Of a stretch of DNA of 53,760 bases, positions 1 to 53,760 are shown one piece after another. The notes under the pieces were generated by a model, which was given only the letters and a program-made list of their open reading frames with translations, was not told the DNA's origin and ran no database searches. The stretch spans positions 1-53,760 of the forward strand of contig CAJFUA010000016.1 in NCBI GenBank assembly GCA_904420085.1, read 5' to 3'. The DNA is from an uncultured Eubacterium sp. GTDB lineage: Bacteria; Bacillota; Clostridia; Lachnospirales; Lachnospiraceae. The stretch's first letter is position 1; each line of letters starts with the position of its first letter. The translations under genes were made by a program, and so were the position numbers.

Positions 1-4
1 ATTT

Positions 5-66
5 AAAAAGCACCTTCGAGGCAATGGGTTTTCATTGAATGGCATTGACCTTCAAGGTGCTTTTTT
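5..66. terminator. Bidirectional intrinsic terminator downstream of pyrG
   Basis: An inverted repeat pairs AAAAAGCACCTT (5-16) with AAGGTGCTTTTT (54-65), and an inner GGCAATG / CATTGACC match extends the stem. A T-run follows on both strands, so it can end pyrG on the minus strand and an unseen plus-strand gene entering from the left. Confidence 0.85.
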
Positions 67-73
67 GATATTT

Positions 74-1675
74 TTATTGATTATGTTTTATGGCAGCTTC
101 CACAAATCCAAGGAATAAAGGATGTGGTCTGTTCGGACGGCTTTTCAGTTCCGGGTGTGCCTGTGTGGCAATGAAAAACGGATGAGAAGGAATCTCTATC
201 ATTTCCACAATCCGTCCGTCAGGTGATAGTCCTGATAACTTCATTCCCTTCGCCGTCAGGTCATCTCTGAAATCGTTGTTTACTTCGTATCTGTGGCGAT
301 GCCGTTCATGAATCAATTCTTCTCCATATAATTTATAAGCCTCACTGTCTTTATCCAAAACACATGGATAAGCCCCCAGTCTTAATGTACCTCCGATGTC
401 AGTAATACCTTCCTGATCCGGCATCAGGCTGATGACCGGATGGGTGGTAGACGGGTTCAATTCAATGCTGTGCGCATCATGATAGCCTACCACATGTCTG
501 GCAAATTCAACAATGGATAACTGCATGCCAAGACAGAGACCAAGAAATGGAATATGGTTTTCTCTGGCATATTGAATTGCCGCAAGTTTTCCGTCAATGC
601 CACGCTTTCCAAAACCGCCCGGAACAAGAATACCGGAGACATCAGAAAAGATATCGGCAGCATTTTCTTCAGACACGGTTTCTGAATCCACCCATTTGAT
701 ATGGACTGTGGTGTGGTTTGGATAACCTGCATGTTTCAAGGATTCTACCACGCTGATATAAGCATCGTGAAGGGCAATATATTTTCCAACCAGTGCAACG
801 GTAACTTCCCGGGTAGGATTTTTGGCAGATTGCACCATGGCTTTCCATTCGTCAAGATCCGGCGCCGGGCAGTCTAATTTCAGACATTCACAGGCAATTT
901 CAGCCAGATGTTCTTTTTCCATGGCAAGCGGCGCTTCATAGAGCATATCCACGGTCAGATTCTGTACCACATGACTGGATGAAACATTACAGAATAAACT
1001 GATTTTATCTTTTAAATCATTGTTCAGCGGATACTCCGTCCGGCATACAACAATGTCCGGCTGAATACCAAGTCTTTGCAATTCTTTTACACTCATCTGA
1101 ATTGGTTTTGTTTTCATTTCCTGAGATGCCGGAAGGTAAACCATCAGGGCAACATGAATTAAAATACAGTTATCGTGTCCTACTTCATGCTGGAACTGAC
1201 GGATGGCTTCAATATATGGCTGTGATTCAATATCGCCAACGGTGCCGCCTACCTCAATAATGGCAATCTCCGTATCCGGACTGTCACTCTGATAAAAACG
1301 GCTTTTAATCTCATTGGTAATATGAGGTATTACCTGAACGGTGCCTCCGCCAAAATCACCATGGCGTTCTTTTTCAAGAACAGACCAGTAGACTTTACCG
1401 GTAGTCACATTGGAATTTTTTGTTAAACTCTCATCAATAAATCGCTCGTAGTGTCCCAAATCCAAATCTGTTTCCGCGCCGTCATCCGTTACAAAAACTT
1501 CGCCGTGCTGTACCGGATTCATGGTGCCGGGATCAATATTGATATAAGGGTCAAACTTCTGCATGGTTACTTTGTAACCGCGGGATTTCAGAAGTCTGCC
1601 CAGTGATGCGGCGGTAATACCTTTGCCGAGACCTGAAACGACGCCGCCTGTTACAAAAACGTATTTCACTGACAT
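74..1675 (-). CDS. pyrG: CTP synthase (glutamine-hydrolysing)
   Basis: This is the last step of de novo CTP synthesis: UTP, ATP and glutamine give CTP in the cytoplasm. The 533-residue length is normal for the family. The N-terminal amidoligase domain (about 1-265) opens with the P-loop-like [10 protein letters not shown]. The C-terminal class I glutamine amidotransferase domain carries the nucleophile region GLCLGMQ near residue 380 and the His-Glu pair in the AQAHPE motif near 510. The start ATG is preceded by TAGGAGGA on the minus strand. The gene is divergent from ftsH and ends at a bidirectional terminator, so it appears monocistronic. I could not identify a pyrG-type reiterative-transcription attenuator in the leader. 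Confidence 0.97.
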
Positions 1676-1942
1676 TTCATTTTCCTCCTAAAAGTGTACT
1701 AATATTATTTTCAGTCCTATGAATATAATTGTAAATAAATACTTTACTAGTTTACTACGATAGTGTTTTGATTGCCAGAAAAAAATACAAAATATTAAAA
1801 ATTTAAGAAAAATTCATCAAATTTTAACACTATATCTGAAGGATATGTTATATTGTTAGGGTATAATATAAAAAACATTTTGCATATTGTTAAGAGTGAG
1901 AAACATTTCGTATCAAATATATGTAGACAGAAAGGAAAAACC

Positions 1943-3859
1943 ATGGAAAACAATAGGAATAGAACCCCGGGGAACAATGGGGATCAGAACAACCAAAAGA
2001 AAAATCGGATTGCGGTAATTGTAATTACGTTAATTTTCGCGTTATTATTTACCACCATGAGTTCTTATTTTTTTGACTCAATGACAAAAAAAGAAATAAC
2101 ATATGATGTATTTATCAGTCTGCTGGACAGTGGACAGGTGGAGAGCGTAACCTTTGATTCCAATAAAATATATATTACGCCAAAAACAGAAAATAATGCA
2201 TTGATTAAAACCACATTTTGGACCACACAGCTCAACGACCCGGAACTGATTAATGATTTAAAGGACAAATATTCGGGCGTAACTTTTAAGGCGGAACAGG
2301 CAAGTGCTTCTTCCAGTATTTTACTGATTCTGTTAGAGTGGATTCTGCCGTTAATAATTTTCTGGTTCTTAATGATGTTTATCGTAAGGAAAGCTACCGG
2401 TGGAAAAGGCGGCGCCGGCGGCGTGTTCGGCGTAGGAAAGTCCAATGCAAAAGTATATATTCAAAAAGATACAGGGGTAACGTTCAAAGATGTTGCAGGT
2501 CAGGAAGAAGCCAAGGAATCAGTTGTGGAGATGGTTGATTTTCTCCATAATCCGGGCAAATATGCGGCCATCGGTGCAAAACTTCCGAAAGGAGCATTGC
2601 TGGTGGGACCTCCGGGAACCGGTAAGACCCTTCTTGCCAGAGCAGTGGCAGGGGAGGCGAAAGTTCCGTTTTTCTCATTGTCCGGCTCGGATTTTGTGGA
2701 AATGTTTGTAGGTGTAGGTGCATCCAGAGTGAGGGACTTATTTAAACAGGCAGAGGAGAATGCACCGTGTATCGTGTTTATTGACGAGATTGACTCCATC
2801 GGTAAGAGCCGTGATTCCAGATTTGGCGGCGGTAACGACGAAAGAGAGCAGACATTGAATGCCCTTTTGGCAGAGATGGATGGATTTGACCCGTCGAAGG
2901 GTATTATGATACTGGCGGCAACCAACAGACCGGAAGTGTTGGATCCGGCATTGCTGAGACCGGGACGTTTTGACAGAAGAGTCATTGTGGATACGCCTGA
3001 TTTCAAGGGAAGGCTTGATACTTTAAAAGTGCATTCCAAAGACGTGAAACTGGATGAGACGGTAGATTTGGAAGCCATTGCAAATATTACCAGCGGAGCA
3101 GTAGGTTCCGACCTTGCCAACATGGTTAATGAGGCAGCCATTAATGCTGTAAAATGCGGAAGAAAAGCCATATCTCAGGATGACTTAATGGAAGCGGTGG
3201 AAGTAGTTATCGCCGGAAAAGAAAAGAAAGACAGAATCCTCAGCAAAGAGGAGAAAAAAATTGTGGCATTCCACGAGGTAGGTCACGCTCTGGTTGCGGC
3301 AATTCAGAAAGATGCGGAGCCGGTACAAAAAATCACCATTGTGCCTAGAACCATGGGAAGTCTGGGATATGTGATTCAAGCGCCAGAGAAAGAAAAATAC
3401 CTGATGTCTCAGGATGAATTAAATGCAGAACTGGTAACTCTTTTGGCAGGCCGTGCATCGGAAGAGATAGTGTTTGATTCCATTACCACCGGGGCATCCA
3501 ATGATATGGAGAAAGCCACAGGCATTGCCCGCTCTATGATTGCCCAGTATGGTATGTCGGAAAAATTCGGACTGATGAGTCTGGAAAAGATAAACGACCC
3601 ATATCTTGGAAAGAATTCTCAGTTGAACTGTAGTGACAAAACCGCCACGGAAATTGAAGAGGAAGTGAAAATACTTCTGAAAGAAAAATATGAGGAGGCG
3701 AAGAAATTATTACAGGAAAACAGGGATAAACTGGATAAGATTGCAGGTTTCCTATATGAGAAAGAGACCATCACCGGGAAGGAGTTTATGGAATTATATA
3801 AACAGTGTGATGAGGAAGATGGAGAGTCTTCGGAAGAAACGCAGGAAAGTGATGCGTAA
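1943..3859 (+). CDS. ftsH: ATP-dependent zinc metalloprotease FtsH
   Basis: Membrane-bound AAA+ protease that extracts and degrades misassembled membrane proteins and regulatory proteins. 638 residues. Two N-terminal membrane segments (about 18-38 and 122-145) flank a short extracytoplasmic domain. The AAA+ module follows with Walker A GPPGTGKT, Walker B IVFIDEID and a second region of homology rich in RPGRFDRR. The M41 peptidase domain has the zinc motif HEVGH, where most FtsH proteins read HEAGH. The C-terminus is acidic. An upstream in-frame ATG exists at 1853, but the segment 1853-1942 is AT-rich and non-homologous. The start at 1943 has AAAGGAAA before it and gives the usual N-terminus, so I chose it. 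A strong terminator follows. Confidence 0.96.
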   Translation: MENNRNRTPGNNGDQNNQKKNRIAVIVITLIFALLFTTMSSYFFDSMTKKEITYDVFISLLDSGQVESVTFDSNKIYITPKTENNALIKTTFWTTQLNDPELINDLKDKYSGVTFKAEQASASSSILLILLEWILPLIIFWFLMMFIVRKATGGKGGAGGVFGVGKSNAKVYIQKDTGVTFKDVAGQEEAKESVVEMVDFLHNPGKYAAIGAKLPKGALLVGPPGTGKTLLARAVAGEAKVPFFSLSGSDFVEMFVGVGASRVRDLFKQAEENAPCIVFIDEIDSIGKSRDSRFGGGNDEREQTLNALLAEMDGFDPSKGIMILAATNRPEVLDPALLRPGRFDRRVIVDTPDFKGRLDTLKVHSKDVKLDETVDLEAIANITSGAVGSDLANMVNEAAINAVKCGRKAISQDDLMEAVEVVIAGKEKKDRILSKEEKKIVAFHEVGHALVAAIQKDAEPVQKITIVPRTMGSLGYVIQAPEKEKYLMSQDELNAELVTLLAGRASEEIVFDSITTGASNDMEKATGIARSMIAQYGMSEKFGLMSLEKINDPYLGKNSQLNCSDKTATEIEEEVKILLKEKYEEAKKLLQENRDKLDKIAGFLYEKETITGKEFMELYKQCDEEDGESSEETQESDA

Positions 3860-3901
3860 TCATACAATGTAAATTAAGGAACAGAATATTTTTCGATTTA
3901 T

Positions 3902-3946
3902 AAAAAGTGAAGGAGAAGGATGTAAAATCCTGCCTTCACTTTTTTT
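3902..3946 (+). terminator. Intrinsic terminator after ftsH
   Basis: AAAAAGTGAAGG pairs with CCTTCACTTTTT around a smaller inner AGGA/TCCT match, followed by a T-run of seven. It separates ftsH from the AT-rich unit that follows. Confidence 0.9.
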
Positions 3947-3985
3947 AATCATAGAAGAATTTGTTGTCGGGGTGAGGAAAAACTA

Positions 3986-4014
3986 TTGACTATATTTGCT
4001 ATAAATCATATAAT
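3986..4014 (+). promoter_or_regulatory. Promoter for the helveticin J-like operon
   Basis: TTGACT (3986-3991), a 17-bp spacer and TATAAT (4009-4014) lie 31 bases before the GTAAATG start region. This is a near-consensus sigma-A promoter placed just after the ftsH terminator, so the next two genes form an independent transcription unit. Confidence 0.75.
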
Positions 4015-4044
4015 TTTGATTATAAATATATAAATGGAGGGTAA

Positions 4045-5250
4045 ATGAATATGGTGAAAAAAATTATGAAAACTATGGGAGTAGTATTATTATCTGCTAC
4101 AATTACTTTTTCCTCGTCAACTATAAACAGAGCTGACGAAAAAATGGAATTGCCAGAGGTAGATATGTTTAATGAAAAAGTTGTTGAAGAAGGAAATTAT
4201 GAATTAAATTCGCAAATTGTATCTGATAATAAAATGAAATCAATTAATGAACAATGGATATCGGAATCATTATTACCAACAGCGTCAATGCTTTCATTAG
4301 CAACACCGGGAGCAAATAAAACAGGAAATACAAAAGCTGAATTGATATATACTGTTACAGGATTAAAGTATAGTAGTGCAATTCAAAATTTTTCTATTAC
4401 TGGAAGTTACATATATATAACTCAATTTGATAATTCGAATTCTACGATTTTATCTAGGTGTAAAATAACAGGAACCAAGTCGGCACAATATATGGATCAT
4501 ATGTTTTTAAGTGGATTTGGGCATGGAGAATCTTTAGCTTTAAGTAACTATAACAATAAAACATATTTTTATTTAGGAGCGGTGAATAATAGTAAAGCGA
4601 CTTACAAAGAAAATGGAGTTACAAAATATCCACAATGGTCTAAGCAGATAGCAAGAATTCAGTATCAAGCAGGAAAAACACTAAAAAGTAGTGATGTACC
4701 CAGATTTTCTTATTTAAATAGAGCAAATCCGTCAGGAGTGAGTAGGGGAAATGTATGGCGAAGCGCATGTGCTGTTACCAGTAAACAAATCGTATTTAGA
4801 ACACAATTCGAAAATGGAAATATACAGTATAGTTTTTTTCCAATTAGCAAAATGAACGCAGTTTTAAGTGAGGCTGAAAATAAGAGCAATAAGGAAGTAT
4901 CTTTTTCTAATAATACAACATTGCAAAAAATGTGTACAAATTCTATTATTCAAAAAGATGCAAATAATAATATTGTTATGCCGAATGGAAATTTTCAAGG
5001 AATGGATTTGAGCGAAGTTGGTAACGTTTATCTGACCGGAGGTTCAAGCAAAAATACTTATAACAGAATAGCAAGAATGGGCAGCGATGGTACATACAAA
5101 TTTAGATGGGATGTGACTGGATTAGGTCAATATACAACAGAAATAGAAGGAATTAAGTGTAGAGGCAATGATGTTGTATTTGCATTGGAACCCATACCAT
5201 CAAAAATTACAAGTACGAAAAAAATTTATAAAGCACCAGTTTCCAATTAA
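4045..5250 (+). CDS. Secreted helveticin J-like protein (class III bacteriocin family)
   Basis: 401 residues. The N-terminus (KKIMK, then a hydrophobic stretch to about residue 30) is a Sec signal peptide. A polar segment to about residue 90 follows, then a domain that I match from memory to helveticin J of Lactobacillus helveticus. Shared stretches are KQIAR followed about 20 residues later by PRFSYLNRA (helveticin: PRLSYLNRA), a GHGESL/GHTQTW-type segment, FQGMDLSEVGNVYLTGG (helveticin: IQGYDLDNDGNIYISS), and a C-terminal TEIEGI...KKIY (helveticin: SEVESI...NEIYEL). Helveticin J is a large heat-labile antibacterial protein; its fold is probably beta-rich. The Sec signal is a difference from helveticin J. 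GGAGG precedes ATG 4045 by 4 bases and ATG 4051 by 10, so the start could be either. Codon use is much more AT-rich than in the neighbours, suggesting transfer. The antibacterial function is inferred from family membership only. Confidence 0.8.
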   Translation: MNMVKKIMKTMGVVLLSATITFSSSTINRADEKMELPEVDMFNEKVVEEGNYELNSQIVSDNKMKSINEQWISESLLPTASMLSLATPGANKTGNTKAELIYTVTGLKYSSAIQNFSITGSYIYITQFDNSNSTILSRCKITGTKSAQYMDHMFLSGFGHGESLALSNYNNKTYFYLGAVNNSKATYKENGVTKYPQWSKQIARIQYQAGKTLKSSDVPRFSYLNRANPSGVSRGNVWRSACAVTSKQIVFRTQFENGNIQYSFFPISKMNAVLSEAENKSNKEVSFSNNTTLQKMCTNSIIQKDANNNIVMPNGNFQGMDLSEVGNVYLTGGSSKNTYNRIARMGSDGTYKFRWDVTGLGQYTTEIEGIKCRGNDVVFALEPIPSKITSTKKIYKAPVSN

Positions 5251-5291
5251 AAACAAAATATACATAAATGGGTTTATATGGAGGTATGAAA

Positions 5292-6548
5292 ATGAAGAAG
5301 AAAAGTCTCGTTTTTATAATGGCACTTATGTGTCTGGTTATCGGTTGTGCAATAAATGCAACAATTGTAAACGCAAAGACAAATCCTAATGTTATCGAAA
5401 GGAAAACAGATGATATTACAGTTGGAAAATATGAAATCACATTGGGAAAGTATGATAGCTCGGCAAAGGTCGGGCGTCCAATCTTTGTAAAAGGAAAAAA
5501 CACGGTTAAGAAAAAGATTGGATATGCCCGAGGAGGCGTGTATTATACATATAACAAAAGCATAGTATATGTTGACAAGGCGAATATATTATGCAAAACA
5601 AATATTGTCACGAAAAAAACAAAGAAAATCATGAAATGTAAGGAATACACCATAGCTGACAGTTTTTACAATGGAAATATGATTTTATACAGTGATGATT
5701 CATTGAAAACAGTCAATGTGAAAAATAATATTGTTACGGAACTTGTAAAGAATCCGTGTATTCAGTCTTTCAGTTTTCCGGCAGAAATTTTATTTGATGG
5801 TAATAAAATCTATTATGGAAAAGAAAAAGAAGGAAAATCTTCACTGGTACAGTTAAATACAGTAAATAAGCAGATAAAAGAAATACCTCTTGAAAAGGGG
5901 CAGTCTGTAATTAAGATTGTTAAGAACGCTTCGGATATTTATTGGAGTACAGTTACCAATGACCTGCAGGGAACAGGGTCGGAAAACCAGCGATATGATG
6001 TGATGAAAACTTCCCGAGATACTTTTGATAAATATCAGACAGTTGTTGAAGAGGCAAAATTAATCAATGTGGTATCCGGCAGTGTTATATATGAATATAT
6101 ACCGGATAAGGGAAATCATCAATGCAAAGCTGTCAGACAGTATCAAATTTCATCCCAAAAAACAAAGACGCTGTTAAAGGCAGAAAAATTTCCTTTTGTA
6201 CCATATATGTTTATGGCAGAGAAACAAGGAAAAGATATCCGATTAACTCTGATTTCTCAATCGGACGAAAGCGCTCCGGATAAGGTGGTTTATCAGATTA
6301 AAAAAGGAAAGAAGGCAGTCATTACCGAGATATATACTTCGAACAGAATAATTCCGAAAAATTATTTTAAAGGGATGAAAAATATTAAAAAAATTTATTT
6401 CCAAAGAGCAGTTAAGAAACTGCATAAGCAAAGTCTGAAAGGAATTAAGCGGAAGACAATTATATATGTGAAGAGAAAAGATTACCGGCAGACAGTAAAG
6501 AAAATCCGAAAAATAAACAGGAAAGTAAGAGTCAGAGTGATGGCATAG
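5292..6548 (+). CDS. Exported beta-propeller-like protein with a leucine-rich-repeat-like tail, partner of the helveticin-like gene
   Basis: 418 residues from ATG 5292, chosen because GGAGG (5280-5284) stands seven bases before it; in-frame ATGs at 5268 and 5286 are badly spaced. The N-terminus has KKK then a hydrophobic core ending VIGC, which could be a lipobox, or a plain Sec signal cut after VNA. The body consists of repeated short beta-type segments (VYYTYNKSIVYVDK, NMILYSDDSLKTVNVK, NKIYYGKEKEG), like the propeller regions of DUF5050-type proteins. The last 75 residues (FKGMKNIKKIYF, LKGIKRKTIIYV) look like the end of a BspA-type leucine-rich-repeat domain and are very basic. It lies 41 bases downstream of the helveticin-like gene with no terminator between, so it is co-transcribed. 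It could be an accessory or self-protection protein; I have no direct evidence for either. Confidence 0.7.
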   Translation: MKKKSLVFIMALMCLVIGCAINATIVNAKTNPNVIERKTDDITVGKYEITLGKYDSSAKVGRPIFVKGKNTVKKKIGYARGGVYYTYNKSIVYVDKANILCKTNIVTKKTKKIMKCKEYTIADSFYNGNMILYSDDSLKTVNVKNNIVTELVKNPCIQSFSFPAEILFDGNKIYYGKEKEGKSSLVQLNTVNKQIKEIPLEKGQSVIKIVKNASDIYWSTVTNDLQGTGSENQRYDVMKTSRDTFDKYQTVVEEAKLINVVSGSVIYEYIPDKGNHQCKAVRQYQISSQKTKTLLKAEKFPFVPYMFMAEKQGKDIRLTLISQSDESAPDKVVYQIKKGKKAVITEIYTSNRIIPKNYFKGMKNIKKIYFQRAVKKLHKQSLKGIKRKTIIYVKRKDYRQTVKKIRKINRKVRVRVMA

Positions 6549-6553
6549 GAAAA

Positions 6554-6592
6554 GCGGAGAGAACGATTTTAAAATCGTCTCTCTGTTTTTTT
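6554..6592 (+). terminator. Intrinsic terminator closing the helveticin-like operon
   Basis: GAGAGAACGATTTT pairs fully with AAAATCGTCTCTC, and GTTTTTTT follows. Confidence 0.9.
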
Positions 6593-6707
6593 GCAAAAGC
6601 TGTGCTTCGGAATATTTATCTTCGTAAACGGATAGGAGGCAGCCAACTTGATAATCATAATAAAACAGTAAATGACTGGAAACTTATAAAAATATACAGA
6701 ATAGAAC

Positions 6708-6736
6708 TTGAAAAAAATAAACACATAGATGATAAT
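6708..6736 (+). promoter_or_regulatory. Putative uvrC promoter
   Basis: TTGAAA (6708-6713), a 17-bp spacer and GATAAT (6731-6736) lie 34 bases before the uvrC start. The preceding stretch 6593-6707 shows no convincing gene. Confidence 0.5.
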
Positions 6737-6770
6737 TGAATAAAACAGATTAAAAAGTTTGGAAAGAAAC

Positions 6771-8690
6771 ATGAGTAATTTTAATTTTTCAGAGGAATTA
6801 AAAAAGATGCCCCAGACCCCGGGAGTTTATCTGATGCATGACAGCAGGGATGATGTAATCTATGTGGGAAAGGCAGTAAATTTAAAGAGACGTGTCAGTT
6901 CCTATTTCAGACAGAGCACCAAAAAGAGTTTGAAGATTGAATCCATGGTATCTAATGTGTCCAGATTTGAATATATTCTTACAGACTCAGAACTGGAGGC
7001 TCTAATTTTAGAGTGCAATTTAATCAAAGAGTACCGTCCCAAATATAATACCATGCTGATGGATGACAAGACCTATCCTTACGTGATGGTCACCACCAGC
7101 GAGGATTATCCGCGGATTGTCATGGCACGCCGCATGAAAAAGGATGGGAATAAATATTTCGGACCTTTTACCAGCGGAGGCGCGGTCAGGGACACCATTG
7201 AACTGTTGCAGAAAATGTTTCAGATTCGAAACTGCCGGAAATCCATCATTGCCGGACAGAATGAAAGCAGTTCGGTGCAAGGAAAAAATACGAAAAAAAA
7301 TCAGGTTCCCACTGTCAACGGCAGACCCTGTCTGTATTATCACATGGGATTGTGTCAGGGAGCCTGCCAGGGATATGTCGGCAAAGAAGAGTACGGAGAA
7401 AATGTTCAAAAGGCTATCAGATTTTTAGAGGGAAATTATCGTGATACATTAAAAGAACTGGAAGAAAAAATGCAGACAGCATCGGCGCAGATGGATTTTG
7501 AGAAAGCCATGGAGTATCGTGATTTGATCCGCAGTATCAACCATGTGGCAGGTAATCAGAAAATTACCACCCATAAGTTTGAGGACAGGGATATTATTGC
7601 CTATGCGGAAGAAGGAAATGATGCGGTGGTACAGGTGTTTTTTGTTCGAAACGGAAAACTGATTGGCAGGGAGCATTTTTATCTGACTACCGTGCCGGGA
7701 GATACCGGAAAAGATATTATTACCAGTTTTATTAAGCAGTATTATATTGGAACGCCCTTTATTCCCCATCAGCTTCTGGTGCAGGAAGAAGTGGAGGATC
7801 CGGAACTGTTATCCCAGATGCTCAGCCGTAATCAGAATTATACGGTGAAAATTGTGAACCCTAAGAAAGGAAGCAAGGAAAAACTGGTAGAACTGGCGGC
7901 GAAGAATGCCAGAAACCTTTTAGAGCAGAACAAAGAAAAGTATCGCCAGGAACAGAAAAAGACGGTGGGAGCGGTTCATGAAATTGAAGAATTGACAGGG
8001 ATAGAGGGGATTCACAGGATGGAATCCTACGATATTTCCAATACCAACGGATATGAGTCGGTGGCATCCATGATTGTGTATGAGGACGGCAGACCGAAAA
8101 GGAACAATTACCGCAAGTTTAAGATTAAAACAGTGCAGGGACCGGATGACTATGCCAGCATGGAGGAAGTATTGACACGGCGTTTTAAACATGGTCTGGA
8201 AGAACGGCATAAACTGGACATGGAAGACGGGGATTATGAGCTGGGAAGTTTCAGCAAATTTCCGGATATTATTATGATGGACGGAGGAAAAGGTCAGGTA
8301 AATGTTGCCTTAAAGGTTTTGGAGAAACTGGGAATTAATATTCCGGTCTGTGGCATGGTAAAAGATGACCACCATAATACCAGAGGGCTTTATTATAACA
8401 ATCAGGAGATTCCAATCGATACCCGCTCGGAAGGATTCAAACTGATTACCAGAATACAGGACGAGACCCACCGCTTTGCAATTACCTATCACAGAAGCCT
8501 GAGAGGAAAAAAAGAAGTGAAATCCATTCTGGATGATATACCGGGAGTGGGACCGTCCAGAAGAAAGGCGTTAATGCGGTATTTTAAATCCATTGAAGCA
8601 ATCAGGGAAGCATCGGTGGAGGAATTGAAAAAAGTGGATTCCGTCACGGAGAATGTGGCAAAAAATATATACAAATATTTTCACAAATGA
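6771..8690 (+). CDS. uvrC: Excinuclease ABC subunit C
   Basis: Dual-incision nuclease of nucleotide excision repair; it acts on UvrB-DNA complexes. 639 residues from ATG 6771, which follows GGAAAG at a good distance (an in-frame TTG at 6759 is less likely). The N-terminal GIY-YIG domain (PGVYLM ... VIYVGKA, about 12-95) makes the 3' incision. A UVR motif that contacts UvrB (MDFEKAMEYRDLIRSI, about 240-260) follows. The RNase H-like endonuclease domain contains ESYDISN and DGGKGQV. Two C-terminal helix-hairpin-helix motifs (DDIPGVGPSRRKALM) bind DNA. An insertion rich in Lys and Gln near residues 165-180 is lineage-specific. It heads the run leading to hprK. Confidence 0.96.
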   Translation: MSNFNFSEELKKMPQTPGVYLMHDSRDDVIYVGKAVNLKRRVSSYFRQSTKKSLKIESMVSNVSRFEYILTDSELEALILECNLIKEYRPKYNTMLMDDKTYPYVMVTTSEDYPRIVMARRMKKDGNKYFGPFTSGGAVRDTIELLQKMFQIRNCRKSIIAGQNESSSVQGKNTKKNQVPTVNGRPCLYYHMGLCQGACQGYVGKEEYGENVQKAIRFLEGNYRDTLKELEEKMQTASAQMDFEKAMEYRDLIRSINHVAGNQKITTHKFEDRDIIAYAEEGNDAVVQVFFVRNGKLIGREHFYLTTVPGDTGKDIITSFIKQYYIGTPFIPHQLLVQEEVEDPELLSQMLSRNQNYTVKIVNPKKGSKEKLVELAAKNARNLLEQNKEKYRQEQKKTVGAVHEIEELTGIEGIHRMESYDISNTNGYESVASMIVYEDGRPKRNNYRKFKIKTVQGPDDYASMEEVLTRRFKHGLEERHKLDMEDGDYELGSFSKFPDIIMMDGGKGQVNVALKVLEKLGINIPVCGMVKDDHHNTRGLYYNNQEIPIDTRSEGFKLITRIQDETHRFAITYHRSLRGKKEVKSILDDIPGVGPSRRKALMRYFKSIEAIREASVEELKKVDSVTENVAKNIYKYFHK

Positions 8691-8777
8691 TAGAATAAAG
8701 AAAATCATATGAAGGGTCGCTTTGGACGGCATTTCGGGGAAAAACGGATACAGAAGATATATATAAGGAGGTAGCAG

Positions 8778-9710
8778 ATGTCAGATGTATATATTCCATT
8801 TACAAAGGTAGTGGAAAACTATGGATTAATAAATCACACTCCGGAAATTAACACGGATGACGTGCAGATTACAATACCGGAAGTAAACAGACCGGCATTA
8901 CAGCTGGCAGGATTTTTTGAGCATTTTGACAAGGAAAGAGTGCAGATTATTGGAAATGTAGAGAGTGCTTTTCTTGACAATATGCAGAGACAGAACAGAC
9001 AGTGGGTATACGAAAAACTGATGAGCAGTGGGATTCCCTGCCTGATTCTTTGCAGGGGTAATGAACCGGATGAAGATATGGTGGAAGCAGGACGAAAATA
9101 TGGTGTGCCGATTATGTCCACCCCTATGGAGACTTCCAGATTTAATGCAGAATTATCCCGGTGGCTGAATGTGGAACTTGCTCCTTGTATTACCAGACAT
9201 GGCGTGCTGGTGGATGTCTATGGTGAAGGCGTATTGATTATGGGGGAGAGCGGTATTGGAAAGAGTGAGGCGGCACTGGAACTGATTAAGCGTGGACACC
9301 GTCTGGTTACAGATGATGTGGTGGAAATCAGACGTGTCAGCGACGAGACATTAATTGGAACATCTCCGGCGATTACCAAGCATTTTATTGAACTTCGGGG
9401 AATCGGCATCATTGATGTAAAGGCATTATTTGGTGTGGAAAGTATTTTGGATTCTGCCAGTATCGATATGGTAATTCAGCTGGAAGAATGGAGCCGGGAC
9501 AAGGAATATGACCGGATGGGACTGGAGGACCAGTATACGGAGTTTTTGGGAAACAAAGTCATCTGTCATAAGATTCCTATCAGACCGGGACGAAATCTTG
9601 CGGTGATTGTTGAATCAGCAGCAGTAAATCACAGACAGAAACGGATGGGATACAATGCGGCACAGGAATTGTACAACAGAGTACAGAAAAATATGGAAAA
9701 AGACAACTGA
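8778..9710 (+). CDS. hprK: HPr kinase/phosphorylase
   Basis: Bifunctional enzyme that phosphorylates Ser46 of HPr/Crh when glycolytic intermediates are high, and dephosphorylates it with inorganic phosphate when they are low, so driving CcpA catabolite repression. 310 residues. The C-terminal catalytic domain has the P-loop GESGIGKSE (about 153-161), the VTDDVVEI segment containing catalytic Asp residues, and the family signature ELRGIGIIDVKALFG (about 202-216). AAGGAGGT sits seven bases before the ATG. Its presumed substrate, a Crh-type HPr, is encoded five genes downstream in the same run. Confidence 0.96.
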   Translation: MSDVYIPFTKVVENYGLINHTPEINTDDVQITIPEVNRPALQLAGFFEHFDKERVQIIGNVESAFLDNMQRQNRQWVYEKLMSSGIPCLILCRGNEPDEDMVEAGRKYGVPIMSTPMETSRFNAELSRWLNVELAPCITRHGVLVDVYGEGVLIMGESGIGKSEAALELIKRGHRLVTDDVVEIRRVSDETLIGTSPAITKHFIELRGIGIIDVKALFGVESILDSASIDMVIQLEEWSRDKEYDRMGLEDQYTEFLGNKVICHKIPIRPGRNLAVIVESAAVNHRQKRMGYNAAQELYNRVQKNMEKDN

Positions 9711-9777
9711 TTGATTTGGTTTGGAACGAAGTAAACCGGTAAAATAATTCAGATAAAAAGATATGGAGGAAAATATT

Positions 9778-10722
9778 GTGAAAAAATATTGTTTTGGAGT
9801 AGATGTAGGTGGAACCACCGTAAAAATCGGGTTTTTAAAGACAGACGGAACCATGTTGGATAAGTGGGAAATAAAAACCAATACGGAAAATGCAGGGGAA
9901 TTGATTTTGGAAGATATCTGCAAAGCGCTGGATGAAAAATTAGCCGAAGCCGAAATCGGCTTCGAAGAAATCGAAGGCGTGGGAATCGGGCTTCCGGGAC
10001 CGGTACTTTCCGATGGCACGGTGTTAAAATGTGTCAACCTTGGCTGGGGTGTTTTCAATGTGGAAGAGAAAATGTCCCAAATGTTTCATGGCGTGAAAAT
10101 CAAGGCGGGAAATGATGCCAATGTGGCGGCTCTTGGAGAAAACTGGAAAGGCGGCGGTAAGAATTATCATGACATTGTGATGATTACACTTGGAACAGGC
10201 GTCGGCGGCGGAGTAATTATTGACAATAAAATTCTGACCGGATATAACGGCGGCGCAGGAGAAATCGGGCATATGCATATGAATGACCAGGAGACGGAAG
10301 TCTGTGGTTGTGGTAAAAAAGGCTGCCTGGAGCAGTACGCATCAGCCACCGGCGTGGTAAGACTGGCAAAAAGATTTATGGAAAAAGATAAAAATACGAA
10401 GATGACAGAGTTGGGAGATGAAATTACGGCAAAGGATGTGTTTGATCTTGCAAAAGAAGGAGATGCCGGAGCGGAAGCGGTAGTTTGTCAGATGGCAGAC
10501 TATCTTGGCAGGGCAATGTCCCATATTGCGGCAGTTGTAAATCCTCAGGCATTTATTATCGGAGGCGGTGTAAGCAAGGCAGGACAGTACCTGATTGACG
10601 CAGTGAAAAGTACATACCAAAAGACATGTTTCTCGGCCTGCAGTGAAGCGAAAGTGCATTTGGCAGAATTGGGAAATGATGCAGGAATGTATGGTGCCGC
10701 GGCGTTGGTTGTAGGAGAATAA
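9778..10722 (+). CDS. glcK: ROK-family glucokinase
   Basis: Phosphorylates glucose to glucose 6-phosphate with ATP. 314 residues from GTG 9778. The ATG at 9763 is in frame, but its own bases form the GGAGG ribosome binding site (9765-9769) for the GTG, so GTG is the better start. The N-terminal ATP-binding motif is DVGGTTVKIG. The ROK signature appears as GEIGHM followed by the zinc-binding CGCGKKGCLEQ. The sugar-contacting GNDANVAALGE is intact. The context with hprK and crh fits a role in glycolytic flux and carbon control. Substrate specificity among hexoses is inferred from the family. Confidence 0.9.
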   Translation: MKKYCFGVDVGGTTVKIGFLKTDGTMLDKWEIKTNTENAGELILEDICKALDEKLAEAEIGFEEIEGVGIGLPGPVLSDGTVLKCVNLGWGVFNVEEKMSQMFHGVKIKAGNDANVAALGENWKGGGKNYHDIVMITLGTGVGGGVIIDNKILTGYNGGAGEIGHMHMNDQETEVCGCGKKGCLEQYASATGVVRLAKRFMEKDKNTKMTELGDEITAKDVFDLAKEGDAGAEAVVCQMADYLGRAMSHIAAVVNPQAFIIGGGVSKAGQYLIDAVKSTYQKTCFSACSEAKVHLAELGNDAGMYGAAALVVGE

Positions 10723-10810
10723 CGCTGAAAGTCCGGGCAGAATGCGTGGGAAGGATTTATTGGGGCAGAAAAATGATATGGAATGACAGGGAAAGAGAGA
10801 GTTAGGAATT

Positions 10811-11701
10811 GTGTTTGAGAAATTAAAGAGTATTGTCGGCGAAGATTATATAAAGAAAAATGAGTCCATGGCAAAACATTGTACGTTCCGGTGTGGCGGA
10901 GAGGCTGAAATCTATGTGGTACCGGGGTCTGTGGAAGAAGTGGTGCAGGTAATCAAAACCTGCAGGGAACAAGGTTATCCCTATATGGTTCTGGGAAACG
11001 GCAGCAATGTTTTGGTAAGAGATGAGGGCTATCACGGAGCGGTCATTGAGATAAATAACAGAATCAGCACCATTGATGTAGTGGGCGAAGAAATCATTGC
11101 AGACGCCGGAGCAAAACTTTCAGCGGTGGCGATGGCCGCCTATGAAAATGATTTGGCGGGATTTGAGTTTGCCCATGGCATTCCCGGAAACGTGGGCGGC
11201 GCCGTGGTGATGAATGCAGGCGCTTATGGCGGCGAGATGAAGGATGTTCTCAAATGGGTGAAGGTACTGAATCATGAGGGTGCAATTCAGACGCTTCAGG
11301 CAGATGAGTTAGAACTGGGATACCGCACCAGCGTAATTGCAAAGAAATCCATGGTGGTTCTTCAGATGTGTATTGAGTTACAGATAGGAAGCGCCGGGGA
11401 AATCGGAGAAATCATGCAGATTTTTATGCAGAGAAGAAAGATGAAACAGCCTTTGGAATACCCAAGTGCAGGAAGTACGTTTAAACGTCCTACAGGTTAT
11501 TATGCGGGAAAACTGATTGAGGATGCGGGACTGCGTGGATATCGTGTGGGCGGTGCCATGGTTTCTGAAAAACACTGCGGTTTTGTGATTAACTATGATA
11601 ATGCCACTGCCACAGAAGTCTTACAGTTGATTGAGGATGTAAAGATAAGGGTGAAAGAACACTCCGGTGTGGAACTGGAGCCGGAAGTAAGGATTATATA
11701 G
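10811..11701 (+). CDS. murB: UDP-N-acetylenolpyruvoylglucosamine reductase
   Basis: FAD- and NADPH-dependent second step of UDP-MurNAc synthesis for peptidoglycan. 296 residues. The FAD-binding region has the motifs LGNGSNVLVRD (about 57-67) and HGIPGNVGGAVVMNAGAYGGE. The type II MurB C-terminal features follow: YPSAGSTFKRP containing the catalytic Ser, and KHCGFVINYDNATA. The start is GTG 10811, with a weak TAGGAA upstream; the next in-frame Met would remove conserved sequence. The gap to rapZ is only nine bases. murA lies elsewhere in the window (41.6 kb). Confidence 0.95.
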   Translation: MFEKLKSIVGEDYIKKNESMAKHCTFRCGGEAEIYVVPGSVEEVVQVIKTCREQGYPYMVLGNGSNVLVRDEGYHGAVIEINNRISTIDVVGEEIIADAGAKLSAVAMAAYENDLAGFEFAHGIPGNVGGAVVMNAGAYGGEMKDVLKWVKVLNHEGAIQTLQADELELGYRTSVIAKKSMVVLQMCIELQIGSAGEIGEIMQIFMQRRKMKQPLEYPSAGSTFKRPTGYYAGKLIEDAGLRGYRVGGAMVSEKHCGFVINYDNATATEVLQLIEDVKIRVKEHSGVELEPEVRII

Positions 11702-11710
11702 GAGTATATT

Positions 11711-12571
11711 ATGCGTTTTGTGATTGTCACAGGAATGTCAGGAGCAGGAAAGATTACGGCATTGAAAATATTTGAAGATAACGGATACTACTGTGTGGAT
11801 AATCTTCCCATTCCTTTGATTGAAAGTTTTGCAGACCTGTTGTTTGCCCAGACCAGTGAGAAAAATAAAGTTGCCATTGGCGTGGATATCCGCAGTGGCG
11901 AAAATCTGGATAAAATAGACGACGTTCTTTCCCGGATGAAAGCAAAGGAACAAAATTTTGAAATATTATTTTTAGACAGCAATAACAACACGCTGATTAA
12001 GCGGTTTAAGGAAACCAGACGAAGTCATCCCATGGGAGATGCGGACAGTGTGGAGAATGAAATTGAGGCGGAGCGGAAAAAGTTATCTTATTTACGCCGC
12101 CATGCAGATTACATTATTGATACCAGCAATCTCCTTGTCCGGGATTTAAGGGCAGAAATAGAAAAAATTTTTGTGATGAATCGGGATTACCGGAATCTTT
12201 TTGTGACGATTATGTCTTTTGGTTTTAAATACGGAGTGCCGGCGGACTGTGATTTGGTGTTTGATGTCAGGTTTCTGCCTAATCCCTATTATGTGCCGGA
12301 ATTAAAGCATAAAACGGGAGAGCAGCAGGAAGTTCAGGATTTTGTATTGAAATCGCCGGTTTCCACGGAATTTTTATCCAAATTAATTGATATGATCAGG
12401 TTTCTTATTCCCAATTACATAGATGAAGGAAAAAGTCAACTGGTGATTGGAATCGGATGTACAGGAGGTCATCACAGATCCGTGACGGTGGCAAAGGAAC
12501 TGCACCGGCAGCTGGACAAGGCGGATGCGAATTACGGCATTCGAATTACCCACAGGGATATATTAAGATAG
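11711..12571 (+). CDS. rapZ: RapZ/YvcJ-family RNase adapter and nucleotide-binding protein with altered Walker A
   Basis: 286 residues. RapZ in E. coli guides RNase E to the GlmZ small RNA and so controls glucosamine 6-phosphate synthesis; YvcJ of Bacillus is a nucleotide-binding homologue. The family hallmark DNGYYCVDNLP is present, as are the C-terminal GCTGGHHRSV and the ADYIIDTSN segment. The Walker A reads GMSGAGKITAL: the Ser/Thr normally following Lys is Ile (codon ATT at 11753-11755), while the rest is intact. That residue usually coordinates Mg2+, so nucleotide hydrolysis may be impaired or assisted by the next Thr. It sits between murB and whiA as in many Firmicutes, but without the usual yvcK/glmR neighbour. 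Confidence 0.93.
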   Translation: MRFVIVTGMSGAGKITALKIFEDNGYYCVDNLPIPLIESFADLLFAQTSEKNKVAIGVDIRSGENLDKIDDVLSRMKAKEQNFEILFLDSNNNTLIKRFKETRRSHPMGDADSVENEIEAERKKLSYLRRHADYIIDTSNLLVRDLRAEIEKIFVMNRDYRNLFVTIMSFGFKYGVPADCDLVFDVRFLPNPYYVPELKHKTGEQQEVQDFVLKSPVSTEFLSKLIDMIRFLIPNYIDEGKSQLVIGIGCTGGHHRSVTVAKELHRQLDKADANYGIRITHRDILR

Positions 12572-12612
12572 GGATATTGACCATAAATATATTGTAGTAG
12601 AAAGAAGAATTT

Positions 12613-13557
12613 ATGAGTTTTTCAGGGAAAGTAAAAAAAGAACTGGCGGAACATATAAGCAATGCGAGCCACTGCAGAATTGCAGAGCTTGCGGCGCTTA
12701 TTTCTATGTGCGGCAGTGTAATGATAGATAAGGATAATCAGTATTCAATCCGTGTCCGGACAGAGACGGAACCTACGGCCATGAAAGTAAAGAAGCTGTT
12801 GTGGAAAACATTTCATACGGACGCAGAAATTACCATAAGAAAGAATGCATATTCCCGTATCGGAAAGACATATACTTTAACCGTGAGGGACAATCAGAAA
12901 GCCATAAAAATTTTGCAGGCCACAAAATTAATGAATGATGCCGGAGAAATCGAGGAGAATTTTTCTATTACCAACAACATTGTAATCATGAAAGACTGCT
13001 GTAAGAGAGCCTTTATCAGAGGGGCGTTTATGGCGGCAGGTTCTGTCAGCGACCCGAATAAATCTTACCACCTGGAAATTAAGTGTAACAGCAGAAAAAA
13101 AGCGGAACAACTGATAAAATTGTTGAAAAATTATGATATTGATGGAAAAATGGTTGCAAGAAAAGGTGGTTATGTGGTATATATCAAGGAAGGCGAAGGC
13201 ATAGTAGATGTTTTAAATGTCATGGAAGCCCATGTATCCCTGATGGAAATGGAAAATATCCGTATTCTGAAAGGGATGAGTAATTATTACAACAGACAAG
13301 TCAACTGCGAAACAGCCAACATAAAAAAGACTGTAGCCACTTCGGTGAGGCAGATAGAGGATATTAATTATATTATAAAAAAGAAAGGTATCAGTTATCT
13401 TCCGGAAAAGCTACAGGATATAGCGCTGGTTCGCATCGATAATCCGGATGCATCATTGCAGGAGTTAGGTGAGATGTTAAATCCACCCCTTGGAAAATCA
13501 GGTGTAAACCACAGGCTTAGAAAGATTTGTCAGATTGCAGATGATTTAAAGGGATAA
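12613..13557 (+). CDS. whiA: WhiA-type DNA-binding regulator
   Basis: 314 residues. WhiA combines an N-terminal LAGLIDADG-homing-endonuclease-like fold with a C-terminal helix-turn-helix; in actinobacteria it controls sporulation septation, in Bacillus it affects division and chromosome segregation. Visible landmarks are the N-terminal SFSGKVKKELA, the middle CCKRAFIRGAFMAAGSVSDP, and the C-terminal helix-turn-helix region with SLQELGEMLNPPLGKSGVNHR, the family's most conserved block. The start ATG has only a weak AGAAGAA upstream. It sits between rapZ and crh, the order also seen in Bacillus yvcJ-yvcK-yvcL-crh but with yvcK absent. Confidence 0.95.
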   Translation: MSFSGKVKKELAEHISNASHCRIAELAALISMCGSVMIDKDNQYSIRVRTETEPTAMKVKKLLWKTFHTDAEITIRKNAYSRIGKTYTLTVRDNQKAIKILQATKLMNDAGEIEENFSITNNIVIMKDCCKRAFIRGAFMAAGSVSDPNKSYHLEIKCNSRKKAEQLIKLLKNYDIDGKMVARKGGYVVYIKEGEGIVDVLNVMEAHVSLMEMENIRILKGMSNYYNRQVNCETANIKKTVATSVRQIEDINYIIKKKGISYLPEKLQDIALVRIDNPDASLQELGEMLNPPLGKSGVNHRLRKICQIADDLKG

Positions 13558-13578
13558 CCTTAAGGAGGAGAAAAGGAA

Positions 13579-13833
13579 ATGACAACAAGAGACGTAACAA
13601 TCCAATTAAAAAAAGGCGTTGAAGTTAGTCCGGTAGCAAAATGTGTACAGGTTGCGAGCCAGTTTAAAAGTAAAATTTATGTGGAACGCGAGACAAAAAA
13701 AGTAAATGCAAAGAGTATTATGGGAATGATGGCGCTGGGAATTGTTCCGGGGCAGACAGTGAAGATTTCTGCGGAGGGAGAAGATGAGGCGCAGGCTTTG
13801 GACAGCATAGAAAAATATTTAGGAAATCAGTAA
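13579..13833 (+). CDS. crh: Crh-type HPr-like protein lacking His15
   Basis: 84 residues, a full HPr fold. Aligned to Bacillus HPr, the phosphocarrier loop GIHARPA is replaced by GVEVSPV, so position 15 is Glu instead of His and Arg17 is Ser. It cannot accept phosphate from enzyme I. The regulatory site is intact: NAKSIMGMMALGI places Ser at residue 46. The protein therefore looks like a dedicated co-regulator for CcpA, phosphorylated by HprK, as Crh is in Bacillus (which has Gln15). AAGGAGGAG precedes the ATG. It ends the hprK-to-crh run and is followed by a strong terminator. A canonical PTS HPr must be encoded elsewhere if this organism uses the PTS. Confidence 0.88.
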   Translation: MTTRDVTIQLKKGVEVSPVAKCVQVASQFKSKIYVERETKKVNAKSIMGMMALGIVPGQTVKISAEGEDEAQALDSIEKYLGNQ

Positions 13834-13844
13834 TTGGTTTCATT

Positions 13845-13884
13845 TATAGAAGGTAAGGCTAATGGTCTTACCTTCTATATTTTT
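13845..13884 (+). terminator. Intrinsic terminator after crh
   Basis: TATAGAAGGTAAG pairs with CTTACCTTCTATA around a nine-base loop, followed by TTTTT. Confidence 0.92.
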
Positions 13885-13900
13885 GTGGCAAAAGCACTTT

Positions 13901-13929
13901 TTGCAATCATTGGAAAAATATAGTAAAAT
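13901..13929 (+). promoter_or_regulatory. Putative promoter for the membrane protein gene at 14.0 kb
   Basis: TTGCAA (13901-13906), 17-bp spacer, TAAAAT (13924-13929), placed between the crh terminator and the next start codon. Confidence 0.55.
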
Positions 13930-14012
13930 AGAATTATTCTACGAGTGCGGAGCTGGATTGTTACAGGATATTCTGTAACTTCAGAAAAAAATTAGAAAAG
14001 AGGGACAGGTGA

Positions 14013-14624
14013 ATGAGTAAACCGAAAGAAATGATGATGGTTGTGTTATGTATGTTGTCTGAATTAGGACTGTTTTATCAGTTCTACAGACCAATTTATT
14101 TCTTGGAAACCGATATTATCGAAAAGGGAATGGTTTCATGGACCATACCAAGGGTTATTATACTGATAGCCATGGCTGCCATGTTTTTATTTACCATATC
14201 TTTTATAAAAGGAAATGCAAATGGGTTACTTGCCCTGTCCTATGCAATATTTCTTTTATATTTTGTATTGGTTCTCTTAATCATATTTTCTCAAAAGAAG
14301 CAGTTTCATCAAACTTTATCCAATGAATATTTAGACACAAATTTAATTGTGTATCTGGTTACTGCCATTGTGGCAATCGTTACACTGATATTGCTTATTT
14401 TAAGAGAATTGGGAGGCATCAGGGTTATACCGAATATGTCTTCTCTGCTATTATTAGTCATACTGGGACAGTTTGTGACACATGGTCTGGTTATGGGAGA
14501 AGGAAATATATTTATTTCAAAAAATTCCCTGTTTTGCGGTATATGCAGTGTGATACCTTATTGTACAATTTATATTTTTGAAAAACGTATTTTAGAGCCT
14601 GTATTAACAGGTCAGAGACAGTAA
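14013..14624 (+). CDS. Hypothetical integral membrane protein
   Basis: 203 residues with about six hydrophobic segments (near 7-25, 42-62, 68-92, 108-130, 138-157 and 168-185) separated by short polar loops. I recognise no family motif. GAGGGACAGGTG precedes the ATG. Positive residues near the ends suggest cytoplasmic termini. It stands alone between two transcription units, with its own predicted promoter, upstream of the secreted GH64 gene; no functional link can be read from the sequence. The 196 bases that follow (14625-14820) hold a short hairpin TGCCTCTTATGGCA, A/T tracts and the ribosome binding site of the next gene, and nothing I could assign to a known riboswitch. Confidence 0.75.
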   Translation: MSKPKEMMMVVLCMLSELGLFYQFYRPIYFLETDIIEKGMVSWTIPRVIILIAMAAMFLFTISFIKGNANGLLALSYAIFLLYFVLVLLIIFSQKKQFHQTLSNEYLDTNLIVYLVTAIVAIVTLILLILRELGGIRVIPNMSSLLLLVILGQFVTHGLVMGEGNIFISKNSLFCGICSVIPYCTIYIFEKRILEPVLTGQRQ

Positions 14625-14820
14625 AAAAGAGATGCCTCTTATGGCAAACTAAAAAATGCGTACCTGACTAAAAAAATAACGAAAAATAGTTTTATGAAAA
14701 AATGTACTTTTTATAAAAAATCACTTCTTTTTTTAAAAAAAAATATTATGTATAACAAATAAAGTAACAGGTGAAACACCAAGTGTGGAACGGAAAAATT
14801 TTTAAAAATAGGAGGATTTT

Positions 14821-17295
14821 ATGAAAAGAAAATTTTTCAGGCAGATGTTAGCTTCAATACTGGCAGTTGCTCTTTTGGTAACCGGGATGAGTGTGATGAA
14901 AACACAGGAAACAAAGGCAGCCACAACATTGGGCAGTGCGGCAGATTACACGGTAACAGCAGAAGAGGTTTCAGCAAGTTTGACAAAGTTGACGTTCACT
15001 GCCGCAAATTATGCGTCATATGTCATTGTTCATTATAAAGTCAATGACGGTGACCAGCAGAATATAGGTATGAACGGCAGTGACAAATTGTTTGAGATTA
15101 ATATTGACGGACTTAATAAGGGCGACAGAATCACATGCTCTTTTACATATAATAAAGGCGGACTTCAATATGATTCCGCAGAGATGACTTATGTAACCGG
15201 ACAGCAGACCGGTACGAACACAAGTATTCCGGCACCTTTCGGTCTGGTAGTAAACAGTCCGAGAAACAATGCAGTCAGCGTTGTATGGGGACGGGGAGAT
15301 ATTGATTTATACAATGTTTATGTTGATAATACCGTTGTAGCCCACGGCGTAGGCTGCGGATATTACGAATTTGATAATGTCGCTTCAGGAAACCATACGG
15401 TAAGCGTTACAACTGTTTCAGGTTCAAGCGAATCGGCAAAAACATCACTGGATGTAACCGTGTCCGGTCAGTCGGAGGTACAGGCAACTACAAAGCCGGA
15501 GACCGGTGTTGTGTACATTTATCAGGATATTAATTATGGCGGAAGAGTAGCAGCATTCAATGAAGGAAGATATAACCTTGCAGCTTTGGAAGCAAAAGGA
15601 TTCCGAAACGACGACCTTTCTTCACTGAAAGTACAGAGCGGTTATGAGGCAGTGCTTTATGCTGATGACAATTTCCAGGGGGAATCAAGAACCATTACAG
15701 AAGATACTTCATGGATCGGATTAGACTTTAATGATGTAATGTCATCCATGATTGTGCAGAAAAAAACAGAACCTGCCACAACTCAGCCGACTACGCAGAC
15801 AACCACGCAGGCTTCTGATGTTGACAAAAATCTTGCAAAGCCGTTTGGCATGGTAGTAAGCAATCCGTCAGCCGGAACCATCGGTGTTGTTTGGGGCAGA
15901 GGAGACATTGATTCATACAATGTATATATTGACGGAACAAAAGTAGCGTCAAAAGTAGGATGTGCATACTATACATATTCAGGATATGGAGCAGGAAACC
16001 ATACGGTGGGAATTGCTACCGTTTCAGGTAATAAAGAGTCGGAACAGACAACCATGACAGTCAATGTGGCAACAGGCGGACAGCAGCAGACAACACAGGC
16101 TGCAACACAGCCGACCACACAACAGACAACGGTCAATACAGATATCGGAACAGAGATACCACAGCTTAGAACAGATATTCCTGTCAGAAGCGACAGAATG
16201 TTCTTACAGTTGAATAACAAGACTAACGGCAAGTATAAAGACAGTGAAATTTACTGGACGGTTATCGGAAGGGATAAAGACCATCAGATCTGCTATCTGG
16301 ATGCACAGGGAAATTTAATTAAGGCAAGCACGGCGTTAAATACAGTGGAAAAGAATGGCAGAAAATGCGCGGATATAGCCCACTCCTTAGCGGAAGCAAG
16401 TTATGTATATCTGCCGGACATTGAATCCGGAAGAATGTACTTGAGTTATGGAGAACCGGTTTACATAACATTCAACATTGACGGAGACGGAAATGTAGGA
16501 TATGCCGGACCGGATTTGAATAATCCGACAGACCCGAACAGTGACGTATTATTTGAATTTGCAGAGTTCACAGTTACAAATAAAGAATACTGGGGAAATA
16601 CAACCAGAGTTGACTTCTTCAGCTTCCCGGTTGTAACCAGATTAGTAGGTCAGGGTGGATATGACAACAGACCGGGCGACTATGATGTTTATGATAAAAC
16701 TGTGGGTGACATTGGAACAAGAGATGAAATCTTTGCAGCATACAAGGCATCTGCACCGTCTATCTGGCAGACGCTGGTAAATGATGACAGAATCATGGCT
16801 CCATGTAAGAGTACCTTTAATGAAGGACAGATATATGGCAATTACTTTGATGCATATATTAATGAATTCTGGAACAAATATTCCAATGAGACACTGGTAT
16901 TCCAGTGTGATGCCGGAACATTCCGGGGAAGAGTAAACGGCGACCACATGACCTTTACAAAGGATGGAGACGGTGGAACATATACGGTTTACAAACCGAC
17001 TACACAGGATGTATTGGAAGGAAAAGGAAACTTCAACAGAGGAAACTCCACAGAACTGGTTATCGAGGCACAGCTTTGTGCGGCATTTAACAGAGGTGTG
17101 GCTACCGACCCTGCAAATTACCAGAATCCAAGTGCATATTATAAGAACAGCACTTATAATTATTACTCAGCATTCTTACATCAGCATTCAGTAAACAATT
17201 TAGCTTACGGATTCTGTTATGATGATGTAAATGACCAGAGTACACTTCTTCACTATACAAATCCTACAGCACTTGTGTTGGATTTGAAGTGGTAA
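14821..17295 (+). CDS. Secreted multimodular GH64 beta-1,3-glucanase
   Basis: 824 residues. Signal peptide 1-33 (cleavage after TKA). Modules in order: a CBM56-like beta-1,3-glucan-binding domain (about 38-128, ending SFTYNKGGLQYDSAEMTYV); an FN3-like module (about 138-212); a beta/gamma-crystallin domain (about 226-315, with VYIYQDINYGGR and LYADDNFQGE); a Thr-rich linker; a second FN3-like module (about 338-410) closely repeating the first (VVWGRGDIDxYNVY in both); a TTQ-rich linker; and a C-terminal GH64 catalytic domain (about 445-824). The latter shows the FEFAEF and TRVDFFSFPV segments carrying the likely catalytic Glu and Asp. GH64 enzymes release laminaripentaose-type products from beta-1,3-glucan. 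AGGAGG precedes the ATG. Assigned by motif recognition; the N-terminal CBM call is less certain than the GH64 call. Confidence 0.85.
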   Translation: MKRKFFRQMLASILAVALLVTGMSVMKTQETKAATTLGSAADYTVTAEEVSASLTKLTFTAANYASYVIVHYKVNDGDQQNIGMNGSDKLFEINIDGLNKGDRITCSFTYNKGGLQYDSAEMTYVTGQQTGTNTSIPAPFGLVVNSPRNNAVSVVWGRGDIDLYNVYVDNTVVAHGVGCGYYEFDNVASGNHTVSVTTVSGSSESAKTSLDVTVSGQSEVQATTKPETGVVYIYQDINYGGRVAAFNEGRYNLAALEAKGFRNDDLSSLKVQSGYEAVLYADDNFQGESRTITEDTSWIGLDFNDVMSSMIVQKKTEPATTQPTTQTTTQASDVDKNLAKPFGMVVSNPSAGTIGVVWGRGDIDSYNVYIDGTKVASKVGCAYYTYSGYGAGNHTVGIATVSGNKESEQTTMTVNVATGGQQQTTQAATQPTTQQTTVNTDIGTEIPQLRTDIPVRSDRMFLQLNNKTNGKYKDSEIYWTVIGRDKDHQICYLDAQGNLIKASTALNTVEKNGRKCADIAHSLAEASYVYLPDIESGRMYLSYGEPVYITFNIDGDGNVGYAGPDLNNPTDPNSDVLFEFAEFTVTNKEYWGNTTRVDFFSFPVVTRLVGQGGYDNRPGDYDVYDKTVGDIGTRDEIFAAYKASAPSIWQTLVNDDRIMAPCKSTFNEGQIYGNYFDAYINEFWNKYSNETLVFQCDAGTFRGRVNGDHMTFTKDGDGGTYTVYKPTTQDVLEGKGNFNRGNSTELVIEAQLCAAFNRGVATDPANYQNPSAYYKNSTYNYYSAFLHQHSVNNLAYGFCYDDVNDQSTLLHYTNPTALVLDLKW

Positions 17296-17347
17296 GCAAA
17301 TAAAAGATAAAGTAATTTTCTAAGTTTTTCTCTATATATTTTAATGG

Positions 17348-17388
17348 GAATGCCCCAAAAGTTAAGAACTTTTGCGGGCATTCTTTTT
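17348..17388 (+). terminator. Intrinsic terminator after the GH64 gene
   Basis: GAATGCCC pairs with GGGCATTC and an inner AAAAGTT/AACTTTT extends the stem; TTTTT follows. Confidence 0.9.
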
Positions 17389-17406
17389 CTTACAAATCCA
17401 CATTTT

Positions 17407-17449
17407 ACAAAGAGAGTCTGCTTGCGAACTCTTTGTTCTATGTTATACT
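17407..17449 (+). promoter_or_regulatory. dnaE promoter embedded in an inverted repeat
   Basis: TTGCGA (17422-17427), 16-bp spacer, TATACT (17444-17449). A perfect 8-bp inverted repeat, ACAAAGAG (17407-17414) and CTCTTTGT (17429-17436), flanks the -35 box. It could be an operator or a chance hairpin. Confidence 0.55.
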
Positions 17450-17483
17450 ATATAAATATGATGAAGTTATCAGGAGGCAGATT

Positions 17484-20400
17484 ATGGCTTTTACCCATTT
17501 ACATGTCCATACAGAATATAGTCTGCTGGACGGTTCCAGTAAAATTAAAGAAATAACCAAAAGAGCGAAGGAGTTAGGCATGGACAGCCTTGCCATCACA
17601 GACCATGGCGTTATGTACGGCGTCATTGATTTTTATCGTGCGGCACTGGCAAACGACATCAAACCCATTATCGGTTGTGAAGTGTATGTGGCTCCCGGCT
17701 CCCGTTTTGATAAAGAGGCAAATGCAGGGGATGACAGATATTACCACCTGATTCTGCTGGCAGAAAATAATACCGGCTATCAGAATCTGTGCCGGATTGT
17801 ATCCAAAGGATTTGTGGAAGGGTTTTATTATAAGCCTAGAGTAGATTATGAAGTTCTTAAAGAATTTTCTGAAGGGATTATATGTCTAAGTGCCTGTCTG
17901 GCAGGAGAGGTGCAGAGATTTCTGGCAAGAGGCGAATATGAGGAGGCAAAGGCTGCGGCACTCCGTCATTTGGAGATTTTTGGAAGAGAAAATTATTTTC
18001 TGGAATTGCAGGACCATGGTATACCGGAGCAAAAGACGGTCAATCAGTCGTTGATGCGGTTAAGTCAGGAACTGAACATTGACTTGGTATGTACCAATGA
18101 CGTGCATTATACTTATGAGGATGATGTGGAAGCTCATGACATACTGCTCTGTATTCAGACAGGAAAAAAGAAGTCTGATGAGGACAGAATGCGTTATGAG
18201 GGCGGACAGTTTTATTTGAAATCAGAGGAGGAGATGGCCGAGTTATTTCGGTATGTGCCTCAGGCGTTGGAAAATACCCACAAGATTGCAGAGCGCTGTA
18301 ATGTGACCTTTGAGTTTGGTGTGACCAAACTTCCAAATTATGAAGTTCCCAAAGGTTATACGCCATGGAGTTATTTAAAAGAGCTGTGTGAGGAAGGTTT
18401 ACATAAAAGATACCCGGTTTTTCGTGGTGAGGAGGATGCACATTGTAAACTCAGCAAAGAGGAACTGGAAGAACGGCTGGATTATGAGCTGAACACCATT
18501 AAAGACATGGGATATATTGAATATTTTCTCATTGTGTGGGATTTTATTCATTACGCCAAATCCAACGGTATTGCCGTGGGACCGGGACGAGGTTCGGCGG
18601 CGGGCAGTATTGTCTCTTATTGTCTGGAGATTACGGATATTGAACCGATGCGGTACAATCTTCTTTTTGAGCGGTTTTTAAATCCGGAGCGTGTATCCAT
18701 GCCGGATATTGACGTGGATTTCTGTATTGAAAGACGGCAGGAAGTGATTGACTATGTGGGAAGAAAATATGGAAAAGACCATGTGGCGCAGATTGTCACC
18801 TTCGGTACATTAAAGGCGAAGGGTGTCATAAGAGACGTGGGACGTGTGCTGGATATGCCATACGCACAGTGTGACAGTATTGCAAAAATGATTCCCAATG
18901 ACCTTCATATGACATTGGAACTGGCATTAAAACAGAATAAAGAACTGAAGGCGCTTTACGATTCGGATTCCGAGGTGAAATATCTGATTGATATGTCCAT
19001 GAGACTGGAGGGACTGCCACGTCACGCTTCCATGCATGCGGCAGGCGTCGTTATCTGCGGAAAACCGGTAGATGAGTATGTGCCTTTGTCCAGAGCGGCA
19101 GACGGTTCCATTACCACCCAGTACATTATGACCACGCTGGAAGAACTGGGACTGCTGAAGATGGACTTTCTGGGACTTCGAAATCTGACTGTCATTCAGA
19201 ACACACAGCGATACATTAAGAAAAACAGAGGAATTGATTTAGATTTAAACAAAATTGATTATGACGATAAAAAGGTGCTGGAATATATCGGAACAGGAAA
19301 TACAGAGGGTATTTTTCAGTTGGAAAGCGGTGGCATGAAAAACTTTATGAAGGAGTTGAAACCACAGAGTCTGGAAGATATTATTGCCGGTATTTCCCTG
19401 TACCGCCCGGGACCGATGGATTTTATTCCCAAATATATTGAAGGAAAAAACAATCTGGACAGCGTAACTTATGACTGCCCGCAGTTAGAGCCGATTTTGG
19501 AACCAACCTACGGCTGTATTGTGTATCAGGAGCAGGTTATGCAGATTGTCCGGGATCTGGCCGGATACACCCTTGGCGGAAGTGATATCCTGCGCCGTGC
19601 AATGTCAAAGAAAAAGGGAGATGTGATGGCAAAGGAACGCCGGAAGTTTGTCTACGGCGATGAAAAAGAGGGAGTTAAGGGCTGTATCAACAATGGTATC
19701 AGCGAGGAAACGGCAAATCATATTTATGACGAAATGACCGACTTTGCAAAGTATGCATTTAACAAATCCCACGCGGCGGCTTATGCGGTTGTGGCGTACC
19801 AGACGGCCTACCTGAAATATTATTACACGGCAGAGTTTATGGCGGCCATGCTGACTTCCGTGATGGATATGACGGGCAAAATTGCAGAGTATGTTTATTC
19901 CTGTCGTTCCATGGGCATTCAGATACTGCCACCGGACATTAACGAAGGGGAGAGCGGTTTTTCGGCGGGAGAAAACAGCATCCGTTATGGTCTGACGGCG
20001 ATTAAAAATGTGGGAAAAGCCGTCATCGACAATATTGTGGCAGAAAGAGAAAAACATGGAAAATACAAAGATCTGGAAGATTTTATCACAAGAACGGCAG
20101 GTTTTGGAGTCAATAAGAGAGCCATAGAGAATTTCATCAAAGCCGGAGCCTTTGATTCTTTAGGAGCCACAAGAAAGCAGATGATGATGGTCTATGTTCA
20201 GATTATGGACGGTGTCAGTCAGGAAAAGAAAGACGCCATGGCAGGTCAGGTTACGTTGTTTGATTTTGCGGATGAGGAGGCAAAAGAAACCTATAAGGTA
20301 CAGATGCCAGATGTGGGAGAGTATGATATTGATCAGAAACTGGAATTTGAAAAAGAAGTTATCGGAATTTATGCCAGCGGACATCCTCTGCAGGATCAGG

Positions 20401-20969
20401 AAGGAAAATGGCGCAGGGTCATAACCAATATGACCTTGGATTTTGCACAGCCGGAAGAAGGAGAAGAACCGAAGGTAGAGGATAAATCCAGAGTGACCGT
20501 GGGAGGAATCGTGAGCGCCGTAACAAGAAAGTTTACAAAGAATGGTGCCCAGATGGCATTTATCACATTGGAAGATCTGGTGGGAACCATTGAAGTGATT
20601 GTTTTCCCAAGGCAGTATGACAGCAGCCGACATCTGATTGTGGAAGGGAAGAAACTGTTTATTGATGGGGAAGCAAACATTGAAGAAAATGCAGCAGGAA
20701 AGGTAATTGCCAATAAAATCCGGGAGTTTAGCGACGTTCCTTCGGAGTTGTGGATTGCCTTTCAGGATAAAGAAGATTATCTGAAAAACAATCAGGAACT
20801 GTTGGAACGGCTCTCGGCTAACAAAGGCAACGACAAAGTCATGATTGTGCTGGCAAAAGAGCGTCAGAGAAAAATGATGCCGGCACAGTATGCGGTAAAC
20901 ATTACAAAGGAGTTTTTGCAGCAGTTAAAAGACAGGTACGGCGAAGAATTTGTCAAGGTGAGGGATTAA
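17484..20969 (+). CDS. dnaE: DNA polymerase III alpha subunit, DnaE type
   Basis: 1161 residues from ATG 17484, which follows AGGAGG (17472-17477) correctly; an ORF extension back to 17433 lacks homology. The PHP domain is at the N-terminus (HLHVHTEYSLLDG, AITDHGVMYG). The C-family polymerase core has PGRGSAAGS and PDIDVDFC with the catalytic Asp residues. RPGPMDFIPKYIEG and YQEQVMQI are typical of the fingers and thumb. A helix-hairpin-helix region (IKNVGKAVIDNI) and an OB-fold near 960-1060 follow. Clostridia normally also have PolC as the main replicase, with DnaE extending primers; PolC is not in this window. The next gene starts one base after the stop codon. Confidence 0.96.
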   Translation: MAFTHLHVHTEYSLLDGSSKIKEITKRAKELGMDSLAITDHGVMYGVIDFYRAALANDIKPIIGCEVYVAPGSRFDKEANAGDDRYYHLILLAENNTGYQNLCRIVSKGFVEGFYYKPRVDYEVLKEFSEGIICLSACLAGEVQRFLARGEYEEAKAAALRHLEIFGRENYFLELQDHGIPEQKTVNQSLMRLSQELNIDLVCTNDVHYTYEDDVEAHDILLCIQTGKKKSDEDRMRYEGGQFYLKSEEEMAELFRYVPQALENTHKIAERCNVTFEFGVTKLPNYEVPKGYTPWSYLKELCEEGLHKRYPVFRGEEDAHCKLSKEELEERLDYELNTIKDMGYIEYFLIVWDFIHYAKSNGIAVGPGRGSAAGSIVSYCLEITDIEPMRYNLLFERFLNPERVSMPDIDVDFCIERRQEVIDYVGRKYGKDHVAQIVTFGTLKAKGVIRDVGRVLDMPYAQCDSIAKMIPNDLHMTLELALKQNKELKALYDSDSEVKYLIDMSMRLEGLPRHASMHAAGVVICGKPVDEYVPLSRAADGSITTQYIMTTLEELGLLKMDFLGLRNLTVIQNTQRYIKKNRGIDLDLNKIDYDDKKVLEYIGTGNTEGIFQLESGGMKNFMKELKPQSLEDIIAGISLYRPGPMDFIPKYIEGKNNLDSVTYDCPQLEPILEPTYGCIVYQEQVMQIVRDLAGYTLGGSDILRRAMSKKKGDVMAKERRKFVYGDEKEGVKGCINNGISEETANHIYDEMTDFAKYAFNKSHAAAYAVVAYQTAYLKYYYTAEFMAAMLTSVMDMTGKIAEYVYSCRSMGIQILPPDINEGESGFSAGENSIRYGLTAIKNVGKAVIDNIVAEREKHGKYKDLEDFITRTAGFGVNKRAIENFIKAGAFDSLGATRKQMMMVYVQIMDGVSQEKKDAMAGQVTLFDFADEEAKETYKVQMPDVGEYDIDQKLEFEKEVIGIYASGHPLQDQEGKWRRVITNMTLDFAQPEEGEEPKVEDKSRVTVGGIVSAVTRKFTKNGAQMAFITLEDLVGTIEVIVFPRQYDSSRHLIVEGKKLFIDGEANIEENAAGKVIANKIREFSDVPSELWIAFQDKEDYLKNNQELLERLSANKGNDKVMIVLAKERQRKMMPAQYAVNITKEFLQQLKDRYGEEFVKVRD

Positions 20970-20970
20970 T

Positions 20971-21735
20971 ATGATGATTACGTCAACATCCAACGAACAG
21001 ATAAAAAACATCATACAGTTAAAGGAAAAATCCAAGGTTCGAAAACAGAAAAAACAGTATGTGGTAGAAGGTCTTAAAATGTTTTCAGAAGTTCCTAAAG
21101 AAGATTTGAGGGGCGTGTATGTGTCAGAACATTTTTTGAAAGAAAATGAAGGAAAACTGCAGGGAGTAAATTTTCAGACGGTCAGTGACAGTGTTTTTAA
21201 AAAGATTTCCGATACGGTAACGCCTCAGGGCGTGCTTGCCGTTGTGGCACAAAAGGAAAATACTTTGGATGAGATATTAAACAACCGTAGAAAGAATAAA
21301 AGTTGTATTGTGGTTTTGGACAGACTGCAGGACCCGGGAAATCTGGGGACGATTCTTCGGACGGCAGAGGGAGCCGGCGTATCAGGAATTGTGATGAGCA
21401 GTGACTGTGCAGATATTTACAATCCCAAAGTGATTCGTTCTACCATGGGTTCCATCTTCCGGGTTCCTTTTGCGGTGGTGGATGATCTGCCTGCTGCAGT
21501 GGAAAGAATCAGAGAAAAAGGCATTACCACATATGCAGCCCACCTGCAGGGAGAGGATTATAATAAAGGCGTATTTGAAAAGGATATTGCCCTGCTGATT
21601 GGTAATGAAGCGGCCGGATTAAGTAAAGAAGTTTCAGAGAAGGCAGATCAATGGATAAAGATACCAATGGAGGGAAAAGTAGAATCCTTAAATGCGGCGG
21701 TGGCCGCGGCAATACTGATGTATGAGGCAAGATAA
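20971..21735 (+). CDS. SpoU/TrmH-family RNA 2'-O-methyltransferase
   Basis: 254 residues. The N-terminal substrate-binding domain (about 1-95) is L7Ae-like. The C-terminal SPOUT knot domain has the three family motifs: LDRLQDPGNLGTILRTAEGAG (about 110-130), IGNEAAGLS (near 211) and IPMEGKVESLNAAVAAAILMYE at the end. The methyl donor is S-adenosylmethionine and the likely substrate is 23S rRNA (RlmB or TsnR-like); the exact site cannot be told from sequence. It is translationally coupled to dnaE with a one-base gap and ends at a terminator shared with mecA. Confidence 0.9.
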   Translation: MMITSTSNEQIKNIIQLKEKSKVRKQKKQYVVEGLKMFSEVPKEDLRGVYVSEHFLKENEGKLQGVNFQTVSDSVFKKISDTVTPQGVLAVVAQKENTLDEILNNRRKNKSCIVVLDRLQDPGNLGTILRTAEGAGVSGIVMSSDCADIYNPKVIRSTMGSIFRVPFAVVDDLPAAVERIREKGITTYAAHLQGEDYNKGVFEKDIALLIGNEAAGLSKEVSEKADQWIKIPMEGKVESLNAAVAAAILMYEAR

Positions 21736-21766
21736 AAAATTGAGAGCAGACGCATCTGATAAAGAG

Positions 21767-21812
21767 AAAAAAACATTTCTTACAAACACAGGTCTGTAAG
21801 AAATGTTTTTTT
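21767..21812. terminator. Bidirectional terminator between the rRNA methyltransferase gene and mecA
   Basis: AAAAACATTTCTTAC pairs perfectly with GTAAGAAATGTTTTT, with A- and T-runs on both sides. It overlaps the mecA stop codon, so both convergent genes end here. Confidence 0.92.
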
Positions 21813-22533
21813 ATATCTGAGCCAGTTTTTCTATGGCATTGTCGGCAATAATTTCCTCGAAATGTTCCATGTAGAATAATTCTTTCACGTAGGTCGGGGT
21901 CTCGCGGCGCCCGTTTTCCGTAAGAATGCTGCAGATTCTGTTTAAAGCTTTTTCCTCGGAAGATTCCATGCATAAGGACAGATAGTACCTGTTGTCAAAC
22001 GGTGACTTATAAATGGAACTGTCGCCCTTGTATGAAGAGGCAATCATTCCGGCAACGGAAATGATTTCGCTCAGCGTGTCAAAAGAATAGATACTGTATA
22101 ATAGTGAATCGTCATCGCTGGAACCCTGGGCAGATGATGAATTTTCGCGCTGGATTTGTTCGTCAATCTGTTCAATATCGTCCAAATCAATTTCAATCTC
22201 ATCTAAGTGCGAAAGAATACTGTCTTTAAATTTATCTTTAAATTCCTTTGAGAAAAACTTTGAAAGATGTTTCTCCGTCTCCTCCGGGTTATCTACCTTG
22301 GTTATGACTAAAATAATGCTCTCAGGTGAAACCGGTATGGCTTCTACCATCAATGGGATGTCGTTGACTTCAAAACCGAAATCATCATTAGCCTGCTGCA
22401 TCATATCCTGAAAAAGCTCTCTGGTTTTTCCGGTGCCATAGGCTAACTCGCTGATTTTAATATTTCTGTCAGCAAGATCCTCCTTTGTTAAAGTGCAGCG
22501 AATCTGATTTTCATTTATTTTTTCAATTTTCAT
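21811..22533 (-). CDS. mecA: MecA-type adaptor protein for ClpC
   Basis: 240 residues. MecA proteins deliver substrates to the ClpCP protease; in Bacillus the target is ComK, and in clostridia targets are less known. The N-terminal substrate-binding domain (MKIEKINENQIRCTLTKEDL) and the C-terminal ClpC-binding domain with paired beta-alpha-beta units (YSFDTLSEIISVA, FDNRYYLSL) match the family. The acidic, Ser-rich linker near residues 128-145 is usual. ATG 22533 is chosen because GAGGTG lies six bases upstream; a GTG nine bases earlier overlaps that site. Convergent with the rRNA methyltransferase gene. Confidence 0.88.
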   Translation of the reverse strand: MKIEKINENQIRCTLTKEDLADRNIKISELAYGTGKTRELFQDMMQQANDDFGFEVNDIPLMVEAIPVSPESIILVITKVDNPEETEKHLSKFFSKEFKDKFKDSILSHLDEIEIDLDDIEQIDEQIQRENSSSAQGSSDDDSLLYSIYSFDTLSEIISVAGMIASSYKGDSSIYKSPFDNRYYLSLCMESSEEKALNRICSILTENGRRETPTYVKELFYMEHFEEIIADNAIEKLAQI

Positions 22534-22564
22534 AAAAATCACCTCACATCATATTCCTTCTAAT

Positions 22565-22593
22565 AGTATATCCAATAAAATCAGAAGTGTAAA
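22565..22593 (-). promoter_or_regulatory. mecA promoter
   Basis: On the minus strand TTTACA (22593-22588), 17-bp spacer and TATACT (22570-22565), 32 bases before the mecA start. Confidence 0.6.
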
Positions 22594-22693
22594 GTTTTTC
22601 AGCTAGTAATATATTACAGTATAATATATATACGAAAAAAATGTACAAATTATTACAAAATTTTTAAAAATAAAAATGTTACATAAAAAGTTA

Positions 22694-22721
22694 TTGAAAT
22701 ATAAAAACAATATGATATAAT
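22694..22721 (+). promoter_or_regulatory. Promoter for the GH18 lipoprotein leader
   Basis: TTGAAA (22694-22699), 16-bp spacer, consensus TATAAT (22716-22721). The predicted start of transcription near 22728 leaves a leader of about 227 bases. Confidence 0.7.
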
Positions 22722-22727
22722 ATGTGC

Positions 22728-22954
22728 AACTATAAACATAACGGGGAGCGTATATCACGTAAGAAGGGTCCGGCATGGTTTCAAAATATTTTTAAAAGCA
22801 GAGTTTCCCCTGAAATGAGTGGCCGGAATCCATATGGATATGCAGGCATGGGAGTGATAAGGTGGTAAAATATTCCCGTGCCTGTCATATCTTGGCACAC
22901 TTTATCTTATGTGTTATGATAATAATTGGTGCGAAACAAAAGGAGGAAGCTCTT
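22728..22954 (+). ncRNA. Long structured 5' leader, candidate cis-regulatory RNA
   Basis: Between a good promoter and the GH18 gene lie about 227 untranslated bases with two crossing helices. GGGGAG (22743-22748) can pair with TTCCCC (22805-22810), and TCCGGC (22769-22774) with GCCGGA (22822-22827). Because the second strand of each lies beyond the first strand of the other, this would be a pseudoknot. A local TCCATATGGA hairpin and an 11-bp hairpin, CAGGCATGGGA (22843-22853) with TCCCGTGCCTG (22874-22884, one G-U pair), follow. No T-run is attached, so control would be by translation or RNA stability. It does not match c-di-GMP, c-di-AMP, cobalamin, Mg2+ or other classes I can recall. An ORF extending back to 22862 crosses this region without homology. 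Confidence 0.45.
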
Positions 22955-24739
22955 ATGAAGAGAAATTGGAAAGTGACGTTTTTTATATTTACTTTGGTTG
23001 TTACCATGGGATTGATCAGCGGATGCGATTTATTCATAAAAACCAACGACGGGCATGCCGATTTGAAATGGTATATGGGACTGACTTATGAAGATGAGGA
23101 ACAGAACGATATTGCATATGAGACATCTGTGGGCAGTCAGGTGGCGGCAGTGGCGCTGGAAGACAGATACAGTGAAGATTACGGAATTATGAAGGATGTT
23201 GACCCCTATGTCAATATTAATACCATAAAAGAAAATATAGATAAAAGATTTTATTGGGATAAAAAAGAAAATAAAGTCCTGTTTACCAATGCAACGACCG
23301 TGTATACGGCTCTTGCGGGAGAGACAGTGATTCATGGAACCACGGATGAAGAAGTGGGATATGTTGTTTTCTTAGTTGAAAATGAAAAGTGTTATGTAAA
23401 CTTAAAGTTTGTAGAAAAGTTTGTAGATTTTGAGTACAGTGTTACAAAGGCCGAAGATGAGGCGCCGGCGATTATCAATCTGAGATATACCGGTGGTGAG
23501 AAAACGGTGTTTAAGACAGACAGTGATATTGAGATGCGCACAAAAGGGGATTACCAGAATCTGATTGTGAAAGAAATACCGGAAGACACGGAAGTTACCC
23601 TGATAGAGAAAGGCGAAAACTGGAATAAAGTAAAGACAGACAGTGGCTACATCGGATATATTCCGGTAAAAGAACTGACAGATGAACAAACCAAAAAGAC
23701 TGCATACGAAAACGATGACGATACGTATACCCATACGACGCTGGACAAGAAAGTGAGTCTGGCATGGAATCAGGTCTACAATCAGACTGCCAACGGCAAT
23801 TTGGATGCACTGATAAAAAATGCAAAAGGAGTCAATGTGGTTTCGCCTACATGGTTCTCTCTCGCAGATAAAAACGGTAATTTATCCACATTGGCAGATT
23901 TGGAGTACGTGGAAAAAGCCCACAAGAAAAACTTACAGGTTTGGGCGCTGTTTAATGATTTTACGGATAAAAAACTGACGAAGACGGTTCTCACAAAGAC
24001 AGAACTACGCCAGAAACTGGTAAGAAATATTATGTTCTATGTGGACGGTTATGATTTGGACGGTGTAAATATTGATTTTGAATATATTTCAGAAGACATT
24101 ATTGATGATTATTTACAGTTTCTGCGGGAACTTTCCATTGAGTGTCGGAAGACAAAGACGATTCTTTCCATTGATAACTATGCGCCGTCTGAGTGGAGCA
24201 CGTATTTTGACCGGGAGCAGCAGTTGAAACTGGCAGACTATCTTATCATTATGAATTATGATGAGCATACTTCCGCCAGTCAGGAGGCAGGGTCTGTTTC
24301 CTCAATGACATATGCGGAAAAATCTATTAAGGAAACCATAGAGCAGGCGAAGGATGCCTCCAGAATTATTAACGGCATGCCTTTTTATACCAGAGTTTGG
24401 AAGGAAACGCCACAGGAAGACGGCGACGGCAGCGGCACATTAATAGAGGATGCGGCAAACGGAAATTATTATCTTTCCAGTGAAGCGGTAGGTATGAATA
24501 CTGCTGAAGAGGCATACAAGAAAGCCGGTGTAAAACCGGCATTTGATGAGACCACGGGACAGAACTTTGTCACCTATTCCAAAGGAAAATCCACATACTC
24601 TATCTGGCTGGAAGACGAGACTTCCGTAAAAGCCAGACTGGAACTCATGAACCAATATGAACTGGGGGGAGCTGCCTATTGGGCGCTGGGACAGGAAAAA
24701 GACAGCATTTGGAATGTGATTTCAGAGTATTTTAAATAA
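22955..24739 (+). CDS. Lipoprotein with SH3 and GH18 domains (YaaH/SpoVK-associated glycosidase-like)
   Basis: 594 residues from ATG 22955, preceded by AGGAGG at 22941. The signal sequence ends in the lipobox LISGC, so the protein should be anchored to the outer face of the membrane. A copper-amine-oxidase-like or stalk domain occupies about 30-190. A bacterial SH3 domain follows (about 195-260; MRTKGDYQNL, VTLIEKGENWNKVKT, GYIGYIPVKEL). The GH18 TIM barrel (about 280-594) carries the catalytic DGVNIDFEYI (DxxDxDxE type with Asn at the second position), MNYDEH and a final ALGQEKDSIW. Family members of this layout are peptidoglycan or spore-cortex-associated N-acetylglucosaminidases. Substrate is inferred. 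tadA follows nine bases later. Confidence 0.85.
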   Translation: MKRNWKVTFFIFTLVVTMGLISGCDLFIKTNDGHADLKWYMGLTYEDEEQNDIAYETSVGSQVAAVALEDRYSEDYGIMKDVDPYVNINTIKENIDKRFYWDKKENKVLFTNATTVYTALAGETVIHGTTDEEVGYVVFLVENEKCYVNLKFVEKFVDFEYSVTKAEDEAPAIINLRYTGGEKTVFKTDSDIEMRTKGDYQNLIVKEIPEDTEVTLIEKGENWNKVKTDSGYIGYIPVKELTDEQTKKTAYENDDDTYTHTTLDKKVSLAWNQVYNQTANGNLDALIKNAKGVNVVSPTWFSLADKNGNLSTLADLEYVEKAHKKNLQVWALFNDFTDKKLTKTVLTKTELRQKLVRNIMFYVDGYDLDGVNIDFEYISEDIIDDYLQFLRELSIECRKTKTILSIDNYAPSEWSTYFDREQQLKLADYLIIMNYDEHTSASQEAGSVSSMTYAEKSIKETIEQAKDASRIINGMPFYTRVWKETPQEDGDGSGTLIEDAANGNYYLSSEAVGMNTAEEAYKKAGVKPAFDETTGQNFVTYSKGKSTYSIWLEDETSVKARLELMNQYELGGAAYWALGQEKDSIWNVISEYFK

Positions 24740-24748
24740 GGAATGTTT

Positions 24749-25201
24749 ATGAAAGAAAAATATATGCGGCAGGCGATTGCCCAGGCAAAAAAAGCATGGG
24801 ATATGGGTGAGGTTCCCATAGGCTGTGTGATTGTATATCAGGACAAAGTCATCGGGCGCGGCTATAACAGAAGGATGGCAGATAAGAACACGCTATCCCA
24901 TGCAGAATTAAATGCCATTAAAAAGGCAAGCAGAAAGCTGGATGACTGGAGACTGGACGACTGTGAGATGTATGTTACCACAGAGCCCTGTCAGATGTGT
25001 GCAGGAGCCATTGTTCAGGCAAGAATCAAAAAAGTTTATATCGGATGCATGAATCCGAAGGCAGGATGTGCCGGCTCCATTATGAATTTACTGCAGGTGG
25101 AACAATTCAATCATCAGGTAGAAATTGAAACCGGCATTCTTGAGGAAGAATGTGGAAACCTGTTGAAAGATTTTTTTAAAAAATTGAGGAATCACAGTTG
25201 A
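24749..25201 (+). CDS. tadA: tRNA-specific adenosine deaminase
   Basis: 150 residues from ATG 24749; AAGGA lies eight bases upstream, while ATG 24743 is too close. Converts A34 to inosine in tRNA-Arg(ACG). The zinc-dependent cytidine deaminase fold is clear: HAE (with the catalytic Glu, near residue 52-54) and PCQMCAGAI (near 81-89). The GCMNPKAGCAGS segment is typical of TadA. Its stop codon overlaps the -35 box of the SRP RNA promoter, an arrangement that packs tadA, SRP RNA and dnaX tightly. Confidence 0.94.
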   Translation: MKEKYMRQAIAQAKKAWDMGEVPIGCVIVYQDKVIGRGYNRRMADKNTLSHAELNAIKKASRKLDDWRLDDCEMYVTTEPCQMCAGAIVQARIKKVYIGCMNPKAGCAGSIMNLLQVEQFNHQVEIETGILEEECGNLLKDFFKKLRNHS

Positions 25202-25226
25202 CAAAGGAATACCGGTAAGGTATGCT
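25198..25226 (+). promoter_or_regulatory. SRP RNA promoter
   Basis: TTGACA (25198-25203), 17-bp spacer, TATGCT (25221-25226). The precursor would start near 25233, some 25 bases before the mature 5' end. Confidence 0.75.
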
Positions 25227-25257
25227 AATTTTCGTCTGATTGAATAAGTTATAACAC

Positions 25258-25522
25258 TTCCGTGCAGCCGGGGAAGCAGCGGAGCCCTGTACCTGCAATC
25301 CGCTACAGCAGGGGTGATGATTTGCCTCGGGTTTATTTTGTAGGGCTGCCCTTTATAAGTGGTGTTGACGTTTGGGTCTCATGCAACAGAATCCTGTGAA
25401 TCGTGTCAGGTCAGGAATGAAGCAGCACTAAGCAGACCGTTTTGTGTGACATGAGGAAGCCTAAGCCGAGCTAACTGTAGAGGTAACGCTTATGAAATAT
25501 TCACAAAGCAAATCGCACGGAG
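25258..25522 (+). ncRNA. ffs: Signal recognition particle RNA, large Bacillus-type with Alu domain
   Basis: About 265 bases. The S-domain core GTCAGGTCAGGAATGAAGCAGC (split here as GTCAGGTCAG and GAATGAAGCAGC, 25407-25428) is the Ffh-binding region. Alu-domain elements match the Bacillus scRNA: CCCTGTACCTGCAATCCGCT, GTGGTGTTGACGTTTGGGTC, and GCCGAGCTAAC near the 3' side. The ends pair: CCGTGC (25260-25265) with GCACGG (25515-25520). The RNA scaffolds Ffh for co-translational membrane targeting. Exact termini are estimated from the closing stem. It lies between tadA and dnaX, a usual position in Firmicutes. Confidence 0.95.
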
Positions 25523-25547
25523 ATATAAATAATAGAGCAATGCAGGT

Positions 25548-25580
25548 AAGCAGTTTCGCGTTTTTGCGAAGCTGCTTTTT
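25548..25580 (+). terminator. Intrinsic terminator of the SRP RNA
   Basis: AAGCAGTTTCGC pairs with GCGAAGCTGCTT (one G-U pair) around TTTTT, followed by TTT. Confidence 0.88.
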
Positions 25581-25610
25581 AAAATGCAGGTTTCACATTT
25601 GCTCAAAGAG

Positions 25611-25724
25611 CAGCCCTTTAGTTATTGAGACAAAACTTGAAACACTTGCACAAGAAATCCAAAACTGCACCTTGTATGAGATGTGGATTTATTATATAAT
25701 AAATCCAAAGGTTTTAAAGGGCTG
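25611..25724 (+). promoter_or_regulatory. dnaX promoter region with palindrome and flanking inverted repeat
   Basis: TTGTAT (25672-25677), 17-bp spacer, TATAAT (25695-25700). The -10 box is the centre of a perfect 22-bp palindrome, GGATTTATTAT joined to ATAATAAATCC (25685-25706). A further perfect 10-bp inverted repeat, CAGCCCTTTA (25611-25620) and TAAAGGGCTG (25715-25724), brackets the promoter. Regulatory use is possible but unproven. Confidence 0.55.
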
Positions 25725-25771
25725 ACTATGCCCAAAATCTATGTGAGATGTACATCAGGAAAGGAGCAGAC

Positions 25772-27331
25772 ATGTCTTATACAGCACTGTACAGAAAGTT
25801 CCGACCGTCTACTTTTGAGGAAGTAAAAGGTCAGGACCATATTGTACAAACATTGACGAATCAGATTAGCGCAAACAGAATAGGACATGCCTACCTTTTT
25901 TGCGGAACAAGAGGAACAGGTAAAACCAGTGTGGCAAAAATTTTTGCCAAGGCAGTAAACTGTGAACATCCGGTCAATGGAAGTCCATGTAACCAGTGTG
26001 ATGTATGCCGGGGCATCAACTCAGGAAGTTCTATGAACGTGATTGAAATTGATGCAGCCTCCAATAACGGTGTGGACAATATCAGACAAATCAGAGATGA
26101 AATCCAGTACACACCATCCAGCGGAAAATACACGGTATACATTATAGATGAGGTGCATATGCTGTCCATTGGCGCTTTTAATGCCCTTTTGAAGACGCTG
26201 GAAGAACCGCCTTCTTATGTACTGTTTATTCTTGCCACAACGGAGCCTCATAAGATACCGATTACCATTCTGTCCAGATGTCAGCGGTATGATTTCAAAA
26301 GAATACCCATTGATACCATTGCAGACAGACTGATGGAACTGATGGAAAAGGAAAGTATCAACGTGGAAGAGAAAGCCATCCGGTATGTGGCAAAAGCGGC
26401 GGACGGTTCCATGCGTGACGCGTTAAGTCTGTTAGACCAGTGTATTGCATTTTATCTGGGACAAAAACTGACCTATGAGAATGTTCTGGAAGTGTTGGGA
26501 GCGGTAGACAATGAAATTTTCAGCCGTCTGACAAGAAGCGTGATTGAAGGTGATGTGGTCAGTTGCCTGAATCTGTTGGATGAGATGGTCATGCAGGGAA
26601 GAGAACTGGGACAGTTTGTCAATGACTATATCTGGTATTTGAGAAACCTGATGCTGATAAAGACTTCGGACGGCGCGGCGGATATGATTGATGCTTCGGC
26701 TGAGAGAATACAGGCATTGAAGGAAGAGGCACAAATGACGGATACAGATGTGATTATGAGATATATCCGTATTTTTTCTGAATTGTCCGGGCAGATAAAA
26801 TATTCATCCCAGAAACGTGTTCTCATTGAGATTGCCCTGATGAAACTTACAAAGCCTGCCATGGAAAATGACATCAGTTCCCTGAGCAACAGAATGGCCA
26901 TTGTAGAGAAAAAAATAGAGAGTGGTCAGATTGCTGCCGCACCTGTAAATATCCCGGAGAACAGACAGGAAGAACCGAAACCGAAAAAAGTCTGGGAAAA
27001 ACCGGTTCCCTCCGATATACAGGAAGTTGTAAACAACTGGGGAAAAATCAGAAGGCACATTTCCAATCCCTACAAATCTTATCTGGAAAACTGCAGATTC
27101 AGTGTGAAAGGAGAGGATACCCTGTTGATTGTCTTTCCGCCGGGGACAATCGGATATGAGGGATGTAACAAGCCGGAAGTGATAGAAATGCTTACAAACA
27201 TTATCAGTGAGCAGATAGAAAAGCAGGTCAAGGTTGAAATGACCATTCTGGAAAATAATCAGAGTTTTCATGATTATTTTATGGAAGTAGTTTCTAAAAT
27301 AAATATGGAAGTAGAAGAGGAGGATTTTTAA
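25772..27331 (+). CDS. dnaX: DNA polymerase III subunits gamma/tau
   Basis: Clamp-loader ATPase, 519 residues from ATG 25772 (AAGGAG upstream; an extension to 25748 is not needed). AAA+ domain with Walker [10 protein letters not shown] (near 45-53), zinc-binding Cys spaced as C-x8-C-x2-C-x2-C ([16 protein letters not shown]), Walker [11 protein letters not shown], and the sensor/SRC motif [13 protein letters not shown]. Domain III and a C-terminal tau-like extension that contacts the polymerase follow. I see no obvious slippery frameshift signal for a shortened gamma form, but did not search exhaustively. ebfC begins one base after the stop. Confidence 0.95.
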
Positions 27332-27332
27332 A

Positions 27333-27683
27333 ATGGCAAAAAGAGGAGGATTTCCGGGAGGAATGCCGGGCGGTATGCCGGGAAACATGAACAATATAAT
27401 GAAACAGGCACAGAAAATGCAAAAGCAGATGGAGGAAGCACAGGCAGAGCTGGAAGAATCCTCATACACGGCGACAGCCGGTGGCGGTGCCGTGGAAGTG
27501 GTAATTTCCGGAAAGAAGGAGATTACAAGTATTAAGTTTGACCCTGAGGTAGTAGACCCTGATGATATAGAAATGTTAGAAGACCTGACAATGGCGGCAG
27601 TGAATGAAGCAATCAGAAAGATGGAAGATATTTCAGCAGAAAAGATGTCTAAAATTACCGGAGGACTAGGTGGTTTATTCTAA
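27333..27683 (+). CDS. ebfC: YbaB/EbfC-family nucleoid-associated protein
   Basis: 116 residues. The N-terminus is Gly/Met-rich (repeats of GGMPG), followed by a long amphipathic helix ([21 protein letters not shown]) and the conserved core [27 protein letters not shown], given here for position (about 50-76). The dimer binds DNA without strict specificity. The dnaX-ebfC-recR order is widely conserved and supports the call. Its stop codon overlaps the recR ATG by one base. Confidence 0.94.
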
Positions 27684-28279
27684 TGGATTACTATAGTGGT
27701 TATATTTCAAAGTTAATTGAAGAATTGTCAGGACTTCCGGGAATCGGTGCAAAAACGGCCGGCAGACTTGCCTTTCATATACTGGACATGCCAAGCGAGC
27801 AGGTGCAGGATCTGGCAAATGCCATGGTGAACGCCAAAAATAATGTGAAATATTGCAATGTGTGCTGTACATTGACCGATCAGGAAACCTGCCCGATTTG
27901 CAGCAGCAGCCAGAGAGATCATAAAACAATTATGGTAGTGGAAACTACCAAAGATATGGCGGCATATGAGAAGGTGGGAGAGTACAAAGGCGTATACCAT
28001 GTACTTCACGGTGCCATCAATCCCATGGCGGGTATCGGACAGAATGACATTAAACTGAAAGAGTTGTTCAGTCGGCTGAAAGAGGATGTGGACGAAGTGA
28101 TTATCGCAACCAATTCCAGCGTGGAAGGGGAGGCAACAGCCATGTATATCAGCAAGGTGGTAAAGCCTTTAGGAATAAAAGTTACCAGAATCGCCAGCGG
28201 CGTACCTGTTGGAGGAGATTTGGAATGTATTGATAATGTTACACTGCTTCGGGCATTAGAAGGACGTGTGACGGTGTAA
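27683..28279 (+). CDS. recR: Recombination mediator RecR
   Basis: 198 residues. Works with RecF and RecO to load RecA at gapped DNA. The N-terminal helix-hairpin-helix is LPGIGAKTAGRLAFHIL. The C4 zinc finger is CNVCCTLTDQETCPIC (about 57-72). The Toprim domain begins VVETTKDMAAYEK and contains the acidic EGEATAMYI. The C-terminal Walker-B-like RIASGVPVGGDLECIDNVTL is complete. Translationally coupled to ebfC. Confidence 0.96.
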   Translation: MDYYSGYISKLIEELSGLPGIGAKTAGRLAFHILDMPSEQVQDLANAMVNAKNNVKYCNVCCTLTDQETCPICSSSQRDHKTIMVVETTKDMAAYEKVGEYKGVYHVLHGAINPMAGIGQNDIKLKELFSRLKEDVDEVIIATNSSVEGEATAMYISKVVKPLGIKVTRIASGVPVGGDLECIDNVTLLRALEGRVTV

Positions 28280-28312
28280 AAAACGGCAGAATAGGATTTA
28301 AGAGGTATTCAA

Positions 28313-31087
28313 ATGGATAAAAATGAACAGTTTTTAAAAATGGACGAATTGAGAAATGCAATGCGCAATCGGGAGTTTGACAAGGCCACAGAGATTGCAG
28401 ATTCACTGGATCTTAGAAAGATAAAAGATAACAATTTTCTGAGCATTGCCGCAGATGCGTATGAGCGTACCCGCAATTATGAAGACGCAAAGAAAACGTT
28501 GGAAATTGCATATGAGAACACCAATGCAGGCAGACTGATTGCCTACAAATTATGTCTGATTTCAATTAAGACAAAAGATATGGAAGGGGCAAAAAATTAT
28601 TATGATGATTTTGTGGAAATGGCTCCTCGCGACACAGCCAGATATATTTTAAAATACAGAATGGCAAGAGCAAACGGTGAACCAATTGAAGATTTAATTG
28701 CAATTCTGGAAGAATATGTAAATTTGGACATGGAAGAAAAATGGGCATATGAACTGGCAAAGCTTTATCACAAAGCGGGAGAAGCAGAAAAATGTGTGGA
28801 TATCTGTGATGAAATCAGTCTGTGGTTTGCCGAGGGAAAATATGTCCATAAAGCATTGGAACTGAAACAGAGACATGCGCCTCTGACAGAATCCCAGCAG
28901 AAAAAATATGACGAAAGTAAAATGCCGGAAGAAGGCAAACCGGAGCATGCCGAAGTAAAAGAACTGCAGTTAGAAGAGAAGACTGTGGAAAAGAAGAAAA
29001 GAAGACCATTTGAAATCAATCCTGATATGGCAGCCGGAAAAACAGCATTAAAGCCGGAGGAACACAGCAGTCCCGATGATGTTGTGGAAATTCATATGAA
29101 TCAGGAGGATGCCGGCGAAAAAGAGTCCGATGATATAAAGATGAGCGGAGACATGGAAGAAATTGTGCTTCCGAATGAGACCGGCGACGAAAAAGATGAT
29201 GAAAACGGGGCAATTCATGAAAAAGACAGGGAAGAGACTGCAGAGGCAGAGGAGCCGAAGGAAGAGGAGTCTGCCAGAACAGAAAAGCTGACCGGAATCA
29301 AAGATGTCAGCGATATTTTAAGACAACTTCAGGAAAGAGGAATTTTAAAGGCAGAAACGGTCCGACAGGTGGTTGATATTATCGACGAGGCAGAAGAAGA
29401 GCCGGATACAGAAGAAACAGCAGAAAGCAGAGAACATGTACAGGATGCCGCAAAAGAGGCAAGGGAAAGCATAGAGCATGTACAGAATACCGTAAAAGAA
29501 TCAAAGACTGCGGAAGAAAAAGAAACAGGAGATGTGGAAGAACAGAAAGAGGCAGTAAAAACGCCGGTATTTGACGACAGTGATATTATATTGGAAGAAG
29601 AACTGGAAACAGATGAACCAGAAGATAGACCAGAGGAGAATGCTCCGATAATGGAGGAACCGGAAGATATGGGAAGTACCCGTATTTTTGATAAGGTTCA
29701 GGTTTTGGAAAATGGAGAAATTCTGGAACAGCCGAAGGTAAGTAAAGTGATAAAACCACCGGTACAGAAAGAGGACAGGGAAGAGCAGACAGCACCGCAG
29801 GAGACGGACGAGAAAGTACCTGTGTTTGATTTGGATTTTGAGACACCACACAGAGATGAGAGCAATGATATCGGACAAAAAAATATGTATGAAAACATTG
29901 CCGCAAACTCGGATTTGGGATATAAGACGGATAAACTTCCGACAAGAGAGGAACTTCAGGCCGCAATTAAAAAAGCGGAGGCAGCTGTAGCCAATAAAGA
30001 GGAAAATCAGGAAACAGCAGGGAAGACGGCAATGCCGGATGTGAAAGTAAAGGAAAATCCTACATCAAAGGTAGAAATTCTGGCAGGAGCAGGAATTGTT
30101 GAAGAAGGAGAAATCAGACAGACTCCGGCAGCGGAAAAAACAAAAGCAGAGCCGGTTCCGCCTAGAGATGTGATAAAGGCGGAAGAAAAGAAAACGGAAA
30201 AGGAAACATCCGGTGTACGGCAGAAGGAGACTGCTGCTACAAAACCGGATATCAAGAACGAGAAACAAAAAGATGTGCAGACAAAAGCGCCGAAGTCCGG
30301 CGAACCAAAGAATACCGTGGCAGGCGAAGACATTCTGTCAGAAGCAGAATTGACAGAGTTTAAGAATTATCTGAATGTGGAAGGATTCGAGTCCAATATC
30401 CGGGAAGTGCTGCAGGAATTAATCGTAAATTATGTACCGAACGGAAAGTCTGATGAGGGAAATGTTATCATCATGGGTGATGAAAAAACCGGAAAGACAA
30501 CCCTTGCCATTGAGATGATAAAACTGGTAAACCGTAAGCGGGGACGACGGAACAGAAGACTGGCGAAAGTGGATGCCGGTGCATTAAATCGCAAAGGATT
30601 CCGTTATGCCATTACCAAACTGGTAGGCAGCGATCTGATTGTGGAGAATGCAGAGCAGTTAGGAAAGATGACGGTCAGTGAACTGATTGACGTTTCGGGA
30701 ATGTTTACGGATGATATGCTGATTGTGTTAGAGGGAAGCACGGAAGGCATGGAGCAGTTAATCAAAACATCACCGAGGCTGGAAAGCGTATTTAACCATG
30801 TGGTCCGAATCAAAGAGTATGATATCAAAGAATGGGTAGAATATGGAATTAAATATGCGGAGAGAAAAGGTTATGGCGTGGATGAACTGGCAAATCTGGC
30901 ATTCTATAAAGCCATCGATGATTTCTTCGGATTAAATAAGGGAATCGGACAGGCAGATGTGGAAGGAATTATTGATAAAGCCATCGATAAATCCGGAAGA
31001 ATCGGAAGAAAAGTAAAAGGAATTTTTGGCTCAAAAACAGATGAAGAGGGCTTAAAAATATTACAGGAATCAGATTTTGATATTTAA
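28313..31087 (+). CDS. Large helical-repeat protein with acidic middle and C-terminal P-loop domain, function unknown
   Basis: 924 residues. Residues 1-190 form helical pairs that look like tetratricopeptide repeats (ADAYERTRNYEDAKKTLEIAYE; ELAKLYHKAGEAEKCVDICDEI). Residues about 205-650 are low-complexity, dominated by Glu, Lys, Asp and Pro, and probably disordered. The C-terminal 230 residues contain a P-loop GDEKTGKTT (near 720), a hydrophobic strand ending DMLIVLEG in the Walker B position without the usual DE pair, and a basic GRIGRKVKGIFG segment near the end. That layout resembles AAA+ domains of the CbbX/EccA type, but the similarity is weak. No signal peptide or membrane segment. It is the last gene of the dnaX-recR run; transketolase starts 17 bases later. 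I do not recognise a characterised homologue. Confidence 0.75.
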   Translation: MDKNEQFLKMDELRNAMRNREFDKATEIADSLDLRKIKDNNFLSIAADAYERTRNYEDAKKTLEIAYENTNAGRLIAYKLCLISIKTKDMEGAKNYYDDFVEMAPRDTARYILKYRMARANGEPIEDLIAILEEYVNLDMEEKWAYELAKLYHKAGEAEKCVDICDEISLWFAEGKYVHKALELKQRHAPLTESQQKKYDESKMPEEGKPEHAEVKELQLEEKTVEKKKRRPFEINPDMAAGKTALKPEEHSSPDDVVEIHMNQEDAGEKESDDIKMSGDMEEIVLPNETGDEKDDENGAIHEKDREETAEAEEPKEEESARTEKLTGIKDVSDILRQLQERGILKAETVRQVVDIIDEAEEEPDTEETAESREHVQDAAKEARESIEHVQNTVKESKTAEEKETGDVEEQKEAVKTPVFDDSDIILEEELETDEPEDRPEENAPIMEEPEDMGSTRIFDKVQVLENGEILEQPKVSKVIKPPVQKEDREEQTAPQETDEKVPVFDLDFETPHRDESNDIGQKNMYENIAANSDLGYKTDKLPTREELQAAIKKAEAAVANKEENQETAGKTAMPDVKVKENPTSKVEILAGAGIVEEGEIRQTPAAEKTKAEPVPPRDVIKAEEKKTEKETSGVRQKETAATKPDIKNEKQKDVQTKAPKSGEPKNTVAGEDILSEAELTEFKNYLNVEGFESNIREVLQELIVNYVPNGKSDEGNVIIMGDEKTGKTTLAIEMIKLVNRKRGRRNRRLAKVDAGALNRKGFRYAITKLVGSDLIVENAEQLGKMTVSELIDVSGMFTDDMLIVLEGSTEGMEQLIKTSPRLESVFNHVVRIKEYDIKEWVEYGIKYAERKGYGVDELANLAFYKAIDDFFGLNKGIGQADVEGIIDKAIDKSGRIGRKVKGIFGSKTDEEGLKILQESDFDI

Positions 31088-31104
31088 GAAGAAAGGAAGA
31101 CACG

Positions 31105-31941
31105 ATGGAAAATTTAAAGCTTGCAAAAATTGCGAACGAAGTGCGAAAGAACATTGTAACATCATTACACAGCGCAGGTTCCGGACATCCCGGCGGATCT
31201 CTTTCAGCAGCGGATATGGTGACATATCTGTATTTTGAGGAGATGAATGTGGATGAAAAGGATAGGAAAAATCCGGACAGAGACCGGTTTATTTTGTCCA
31301 AAGGCCATGCGGCTCCGGTACTGTACGGAGTGCTGGCGGAAAAAGGCTATATTCCGAAAGAGGATTTGGTAACGCTTAGAAAAATGGATTCCTATCTGCA
31401 GGGACATCCGGACATGAAACATACGCCGGGGGTGGAAATGTCCTCCGGTTCTCTGGGACAGGGAATTTCTACGGCGGTAGGTATGGCTCTGGCAGGAAAA
31501 TTGGACAACAAAGATTACAGAGTCTATACCATGGTCGGTGACGGTGAGATTGAAGAAGGTCAGGTATGGGAAGCGGCAATGTTTGCAGGCCACAGAAAAC
31601 TGGATAATCTGGTTGTTATCGTGGACAACAACAATCTGCAGATTGACGGAACGGTGGAGGAAGTATGTTCTCCGTACCCGATTGATAAAAAGTTTCAGGC
31701 ATTTAATTTTCATGTAATCAACATTGACGGACACAATTTTGATGAAATCAGACAGGCATTGCAAAATGCAAGAGAGACAAAAGGAATGCCAACAGCCATC
31801 GTCATGAATACCGTAAAAGGAAAGGGAGTTTCCTTTATGGAAAATCAGGTAAATTGGCATGGAGCTGCACCGAATGACGAGCAGTATGAAATGGCAATGG
31901 AAGAATTAGAGAAAGCAGGTGAAGCATTATGTCAGAAGTAA
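31105..31941 (+). CDS. tktA: Transketolase, N-terminal (thiamine diphosphate-binding) subunit
   Basis: 278 residues, equal to the first half of a classical transketolase. Motifs for thiamine diphosphate and Mg2+ binding are present: GHPGGSLSAADMV (about 28-40), GSLGQGISTAVGMA, and GDGEIEEGQVWEA followed by VDNNNLQIDG (GDG-x-N motif). With the next gene it forms an enzyme that transfers two-carbon units between pentose and triose/hexose phosphates. AAGAAAGGAAG precedes the ATG. Reading frames overlap by 13 bases with the C-terminal subunit gene, so translation is coupled. A two-gene transketolase is normal in Clostridia and not a frameshift. Confidence 0.93.
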   Translation: MENLKLAKIANEVRKNIVTSLHSAGSGHPGGSLSAADMVTYLYFEEMNVDEKDRKNPDRDRFILSKGHAAPVLYGVLAEKGYIPKEDLVTLRKMDSYLQGHPDMKHTPGVEMSSGSLGQGISTAVGMALAGKLDNKDYRVYTMVGDGEIEEGQVWEAAMFAGHRKLDNLVVIVDNNNLQIDGTVEEVCSPYPIDKKFQAFNFHVINIDGHNFDEIRQALQNARETKGMPTAIVMNTVKGKGVSFMENQVNWHGAAPNDEQYEMAMEELEKAGEALCQK

Positions 31942-32867
31942 AGAAGATAGCAACAAGAGAGAGTTTTGGTAATGCTTTGGTAGAGTTGGGAAAAGAGCAT
32001 GACAATGTGGTTGTTCTTGACGCGGACCTTGCAGCAGCAACAAAGACGGGAATTTTTAAAAAAGAATTTCCTGACAGACATATCGACTGTGGTATTGCAG
32101 AGGCAAATATGATTGGTATTGCGGCAGGTCTTTCCACATGCGGGAAGGTACCTTTTGCCAGCACCTTTGCCATGTTTGCGGCAGGAAGGGCATTTGAACA
32201 GGTAAGAAACAGTGTGGGTTACCCTCTTCTGAACGTTAAAATCGGAGCTACCCACGCAGGAATTTCCGTGGGAGAAGACGGAGCCACCCATCAGTGTAAT
32301 GAAGATATTGCTTTGATGAGAACCATACCGGGAATGACCATTATCAATCCCTGTGATGATATCGAGGCGAGAGCGGCGGTAAAGGCTGCCTATGAAATGG
32401 AAGGTCCTGTTTATATGAGATTTGGCAGATTGGCGGCGCCGGTGATTCATCAGGAAGATTATCAGTTCGAAATCGGAAAAGGCGTAAAGATGAGAGAAGG
32501 AAAGGATGTCACCGTTGTAGCCACCGGACTGATGGTAAGCAATACATTGGAGGCAGCAGAAAAACTTGCGGCAGAGGGAATGGATGTGGAAGTCATCAAT
32601 ATACATACCATTAAGCCGCTGGATGAAGAAATCATTATCGAATCTGCAAAGAAAACAGGAAAAGTCATTACAGTGGAAGAACATTCCGTTATCGGTGGAC
32701 TGGGAAGCGCCGTATGTGATGTATTAAGTGAAAAATATCCTGTACCGGTGACGAAACTGGGCGTGAAAGATACTTTTGGACATTCCGGTCCGGCGTTGGA
32801 GTTATTGAAAGAATTCCAATTAGACAGCGAAGGAATTTACCGTCAGATTAAGGAAATTATGAGCTGA
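31929..32867 (+). CDS. tktB: Transketolase, C-terminal subunit
   Basis: 312 residues comprising the pyrimidine-binding domain (LDADLAAATKTG; DCGIAEANMIGIAAGL containing the catalytic Glu) and the C-terminal transketolase domain (VINIHTIKPLDEE, TVEEHSVIGGLGSAV). The start ATG lies inside the end of the upstream subunit with AGGTGAAG as ribosome binding site. A close alternative family is the 1-deoxyxylulose-5-phosphate synthase C-terminus, but the paired N-terminal subunit makes transketolase the better call. Confidence 0.92.
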   Translation: MSEVKKIATRESFGNALVELGKEHDNVVVLDADLAAATKTGIFKKEFPDRHIDCGIAEANMIGIAAGLSTCGKVPFASTFAMFAAGRAFEQVRNSVGYPLLNVKIGATHAGISVGEDGATHQCNEDIALMRTIPGMTIINPCDDIEARAAVKAAYEMEGPVYMRFGRLAAPVIHQEDYQFEIGKGVKMREGKDVTVVATGLMVSNTLEAAEKLAAEGMDVEVINIHTIKPLDEEIIIESAKKTGKVITVEEHSVIGGLGSAVCDVLSEKYPVPVTKLGVKDTFGHSGPALELLKEFQLDSEGIYRQIKEIMS

Positions 32868-32993
32868 TGGCAAAATAATCGGTTGAAACCGGTTTAGAAC
32901 TTTACATTATTTGGCGATTACTTAAAAAGATAAAGATAAAAGTGAATTATATGATACCTTGGATTAATTTTGTAAGTTAAATGATTGGATGGC

Positions 32994-33021
32994 TTGCAAA
33001 CAGGTAAAATGGTGCTATACT
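32994..33021 (+). promoter_or_regulatory. Promoter upstream of the ammonium transporter gene
   Basis: TTGCAA (32994-32999), 16-bp spacer, TATACT (33016-33021). An intrinsic terminator begins only about 20 bases after the predicted start, so this promoter makes either a tiny RNA or an attenuated amt transcript. Confidence 0.55.
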
Positions 33022-33044
33022 GTTTTTTGTCAAACGAAATGCAA

Positions 33045-33076
33045 GGGAGCAGACGTAACAGTCCTGCTCCCTTTTT
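33045..33076 (+). terminator. Intrinsic terminator between transketolase and amt
   Basis: GGGAGCAG (33045-33052) pairs with CTGCTCCC (33064-33071), then TTTTT. It can end the transketolase transcript and could attenuate transcription from the promoter at 33.0 kb. Confidence 0.88.
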
Positions 33077-33166
33077 CTATTGCAGTAAGGTTTGATTCTT
33101 AAAAGTTTTCTATTTTAAAGCTTTTAAGATAAATAAAAAGGACATGAAAGAATGGAGGAGAGAATT

Positions 33167-34876
33167 ATGGGAGTAGAAGAAGTAATGGAAGCCGTCAACA
33201 GTGTTAGTTTTGGCATCTGGTTTCTGATTGGTGCGATTTTAGTATTCTTTATGCAGTGTGGATTCGCAATGGTTGAGACAGGATTTACAAGAGCAAAGAA
33301 TGCAGGAAACATCATCATGAAAAATCTCATGGATTTCTGTATTGGTACGGTAATGTTTATCCTGCTTGGATTTGGTCTGATGATGTCAGAGGATTATGTG
33401 ATGGGAATCATCGGTATGCCAAACATGGATTTATTCACAAGTTTTAGAACGGCGGACTGTTCCAGTTTTGTTTTCAACTTAGTGTTCTGCGCAACAGCAG
33501 CAACGATTGTGTCAGGAGCAATGGCTGAAAGAACAAAGTTCAGTGCTTATTGTATTTATTCCGGAGTTATCAGTCTGATTGTATATCCAATTGAAGCAGG
33601 CTGGGTTTGGAATTCGGAAGGCTGGCTGGCACAGTTAGGATTTATTGATTTCGCAGGTTCTGCAGCAATCCATATGGTGGGGGGTACCGCCGCTCTGGTA
33701 GGTGCAATTATAGTTGGACCGCGTATCGGTAAATATACAAAGCGCTCCAATGGAGAAATTCGTTCCAATGCGATTTCAGGACATTCAATCACATTGGGAG
33801 CACTTGGTTGTTTTGTACTTTGGTTTGCATGGTATGGATTCAACGGTGCGGCAGCCGATTCTGTGGAACATTTAGCACAGATTTTATTGACGACAACCGT
33901 CGCTCCGGCAGTGGCAACAGTTACCTGTATGATTTTCACTTGGCTTAAGGATGGCAAGCCGGATGTTGGTATGTGTCTGAATGCATCTCTTGCAGGTCTG
34001 GTAGGTATCACGGCAGGATGTGCGGATTTGGATGCATTGGGAGCTATTATCGTTGGTATTGTTTCCGGTATTTTAGTGGATGTTGTTGTAGAAGTATTAG
34101 ATAAGAAATGCCATGTGGATGACCCGGTTGGTGCTGTCGCAGTACATATGGGAAATGGTATCTGGGGTGGTCTTGCAGTTGGTCTATTTGCCACCGGAGA
34201 CGGACAGAATGGAATTACAGGTCTCTTTTACGGCGGTGGATTTTCACAGTTAGGAATTCAGATCGTTGGTGTGCTGTCGATTGTAGCTTATACGGCAGTT
34301 TTAATGACAATCGTATTTTTCGTCATTAAACATACAGTTGGATTGAGATGTTCTGCTGAGGATGAAATTATGGGTCTGGATATTTCAGAGCATGGTCTTG
34401 CATCAGCATACGCCGATTTCCTTCCGGCAGCTCCGTCATATGCAGGAGAGAGCGAAGGTTCTGTGGATCTTACGGATGTGAAACCGGCACAGCTCTCTGT
34501 CGGAGCAAAATCGGAAGGCAGATATACAAAGATTTCTATTATCTGTCCGGAAGAACGATTTGGTGTACTTCGTGATACGATGAATGCAATTGGTGTTATG
34601 GGCATGACCGTCAGTCAGGTTATGGGCTGTGGCGCTGAAAAGGGCAAGACGGGACGATACAGAGGTGTTGATACAACGATGAATCTCTATAAGAAGATTC
34701 AGGTAGACATTGTCGTATCTACGGTTGAGCCGGGACTTGTTGTTGCAGCAGCAAGAAAGGCGCTGAATACAGAGCATTATGGAGACGGAAAAATTTTTGT
34801 AACAGATGTGGAAGATGTTATGAGAGTGAGAACCGGAGAGATGGGATATGACGCTTTAGCTTACAAAGACAATTAG
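33167..34876 (+). CDS. amt: Ammonium transporter with fused C-terminal P-II signalling domain
   Basis: 569 residues from ATG 33167. The earlier ATG at 33152 carries the GGAGG that serves as ribosome binding site. Residues about 10-410 form the eleven-helix Amt channel with AMVETGFTRAKN, DFAGSAAIHMVGG (including one pore His region) and VGAVAVHMGNGIWG (second pore His). After a short linker, residues about 455-560 match a P-II/GlnK fold: TKISIICPEERF, then KGKTGRYRGVDTT, KKIQVDIVV and DGKIFVTDVEDVMRVRTGE. The T-loop has no Tyr at the usual uridylylation position. In most bacteria GlnK is a separate protein that plugs the channel; here sensor and channel are covalent. Expected to be induced when nitrogen is scarce. 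Confidence 0.9.
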   Translation: MGVEEVMEAVNSVSFGIWFLIGAILVFFMQCGFAMVETGFTRAKNAGNIIMKNLMDFCIGTVMFILLGFGLMMSEDYVMGIIGMPNMDLFTSFRTADCSSFVFNLVFCATAATIVSGAMAERTKFSAYCIYSGVISLIVYPIEAGWVWNSEGWLAQLGFIDFAGSAAIHMVGGTAALVGAIIVGPRIGKYTKRSNGEIRSNAISGHSITLGALGCFVLWFAWYGFNGAAADSVEHLAQILLTTTVAPAVATVTCMIFTWLKDGKPDVGMCLNASLAGLVGITAGCADLDALGAIIVGIVSGILVDVVVEVLDKKCHVDDPVGAVAVHMGNGIWGGLAVGLFATGDGQNGITGLFYGGGFSQLGIQIVGVLSIVAYTAVLMTIVFFVIKHTVGLRCSAEDEIMGLDISEHGLASAYADFLPAAPSYAGESEGSVDLTDVKPAQLSVGAKSEGRYTKISIICPEERFGVLRDTMNAIGVMGMTVSQVMGCGAEKGKTGRYRGVDTTMNLYKKIQVDIVVSTVEPGLVVAAARKALNTEHYGDGKIFVTDVEDVMRVRTGEMGYDALAYKDN

Positions 34877-34882
34877 AGCCAT

Positions 34883-34940
34883 AGAACCTGAAAGCTTTGC
34901 TTTACGGATTTTATGGCTGGAGCAAAAGCTTTGTTCTTTT
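34883..34940 (+). terminator. Intrinsic terminator after amt
   Basis: AGAAC and AAGCTTTGCT pair with AGCAAAAGCTT and GTTCT across an imperfect stem, followed by TTTT. Confidence 0.65.
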
Positions 34941-34965
34941 AATATATTAACTTAATCTGATGAAA

Positions 34966-34996
34966 GGGACTGGTGGTTTTGCCCCGCCAGTCCTTT
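34966..34996 (+). terminator. Second terminator-like hairpin before the convergent sigma-like gene
   Basis: GGACTGGTGG pairs with CCGCCAGTCC (one G-U pair) around a short loop, then TTTTC on the plus strand. The minus strand lacks a T-run, so it serves plus-strand read-through from amt. Confidence 0.65.
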
Positions 34997-35035
34997 TCAT
35001 ATGATAGGAAATTTCTTAAACAAGCCGGTCGGTTT

Positions 35036-35947
35036 TTATCTCCTGTGTTTTCGCCAGGTCAGCGGGTCCGTTCCGCCGGACGGTGTGGTAAGATTTATTC
35101 CGCCATCATCAGTGTCCGTTTCATTGACCGAGGAGGCGGCATTATCTGTGATATGCGTATCTTCGTTAATGGAGAGGGTGTCCAGAGAGGTTTTCAGCAA
35201 TAAGGAGACTTCCTCTTCTGACGTACCCATGGCCTCTGCCAATTCAGAAATTTCAGGAACTCTGCCCAATTTTTTGCTCAATTCTTTTGTGGTATTATCC
35301 AACTGATTCAGTTTATCGGCTAAATGCTGGCTGATTCTGCCGGAATTGATTTCATTGTGAATGGTTTTTATTATCACATCTTCTACCCGTTTATCAATGT
35401 AGACATTAAAATCACCTTTATAACGTGGATATTCAGATATTGCAACCATCATTTCCATATTGCCTTCCTGAATTAAATCGCCAAAGGACACTCCCTGTCC
35501 CCGGTATTTCTGCGCGATGGCAGCCACGGATTCCAGTTTGGAATAAATCAATTTTTCATAATAGGAAATATCGCCTTCCAAAAATGCGGCAAGGTAGGTT
35601 TTCTGTTCTTCCAGACTTATGGAAGGATATTTTTTGATATCCTCCAAATACATTTCAATGAAATCCAGTTCCTCTTTGGATTCATTGAACTGATTTTTAG
35701 AAAGCTGTGCCGAGATGGAGGCACTGTCGTCACCGCCACCAAAAAAGTTTTCATCTGAGGGCGTGAATCCGGTAACTTCTATTTTATTTACGGTCAGATA
35801 GTCATAAATAAACCGGTACTGGCTGTCGTCGTCAATCAGTCCGTCAAAGTGGGATTTTACTTCCCCCATGGTGATTTTATTTCCATTTGCCGTGGCAAAA
35901 GAAACCAATTCTGATAATGCTTCGTTGAATGCTGTTTTTTTATCCAT
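35036..35947 (-). CDS. Sigma-70-like protein lacking region 4
   Basis: 303 residues. A region 1.1-like N-terminus (about 1-60) is followed by region 1.2 (DFIEMYLEDIKKYPSISLEEQ, about 95-115), region 2.1-2.2 (IAQKYRGQGVSFGDLIQEGN, about 145-165) and region 3 (LSKKLGRVPEISELAEAMGTS, about 225-245). Region 2.3-2.4 lacks the aromatic residues used for promoter melting: the WWIRQAI block of RpoD is replaced by KRVEDVIIKTI. No region 4 helix-turn-helix is present; the protein ends in a Thr/Ser/Asp-rich tail and a basic WRKHRR. I checked downstream bases and see no frameshifted region 4. It may be a non-canonical sigma or an RNA-polymerase-binding regulator. The ribosome binding site is weak and a small hairpin, AAGGAT-TTCT-ATCCTT, lies before the start. 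Confidence 0.75.
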   Translation of the reverse strand: MDKKTAFNEALSELVSFATANGNKITMGEVKSHFDGLIDDDSQYRFIYDYLTVNKIEVTGFTPSDENFFGGGDDSASISAQLSKNQFNESKEELDFIEMYLEDIKKYPSISLEEQKTYLAAFLEGDISYYEKLIYSKLESVAAIAQKYRGQGVSFGDLIQEGNMEMMVAISEYPRYKGDFNVYIDKRVEDVIIKTIHNEINSGRISQHLADKLNQLDNTTKELSKKLGRVPEISELAEAMGTSEEEVSLLLKTSLDTLSINEDTHITDNAASSVNETDTDDGGINLTTPSGGTDPLTWRKHRR

Positions 35948-36006
35948 ATTTTATATCTGGTTTAAGGATAGAAATCCTTTCCCTTCCTTTCTTCATAACT
36001 AAATAA

Positions 36007-36035
36007 ATGATACATAAAAGCCTTGCAAAAATCAA
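36007..36035 (-). promoter_or_regulatory. Putative promoter of the sigma-like gene
   Basis: On the minus strand TTGATT (36035-36030), 17-bp spacer, TATCAT (36012-36007), 60 bases before the start codon. Confidence 0.45.
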
Positions 36036-36101
36036 GGATAATGGGTAACATTTAAATATGTGTTATTTTGGGGGATGGAATCACTTTTATTAGGAGGCAG
36101 A

Positions 36102-37238
36102 ATGAAAAAAATAGTAACTAAAATAAAAAAAAGCAGGATTTTTTCACTGATTTGTGTTCTTTTATTTATCGGTGCATGTTTTGGAATCGGAGCATCCATC
36201 GCCTATGTACAGCATGAGGCAGATCCTACAGATGAGGCAGTCACGTATTTCCGGGCTTTCGTGCAGCATAATTATGAGAAAATGTACGAATGTCTGTATC
36301 AGGATGAGGGATACTATATTGACAAAGAGATGTATCTGGCGGAAATGAAAAAACTGAGAGAAAGTTATACCATTGATTCCTATGATATCCAGGAACCGGA
36401 GGAAAAAGATGGCAGGAAAACCATAACCATCCGCTGTGAAAACCAATCAGAGAATCAGAGCAAAGATTTTGTTGTATATATAGAAGCGGTGCGAAAGGGC
36501 ATACAACCGGTTCCCGATTATTATATCAGTGCAGAACATATGATGGCTCAGGCGGTTGACATCATTATCCCGAAAGAAGACAGACTGGTATTGAATGGAA
36601 ATACCATAGACGAAAAAAATATAGAAGTGACGGAAGAGACGAAAAATCACATTTACCATTTCAAAGGAATATTGGCAGGAAAATACAGTCTCTCGGCAAC
36701 CAATGATGTTTATGCCAGAAATAAATTCGTGAAAATCAGCGGAGAAAATGTGAAAATTGATTTAACCGGAGAGAAACTTACGGCAAATGAAACGTATGAG
36801 AAGTTGCTCACACAAAACGGCAGAAAGGTTATTGACCGTTTTTATCAGGCGGCAAGAAACAGAGATGAAAAAAACAAAAAACTGCTGGGGATGTTTTCTT
36901 CCAAAAAGCTAAAAAATAAGGTATCAGAACTGGTGGAAGAATCAGAGGATATTATTTACTGGCCGGAGGAAAGAAATGCAGACAGTTTTAAAGTGCTGGA
37001 CATGAAAATCAACGACCTGAAAACATCCATCCGTTACAGTACAAAGACGAAACTGTATACGCTTACTTTAAAATATAACTATAAATATACGTCGTCCACA
37101 GATACGTCGCTGGCAAACAGTTATGTGGATCAGATTTCAGGAAAATGCAGTAGTACGATGACGCTGACCTATCAGGGAAATGGTGATTCTGTTATCGTGA
37201 AAGATATCCGATTAACAAATAAAAATAAAAAAGATTAG
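36102..37238 (+). CDS. Membrane-anchored NTF2-like/TcaA-like extracytoplasmic protein
   Basis: 378 residues from ATG 36102, chosen for the TAGGAGGCAGA upstream; the ORF extends to 36060 without support. Basic N-terminus, then one membrane segment (about 13-35), then an extracellular region. Residues about 40-115 resemble the NTF2-like domain of penicillin-binding proteins (AVTYFRAFVQHNYEKMYECL). Residues about 155-230 resemble the second domain of TcaA/YvbJ proteins (LVLNGNTIDEKNIEV, FKGILAGKYSLSATN). The C-terminal part (about 240-378) is another alpha-beta unit without a motif I recognise. Such proteins are linked to cell-envelope stress. Function uncertain. The next gene begins 11 bases after the stop. 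Confidence 0.7.
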   Translation: MKKIVTKIKKSRIFSLICVLLFIGACFGIGASIAYVQHEADPTDEAVTYFRAFVQHNYEKMYECLYQDEGYYIDKEMYLAEMKKLRESYTIDSYDIQEPEEKDGRKTITIRCENQSENQSKDFVVYIEAVRKGIQPVPDYYISAEHMMAQAVDIIIPKEDRLVLNGNTIDEKNIEVTEETKNHIYHFKGILAGKYSLSATNDVYARNKFVKISGENVKIDLTGEKLTANETYEKLLTQNGRKVIDRFYQAARNRDEKNKKLLGMFSSKKLKNKVSELVEESEDIIYWPEERNADSFKVLDMKINDLKTSIRYSTKTKLYTLTLKYNYKYTSSTDTSLANSYVDQISGKCSSTMTLTYQGNGDSVIVKDIRLTNKNKKD

Positions 37239-37249
37239 GGGTGAAAATT

Positions 37250-37831
37250 ATGGCAAAGGAAATTTGGAAACCGGGAAATATGGTTTATCCGCTGCCTGCG
37301 GTGTTGGTTACCGTAGCAGACCGTCAGGGAAATGAAAACGTGTTTACCGTAGGGTGGACAGGTACGGTGTGTACAGATCCGGCAATGCTTTATATCTCGG
37401 TGAGACCGTCCAGACATTCCCATAAGATGATTATGGAGACGGGACAGTTTGTAGTCAACCTTACAACGGAAAAACTGGCGAAGGCAACGGATTACTGTGG
37501 CGTGAAATCGGGAAGAGACGAGAATAAATTTACGGCAATGAATCTGAAAACGGAGCGGGCGAAATATGTGGCAGCGCCTCTGCTTAAAGACAGTCCGGTC
37601 AATATTGAATGTGAAGTGGTCAGCATGACCAAACTGGGCACCCATGATATGTTTCTGGCAAAGGTATTGTGTGTCCATGCGGATAAGCAGTATATGGATG
37701 AAAAAGGAAAATTCCATCTGGAAAAGGCGCATCCCATTGTGTATTCCCACGGAAATTATTACAGTATGGGAAAGAAACTTGGAAAGTTCGGTTTTGCGGT
37801 GAAAAAGAAAAGAAGAATCAGGCCGCGATAA
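37250..37831 (+). CDS. Flavin reductase-like (FMN-binding split-barrel) protein
   Basis: 193 residues from ATG 37250, with AGGGGTG upstream. The split-barrel fold of NADH:FMN oxidoreductases is recognised by NMVYPLPAVLVTVADRQG, TVGWTGTVCTDPAMLYISVRPSRHS and the FVVNLTTEKLAKATDYCGVKSGR block. Substrates are unknown: relatives reduce free flavin or are flavoproteins such as flavoredoxin. Probably in one transcript with the Gfo/Idh/MocA oxidoreductase downstream (28-base gap). Confidence 0.85.
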   Translation: MAKEIWKPGNMVYPLPAVLVTVADRQGNENVFTVGWTGTVCTDPAMLYISVRPSRHSHKMIMETGQFVVNLTTEKLAKATDYCGVKSGRDENKFTAMNLKTERAKYVAAPLLKDSPVNIECEVVSMTKLGTHDMFLAKVLCVHADKQYMDEKGKFHLEKAHPIVYSHGNYYSMGKKLGKFGFAVKKKRRIRPR

Positions 37832-37859
37832 AGGTATTGAGAAAGAGAAGGAGGGTAAC

Positions 37860-38843
37860 ATGAAAAATATAAATTGGGCAATTCTTGGAACCGGAGTGGT
37901 GGCAAATGAGATGGCAGAGGCTCTGAGCAATGCAGGAAAGGAAATCTATGCAGTGGGAAACAGAACCCACAGCAAGGCAGTGTCATTTGCAAAAAAGTAT
38001 AACATAGGAAAAGTGTATGATGATTTTCATGAGATGTTTTCAGACCCTGAGGTGGATGTGATTTATATTACCACACCACACAATACCCATATAGAGTTTA
38101 TGAGAGAAGCGCTAAAGAACGGTAAGCATCTTCTGACGGAAAAATCCATTACCTTAAACAGTAAGGAATTGAATGAGGCAATCCGGCTGGCAGAAGAAAA
38201 CCATGTTGTTCTGGCAGAGGCGATGACTATTTTCCATATGCCGGTATACCGCAAATTGCGGGAAATACTGGACAGTGGAAGACTTGGAAAAGTGAATATG
38301 ATTACCATGAACTTCGGAAGTTTTAAAGATTATGACATGTCAAACAGATTTTTTAACAGGAATCTGGCAGGGGGAGCCATGCTGGACATCGGTGTGTACG
38401 CACTGTCATTTATCCGCTGGTTTATGGATGCAAAACCGACCCGGATTTTATCTCAGGTAAAGAATGCACCGACAGGAGTGGACGAGCAGGCCACCATTCT
38501 GCTGCAGAATGAGGAAGGACAGATGGCTACAGCGGCCCTCAGTCTTCATTCCAAACAGCCAAAAAGGGGCATGGTTTCCTGTGAAAAAGGCTATATTGAG
38601 ATTATGGAATACCCAAGGGCATGGGAGGCGGTCATTACTTATACGGAAGATGGAAGCACAGAGAAGGTAGAAGCAGGTGTTCACGAAGAAGCGTTAAAAT
38701 ATGAGATGGAAGATATGGAACGGGCAATCCACGGTGACAGGTCGGGGATTTTTCTTGAATACACAAAGGATGTGATGGATATGATGACCGAAATCCGAAG
38801 GACATGGGGCATGTATTATCCGGAAGAAAGAGAAGACACATGA
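37860..38843 (+). CDS. Gfo/Idh/MocA-family oxidoreductase
   Basis: 327 residues. The N-terminal Rossmann fold has ILGTGVVANEMAEAL (about 8-22) and the family signature LTEKSITLNSKE (about 93-104, with the EK pair; the Lys is catalytic). The C-terminal alpha-beta domain contains GGAMLDIGVYALSFIRW. Such enzymes oxidise sugars, inositols or trans-dihydrodiols with NAD(P). The specific substrate cannot be told from sequence; the resemblance is to the dehydrogenase subgroup often annotated as 1,2-dihydrobenzene or xylose dehydrogenase. GAAGGAGGGT precedes the ATG. Confidence 0.9.
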   Translation: MKNINWAILGTGVVANEMAEALSNAGKEIYAVGNRTHSKAVSFAKKYNIGKVYDDFHEMFSDPEVDVIYITTPHNTHIEFMREALKNGKHLLTEKSITLNSKELNEAIRLAEENHVVLAEAMTIFHMPVYRKLREILDSGRLGKVNMITMNFGSFKDYDMSNRFFNRNLAGGAMLDIGVYALSFIRWFMDAKPTRILSQVKNAPTGVDEQATILLQNEEGQMATAALSLHSKQPKRGMVSCEKGYIEIMEYPRAWEAVITYTEDGSTEKVEAGVHEEALKYEMEDMERAIHGDRSGIFLEYTKDVMDMMTEIRRTWGMYYPEEREDT

Positions 38844-38877
38844 CAATTCATGTGCGAAAGCATGAGAGAATATGGTG

Positions 38878-40161
38878 ATGAGTGAGAATCAAAAGATTAT
38901 TTTTCATATTGATGTAAATTCAGCCTATCTCAGTTGGACCGCAGTCAAAATGCTGCAGGAGGGAGCCGGCAGAGATATTCGTGAAATCCCATGCATTGTG
39001 GGCGGTGATAAAAAAAGCCGCCATGGCATTGTATTGGCAAAATCCATTTTGGCTAAAAAATATGGGGTAAAGACAGGCGAACCGGTCGTCAATGCACTGA
39101 GAAAATGTCCGGATTTGGAGATGGTTCCGCCGGAACACGGGTACTATGAAATCATGAGTAAAAAACTGATGGAACTGCTCAGAAGTTACACGCCCGATAT
39201 TGAACAGGTCAGTATTGATGAGTGTTATATGGATTACACGGGCATACAGAACCGGTATTCCTCACCGCAGGAGGCAGCCGAGACAATTAAAAATCAAGTA
39301 AAAAAACAGTTAGGCTTTACGGTGAATATCGGTATATCTGATGTAAAAGTTCTGGCAAAAATGGCGTCGGATTTTGAAAAGCCGGATAAAGTACATACGT
39401 TATACAAGAATGAAATTCAAAGAAAGATGTGGGGGCTTCCGGTAGGAGAACTGTTCATGGCAGGAAAATCCAGTGTGGACACTTTACATAAATTGGGCAT
39501 TTTTACCATAGGACAGTTGGCAAAGAGCCCGGTCAGCATTCTGGAATCTCATTTGAAAAGTCATGGAAGAATTTTGTGGGAGTATGCCAACGGTATTGAT
39601 GACAGTGTGGTCAATACGGAAAAAGAAGAATTAAAAGGAGTGGGAAATTCCACCACCCTTTCCAAAGATTTAGATGATTTGGAAGAGATATTTAAAGTGC
39701 TGCTGACGTTATCCGAAAAAGTGGGACGAAGATTAAGAGAGGGAAAGCAGCGGGCGAAAACAGTTGCCGTGGAAATTAAATATAATAATTTCGTAAAATG
39801 TTCCAGACAGACCACCATAGAATCCGCCACGGATTCGGGAACGGAAATATACGGTCTTGTAAAAATATTATTTCAGGAACTGTGGAATCAGACCCCGGTC
39901 CGGCTGCTGGGGGTCAGGACAGCCAATCTGACTGAGCAGGGGGAACCGCAGCAGCTGACATTGTCAGATATGGAAAACTGGTCAGAGGACAAAAAAGAAA
40001 ACAGAAATGCGGTGGAACCTTCCAGAGAGAAAATGCACAGACTGGATGAAGCGCTGGACGCCATTAAAAAGAAATACGGAAAGGATGCGGTGAAGCGTGC
40101 CAGTCTGATGGAACAGAACAGAGAGAAAAAAAGACAGAACAGTGAAAGGAAACAGACATGA
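38878..40161 (+). CDS. dinB: DNA polymerase IV (Y-family translesion polymerase)
   Basis: 427 residues from ATG 38878, which is better placed than ATG 38872 relative to GAGAGAA. Palm motifs with the metal-binding residues are FHIDVNSAYLSW (near the N-terminus) and VSIDECYMDYTG (near 105-116). KVLAKMASDFEKPD and the helix-hairpin-helix-like segments of the thumb follow, then the little-finger domain (VGRRLREGKQRAKTVAVEI). A basic, charged C-terminal tail of about 50 residues could contact the clamp. Low-fidelity synthesis past DNA lesions. No LexA site was recognised upstream. The stop codon overlaps the next ATG (ATGA). Confidence 0.92.
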   Translation: MSENQKIIFHIDVNSAYLSWTAVKMLQEGAGRDIREIPCIVGGDKKSRHGIVLAKSILAKKYGVKTGEPVVNALRKCPDLEMVPPEHGYYEIMSKKLMELLRSYTPDIEQVSIDECYMDYTGIQNRYSSPQEAAETIKNQVKKQLGFTVNIGISDVKVLAKMASDFEKPDKVHTLYKNEIQRKMWGLPVGELFMAGKSSVDTLHKLGIFTIGQLAKSPVSILESHLKSHGRILWEYANGIDDSVVNTEKEELKGVGNSTTLSKDLDDLEEIFKVLLTLSEKVGRRLREGKQRAKTVAVEIKYNNFVKCSRQTTIESATDSGTEIYGLVKILFQELWNQTPVRLLGVRTANLTEQGEPQQLTLSDMENWSEDKKENRNAVEPSREKMHRLDEALDAIKKKYGKDAVKRASLMEQNREKKRQNSERKQT

Positions 40162-40667
40162 AGAATAAAAAGGACAATATTGTATTAATCGGTATGCCGG
40201 GAGTAGGAAAAAGCACTATCGGCGTGGTGCTTGCAAAAGTATTGGGATATCAGTTTATTGATGCGGATCTGGTGATACAGGAACAGACCGGAAGACTTTT
40301 AAAAGACATTATCGCAGAGGATGGAATTGAGGAATTTATAAAAACAGAAAACAGAATTAATGCCTCAATCTGCCCGAAGAATGCGGTAATTGCCACCGGA
40401 GGAAGTGTTGTTTATGGAAAGGAAGCCATGGAACATCTCTCGCAAATCGGTACGGTCATTTATCTTCAGCTGGAGCTTCCGGCGCTGTCCAGAAGACTGG
40501 GAAGTCTCAAAAAGAGAGGGGTTGTACTGAAAGAAGGACAAACCCTGAAAGATTTATATGAAGAAAGAATTCCGTTATATGAGAAATATGCGGATATAAT
40601 AATAAATGAGCATCACTGTACCATTCAGAAAACAGTGGGCAAAATCGTGAAAGAATTGGAGGAATAA
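40158..40667 (+). CDS. Shikimate kinase-like P-loop kinase
   Basis: 169 residues, typical shikimate kinase length. Walker A GMPGVGKST (about 13-21), the DADLVIQ Asp pair after strand 2 and ERIPLY near the C-terminus match AroK. Two residues that contact shikimate differ: the FRxxE motif reads FIKTE, so the Arg is missing, and the GGG motif reads GGS. The fold is clear but the phosphate acceptor may not be shikimate. It overlaps dinB by four bases and lies outside any aro cluster. An ordinary aroK elsewhere in the genome would strengthen the idea that this is a different kinase. Confidence 0.75.
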   Translation: MKNKKDNIVLIGMPGVGKSTIGVVLAKVLGYQFIDADLVIQEQTGRLLKDIIAEDGIEEFIKTENRINASICPKNAVIATGGSVVYGKEAMEHLSQIGTVIYLQLELPALSRRLGSLKKRGVVLKEGQTLKDLYEERIPLYEKYADIIINEHHCTIQKTVGKIVKELEE

Positions 40668-40677
40668 AACAATTAAA

Positions 40678-41355
40678 ATGAGAAGTCATTGGGGACATGG
40701 CAGATTTGTGGCCATTCCCATGGTATTTTTAATGCTAATGATGATAAAACTGATTTTTTCCCAGGCCGTGATGGAAATCTATGCATATAATTATATTTCA
40801 CAATGTAAGGTGGAAAAGAGCGTCAGGGAAGACAGGATACAGTTAAAGAGTAAACAGGACAACGATAAAACGGCGTCTGAAAAAGAGAAAACAGAAAAAA
40901 AACAGACAAAAGAAAACCAAACGAATGCAAGCAATGCCAATGATGAAACCCGCAATGTACAGGGGAGTTCTTCATTGGCATTTTCCTTTCTGATTCCAGT
41001 GGAAGGGGGTGTGACCAGTTCCGGTTTCGGTGATACCATAGACAGGACAAGCATTCATAAAGGGCATGACTGGGCAGTACCCGGCGGAACAGCGGTAAGA
41101 GCGTCGGAAAGCGGCGTGGTGGAGCTGGCATATTACAGTGAAAGTTACGGATATAATGTGCTGCTCCGGCACAGTGATTCCATGGAAACAAGATATGCAC
41201 ATATGTCGGAATTATATGTAAAACAGGGAGAAAATGTGGAACGGGGGCAGACTTTGGGATTAAGTGGAAATACCGGAGACAGTACCGGTCCCCATTTACA
41301 CTTTGAAGTCATCAGAAACGGTGTAAAAATTAATCCCCTGTCTGTATTCCACTAA
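40678..41355 (+). CDS. Membrane-anchored M23 family metallopeptidase
   Basis: 225 residues. A single N-terminal membrane segment (about 10-30), a charged Lys/Glu/Asn-rich linker (about 45-98), and a LytM/M23 domain (about 105-225). The zinc ligands are visible as HKGHDWAVPGG (His and Asp) and HLHFEVIRNG (second His motif). These endopeptidases cut peptide bridges in peptidoglycan or, when degenerate, activate amidases; this one has the full metal set. The domain order recalls SpoIIQ-type proteins. GGAGG lies about 14 bases before the ATG, inside the end of the upstream gene, so translation may be coupled. Confidence 0.88.
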   Translation: MRSHWGHGRFVAIPMVFLMLMMIKLIFSQAVMEIYAYNYISQCKVEKSVREDRIQLKSKQDNDKTASEKEKTEKKQTKENQTNASNANDETRNVQGSSSLAFSFLIPVEGGVTSSGFGDTIDRTSIHKGHDWAVPGGTAVRASESGVVELAYYSESYGYNVLLRHSDSMETRYAHMSELYVKQGENVERGQTLGLSGNTGDSTGPHLHFEVIRNGVKINPLSVFH

Positions 41356-41380
41356 ATTTCCAACATAAAAAAATATGAAA

Positions 41381-41436
41381 AAGCACACAATTTATGGAGG
41401 TTCATAAACTATAAATATAGGTTGTGTGCTTATTTT
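41381..41436 (+). terminator. Putative terminator after the M23 peptidase gene
   Basis: AAGCACACAA (41381-41390) pairs with TTGTGTGCTT (41422-41431), followed by a weak TATTTT tract. The 31-base loop makes it less typical. Confidence 0.55.
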
Positions 41437-41438
41437 GG

Positions 41439-41466
41439 TTTACAAAGAAAAAGATTGTGATATAAT
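41439..41466 (+). promoter_or_regulatory. murA promoter
   Basis: TTTACA (41439-41444), 16-bp spacer, consensus TATAAT (41461-41466), leaving a leader of about 100 bases. Confidence 0.6.
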
Positions 41467-41571
41467 AGTGAAAAGTATGCATTGAAATATTGTGATGATT
41501 CATGTATACCGACGGCTTGTAAAGATGAACGAAATATAGATATCAATTTACATATAACCCGAGGTGGATAA

Positions 41572-42864
41572 ATGGAGAAGTATGTTATCAAAGGCGGAAC
41601 ACCATTGCATGGTGTCGTAGAGATCAGTGGGGCAAAGAACGCTGCTTTAGCCCTGATTGCTGCTGCCATTATGGCAGATGAAGATGTGACAATCGAAAAT
41701 TTACCGGATGTTAGTGATATAAACCAATTAATAGCTGCAATCGAAACCATTGGAGCAACCATTATCAGAGTGGACAGACACACTGTGATTATTAATGGAA
41801 AGACCATATCTTCCCATGTGGTGGAAGAAGAACAGATGAGAAAAATCAGAGCGTCTTATTATCTTTTGGGAGCGCTGCTTGGAAAATTTCATAAAGCGGA
41901 GGTTGCACTGCCGGGAGGCTGTGTCATTGGAGCCCGTCCTATCGATCAGCATCTGAAAGGTTTCAGAGCCTTAGGAGCAGAAGTGATTCAGGATCATGGA
42001 ATGCTGAACGCTTATGCGAAGCAGTTGGTGGGAAATCATATCTTTTTTGACGTGTCGTCCGTGGGAGCTACCATCAATGTGATGCTGGCGGCAGTCAAAG
42101 CAGAGGGCAGAACGGTCATTGAGAATGCGGCAAAAGAGCCTCATATTGTAGACGTGGCAAATATGCTGAACAGTATGGGAGCGGATATCCGTGGTGCAGG
42201 TACGGATAAGATACGAATTACAGGTGTTTCATCCCTGCATGGCACTGTTTATTCTACCATTCCGGATCAGATAGAGGCAGGAACCTTTATGTGTGCGGCG
42301 GTGGCAACGAACGGTGATGTATTGGTGAAAAATGTAATTCCAAGGCATTTGGAATGTATCACATCCAAATTAATAGAGATGGGATGTACGGTGGAAGAAT
42401 ATGATGATGCGGTGCGAGTCAAAGCCGGAGATTTTATTCGAAGCGCCCATATTAAGACACTTCCGTATCCGGGATTCCCTACAGATATGCAGCCACAGAT
42501 TTCTGCGGTACTGTCTATGGCAAACGGAGTCAGCACGGTTAAGGAAAGTATTTTTGAGAACCGGTTCAAATATATGGCAGAGTTAAGCAGAATGGGTGCC
42601 ATCAATAAAGTAGAAGGAAACACCGCCATTATTACAGGCGTAGGCAGTCTGGAAGGGGCAAAGGTAGCGGCGCCGGACCTTAGGGCAGGAGCAGCACTGG
42701 TGATTGCAGGACTGGCGGCAGAAGGGTTTACTACAGTAAGCGATATTGTTTACATTAAGAGAGGATATGAAAAGTTTGACGAGAAGCTTTCCGCATTGGG
42801 AGCTGTTATCAAGAAAGTTGATACGGATAAAGAAGAGCAGACATTTAAATTAAAAGTCGGATGA
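41572..42864 (+). CDS. murA: UDP-N-acetylglucosamine 1-carboxyvinyltransferase
   Basis: First committed step of peptidoglycan synthesis: transfers enolpyruvate from phosphoenolpyruvate to UDP-GlcNAc. 430 residues. The EPSP-synthase-like fold begins with GGTPLHGVVEISGAKNAAL, with the substrate-binding Lys and Asn. The catalytic Cys is residue 117 in PGGCVIGARPID, so fosfomycin sensitivity is expected from the active site alone. PTDMQPQ and DLRAGAALVIAGLAAEG are also conserved. CGAGGTGG precedes the ATG. Many Firmicutes have two paralogues; which one this is cannot be decided here. Confidence 0.96.
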   Translation: MEKYVIKGGTPLHGVVEISGAKNAALALIAAAIMADEDVTIENLPDVSDINQLIAAIETIGATIIRVDRHTVIINGKTISSHVVEEEQMRKIRASYYLLGALLGKFHKAEVALPGGCVIGARPIDQHLKGFRALGAEVIQDHGMLNAYAKQLVGNHIFFDVSSVGATINVMLAAVKAEGRTVIENAAKEPHIVDVANMLNSMGADIRGAGTDKIRITGVSSLHGTVYSTIPDQIEAGTFMCAAVATNGDVLVKNVIPRHLECITSKLIEMGCTVEEYDDAVRVKAGDFIRSAHIKTLPYPGFPTDMQPQISAVLSMANGVSTVKESIFENRFKYMAELSRMGAINKVEGNTAIITGVGSLEGAKVAAPDLRAGAALVIAGLAAEGFTTVSDIVYIKRGYEKFDEKLSALGAVIKKVDTDKEEQTFKLKVG

Positions 42865-42972
42865 AACATAGAATGATAAAAGGGTGTATCGGCAATGAAG
42901 TTGATATACCCTACTTTTCTGCATCTCGAGAGAGTTCGCAAATTAACGCACAATAGAAAGGCGGGTAGAAAA

Positions 42973-43860
42973 ATGGAGCAGATTTGGAATGAGTGTTTAG
43001 AAAAATTGAAGCAGAGAGAAATGGTGGTCAACTATGTTCAGGTCAGACGCCATGGAGAGACGGTTTTGGACTGGGGAAGAATGGAACAGAAGACCAGACT
43101 GAATACATGGTCGGTCAGCAAAAGTTTTGTTTCTGTTGCCGTGGGAATTGCCATGGATGAAGGATTATTGACATTGGATGAAAAAATATGTGAAAGTTTT
43201 CCGGAGTATCTTCCAAAGAATCCAAGCAGAAATCTGCTGGATATCACGGTACGGCATATGCTTACCATGACCACGGGATTTGACCATGCATTGTTTTTTG
43301 CAGATGACCCGGAGCGGTATGTGACAGAAGACTGGATTGCCTATTTTTTTAACCATGATTTTACATACAGACCGGGAGAACGGTTTTTGTACTGCAATTT
43401 TAATACATACATGCTTGCCTGTCTGATTGAGCGGAAATGCGGCAGGAATCTCATGGATTATTTAAAGGAAAAGTTATTTACGCCTCTTGGCATACTTAGT
43501 CCCGACTGGACCACATGTCCGGGAGGACATATTCACGCCGCCAACGGATTGTATCTGACTATTGATGAATTGGCAAATTTTGGAGAGATGCTCTTAAATG
43601 GAGGTACATACAAGGGAAACTCCATCGTGTCAAAAAAATATCTGGATATGGCAAGCGTAAACCAGTTGCCGGAGGATTGGGATACCAAGTACGGATTTCA
43701 GTTCTGGATAAATTTTGACGGAACGTCCTACCGGGCAGACGGAAAGTTTGGACAGTTTGTGTTCGTTCTTCCTAAAAAGGATATGGTGGTTGCGGTGCAG
43801 TCTTTGGATGACGGAAATATGCTGGAAGAATTATGGAGTGAATTTATTATGAAATTATAG
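42973..43860 (+). CDS. Beta-lactamase-fold serine hydrolase (class C/PBP4-like)
   Basis: 295 residues from ATG 42973 (AAGGCGGGT upstream); an in-frame ATG at 42895 adds 26 non-homologous residues. The SxxK nucleophile motif is SVSKSF (near 48-53) and the second motif YxN appears as YCNFN. VRHMLTMTTGFDH and FTPLGI are typical of the esterase/D,D-peptidase branch of the family. No signal peptide is visible, so it is probably cytoplasmic. Substrate unknown: relatives hydrolyse esters, D-peptides or amides, and a role in antibiotic resistance is not implied. Confidence 0.85.
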   Translation: MEQIWNECLEKLKQREMVVNYVQVRRHGETVLDWGRMEQKTRLNTWSVSKSFVSVAVGIAMDEGLLTLDEKICESFPEYLPKNPSRNLLDITVRHMLTMTTGFDHALFFADDPERYVTEDWIAYFFNHDFTYRPGERFLYCNFNTYMLACLIERKCGRNLMDYLKEKLFTPLGILSPDWTTCPGGHIHAANGLYLTIDELANFGEMLLNGGTYKGNSIVSKKYLDMASVNQLPEDWDTKYGFQFWINFDGTSYRADGKFGQFVFVLPKKDMVVAVQSLDDGNMLEELWSEFIMKL

Positions 43861-44033
43861 AAAGAATAAAAGCAGAATTTGTAAAGGTGGCAGAATGTGA
43901 GAAAAGCATAGCTTAAAAATAAAGAAGGAGCATGGGTTAAAAATAAACTCAAGGTCTTTCTTTTATTTCCATAGTATCGGTCAGGAATAAAAAAGAGACG
44001 GTAAAGTAAAAATATATTTTTTCCTCTTGTTTT

Positions 44034-45890
44034 GGAATCAACTGGCTTCCGGTGGGAGAATATCTGACTTACTATGGCATGAATCAGCAGCGGTGTGGGG
44101 AGATTTATCAGGGACTGTTAAATGACACGGAGACAGCCATTCAAAAATCCCAACTGGCTGCCAGAAATGAAGGAAAAACTGAGGAAGAAATTGAGGAAAT
44201 CCGGACAAAGTACAAAACGCCGGACAACGGATGGCAGCATATCACATGGAGTTATCTGTCCATGACCGATCCTGTGCTGGCATTGGAAAAATTTGACACA
44301 AACTGGTCTCAGGTGCAAAAGGGAGATCAGGCAAATACATATTGGTATATTCACAGTATGATGCAGTCAGGATATAAGACGGAAGATATTTTTGCCACCG
44401 GAGATATTGCCGCCACAGTCTATTACAATAAAGGCACAAACAAATATACGGCAATGGCATGGAATCCCACAGATAAAGAACAGTCCGTGACTTACTATAG
44501 AGATGGGAAAAAAACAGGTACAGCCTATGTAAATTCCCATTCTCTGGTTCGGTTTGAGATTCCTTTGCGTGATGATTTTGTTATTCGTCAGGCGGCCGCC
44601 CCTCAATTTACGGTAAAAGGTTTTTATGATGACAGCGTTCAAAAAAATGTACAGGGCAGGGTGACTTATGATGATAACCAGTATGTGGAAATTACCTGTG
44701 CAGATTCGTCAGCAGTCATTCATTACACAGTGGATGGAACTGTACCTACAGAGGAATCTCCTGTCTATACAGAACCGATTATGGTGTCGGATAACATGGT
44801 TATCAAGACTTATACATGTAAAGAAGGATACATTGATTCCGGGTACACATCTCTTGACATTACCATTCAGGGAACAGAGATAACCGACAGTGAGAATGTG
44901 GCGCTGGGAAAACCGGTGGCAGTGTCCGGCGAAGAAGGAAAGACCACCTTGGGTTCTTATATTACAGACGGAGATGAGAAAACCAGATGGTCTTCCAAAT
45001 TTAATGATGAACAGTGGTGTTACGTGGATTTGGAAGAAATATATCCGATAAATACCGTAACCATCAACTGGCAGAATTCCTATGCCGAGGAATATGAAAT
45101 ACAGGTGTCCGTGGATGGAGAAGAATGGAAAACAGTTGCCGTTGTATCCAATAGCCAGTCCGGTGTAAAAACCACCACCTTTGACGCTGTCTATGCCAGA
45201 TATGTTAAAATGCAGGGGGTAAAGAGACATACGATATACGGATATTCTATATGGGAGATGGAAATCTATACGGCGAAGGAAGCGGATCCGCCACAAATTA
45301 CAGTGGAAGAATTGAAGAATGGAAAAAATCGCATCCGAATGTCTACCACAGTGAAAGGTGCGCTTATTAAATATACGTTGGATGGAACGGAACCTGCGGA
45401 AGATTCATTCTCCTACACGGGACCGATAGAAGTGGGAGATGCCGTAATTTCGGCAGTCACTTATAGGAAGGGAATGGTTCTCTCCAAAGTGACTTCCCAA
45501 AGGGTAACAGAACGCCCGCCGGAGATAACGGATGTTACGGAAACAAAACAGACGGAGGACGTCAAAGGTACGGAGGCTGTAAAGAGTGAAAAGAAAACAG
45601 CAGTCAGCCGGACGAAAGCAAAAAAAGTTGTCGTGGGGAGAGCAAAGATAAAGCGGATTCGAAGGTATCAGAGGGGAAGAAAGGTAAAAGTCTATTTAAG
45701 AAAACTGAAAGGTGTCCGCAGTTACCAGATAAAAATTTCTACTTCAAAGAAATTTAAAAAGAAACGGACCAGAACCAGATATGTCAGAAAAACCAGATTT
45801 ATTATGACCGGATTAAAAAAGAAAAAAACATACTATATGAAAGTGCGGGCGTGCGTAATCCGCAGCGGAAAGAGATATTTTGGCAAATGA
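44034..45890 (+). pseudogene. Remnant of a secreted GH81 endo-beta-1,3-glucanase
   Basis: The frame opens inside a GH81 motif: GINWLPVGEYLTYYG is encoded from 44034, upstream of the only GTG (44052), and an in-frame stop lies at 44007. Conserved GH81 sequence follows (DNGWQHITWSYLSMTDP) but most of the catalytic domain is missing. The rest is intact for over 600 codons: a chitobiase-C-like domain (about 195-280), an F5/8 type C (discoidin/CBM32-like) domain (about 285-415, NVALGKPVAVSG to IWEMEIY), a second chitobiase-C-like domain, a Lys/Thr linker and a basic FN3-like end. Upstream, AAGGAG at 43925 and codons for VKNKLKVFLLF suggest relics of the original ribosome site and signal peptide. 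No ribosome binding site fits GTG 44052. Confidence 0.8.
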
Positions 45891-45938
45891 TCGGCAAAAA
45901 AGAAAATAAAACCATAAACAAAAGGGATGCCATGGATC

Positions 45939-46140
45939 AAATTACATGTATGTTTTGTATTTTAATAAAAGCATACATGTAATTTTTTTGAACTCTTTAT
46001 GCATTTTGAATTAAATTACATATATTTTCTGTATTTTAGTAAAAGTTCATATGTAATTATTTTTGATTTTCCATGTGTTTTGAATTATTTTACATATATA
46101 TTTTTAGATTTGATAAATATCAACATGTAATTCATGTTGC
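45939..46140. repeat. Degenerate 74-bp tandem repeat with internal palindromes
   Basis: Copies start at 45939, 46013 and 46087 (about 2.7 copies). Each contains an inverted repeat: ATTACATGTATG and CATACATGTAAT in copy 1, ATTACATAT and ATATGTAAT in copy 2, TTACAT and ATGTAA in copy 3. Copies end in TTTTGAATT. It occupies most of the 388-base gap between the GH81 relic and uxaC. The remainder (46141-46278) holds a short GCCGTTTGAACGGC hairpin and nothing else I can name. Confidence 0.8.
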
Positions 46141-46278
46141 GGATATAGCTTTCATAGGATTTCAATGCCGTTTGAACGGCGGACTTCAAGGTTTTCGCAC
46201 AGTATGCATCAAACTGGCGTTGCAAGCTTAATAAGTTTTCGCGCATTTGTTTTTCCTTCTGTCTGTCTGCAAAATCTC

Positions 46279-47670
46279 TTAGAAATGAAAATACTGTTTG
46301 GCATTTTCATAACAGATATTTCTGACAATAGGACCAAGAGCGTCATAGTCCTGGGGGTATTCGCCGTTTTCCACCAGTCTGCTGATAAAATCACAGAGAA
46401 TCCTCCGAAAATAGTCATGTCTTGTATAGGAGAGAAAACTTCGGGAGTCGGTCAGCATGCCGATAAAGTTTCCGAGTACCCCTAAATTGGCAAGGGAGGA
46501 GAGATGTTCCGTAATCCCCTGTCTGGAATCATTAAACCACCATGCGGCGCCGTGCTGTATCCGTCCCAGAGGAGTGCCGTCCTGAAAACATCCCATAAGG
46601 GAATCAATCACTGCATTGTCTGAAGGATTTAAAGAGTAGAGAATCGTTTTTGGCAATGTATCATTTTCTGCCAGATGATTTAAAAATGCGGAAAGTTGAG
46701 AGATGGAAATGGAATCACCGATACTGTCAAAACCGGTGTCCGCACCTAAACATTTCCATTGCTTTTTATTGTTATCTCTCATAACGCCGAAATGCAGCTG
46801 CATGACCCAGTGGCGTTTCTCATATTCCTGCGCCAGAAATTCCAGACAGGCAGTCTGATATTTTTGTATCTGTTCTTCACTGAGTGGATTTCCCTGAAGG
46901 GCATCCCTGAAAATTAAGTGAATTTCTTCCGGTTCGTAAGGAACATACATAATATAAGAAAGGCTGTGGTCGCTGACTTTGCATCCATGTCGGTCAAAAA
47001 AGTCCATGCGGCTAAGAACCGCCTTCTTGAAATCAGAGAAATTTTCTATTTCTATTTGTGCTGCCAGAGCCAGTTTCTGTATGTATGAGGCAAATCCTTC
47101 CTGTTCAATATGTAACAGTCTGTCCGGTCTCCAGGCAGGGAGTACCGTCACCGGAAAATCACTGTGGGCAATTTCCTCATGCCAGATTAAGGAGTCTGCC
47201 GGATCATCGGTGGTACAGATGGTCTTCACATGGGACTGTAAAATCATATCCCTGACAGACATGGTTTTTAATTTTTCATTACAGAGATTCCAGACTTCCT
47301 CGGCAGTGTTCGGGTTTAAAACTCCCTCATAGCCGAAATATTTTTTCAACTCCATATGGGACCAGTGGTACAAAGGATTTCCAATCAGGAGAGGAAGCGT
47401 TTCTGCCCATTTTTGAAATTTTTCTCTGTCCGGTGCATTTCCGGTAATATAATATTCATCAATGCCATTTGCACGCATCTGGCGCCATTTATAGTGATCC
47501 CCACCCAGCCATACCTGCGTCATGTTTTCGTAATGTATATCTTTGGCAATGTCCTCAGGACAGATGTGGCAGTGATAATCAATAATCGGCATGTCACATG
47601 CAAAATCCCTATAAAGTTTTTGAGCCGTCTCTGTGGACAGCAGAAAATTTTCACTCATAAATTTTTCCAT
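46279..47670 (-). CDS. uxaC: Glucuronate (uronate) isomerase
   Basis: 463 residues. Converts D-glucuronate to D-fructuronate and D-galacturonate to D-tagaturonate, entering the hexuronate pathway. Amidohydrolase-like fold with the metal-binding IIDYHCHICPEDIA (about 28-41), the RANGIDEYYITG block and CTTDDPADSL (near 170). The C-terminal LTDSRSFLSYTRHDYFRRIL is highly conserved. GGAGAAG precedes the ATG. It lies 18 bases downstream of the LacI-type regulator gene on the same strand, so they form one transcript, opposite in direction to uxuA. Confidence 0.95.
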   Translation of the reverse strand: MEKFMSENFLLSTETAQKLYRDFACDMPIIDYHCHICPEDIAKDIHYENMTQVWLGGDHYKWRQMRANGIDEYYITGNAPDREKFQKWAETLPLLIGNPLYHWSHMELKKYFGYEGVLNPNTAEEVWNLCNEKLKTMSVRDMILQSHVKTICTTDDPADSLIWHEEIAHSDFPVTVLPAWRPDRLLHIEQEGFASYIQKLALAAQIEIENFSDFKKAVLSRMDFFDRHGCKVSDHSLSYIMYVPYEPEEIHLIFRDALQGNPLSEEQIQKYQTACLEFLAQEYEKRHWVMQLHFGVMRDNNKKQWKCLGADTGFDSIGDSISISQLSAFLNHLAENDTLPKTILYSLNPSDNAVIDSLMGCFQDGTPLGRIQHGAAWWFNDSRQGITEHLSSLANLGVLGNFIGMLTDSRSFLSYTRHDYFRRILCDFISRLVENGEYPQDYDALGPIVRNICYENAKQYFHF

Positions 47671-47688
47671 ATTCTTCTCCTGTTCTGT

Positions 47689-48690
47689 TTAGAAGCCGGT
47701 AGTTCCACGTTTTATATATTCGGCGGAAACTAAGGTTTTTCTTGGAACATCCTGACCGCTTAAAATATTCATTACCGACTGAACGGTATTGTTACATACA
47801 AATTCCAGTTTGTTATCTAAGGTAGATAACTCCGGTTCGCAGCAGATACCGGCTTTAGAATTGTTATAGCCCACAATGGAAAAATCTTTAGGAATGGAAA
47901 ATCCTTTCTGCTTTGCAAATTTTACGGCAGAGACACCAAATTCATCGTCTCCGGCAACAATGGAATCAAAAGCAAATTCCTTGTCATAGTAATCGGAAAA
48001 CATATCCCGTATTTTGTCGATGGTGTCATGACAGCAGATAACCTGCTTGTCAGATAATGAAAGCCCGGCATTTTTATAGGCTCGTTTAAAACCTTCCAGT
48101 TTATGGCGTCCGCTGTAGGAAGCGGAGCGGTAGATAAACAGACTTTTCGTGAAATGCTGTTCAATTAATTTTGTTGTAACCTGATAAATTGCTTCCGTAT
48201 CGTTACAGAGTGTGCAATAAATGTTCGGGGAATCCAGATAACCGTTCACGGAAAAAACAGGTACTTCCTGTGAACAGTCAATCAGATACTGGTTTGCCTC
48301 CGGACTCTCTTCAATAAAAGTAGAACCTACCAACACCACAGCGTCCACTTTTTTGGACAAAATCAGTTTTAAATAATTCTGCCGTGTGGCAAGTTCATAG
48401 CCGGTACAGCAGAGAATGCAGTCATAACCATTGGCACGAAAGCCTTTCTCCAAATAAGAGATGGCCGTAGCCAGAAAGTGGTCGGAGCAGTCCGCACATA
48501 AAAGTCCGATGGTTTTCATGGTATTAAAAGTCAGTCCCCTTGCGAAAGCATTGGGGGTGTATCCGGTCTCTTTCATAATGTCCATAACTTTTTTACGCGT
48601 TTTTTCGCTGACCTTGTCAGAACCGTTCATGACACGTGAAACAGTTGCAATGGAAACGCCGGCCTTTTTTGATATATCATATATATTCAT
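47689..48690 (-). CDS. LacI/GalR-family transcriptional regulator of hexuronate genes
   Basis: 333 residues from ATG 48690, with AGGAGG upstream; an extension to 48741 would cross its own operator and is rejected. The N-terminal helix-turn-helix with hinge is MNIYDISKKAGVSIATVSRV, then VSEKTRKKVMDIMKETGYTPN. The periplasmic-binding-protein-like domain follows (TIGLLCADCSDHF, VDAVVLVGS, IVGYNNSKAG). The likely ligand is a hexuronate intermediate, inferred from the neighbours uxaC and uxuA. Two matching operators lie in the intergenic region, one over its own promoter, implying autorepression. Confidence 0.92.
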   Translation of the reverse strand: MNIYDISKKAGVSIATVSRVMNGSDKVSEKTRKKVMDIMKETGYTPNAFARGLTFNTMKTIGLLCADCSDHFLATAISYLEKGFRANGYDCILCCTGYELATRQNYLKLILSKKVDAVVLVGSTFIEESPEANQYLIDCSQEVPVFSVNGYLDSPNIYCTLCNDTEAIYQVTTKLIEQHFTKSLFIYRSASYSGRHKLEGFKRAYKNAGLSLSDKQVICCHDTIDKIRDMFSDYYDKEFAFDSIVAGDDEFGVSAVKFAKQKGFSIPKDFSIVGYNNSKAGICCEPELSTLDNKLEFVCNNTVQSVMNILSGQDVPRKTLVSAEYIKRGTTGF

Positions 48691-48720
48691 AAAAATCCTC
48701 CTAATAATGAAATAAAACGT

Positions 48721-48734
48721 GTAAACGCTTACAC
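48721..48734. promoter_or_regulatory. LacI-type/cre-like operator at the regulator promoter
   Basis: TGTAAACGCTTACA-type 14-bp site (GTGTAAACGCTTACAC with one central mismatch to perfect symmetry), just downstream of the minus-strand -10 box. It also fits the CcpA cre consensus, so local and global control may converge. Confidence 0.75.
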
Positions 48735-48740
48735 AAAGCA

Positions 48741-48769
48741 ATTATACACAATTTTCATAGAGTTTGCAA
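48741..48769 (-). promoter_or_regulatory. Promoter of the LacI-type regulator and uxaC
   Basis: On the minus strand TTGCAA (48769-48764), 17-bp spacer, TATAAT (48746-48741). The operator lies immediately downstream. Confidence 0.7.
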
Positions 48770-48821
48770 TATAAAAAGTAAAAAAATGTAAGCAAAAATG
48801 TAAGAAAAAAGAAAACAGGTA

Positions 48822-48850
48822 TTGACATCCTGCCTGTATTAGTGTAAATT
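48822..48850 (+). promoter_or_regulatory. Promoter of the uxuA operon
   Basis: TTGACA (48822-48827), 17-bp spacer, TAAATT (48845-48850), directly followed by an operator. Confidence 0.7.
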
Positions 48851-48853
48851 TAA

Positions 48854-48867
48854 TGTAAGCGCTTACA
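48854..48867. promoter_or_regulatory. LacI-type operator at the uxuA promoter
   Basis: TGTAAGCGCTTACA, a perfect 14-bp palindrome covering the predicted start of transcription. Same core as the site at 48.72 kb, 133 bases away. Confidence 0.82.
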
Positions 48868-48913
48868 AATATAGTGCGCAATTTATGAAAAGAGATGAAG
48901 GGAAAACAATATC

Positions 48914-49969
48914 ATGAAAATGACATTTCGCTGGTATGGAAAAGACGACCCGGTTACATTGGATGAAATCCGGCAGATACCGGGGATGACCGGAGTAGTG
49001 ACTGCGGTCTATGATGTGCCCCCGGGGCAGGTATGGCCCAAAGAGAGCATACAGGAATTAAAAGAAGAAATACAGAAGCATCATCTTACAATGGAAGTGA
49101 TTGAAAGCGTTCCGGTTCATGAGGATATTAAGTTAGGCAGAGGAAGATATAAAGAGTACATAGAAAATTACAAAGAAAACATCCGAAGGCTGGCGGAGGC
49201 AGGCGTTAAGTGTATCTGTTATAATTTTATGCCGGTGTTTGACTGGACCCGTTCCCGATTGAATCAGACATTAAAAGACGGTTCTAATGCTTTGGTATAT
49301 TATAAAGAGGATGTGGACAAAATGGATCCGCTGAAAATGTCCCTGCCGGGTTGGGATGCCTCCTATGGACCGGAAGAGATGGCGGAACTGATAGAGGCAT
49401 ATCAAAAATTGGGAGAAGAAGGACTGTGGAAGAATCTGGAATATTTTATTCGGGAAATCATTCCTACAGCCATTGACTGTGATGTTTACATGGGAATCCA
49501 TCCCGATGATCCACCTTGGCCGGTATTTGGCATCCCCAGAATTATTACCAATGAAAAAAACATAGACCGGTTTTTGAAAATATATGATGATAAACACCAC
49601 GGTCTGACGTTGTGCAGCGGAAGTCTGGGATGTTCTTTGGACAACGATATTCCTGCACTTATTCGAAAATATGGTGCAGAGAACCGGATCTGTTTTGCCC
49701 ATGTACGGAATATTAAAGTGTTGGAGGACGGTTCTTTTGAGGAGAGCTCTCATCTGTCAAAAGACGGCTCATTAGATATGGCAGAGATTATGAAGGCATA
49801 TCATGATGTGGGATTTGAGGGCTATGTAAGACCGGACCACGGAAGAATGATATGGGGCGAACAGGGAAGACCGGGGTATGGATTGTATGACAGGGCATTG
49901 GGTGCAGCCTATATCAACGGCATATGGGAAACCCTTGAAAAAATGTCTGACAGGGATTCAAGATATTGA
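48914..49969 (+). CDS. uxuA: Mannonate dehydratase
   Basis: 351 residues. Dehydrates D-mannonate to 2-keto-3-deoxygluconate. TIM-barrel of the xylose-isomerase-like type with FRWYGKDDPVTL at the N-terminus, CICYNFMPVFDWTRS (about 98-112), MGIHPDDPPWPVFGIPRI (about 197-214) and RPDHGRMIWGE near the end, all conserved metal and substrate regions of UxuA. First gene of the plus-strand hexuronate operon. The ribosome binding site AAGGGA is rather distant from the ATG. Confidence 0.96.
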   Translation: MKMTFRWYGKDDPVTLDEIRQIPGMTGVVTAVYDVPPGQVWPKESIQELKEEIQKHHLTMEVIESVPVHEDIKLGRGRYKEYIENYKENIRRLAEAGVKCICYNFMPVFDWTRSRLNQTLKDGSNALVYYKEDVDKMDPLKMSLPGWDASYGPEEMAELIEAYQKLGEEGLWKNLEYFIREIIPTAIDCDVYMGIHPDDPPWPVFGIPRIITNEKNIDRFLKIYDDKHHGLTLCSGSLGCSLDNDIPALIRKYGAENRICFAHVRNIKVLEDGSFEESSHLSKDGSLDMAEIMKAYHDVGFEGYVRPDHGRMIWGEQGRPGYGLYDRALGAAYINGIWETLEKMSDRDSRY

Positions 49970-50022
49970 CAAATCAGTCAAACATAGAGAATGAAATATG
50001 ATGAAAACGGAGGAAAATCAAA

Positions 50023-50868
50023 ATGGAATTACCGTTAAAAACAAGTTTTAAGGGAAAAGTGGTTGTGATTACCGGAGCGGCAGGCGTGTTATGCTCCATG
50101 TTTTCGGAAGCCTTTGCAAAGGCAGGAGCAAAAGTGGCTATGCTTGATATTGACATCAAAGCTGCGAAAAACAAAGCATTGGAGATTGTGGAGCAGGGCG
50201 GATATGCCAGGGCATATTCGTGTGATGTACTGGATAAAAAAAGTATACAGGAGGCCCATGACAAAATTGTGGAGGAACTGGGCGGATGCGATATTTTAAT
50301 CAATGGCGCCGGAGGCAATAATCCGAAAGCAACGACCGACTGTGAATATTACGATCCAAAAAACACGGATGATATAAAATCTTTTTTTGATTTAGAGCAG
50401 GATGGCATAAAATTTGTCTTTGATTTAAACTATATGGGAAGTCTTCTTCCAACACAGGTGTTCGCAAAGGACATGATTAACAAAAAAGGATGCAGTGTAA
50501 TCAATATATCCAGTATGAATGCATTTACACCATTGACAAAGATTCCTGCATACAGCGGGGCAAAGGCAGCCATTTCCAACTATACCCAGTGGCTTGCAGT
50601 ACATTTTTCAAAGGTAGGCATTCGTTGTAATGCCATTGCACCAGGCTTTTTTGTGACAAAGCAGAATGAAAAAATGCTGTTTCATGAGGATGGCACGCCG
50701 ACAGAACGGACAAATAAAATTTTAAACAGTACGCCGATGGAGCGTTTTGGAAAACCGGAAGAATTAATTGGCGCCTTATTTTTCCTCTGTAATGAAAAGG
50801 CGTCCGGATTTATTAACGGCGTTGTAATTCCGGTGGATGGTGGATTTTCGGCATATTCGGGTGTGTAA
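50023..50868 (+). CDS. uxuB: SDR-family D-mannonate oxidoreductase (fructuronate reductase)
   Basis: 281 residues. Short-chain dehydrogenase with cofactor motif TGAAGVLCSMFSEAF, NGAGGNNP and the catalytic Ser-Tyr-Lys set (ISSMNAF, YSGAK). Reduces D-fructuronate to D-mannonate, the step between UxaC and UxuA. Firmicutes use this SDR type (YjmF-like) in place of the long-chain UxuB of E. coli; the symbol is used here for function. CGGAGGA precedes the ATG. Function is inferred from the family and from its place between uxuA and the KDPG aldolase gene. Confidence 0.88.
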   Translation: MELPLKTSFKGKVVVITGAAGVLCSMFSEAFAKAGAKVAMLDIDIKAAKNKALEIVEQGGYARAYSCDVLDKKSIQEAHDKIVEELGGCDILINGAGGNNPKATTDCEYYDPKNTDDIKSFFDLEQDGIKFVFDLNYMGSLLPTQVFAKDMINKKGCSVINISSMNAFTPLTKIPAYSGAKAAISNYTQWLAVHFSKVGIRCNAIAPGFFVTKQNEKMLFHEDGTPTERTNKILNSTPMERFGKPEELIGALFFLCNEKASGFINGVVIPVDGGFSAYSGV

Positions 50869-50954
50869 GAGATTGGCTGATAAGCGGGGAAGAAAATTAT
50901 TTTATATAACCTGTGTTTTTGAATAAGAGCGAAGGCTTTGTTAAGGAGAAGAAA

Positions 50955-51614
50955 ATGAAAATATTAGATAAAATACAGCAGTGTGGTGTGATTCCTGTGG
51001 TAGTCATGGATGATGCATCAAAGGCGGAACCTTTGGCGAATGCGCTTCTGGATGGAGGAATCGACTGTGTGGAGATTACGTTCAGGACAGAGGCGGCTGC
51101 AGAAACCATGCAGACCATCAAAAGGACGTGCCCGCAGATGACAGTGGGTGCCGGAACCGTTCTTACCATAGAGCAGGCGCGGCAGGCAATGGAAGCGGGA
51201 GCGGAGTTTATGGTTAGTCCCGGTTCCAATGAAAAAGTCATCCGGTATTGCATGGAGCATCAGATGTGTATGATTCCCGGAGTGATGACGCCCGGTGAAA
51301 TTGAGGCAGATATGGAGCTGGGAATTACCACAATGAAGTTTTTTCCGGCAGAGGCAGCCGGCGGCATAAAGATGCTGCGGGCACTTTCCCAGCCATATAG
51401 GAATATAAAGTTTATGCCCACAGGCGGTATTGGAGCAGAAAATCTGGAAGATTATCTGAAATTATCCGGTGTTATCGCCTGCGGTGGAAGCTGGATAGTA
51501 AAACAGGAACTGATAGAAACAGAAAGTTATAATCAAATCACCCGATTGTCCAAAGAGGCAAAAGAGATTGTGAACAAAGTAAGAGACGGAGGTAGTTCAT
51601 GGCAAGAATCGTAA
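50955..51614 (+). CDS. kdgA: 2-dehydro-3-deoxy-phosphogluconate (KDPG) aldolase
   Basis: 219 residues from ATG 50955 (AAGGAGAAG upstream). Class I aldolase that splits KDPG into pyruvate and glyceraldehyde 3-phosphate. Active-site landmarks are GGIDCVEITFRTEAA with Glu, VGAGTVLTIEQA, and the Schiff-base Lys in TTMKFFPAEAAGG. FMPTGGI binds phosphate. Its 3' end overlaps kdgK by 16 bases, giving translational coupling of the last two catabolic steps. Confidence 0.95.
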   Translation: MKILDKIQQCGVIPVVVMDDASKAEPLANALLDGGIDCVEITFRTEAAAETMQTIKRTCPQMTVGAGTVLTIEQARQAMEAGAEFMVSPGSNEKVIRYCMEHQMCMIPGVMTPGEIEADMELGITTMKFFPAEAAGGIKMLRALSQPYRNIKFMPTGGIGAENLEDYLKLSGVIACGGSWIVKQELIETESYNQITRLSKEAKEIVNKVRDGGSSWQES

Positions 51615-52621
51615 CCATGGGAGAGATTTTAATGCGGCTTTCCACGAAAAATTATGAGAAATTTGTTCAGGCAGAGGACTTTCATATCTGTTATGGAGGA
51701 AGTGAGGCAAATGTGGCGGTGTCTCTGGCAAATTTCGGACAGGACTCCGTATATATTACAAAGGTTCCTGACAATCCTATTGGGAAAAGTGCAGTGGCGT
51801 CCCTGAAGAAATATGGCGTCCATACGGAATATGTTGCTTTTGGTGGAGAAAGGCTGGGAATCTATTATCTGGAGACCGGCGCAGGACTCAGACCATCCAA
51901 TGTAATTTACGACAGGGCAGATTCTGCCATGTGTCATGCAACAGAGCAGGATTTTGATTTTGACAAAATTTTTCAGGGAGCAGACTGGTTTCATTTTTCG
52001 GGAATTACGCCGGCTATCAGTCCACAGGCGGCAGAACTGACCTTGAAAGCGGTGAAGGCGGCGAAGAAACATGGTCTTACCGTCAGCTGTGATTTGAATC
52101 ACAGAAAGAAATTATGGAGTATTGCGCAGGCAAGAGAAACCATGCCAAGGTATATGGAATATGTGGATGTGTGTATGGGCGGCAGAGAAGACGCCATAAA
52201 GATGCTTGGATTTTCATTAAACAGAGTAAATGAAGATGATACGCCTAATCTGGAGGCTTATGAGCAGATGTTTCGGGAGATGGCCGAAAAATATTCATTT
52301 CGCTATGTGGTCAGCAGTTTAAGGCAGAGCCATACATCTTCCTATCATGAATTCAGCGGCTGTATCTTTGACGGGAAGAAACTGTATACGGCGCCAAAGT
52401 ATGAGATGAATCCCATGGTAGACCGGGTGGGCGGAGGCGACGCCTTTGCGGCAGGAATTATTGACGGTCTGGTGGAAGGAAAAAGCCCGCAGGAAATTAT
52501 AGATTTTGCAGTGGCGGCTTCTGTCCTGAAACATACCATTCCCGGAGATGCAAATCTGGCAGTCAGGGAAGAGGTGGAACATTTCATTGACGGAAAAGGC
52601 AGAGGAAGAGTGCAGAGATAG
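51599..52621 (+). CDS. kdgK: 2-keto-3-deoxygluconate kinase (PfkB family)
   Basis: 340 residues. Phosphorylates KDG to KDPG. Ribokinase fold with GGSEANVAVSLANFG (about 33-47), GIYYLETGAGLRPS, the substrate and catalytic motif GGGDAFAAGIIDGL (about 277-290, with the catalytic Asp). GGAGGTAG lies before the ATG inside the aldolase gene. The last codons fall within the first copy of a 31-bp repeat that fills the downstream spacer, so the C-terminus may have been altered by repeat expansion. Confidence 0.92.
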   Translation: MARIVTMGEILMRLSTKNYEKFVQAEDFHICYGGSEANVAVSLANFGQDSVYITKVPDNPIGKSAVASLKKYGVHTEYVAFGGERLGIYYLETGAGLRPSNVIYDRADSAMCHATEQDFDFDKIFQGADWFHFSGITPAISPQAAELTLKAVKAAKKHGLTVSCDLNHRKKLWSIAQARETMPRYMEYVDVCMGGREDAIKMLGFSLNRVNEDDTPNLEAYEQMFREMAEKYSFRYVVSSLRQSHTSSYHEFSGCIFDGKKLYTAPKYEMNPMVDRVGGGDAFAAGIIDGLVEGKSPQEIIDFAVAASVLKHTIPGDANLAVREEVEHFIDGKGRGRVQR

Positions 52622-52731
52622 TCCGGGAACAGGCAAAAAAGTGCAGAGATAGTCTGGGAACAGGCAAGAGAGTGCAGAGACAGTCCGAAATGAGGAAAAG
52701 AGCGCAGGCATAGTCCGGTAAGCGAAAGAAA
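52610..52731. repeat. Degenerate tandem repeat of about 31 bp
   Basis: Units begin at 52610, 52641, 52672 and 52702 (periods 31, 31, 30), each starting GTGCAGAGATAGTCCGG or a variant, with AGGCAAAA- or GAGGAAAA-type ends. The first copy contains the kdgK stop codon. The last ends at the ribosome binding site of the glucuronidase gene. Confidence 0.8.
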
Positions 52732-52742
52732 GTGAGGAAAAA

Positions 52743-53678
52743 ATGTTATATCCGATAGAAAATAAAGTGAGAGAAGTTAAGAATTTAAACGGTATCTGGA
52801 ATTTTAAGATTGATTATGACAATGTGGGAATCGAAGAGTGCTGGCAGAAAGGACCGTTAAAAGAAGGGATTCCTATGGCAGTACCCGCCAGTTACAATGA
52901 TTTGTTTACCGAGGAAAAAGATAAAGAGCATGTGGGTTATGTATGGTATGAGAGAACTTTTGTCATACCGGACAGTTGGAACGGGCAGAGAATGGTTCTC
53001 CGTTTTGGCAGTGCCACCCACCATGCAGTTGTCTGGGTAGACGGTGTGGAAGTAGTAAGGCATAAGGGTGGTTTTCTTCCTTTTGAGGCAGATATTACGG
53101 AACTGATGGAACAGTCCGATTTGGAGGAACACCGGCTTACCGTGGCGCTCAGTAATGTACTGGACTGGACATGTATCCCTTGTGGAGAGGTGATACATAA
53201 AGAAGGACCGGGGTATCCGGAAGGTTTTCATTATCAGGAAACTTATTTTGATTTTTACAATTATGCCGGCATTCACAGACCGGTAAAAATATATACCACG
53301 CCGAAGAAGTATATTGAAGATATCGTCATTAAGACAGAGGTAAAAGGCGACCGGGCGGTTGTAAAGGCAATGATTACTTCCACAGATACGATAGACATGG
53401 TTCAAATTATTGACGAGCAGGGAAATATGCTTTCGGAGAAAGCACCGGAAGGGTGGATGGATGACAATCAGTGCTGTGTGGAAATGGAAATCAAAAATCC
53501 CCGTCTTTGGAATCCGGGAAAAGCGTACCTTTATCAGTTAAAAGTAAAGGGGGCATGGGACAGTTACACCGAGGAGTTTGGCATCAGAACCATAGAAGTT
53601 ACTGATAAGGCATTTCTAATTAATGGAAAAGCGTTTTATTTCCAAGGCTTTGGAAAACATGAGGACAGCGAGGTTTGA
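52743..53678 (+). pseudogene. uidA: Beta-glucuronidase (GH2), 3' truncated by an insertion
   Basis: 311 codons against about 600 for the family. The sugar-binding domain (about 1-180; LNGIWNFKIDY, VPASYNDL, VGYVWYERTF, YNYAGIHRPVKIY) and the immunoglobulin-like domain (about 185-275) are intact. The TIM barrel is cut off at its first strand: the conserved GFGKHEDSE is followed by Val and a stop instead of the usual continuation. Catalytic Glu residues are therefore absent and the product cannot be active. Bases after 53672 do not resemble glucuronidase. The intact gene would have released glucuronate from glucuronides for the operon upstream. A GGAAAAA-type ribosome site at 52736 precedes the ATG. 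Confidence 0.88.
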
Positions 53679-53760
53679 AGTGCTATACTAAAGTTGTAAC
53701 AGGAGTGGCTAATAAGATATACTAAAAACAATGAGAAAAGAGGTTCTTATCATGCCACAA
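53673..53760 (+). mobile_element. Left end of a probable insertion element
   Basis: Glucuronidase homology stops at 53672. The following 88 bases contain a promoter-like TTGTAA, 18-bp spacer and TATACT, then AGAGG eight bases before ATG 53752, which opens a new reading frame (MPQ) cut by the window edge. This is the usual look of an insertion-sequence end with its transposase start. The family, the inverted repeat and the target duplication cannot be determined because the other end is outside the window. A simple deletion fusing unrelated DNA is the alternative. Confidence 0.5.

What the first reader, a model, noticed from the sequence alone, without database searches (positions are those of the whole stretch)
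3986..5250. Exported helveticin J-like bacteriocin candidate in a Lachnospiraceae-type genome
The protein shares PRFSYLNRA, KQIAR, the GHGESL region and the FQGMDLS...NVYLTGG region with helveticin J, known mainly from lactobacilli, but adds a Sec signal peptide. It has its own near-consensus promoter and is markedly more AT-rich than its neighbours, which suggests horizontal transfer. An antibacterial role is inference.
Basis: partly seen in the sequence, partly recalled or inferred. Interest (0 to 1): 0.72.

Follow-up and report, generated by a model that had tools for sequence, protein, structure and literature searches.

The report
Exported helveticin-like phage-receptor-type propeller
A gut-type bacterium exports a helveticin-like protein whose predicted shape and key residues match the domain that some phages use to grip bacterial cell walls, which gives a concrete, testable idea of how helveticin-type bacteriocins may work.

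Summary
The ORF at 4045-5250 is real, has a near-consensus promoter and passes Pfam Helveticin_J (29.6 bits, cut-off 25.5). Three things go further. (1) Foldseek ranks wall-teichoic-acid receptor-binding proteins of phages phi11, 80alpha and NF5 first for the predicted structure; a Lentilactobacillus helveticin gives the same, P68 added. Profile comparison agrees (E 1.3e-9); direct sequence searches do not find the link. Of three residues proposed to line the phi11 GlcNAc cavity, two are identical here (Q114, Q318); the third is E162. (2) In 6 of 8 Lachnospiraceae loci an exported LRR_5 protein follows directly (the window is one of the two exceptions). In 7 of 9 Lactobacillaceae plasmids read, an S-layer-type protein is the neighbour. 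(3) The pair sits between ftsH and uvrC; 14 of 14 assessable relatives lack it there. My reading: an exported cell-wall-polymer binder carried as a two-gene cassette, perhaps antagonistic. Binding, killing and the partner's role are inferred, not shown.

The parts
3898..3946 (+). Hairpin plus T-run behind ftsH, terminator-like
   Evidence: 3898-3950 folds at -21.2 kcal/mol, z -6.5; the consensus terminator scan listed none in 3800-6800
3986..4014 (+). Sigma-70-like promoter TTGACT-17-TATAAT
   Evidence: 11 of 12 positions, best of 29 hits in the stretch
4045..5250 (+). Exported helveticin-like protein, 401 aa
   Evidence: ORF; Helveticin_J 29.6 bits, cut-off 25.5
4045..4140 (+). Signal-peptide-like N-terminus (end approximate)
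   Evidence: by eye from the sequence; low-confidence region 8-79 in the model
4297..5247 (+). Beta-propeller domain, residues 85-401
   Evidence: AlphaFold2 model, 222 residues at pLDDT 90 or more; Foldseek top seven chains are phage receptor-binding proteins
4384..4386 (+). Codon of Q114, aligned with phi11 Gln165
   Evidence: hhalign; Q in 34 of 35 rows of A4 and 7 of 7 phage rows
4528..4530 (+). Codon of E162, aligned with phi11 Thr211
   Evidence: hhalign; Q in 32 and E in 3 of 35 rows, T in 8 of 8 phage rows
4996..4998 (+). Codon of Q318, aligned with phi11 Gln330
   Evidence: hhalign; Q in 35 of 35 rows and 8 of 8 phage rows
5292..6548 (+). Second gene of the unit: exported protein of 418 aa, lipobox-like VIGC by eye, C-terminus weakly LRR_5-like
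   Evidence: ORF (longer start 5268); gap 41 bp; last 66 aa: E 7.4e-4 to an LRR_5 ORF of G005, LRR_5 14.2 bits, below the cut-off of 27.7
6553..6592 (+). Hairpin plus T-run behind the second gene, terminator-like
   Evidence: 6545-6592 folds at -22.1 kcal/mol, z -6.2; not listed by the scan

Best explanation
The gene encodes a secreted beta-propeller of the same fold, and by profile the same superfamily, as the platform domain with which staphylococcal and related phages bind glycosylated wall teichoic acid. I think the exported protein binds a glycopolymer of Gram-positive cell walls in the central cavity (Q114, E162, Q318 and neighbours). It is made from its own promoter together with an exported partner, as a two-gene cassette inserted between ftsH and uvrC. 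The likeliest use is interaction with other Gram-positive cells at the surface (antagonism as reported for helveticins, or attachment). Shown: family membership, predicted fold, conserved residues, gene order, empty site. Inferred: ligand, surface retention by the partner, antagonism.
For: Helveticin_J match. Foldseek, window model: ranks 1-7 are phi11, 80alpha and NF5 receptor-binding proteins, E 1.3e-12 to 5.6e-10, next 2.7e-7. Lentilactobacillus helveticin model: ranks 1-9 are phi11, 80alpha, NF5 and P68, E 1.1e-11 to 7.7e-8, next 8.1e-6. hhalign of 35 helveticin-like rows against 8 phage propellers: probability 96.4%, E 1.3e-9; own rerun score 65.9 against at most 20.2 in 60 column shuffles and 12.0 for the reversed profile. 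The Paenibacillus homologue passes Pfam Phage_RBD_prop, 27.0 bits, cut-off 23.7. Cavity residues of phi11 from passages of PMC4901313 and their conservation. LRR_5 partner in 6 of 8 Lachnospiraceae loci, gaps 15-76 bp over the 8 loci. SLAP or SlpA-domain neighbour in 7 of 9 Lactobacillaceae plasmid records. Empty site in 14 of 14 assessable relatives. Helveticin-M is reported to impair the cell wall (passages of PMC8538875).
Against: The window protein itself stays below the Phage_RBD_prop cut-off (15.5 bits, E 0.013). The A4 profile finds no phage receptor-binding protein among PDB sequences up to E 5, PHROGs gives no such family, tblastn in 50,697 phage records finds nothing, viral contigs nothing. 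Lactobacillaceae helveticins alone against the phage profile: probability 4.6%, E 0.0088, though 0 of 60 shuffles reach that score. TM-scores are moderate (0.48-0.52 of the query for the window model). In the viral model library the P68/TagC-like match is only rank 19. GlcNAc in the phi11 cavity was modelled, not seen in crystals. The window's own partner has no clear LRR_5 match, no relative in the 22 other genomes of its genus and no significant similarity to the G305 partner.
Confidence: 0.6

Rival explanations
1. A classical diffusible class III bacteriocin: the protein kills related bacteria by an unknown activity on wall or membrane, and the second gene gives immunity.
For: Family name; in vitro activity of several helveticin producers (passages of PMC5471241); patchy presence and insertion.
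Against: No lytic or pore-forming domain found. In Paenibacillus the gene has no constant partner in the two Paenibacillus loci printed (L026 and L035) and is well conserved across species (61-97% to the query), which is unusual for a bacteriocin. Partners are exported LRR_5 or S-layer-type proteins, not a typical immunity protein.
Confidence: 0.25
2. A surface lectin or adhesin that serves the producer's own envelope or attachment, without antagonism.
For: In 4 of 5 Oscillospiraceae-titled loci and in one of two 'Clostridia bacterium' loci the domain opens ORFs of 913-1581 aa; one of these five has pseudomurein-binding repeats (E 3.1e-22). LRR_5 and SLAP neighbours are surface proteins.
Against: Reported antibacterial activity of the lactobacillus members. 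The other four large ORFs have no wall-binding domain over its cut-off.
Confidence: 0.35
3. An enzyme on a propeller scaffold, for example of the glutaminyl-cyclase or glycosidase type.
For: Foldseek lists papaya glutaminyl cyclase 2faw (E 5.4e-6) and a glycoside hydrolase 5mul (E 9.8e-6); H160, R204, R220, R239, E366 and E368 do not vary in the rows with letters there.
Against: Phage receptor-binding proteins score better by about four orders of magnitude and share the same invariant H, QG and E-x-E-G.
Confidence: 0.1
4. A recent relic of a phage tail gene.
For: Same fold and profile as tail receptor-binding proteins.
Against: Signal peptide, no stem or tower domain, no phage genes beside it, long branch of 2.96 between phage and bacterial rows, no phage record matched.
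Confidence: 0.04

Closest known systems
Helveticin J family (Pfam PF17312; class III bacteriocin or bacteriolysin)
   Same: Pfam match over the cut-off, predicted fold and top structure matches shared with a Lentilactobacillus member, profile against Lactobacillaceae members E 3.5e-57
   Different: Signal peptide and about 80 extra N-terminal residues; LRR_5-type or other partner instead of an S-layer-type neighbour; 24-25% identity to Lactobacillus plasmid homologues in the matched part of four of the six records
Phage receptor-binding platform propeller (Pfam PF21311; phi11 gp45, 80alpha, P68, NF5)
   Same: Fold, profile, invariant GH, QG and E-x-E-G, two of three proposed cavity residues
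   Different: Secreted single protein without stem and tower; window protein below the Pfam cut-off; E162 in place of Thr211
Umbrella toxin lectins of Streptomyces (UmbA propellers)
   Same: Secreted antibacterial particles that recognise wall glycopolymers by propeller lectins, by passages of PMC13274773
   Different: Seen only as an analogy; no sequence or fold comparison with UmbA was made here
BspA-type LRR_5 surface proteins
   Same: Partner of the helveticin-like gene in 6 of 8 Lachnospiraceae loci
   Different: In the window only a weak LRR_5-like C-terminus

Membership tests
Helveticin J family (PF17312) | Profile match over the curated cut-off | tested here: met
   29.6 bits against 25.5
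Helveticin J family (PF17312) | Same fold as a classical member | tested here: met
   Both models rank the same phage propellers first; the two models were not superposed on each other
Helveticin J family (PF17312) | No signal peptide, as in the Lactobacillus members | tested here: not met
   Signal-like N-terminus here against none in P0002 and P0004, by eye; this separates a subgroup and does not define the family
Helveticin J family (PF17312) | Antibacterial activity | not testable with these tools
   needs purified protein
Phage receptor-binding platform propeller (PF21311) | Profile match over the curated cut-off | tested here: not met
   window 15.5 bits against 23.7; the Paenibacillus homologue passes with 27.0
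Phage receptor-binding platform propeller (PF21311) | Propeller fold | tested here: met
   Foldseek ranks 1-7; blades were not counted by a tool
Phage receptor-binding platform propeller (PF21311) | Cavity residues Gln165, Thr211, Gln330 | tested here: inconclusive
   two identical, one E
Phage receptor-binding platform propeller (PF21311) | Part of a phage tail: stem, tower, phage neighbours | tested here: not met
   flanked by ftsH and uvrC, no further domain
Phage receptor-binding platform propeller (PF21311) | Binding of wall teichoic acid | not testable with these tools
   needs a binding assay
LRR_5 partner cassette | Second gene with LRR_5 over the cut-off | tested here: not met
   window partner: no LRR_5 match listed for the whole protein, 14.2 bits for its last 66 aa against 27.7

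The most novel reading that the evidence does not exclude
Helveticin-class bacteriocins are free-standing bacterial versions of the propeller with which phages recognise wall teichoic acid. Bacteria secrete them to mark or disturb the walls of particular competitors, each lineage pairing the propeller with its own type of surface protein (S-layer type in Lactobacillus, LRR_5 in Lachnospiraceae, fusion in Oscillospiraceae).
Probability: 0.45. Interest if true: 0.8.

Novelty: new variant of a known kind. Interest (0 to 1): 0.6.

Why it matters
How helveticin-type proteins act is open: a 2021 review reports wall and membrane damage for helveticin-M and an undescribed immunity mechanism (passages), and a 2017 survey says that no function other than narrow-spectrum activity has been ascribed (passages). 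A link to phage wall-teichoic-acid binders names a ligand class, a pocket and residues to test, and would explain narrow host range by glycopolymer type. No paper holding 'helveticin' with 'propeller', with 'receptor binding protein' or 'helveticin-like' with 'crystal structure' was found in the library searched; this covers open-licence PMC papers only.

Tried and rejected
Sequence-only routes to the phage link failed: phmmer and profile search of PDB sequences, PHROGs, tblastn in phages with three queries, viral contigs (30 pattern matches, none confirmed). NCBIfam gave nothing for the window proteins; weak NCBIfam hits for the large clostridial ORFs were far below their cut-offs and ignored.

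Low GC as proof of transfer was rejected, because the homologues elsewhere are AT-rich too. A recent transfer from a named donor was not found: the tree puts the window protein beside the Oscillospiraceae-Paenibacillus branch with weak support (87/56), highest identity 40%. The three Pfam hits to the second gene (AceES-2, CENP-T_C, SOXp) are below the cut-offs and were taken as chance. Common origin of the window partner and the G305 partner was rejected for lack of evidence (best E 0.96; 19% in a forced alignment). The consensus terminator scan found none although two stable hairpins with T-runs are present.

Dropped rows: G020 (one TAA) and the N-terminal part of G012 (one TGA) were not used as whole proteins in alignments or tree; the open piece of G012 was. 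L003 (fused remnant) was left out of the alignments. A4 took 34 of the 74 loci, A5 took 20.

Full report
OBSERVATION. The window is contig 16 of a 2.57 Mb draft genome. ORF 4045-5250 encodes 401 aa with a signal-like N-terminus (by eye). A promoter of 11 of 12 consensus positions lies at 3986-4014. The protein passes Helveticin_J. Among 39 genes of the window it has the lowest GC3 and the most deviant codon use; the next gene is AT-rich with ordinary codon use. Gene names such as ftsH and uvrC are recalled from the sequences.

SURROUNDINGS. A second exported ORF (5292-6548) follows after 41 bp. Stable hairpins with T-runs lie behind ftsH and behind the second gene, though the terminator scan lists neither. 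The two genes thus look like one transcription unit. uvrC was found in 20 of 22 other genomes of the genus. In 14 of these 20 loci ftsH lies in the held stretch next to uvrC, and no helveticin or partner match lies between; in two of the 14 (L114, L115) other ORFs sit there. The remaining six could not be judged, because ftsH was not in the 1.5 kb held. The pair is therefore an insertion, or was lost many times.

DISTRIBUTION. In 98 relatives, own genome included, 5 have a homologue, two of them with one stop in the frame (G012, G020). PF17312 is found in 4 of 397 family genomes and in 1 of 398 of the phylum, the own one. A scan of one genome per species with a Paenibacillus-led alignment gave 74 loci, 53 titled Paenibacillus; others are Laceyella, Cohnella, Neobacillus, Ruminiclostridium, Clostridia, Oscillospiraceae, Verrucomicrobia-titled MAGs, Lachnospiraceae and Lentilactobacillus. 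The patterns favour this branch, so the count is no census. Most Paenibacillus rows printed show a hydrophobic N-terminus with an AxA-like site; this was not counted with a predictor. The three Lentilactobacillus rows do not.

TWO-GENE ARRANGEMENT. I examined 8 Lachnospiraceae loci: window, G000:C52, G010, G012, G019, G020, G305, G353. In 6 of 8 the next gene on the strand is an exported LRR_5 protein (E 7.6e-21 to 8.2e-63). The exceptions are the window and G305. A further remnant in the own genome (G000:C72) has the start of a helveticin-like protein fused in frame to an LRR_5 protein. LRR_5 is common in the genus: all 23 genomes have it, with 2 to 52 matching stretches each, 23 in the own genome, so perhaps one gene in a hundred. 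Six of eight immediate neighbours is far above that, by estimate rather than by a formal test. The window's partner has no LRR_5 match as a whole. Its last 66 aa match an LRR_5 ORF of G005 at E 7.4e-4 and LRR_5 at 14.2 bits, below the cut-off. In Lactobacillaceae plasmids, 7 of the 9 records found with P0002 have a SLAP-domain or SlpA-domain gene next to the helveticin gene. Two of the seven are near-identical plasmids. A flanking S-layer protein was already reported for one bee isolate (passages of PMC4015849). In 4 of 5 Oscillospiraceae-titled loci and 1 of 2 'Clostridia bacterium' loci the domain opens an ORF of 913-1581 aa, one with pseudomurein-binding repeats. L091 runs to the end of its stretch.

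FOLD. AlphaFold2 gave mean pLDDT 80.0 and pTM 0.76, residues 8-79 under 50 and most of 85-401 over 90. Foldseek against PDB: ranks 1-7 are phi11, 80alpha and NF5 receptor-binding proteins (E 1.3e-12 to 5.6e-10, query TM 0.48-0.52); the best other match is a WD40 domain at 2.7e-7. A Lentilactobacillus helveticin (Helveticin_J E 1.6e-19), folded with an alignment of 21 rows, gave mean pLDDT 84.8. Its ranks 1-9 are phi11, 80alpha, NF5 and P68. In the viral model library the first named P68/TagC-like match is rank 19, E 2.8e-4.

SEQUENCE LINK. hhalign of A4 (35 rows) with A6 (8 phage propellers): 96.4%, E 1.3e-9 over 235 columns. My rerun: score 65.9, E 1.3e-8; reversed phage profile 12.0; 60 column shuffles at most 20.2. 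Lactobacillaceae helveticins alone reach only 4.6%, E 0.0088, above all 60 shuffles; they join A4 at E 3.5e-57. The Paenibacillus homologue passes Phage_RBD_prop but shows no Helveticin_J match at E 0.1 or better; the window protein does the reverse. The exported group thus bridges the two families. Against this, plain sequence searches do not reach the phage proteins.

POCKET. The phi11 structure paper (passages of PMC4901313) proposes a GlcNAc cavity with Gln165, Thr211, Gln330 and two Met; soaking failed, so it is a model. hhalign puts them over Q114, E162 and Q318. In A4, Q114 is Q in 34 of 35, position 162 is Q in 32 and E in 3, Q318 in 35 of 35; H160 in 35 of 35; E366, E368, G369 in 33 of 33 with letters. 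In the phage rows the counterparts do not vary. The window is one of three rows with E at 162, which may mean a different sugar or a weaker site.

MECHANISM. Shown: family, predicted fold, conserved residues, gene order, empty site. Inferred: the protein binds a wall glycopolymer, the partner keeps or displays it at the surface or protects the producer, and the target is another Gram-positive cell. Antagonism fits the lactobacillus reports. Conservation in Paenibacillus and the fused forms fit attachment as well. I hold binding likelier than killing.

NOVELTY. The protein is a new variant of a known family. The relation of that family to phage receptor-binding propellers, and its pairing with surface proteins across lineages, I did not find in print in the searches. 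Of the 22 papers only 12 were listed, and one of these was seen in passages.

Noticed in passing
L024 5104-5421, L108 4951-5268, L025 837-1154: An LLH-family holin gene lies near signal-less helveticin genes on three Lactobacillus plasmids, two of them near-identical; it may release helveticin without a signal peptide.
   Followed up: no
window 14821-17295: Exported GH64 beta-1,3-glucanase with CBM_56 and a crystallin/I36-like domain.
   Followed up: partly
window 44052-45890: ORF starting with GTG with F5/8 type C and chitobiase C-terminal domains; its N-terminus looks like the cut end of a longer glycan-acting protein (by eye).
   Followed up: partly
G000:C72:26049-27530 (L003): Remnant of a third cassette: the start of a helveticin-like gene fused in frame to an LRR_5 gene.
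   Followed up: partly
L114 and L115, between ftsH and uvrC: Other ORFs occupy the ftsH-uvrC gap in two relatives (a signal-like protein of 354 aa without Pfam match in L115), so the site may be an insertion hot spot.
   Followed up: partly
G353:C43:6968-8850 (L009): Two helveticin-like genes in tandem before one LRR_5 gene.
   Followed up: no
G000:C52 (L018 5349-7175): A second LRR_5 ORF follows the LRR_5 partner of the paralogous cassette.
   Followed up: no
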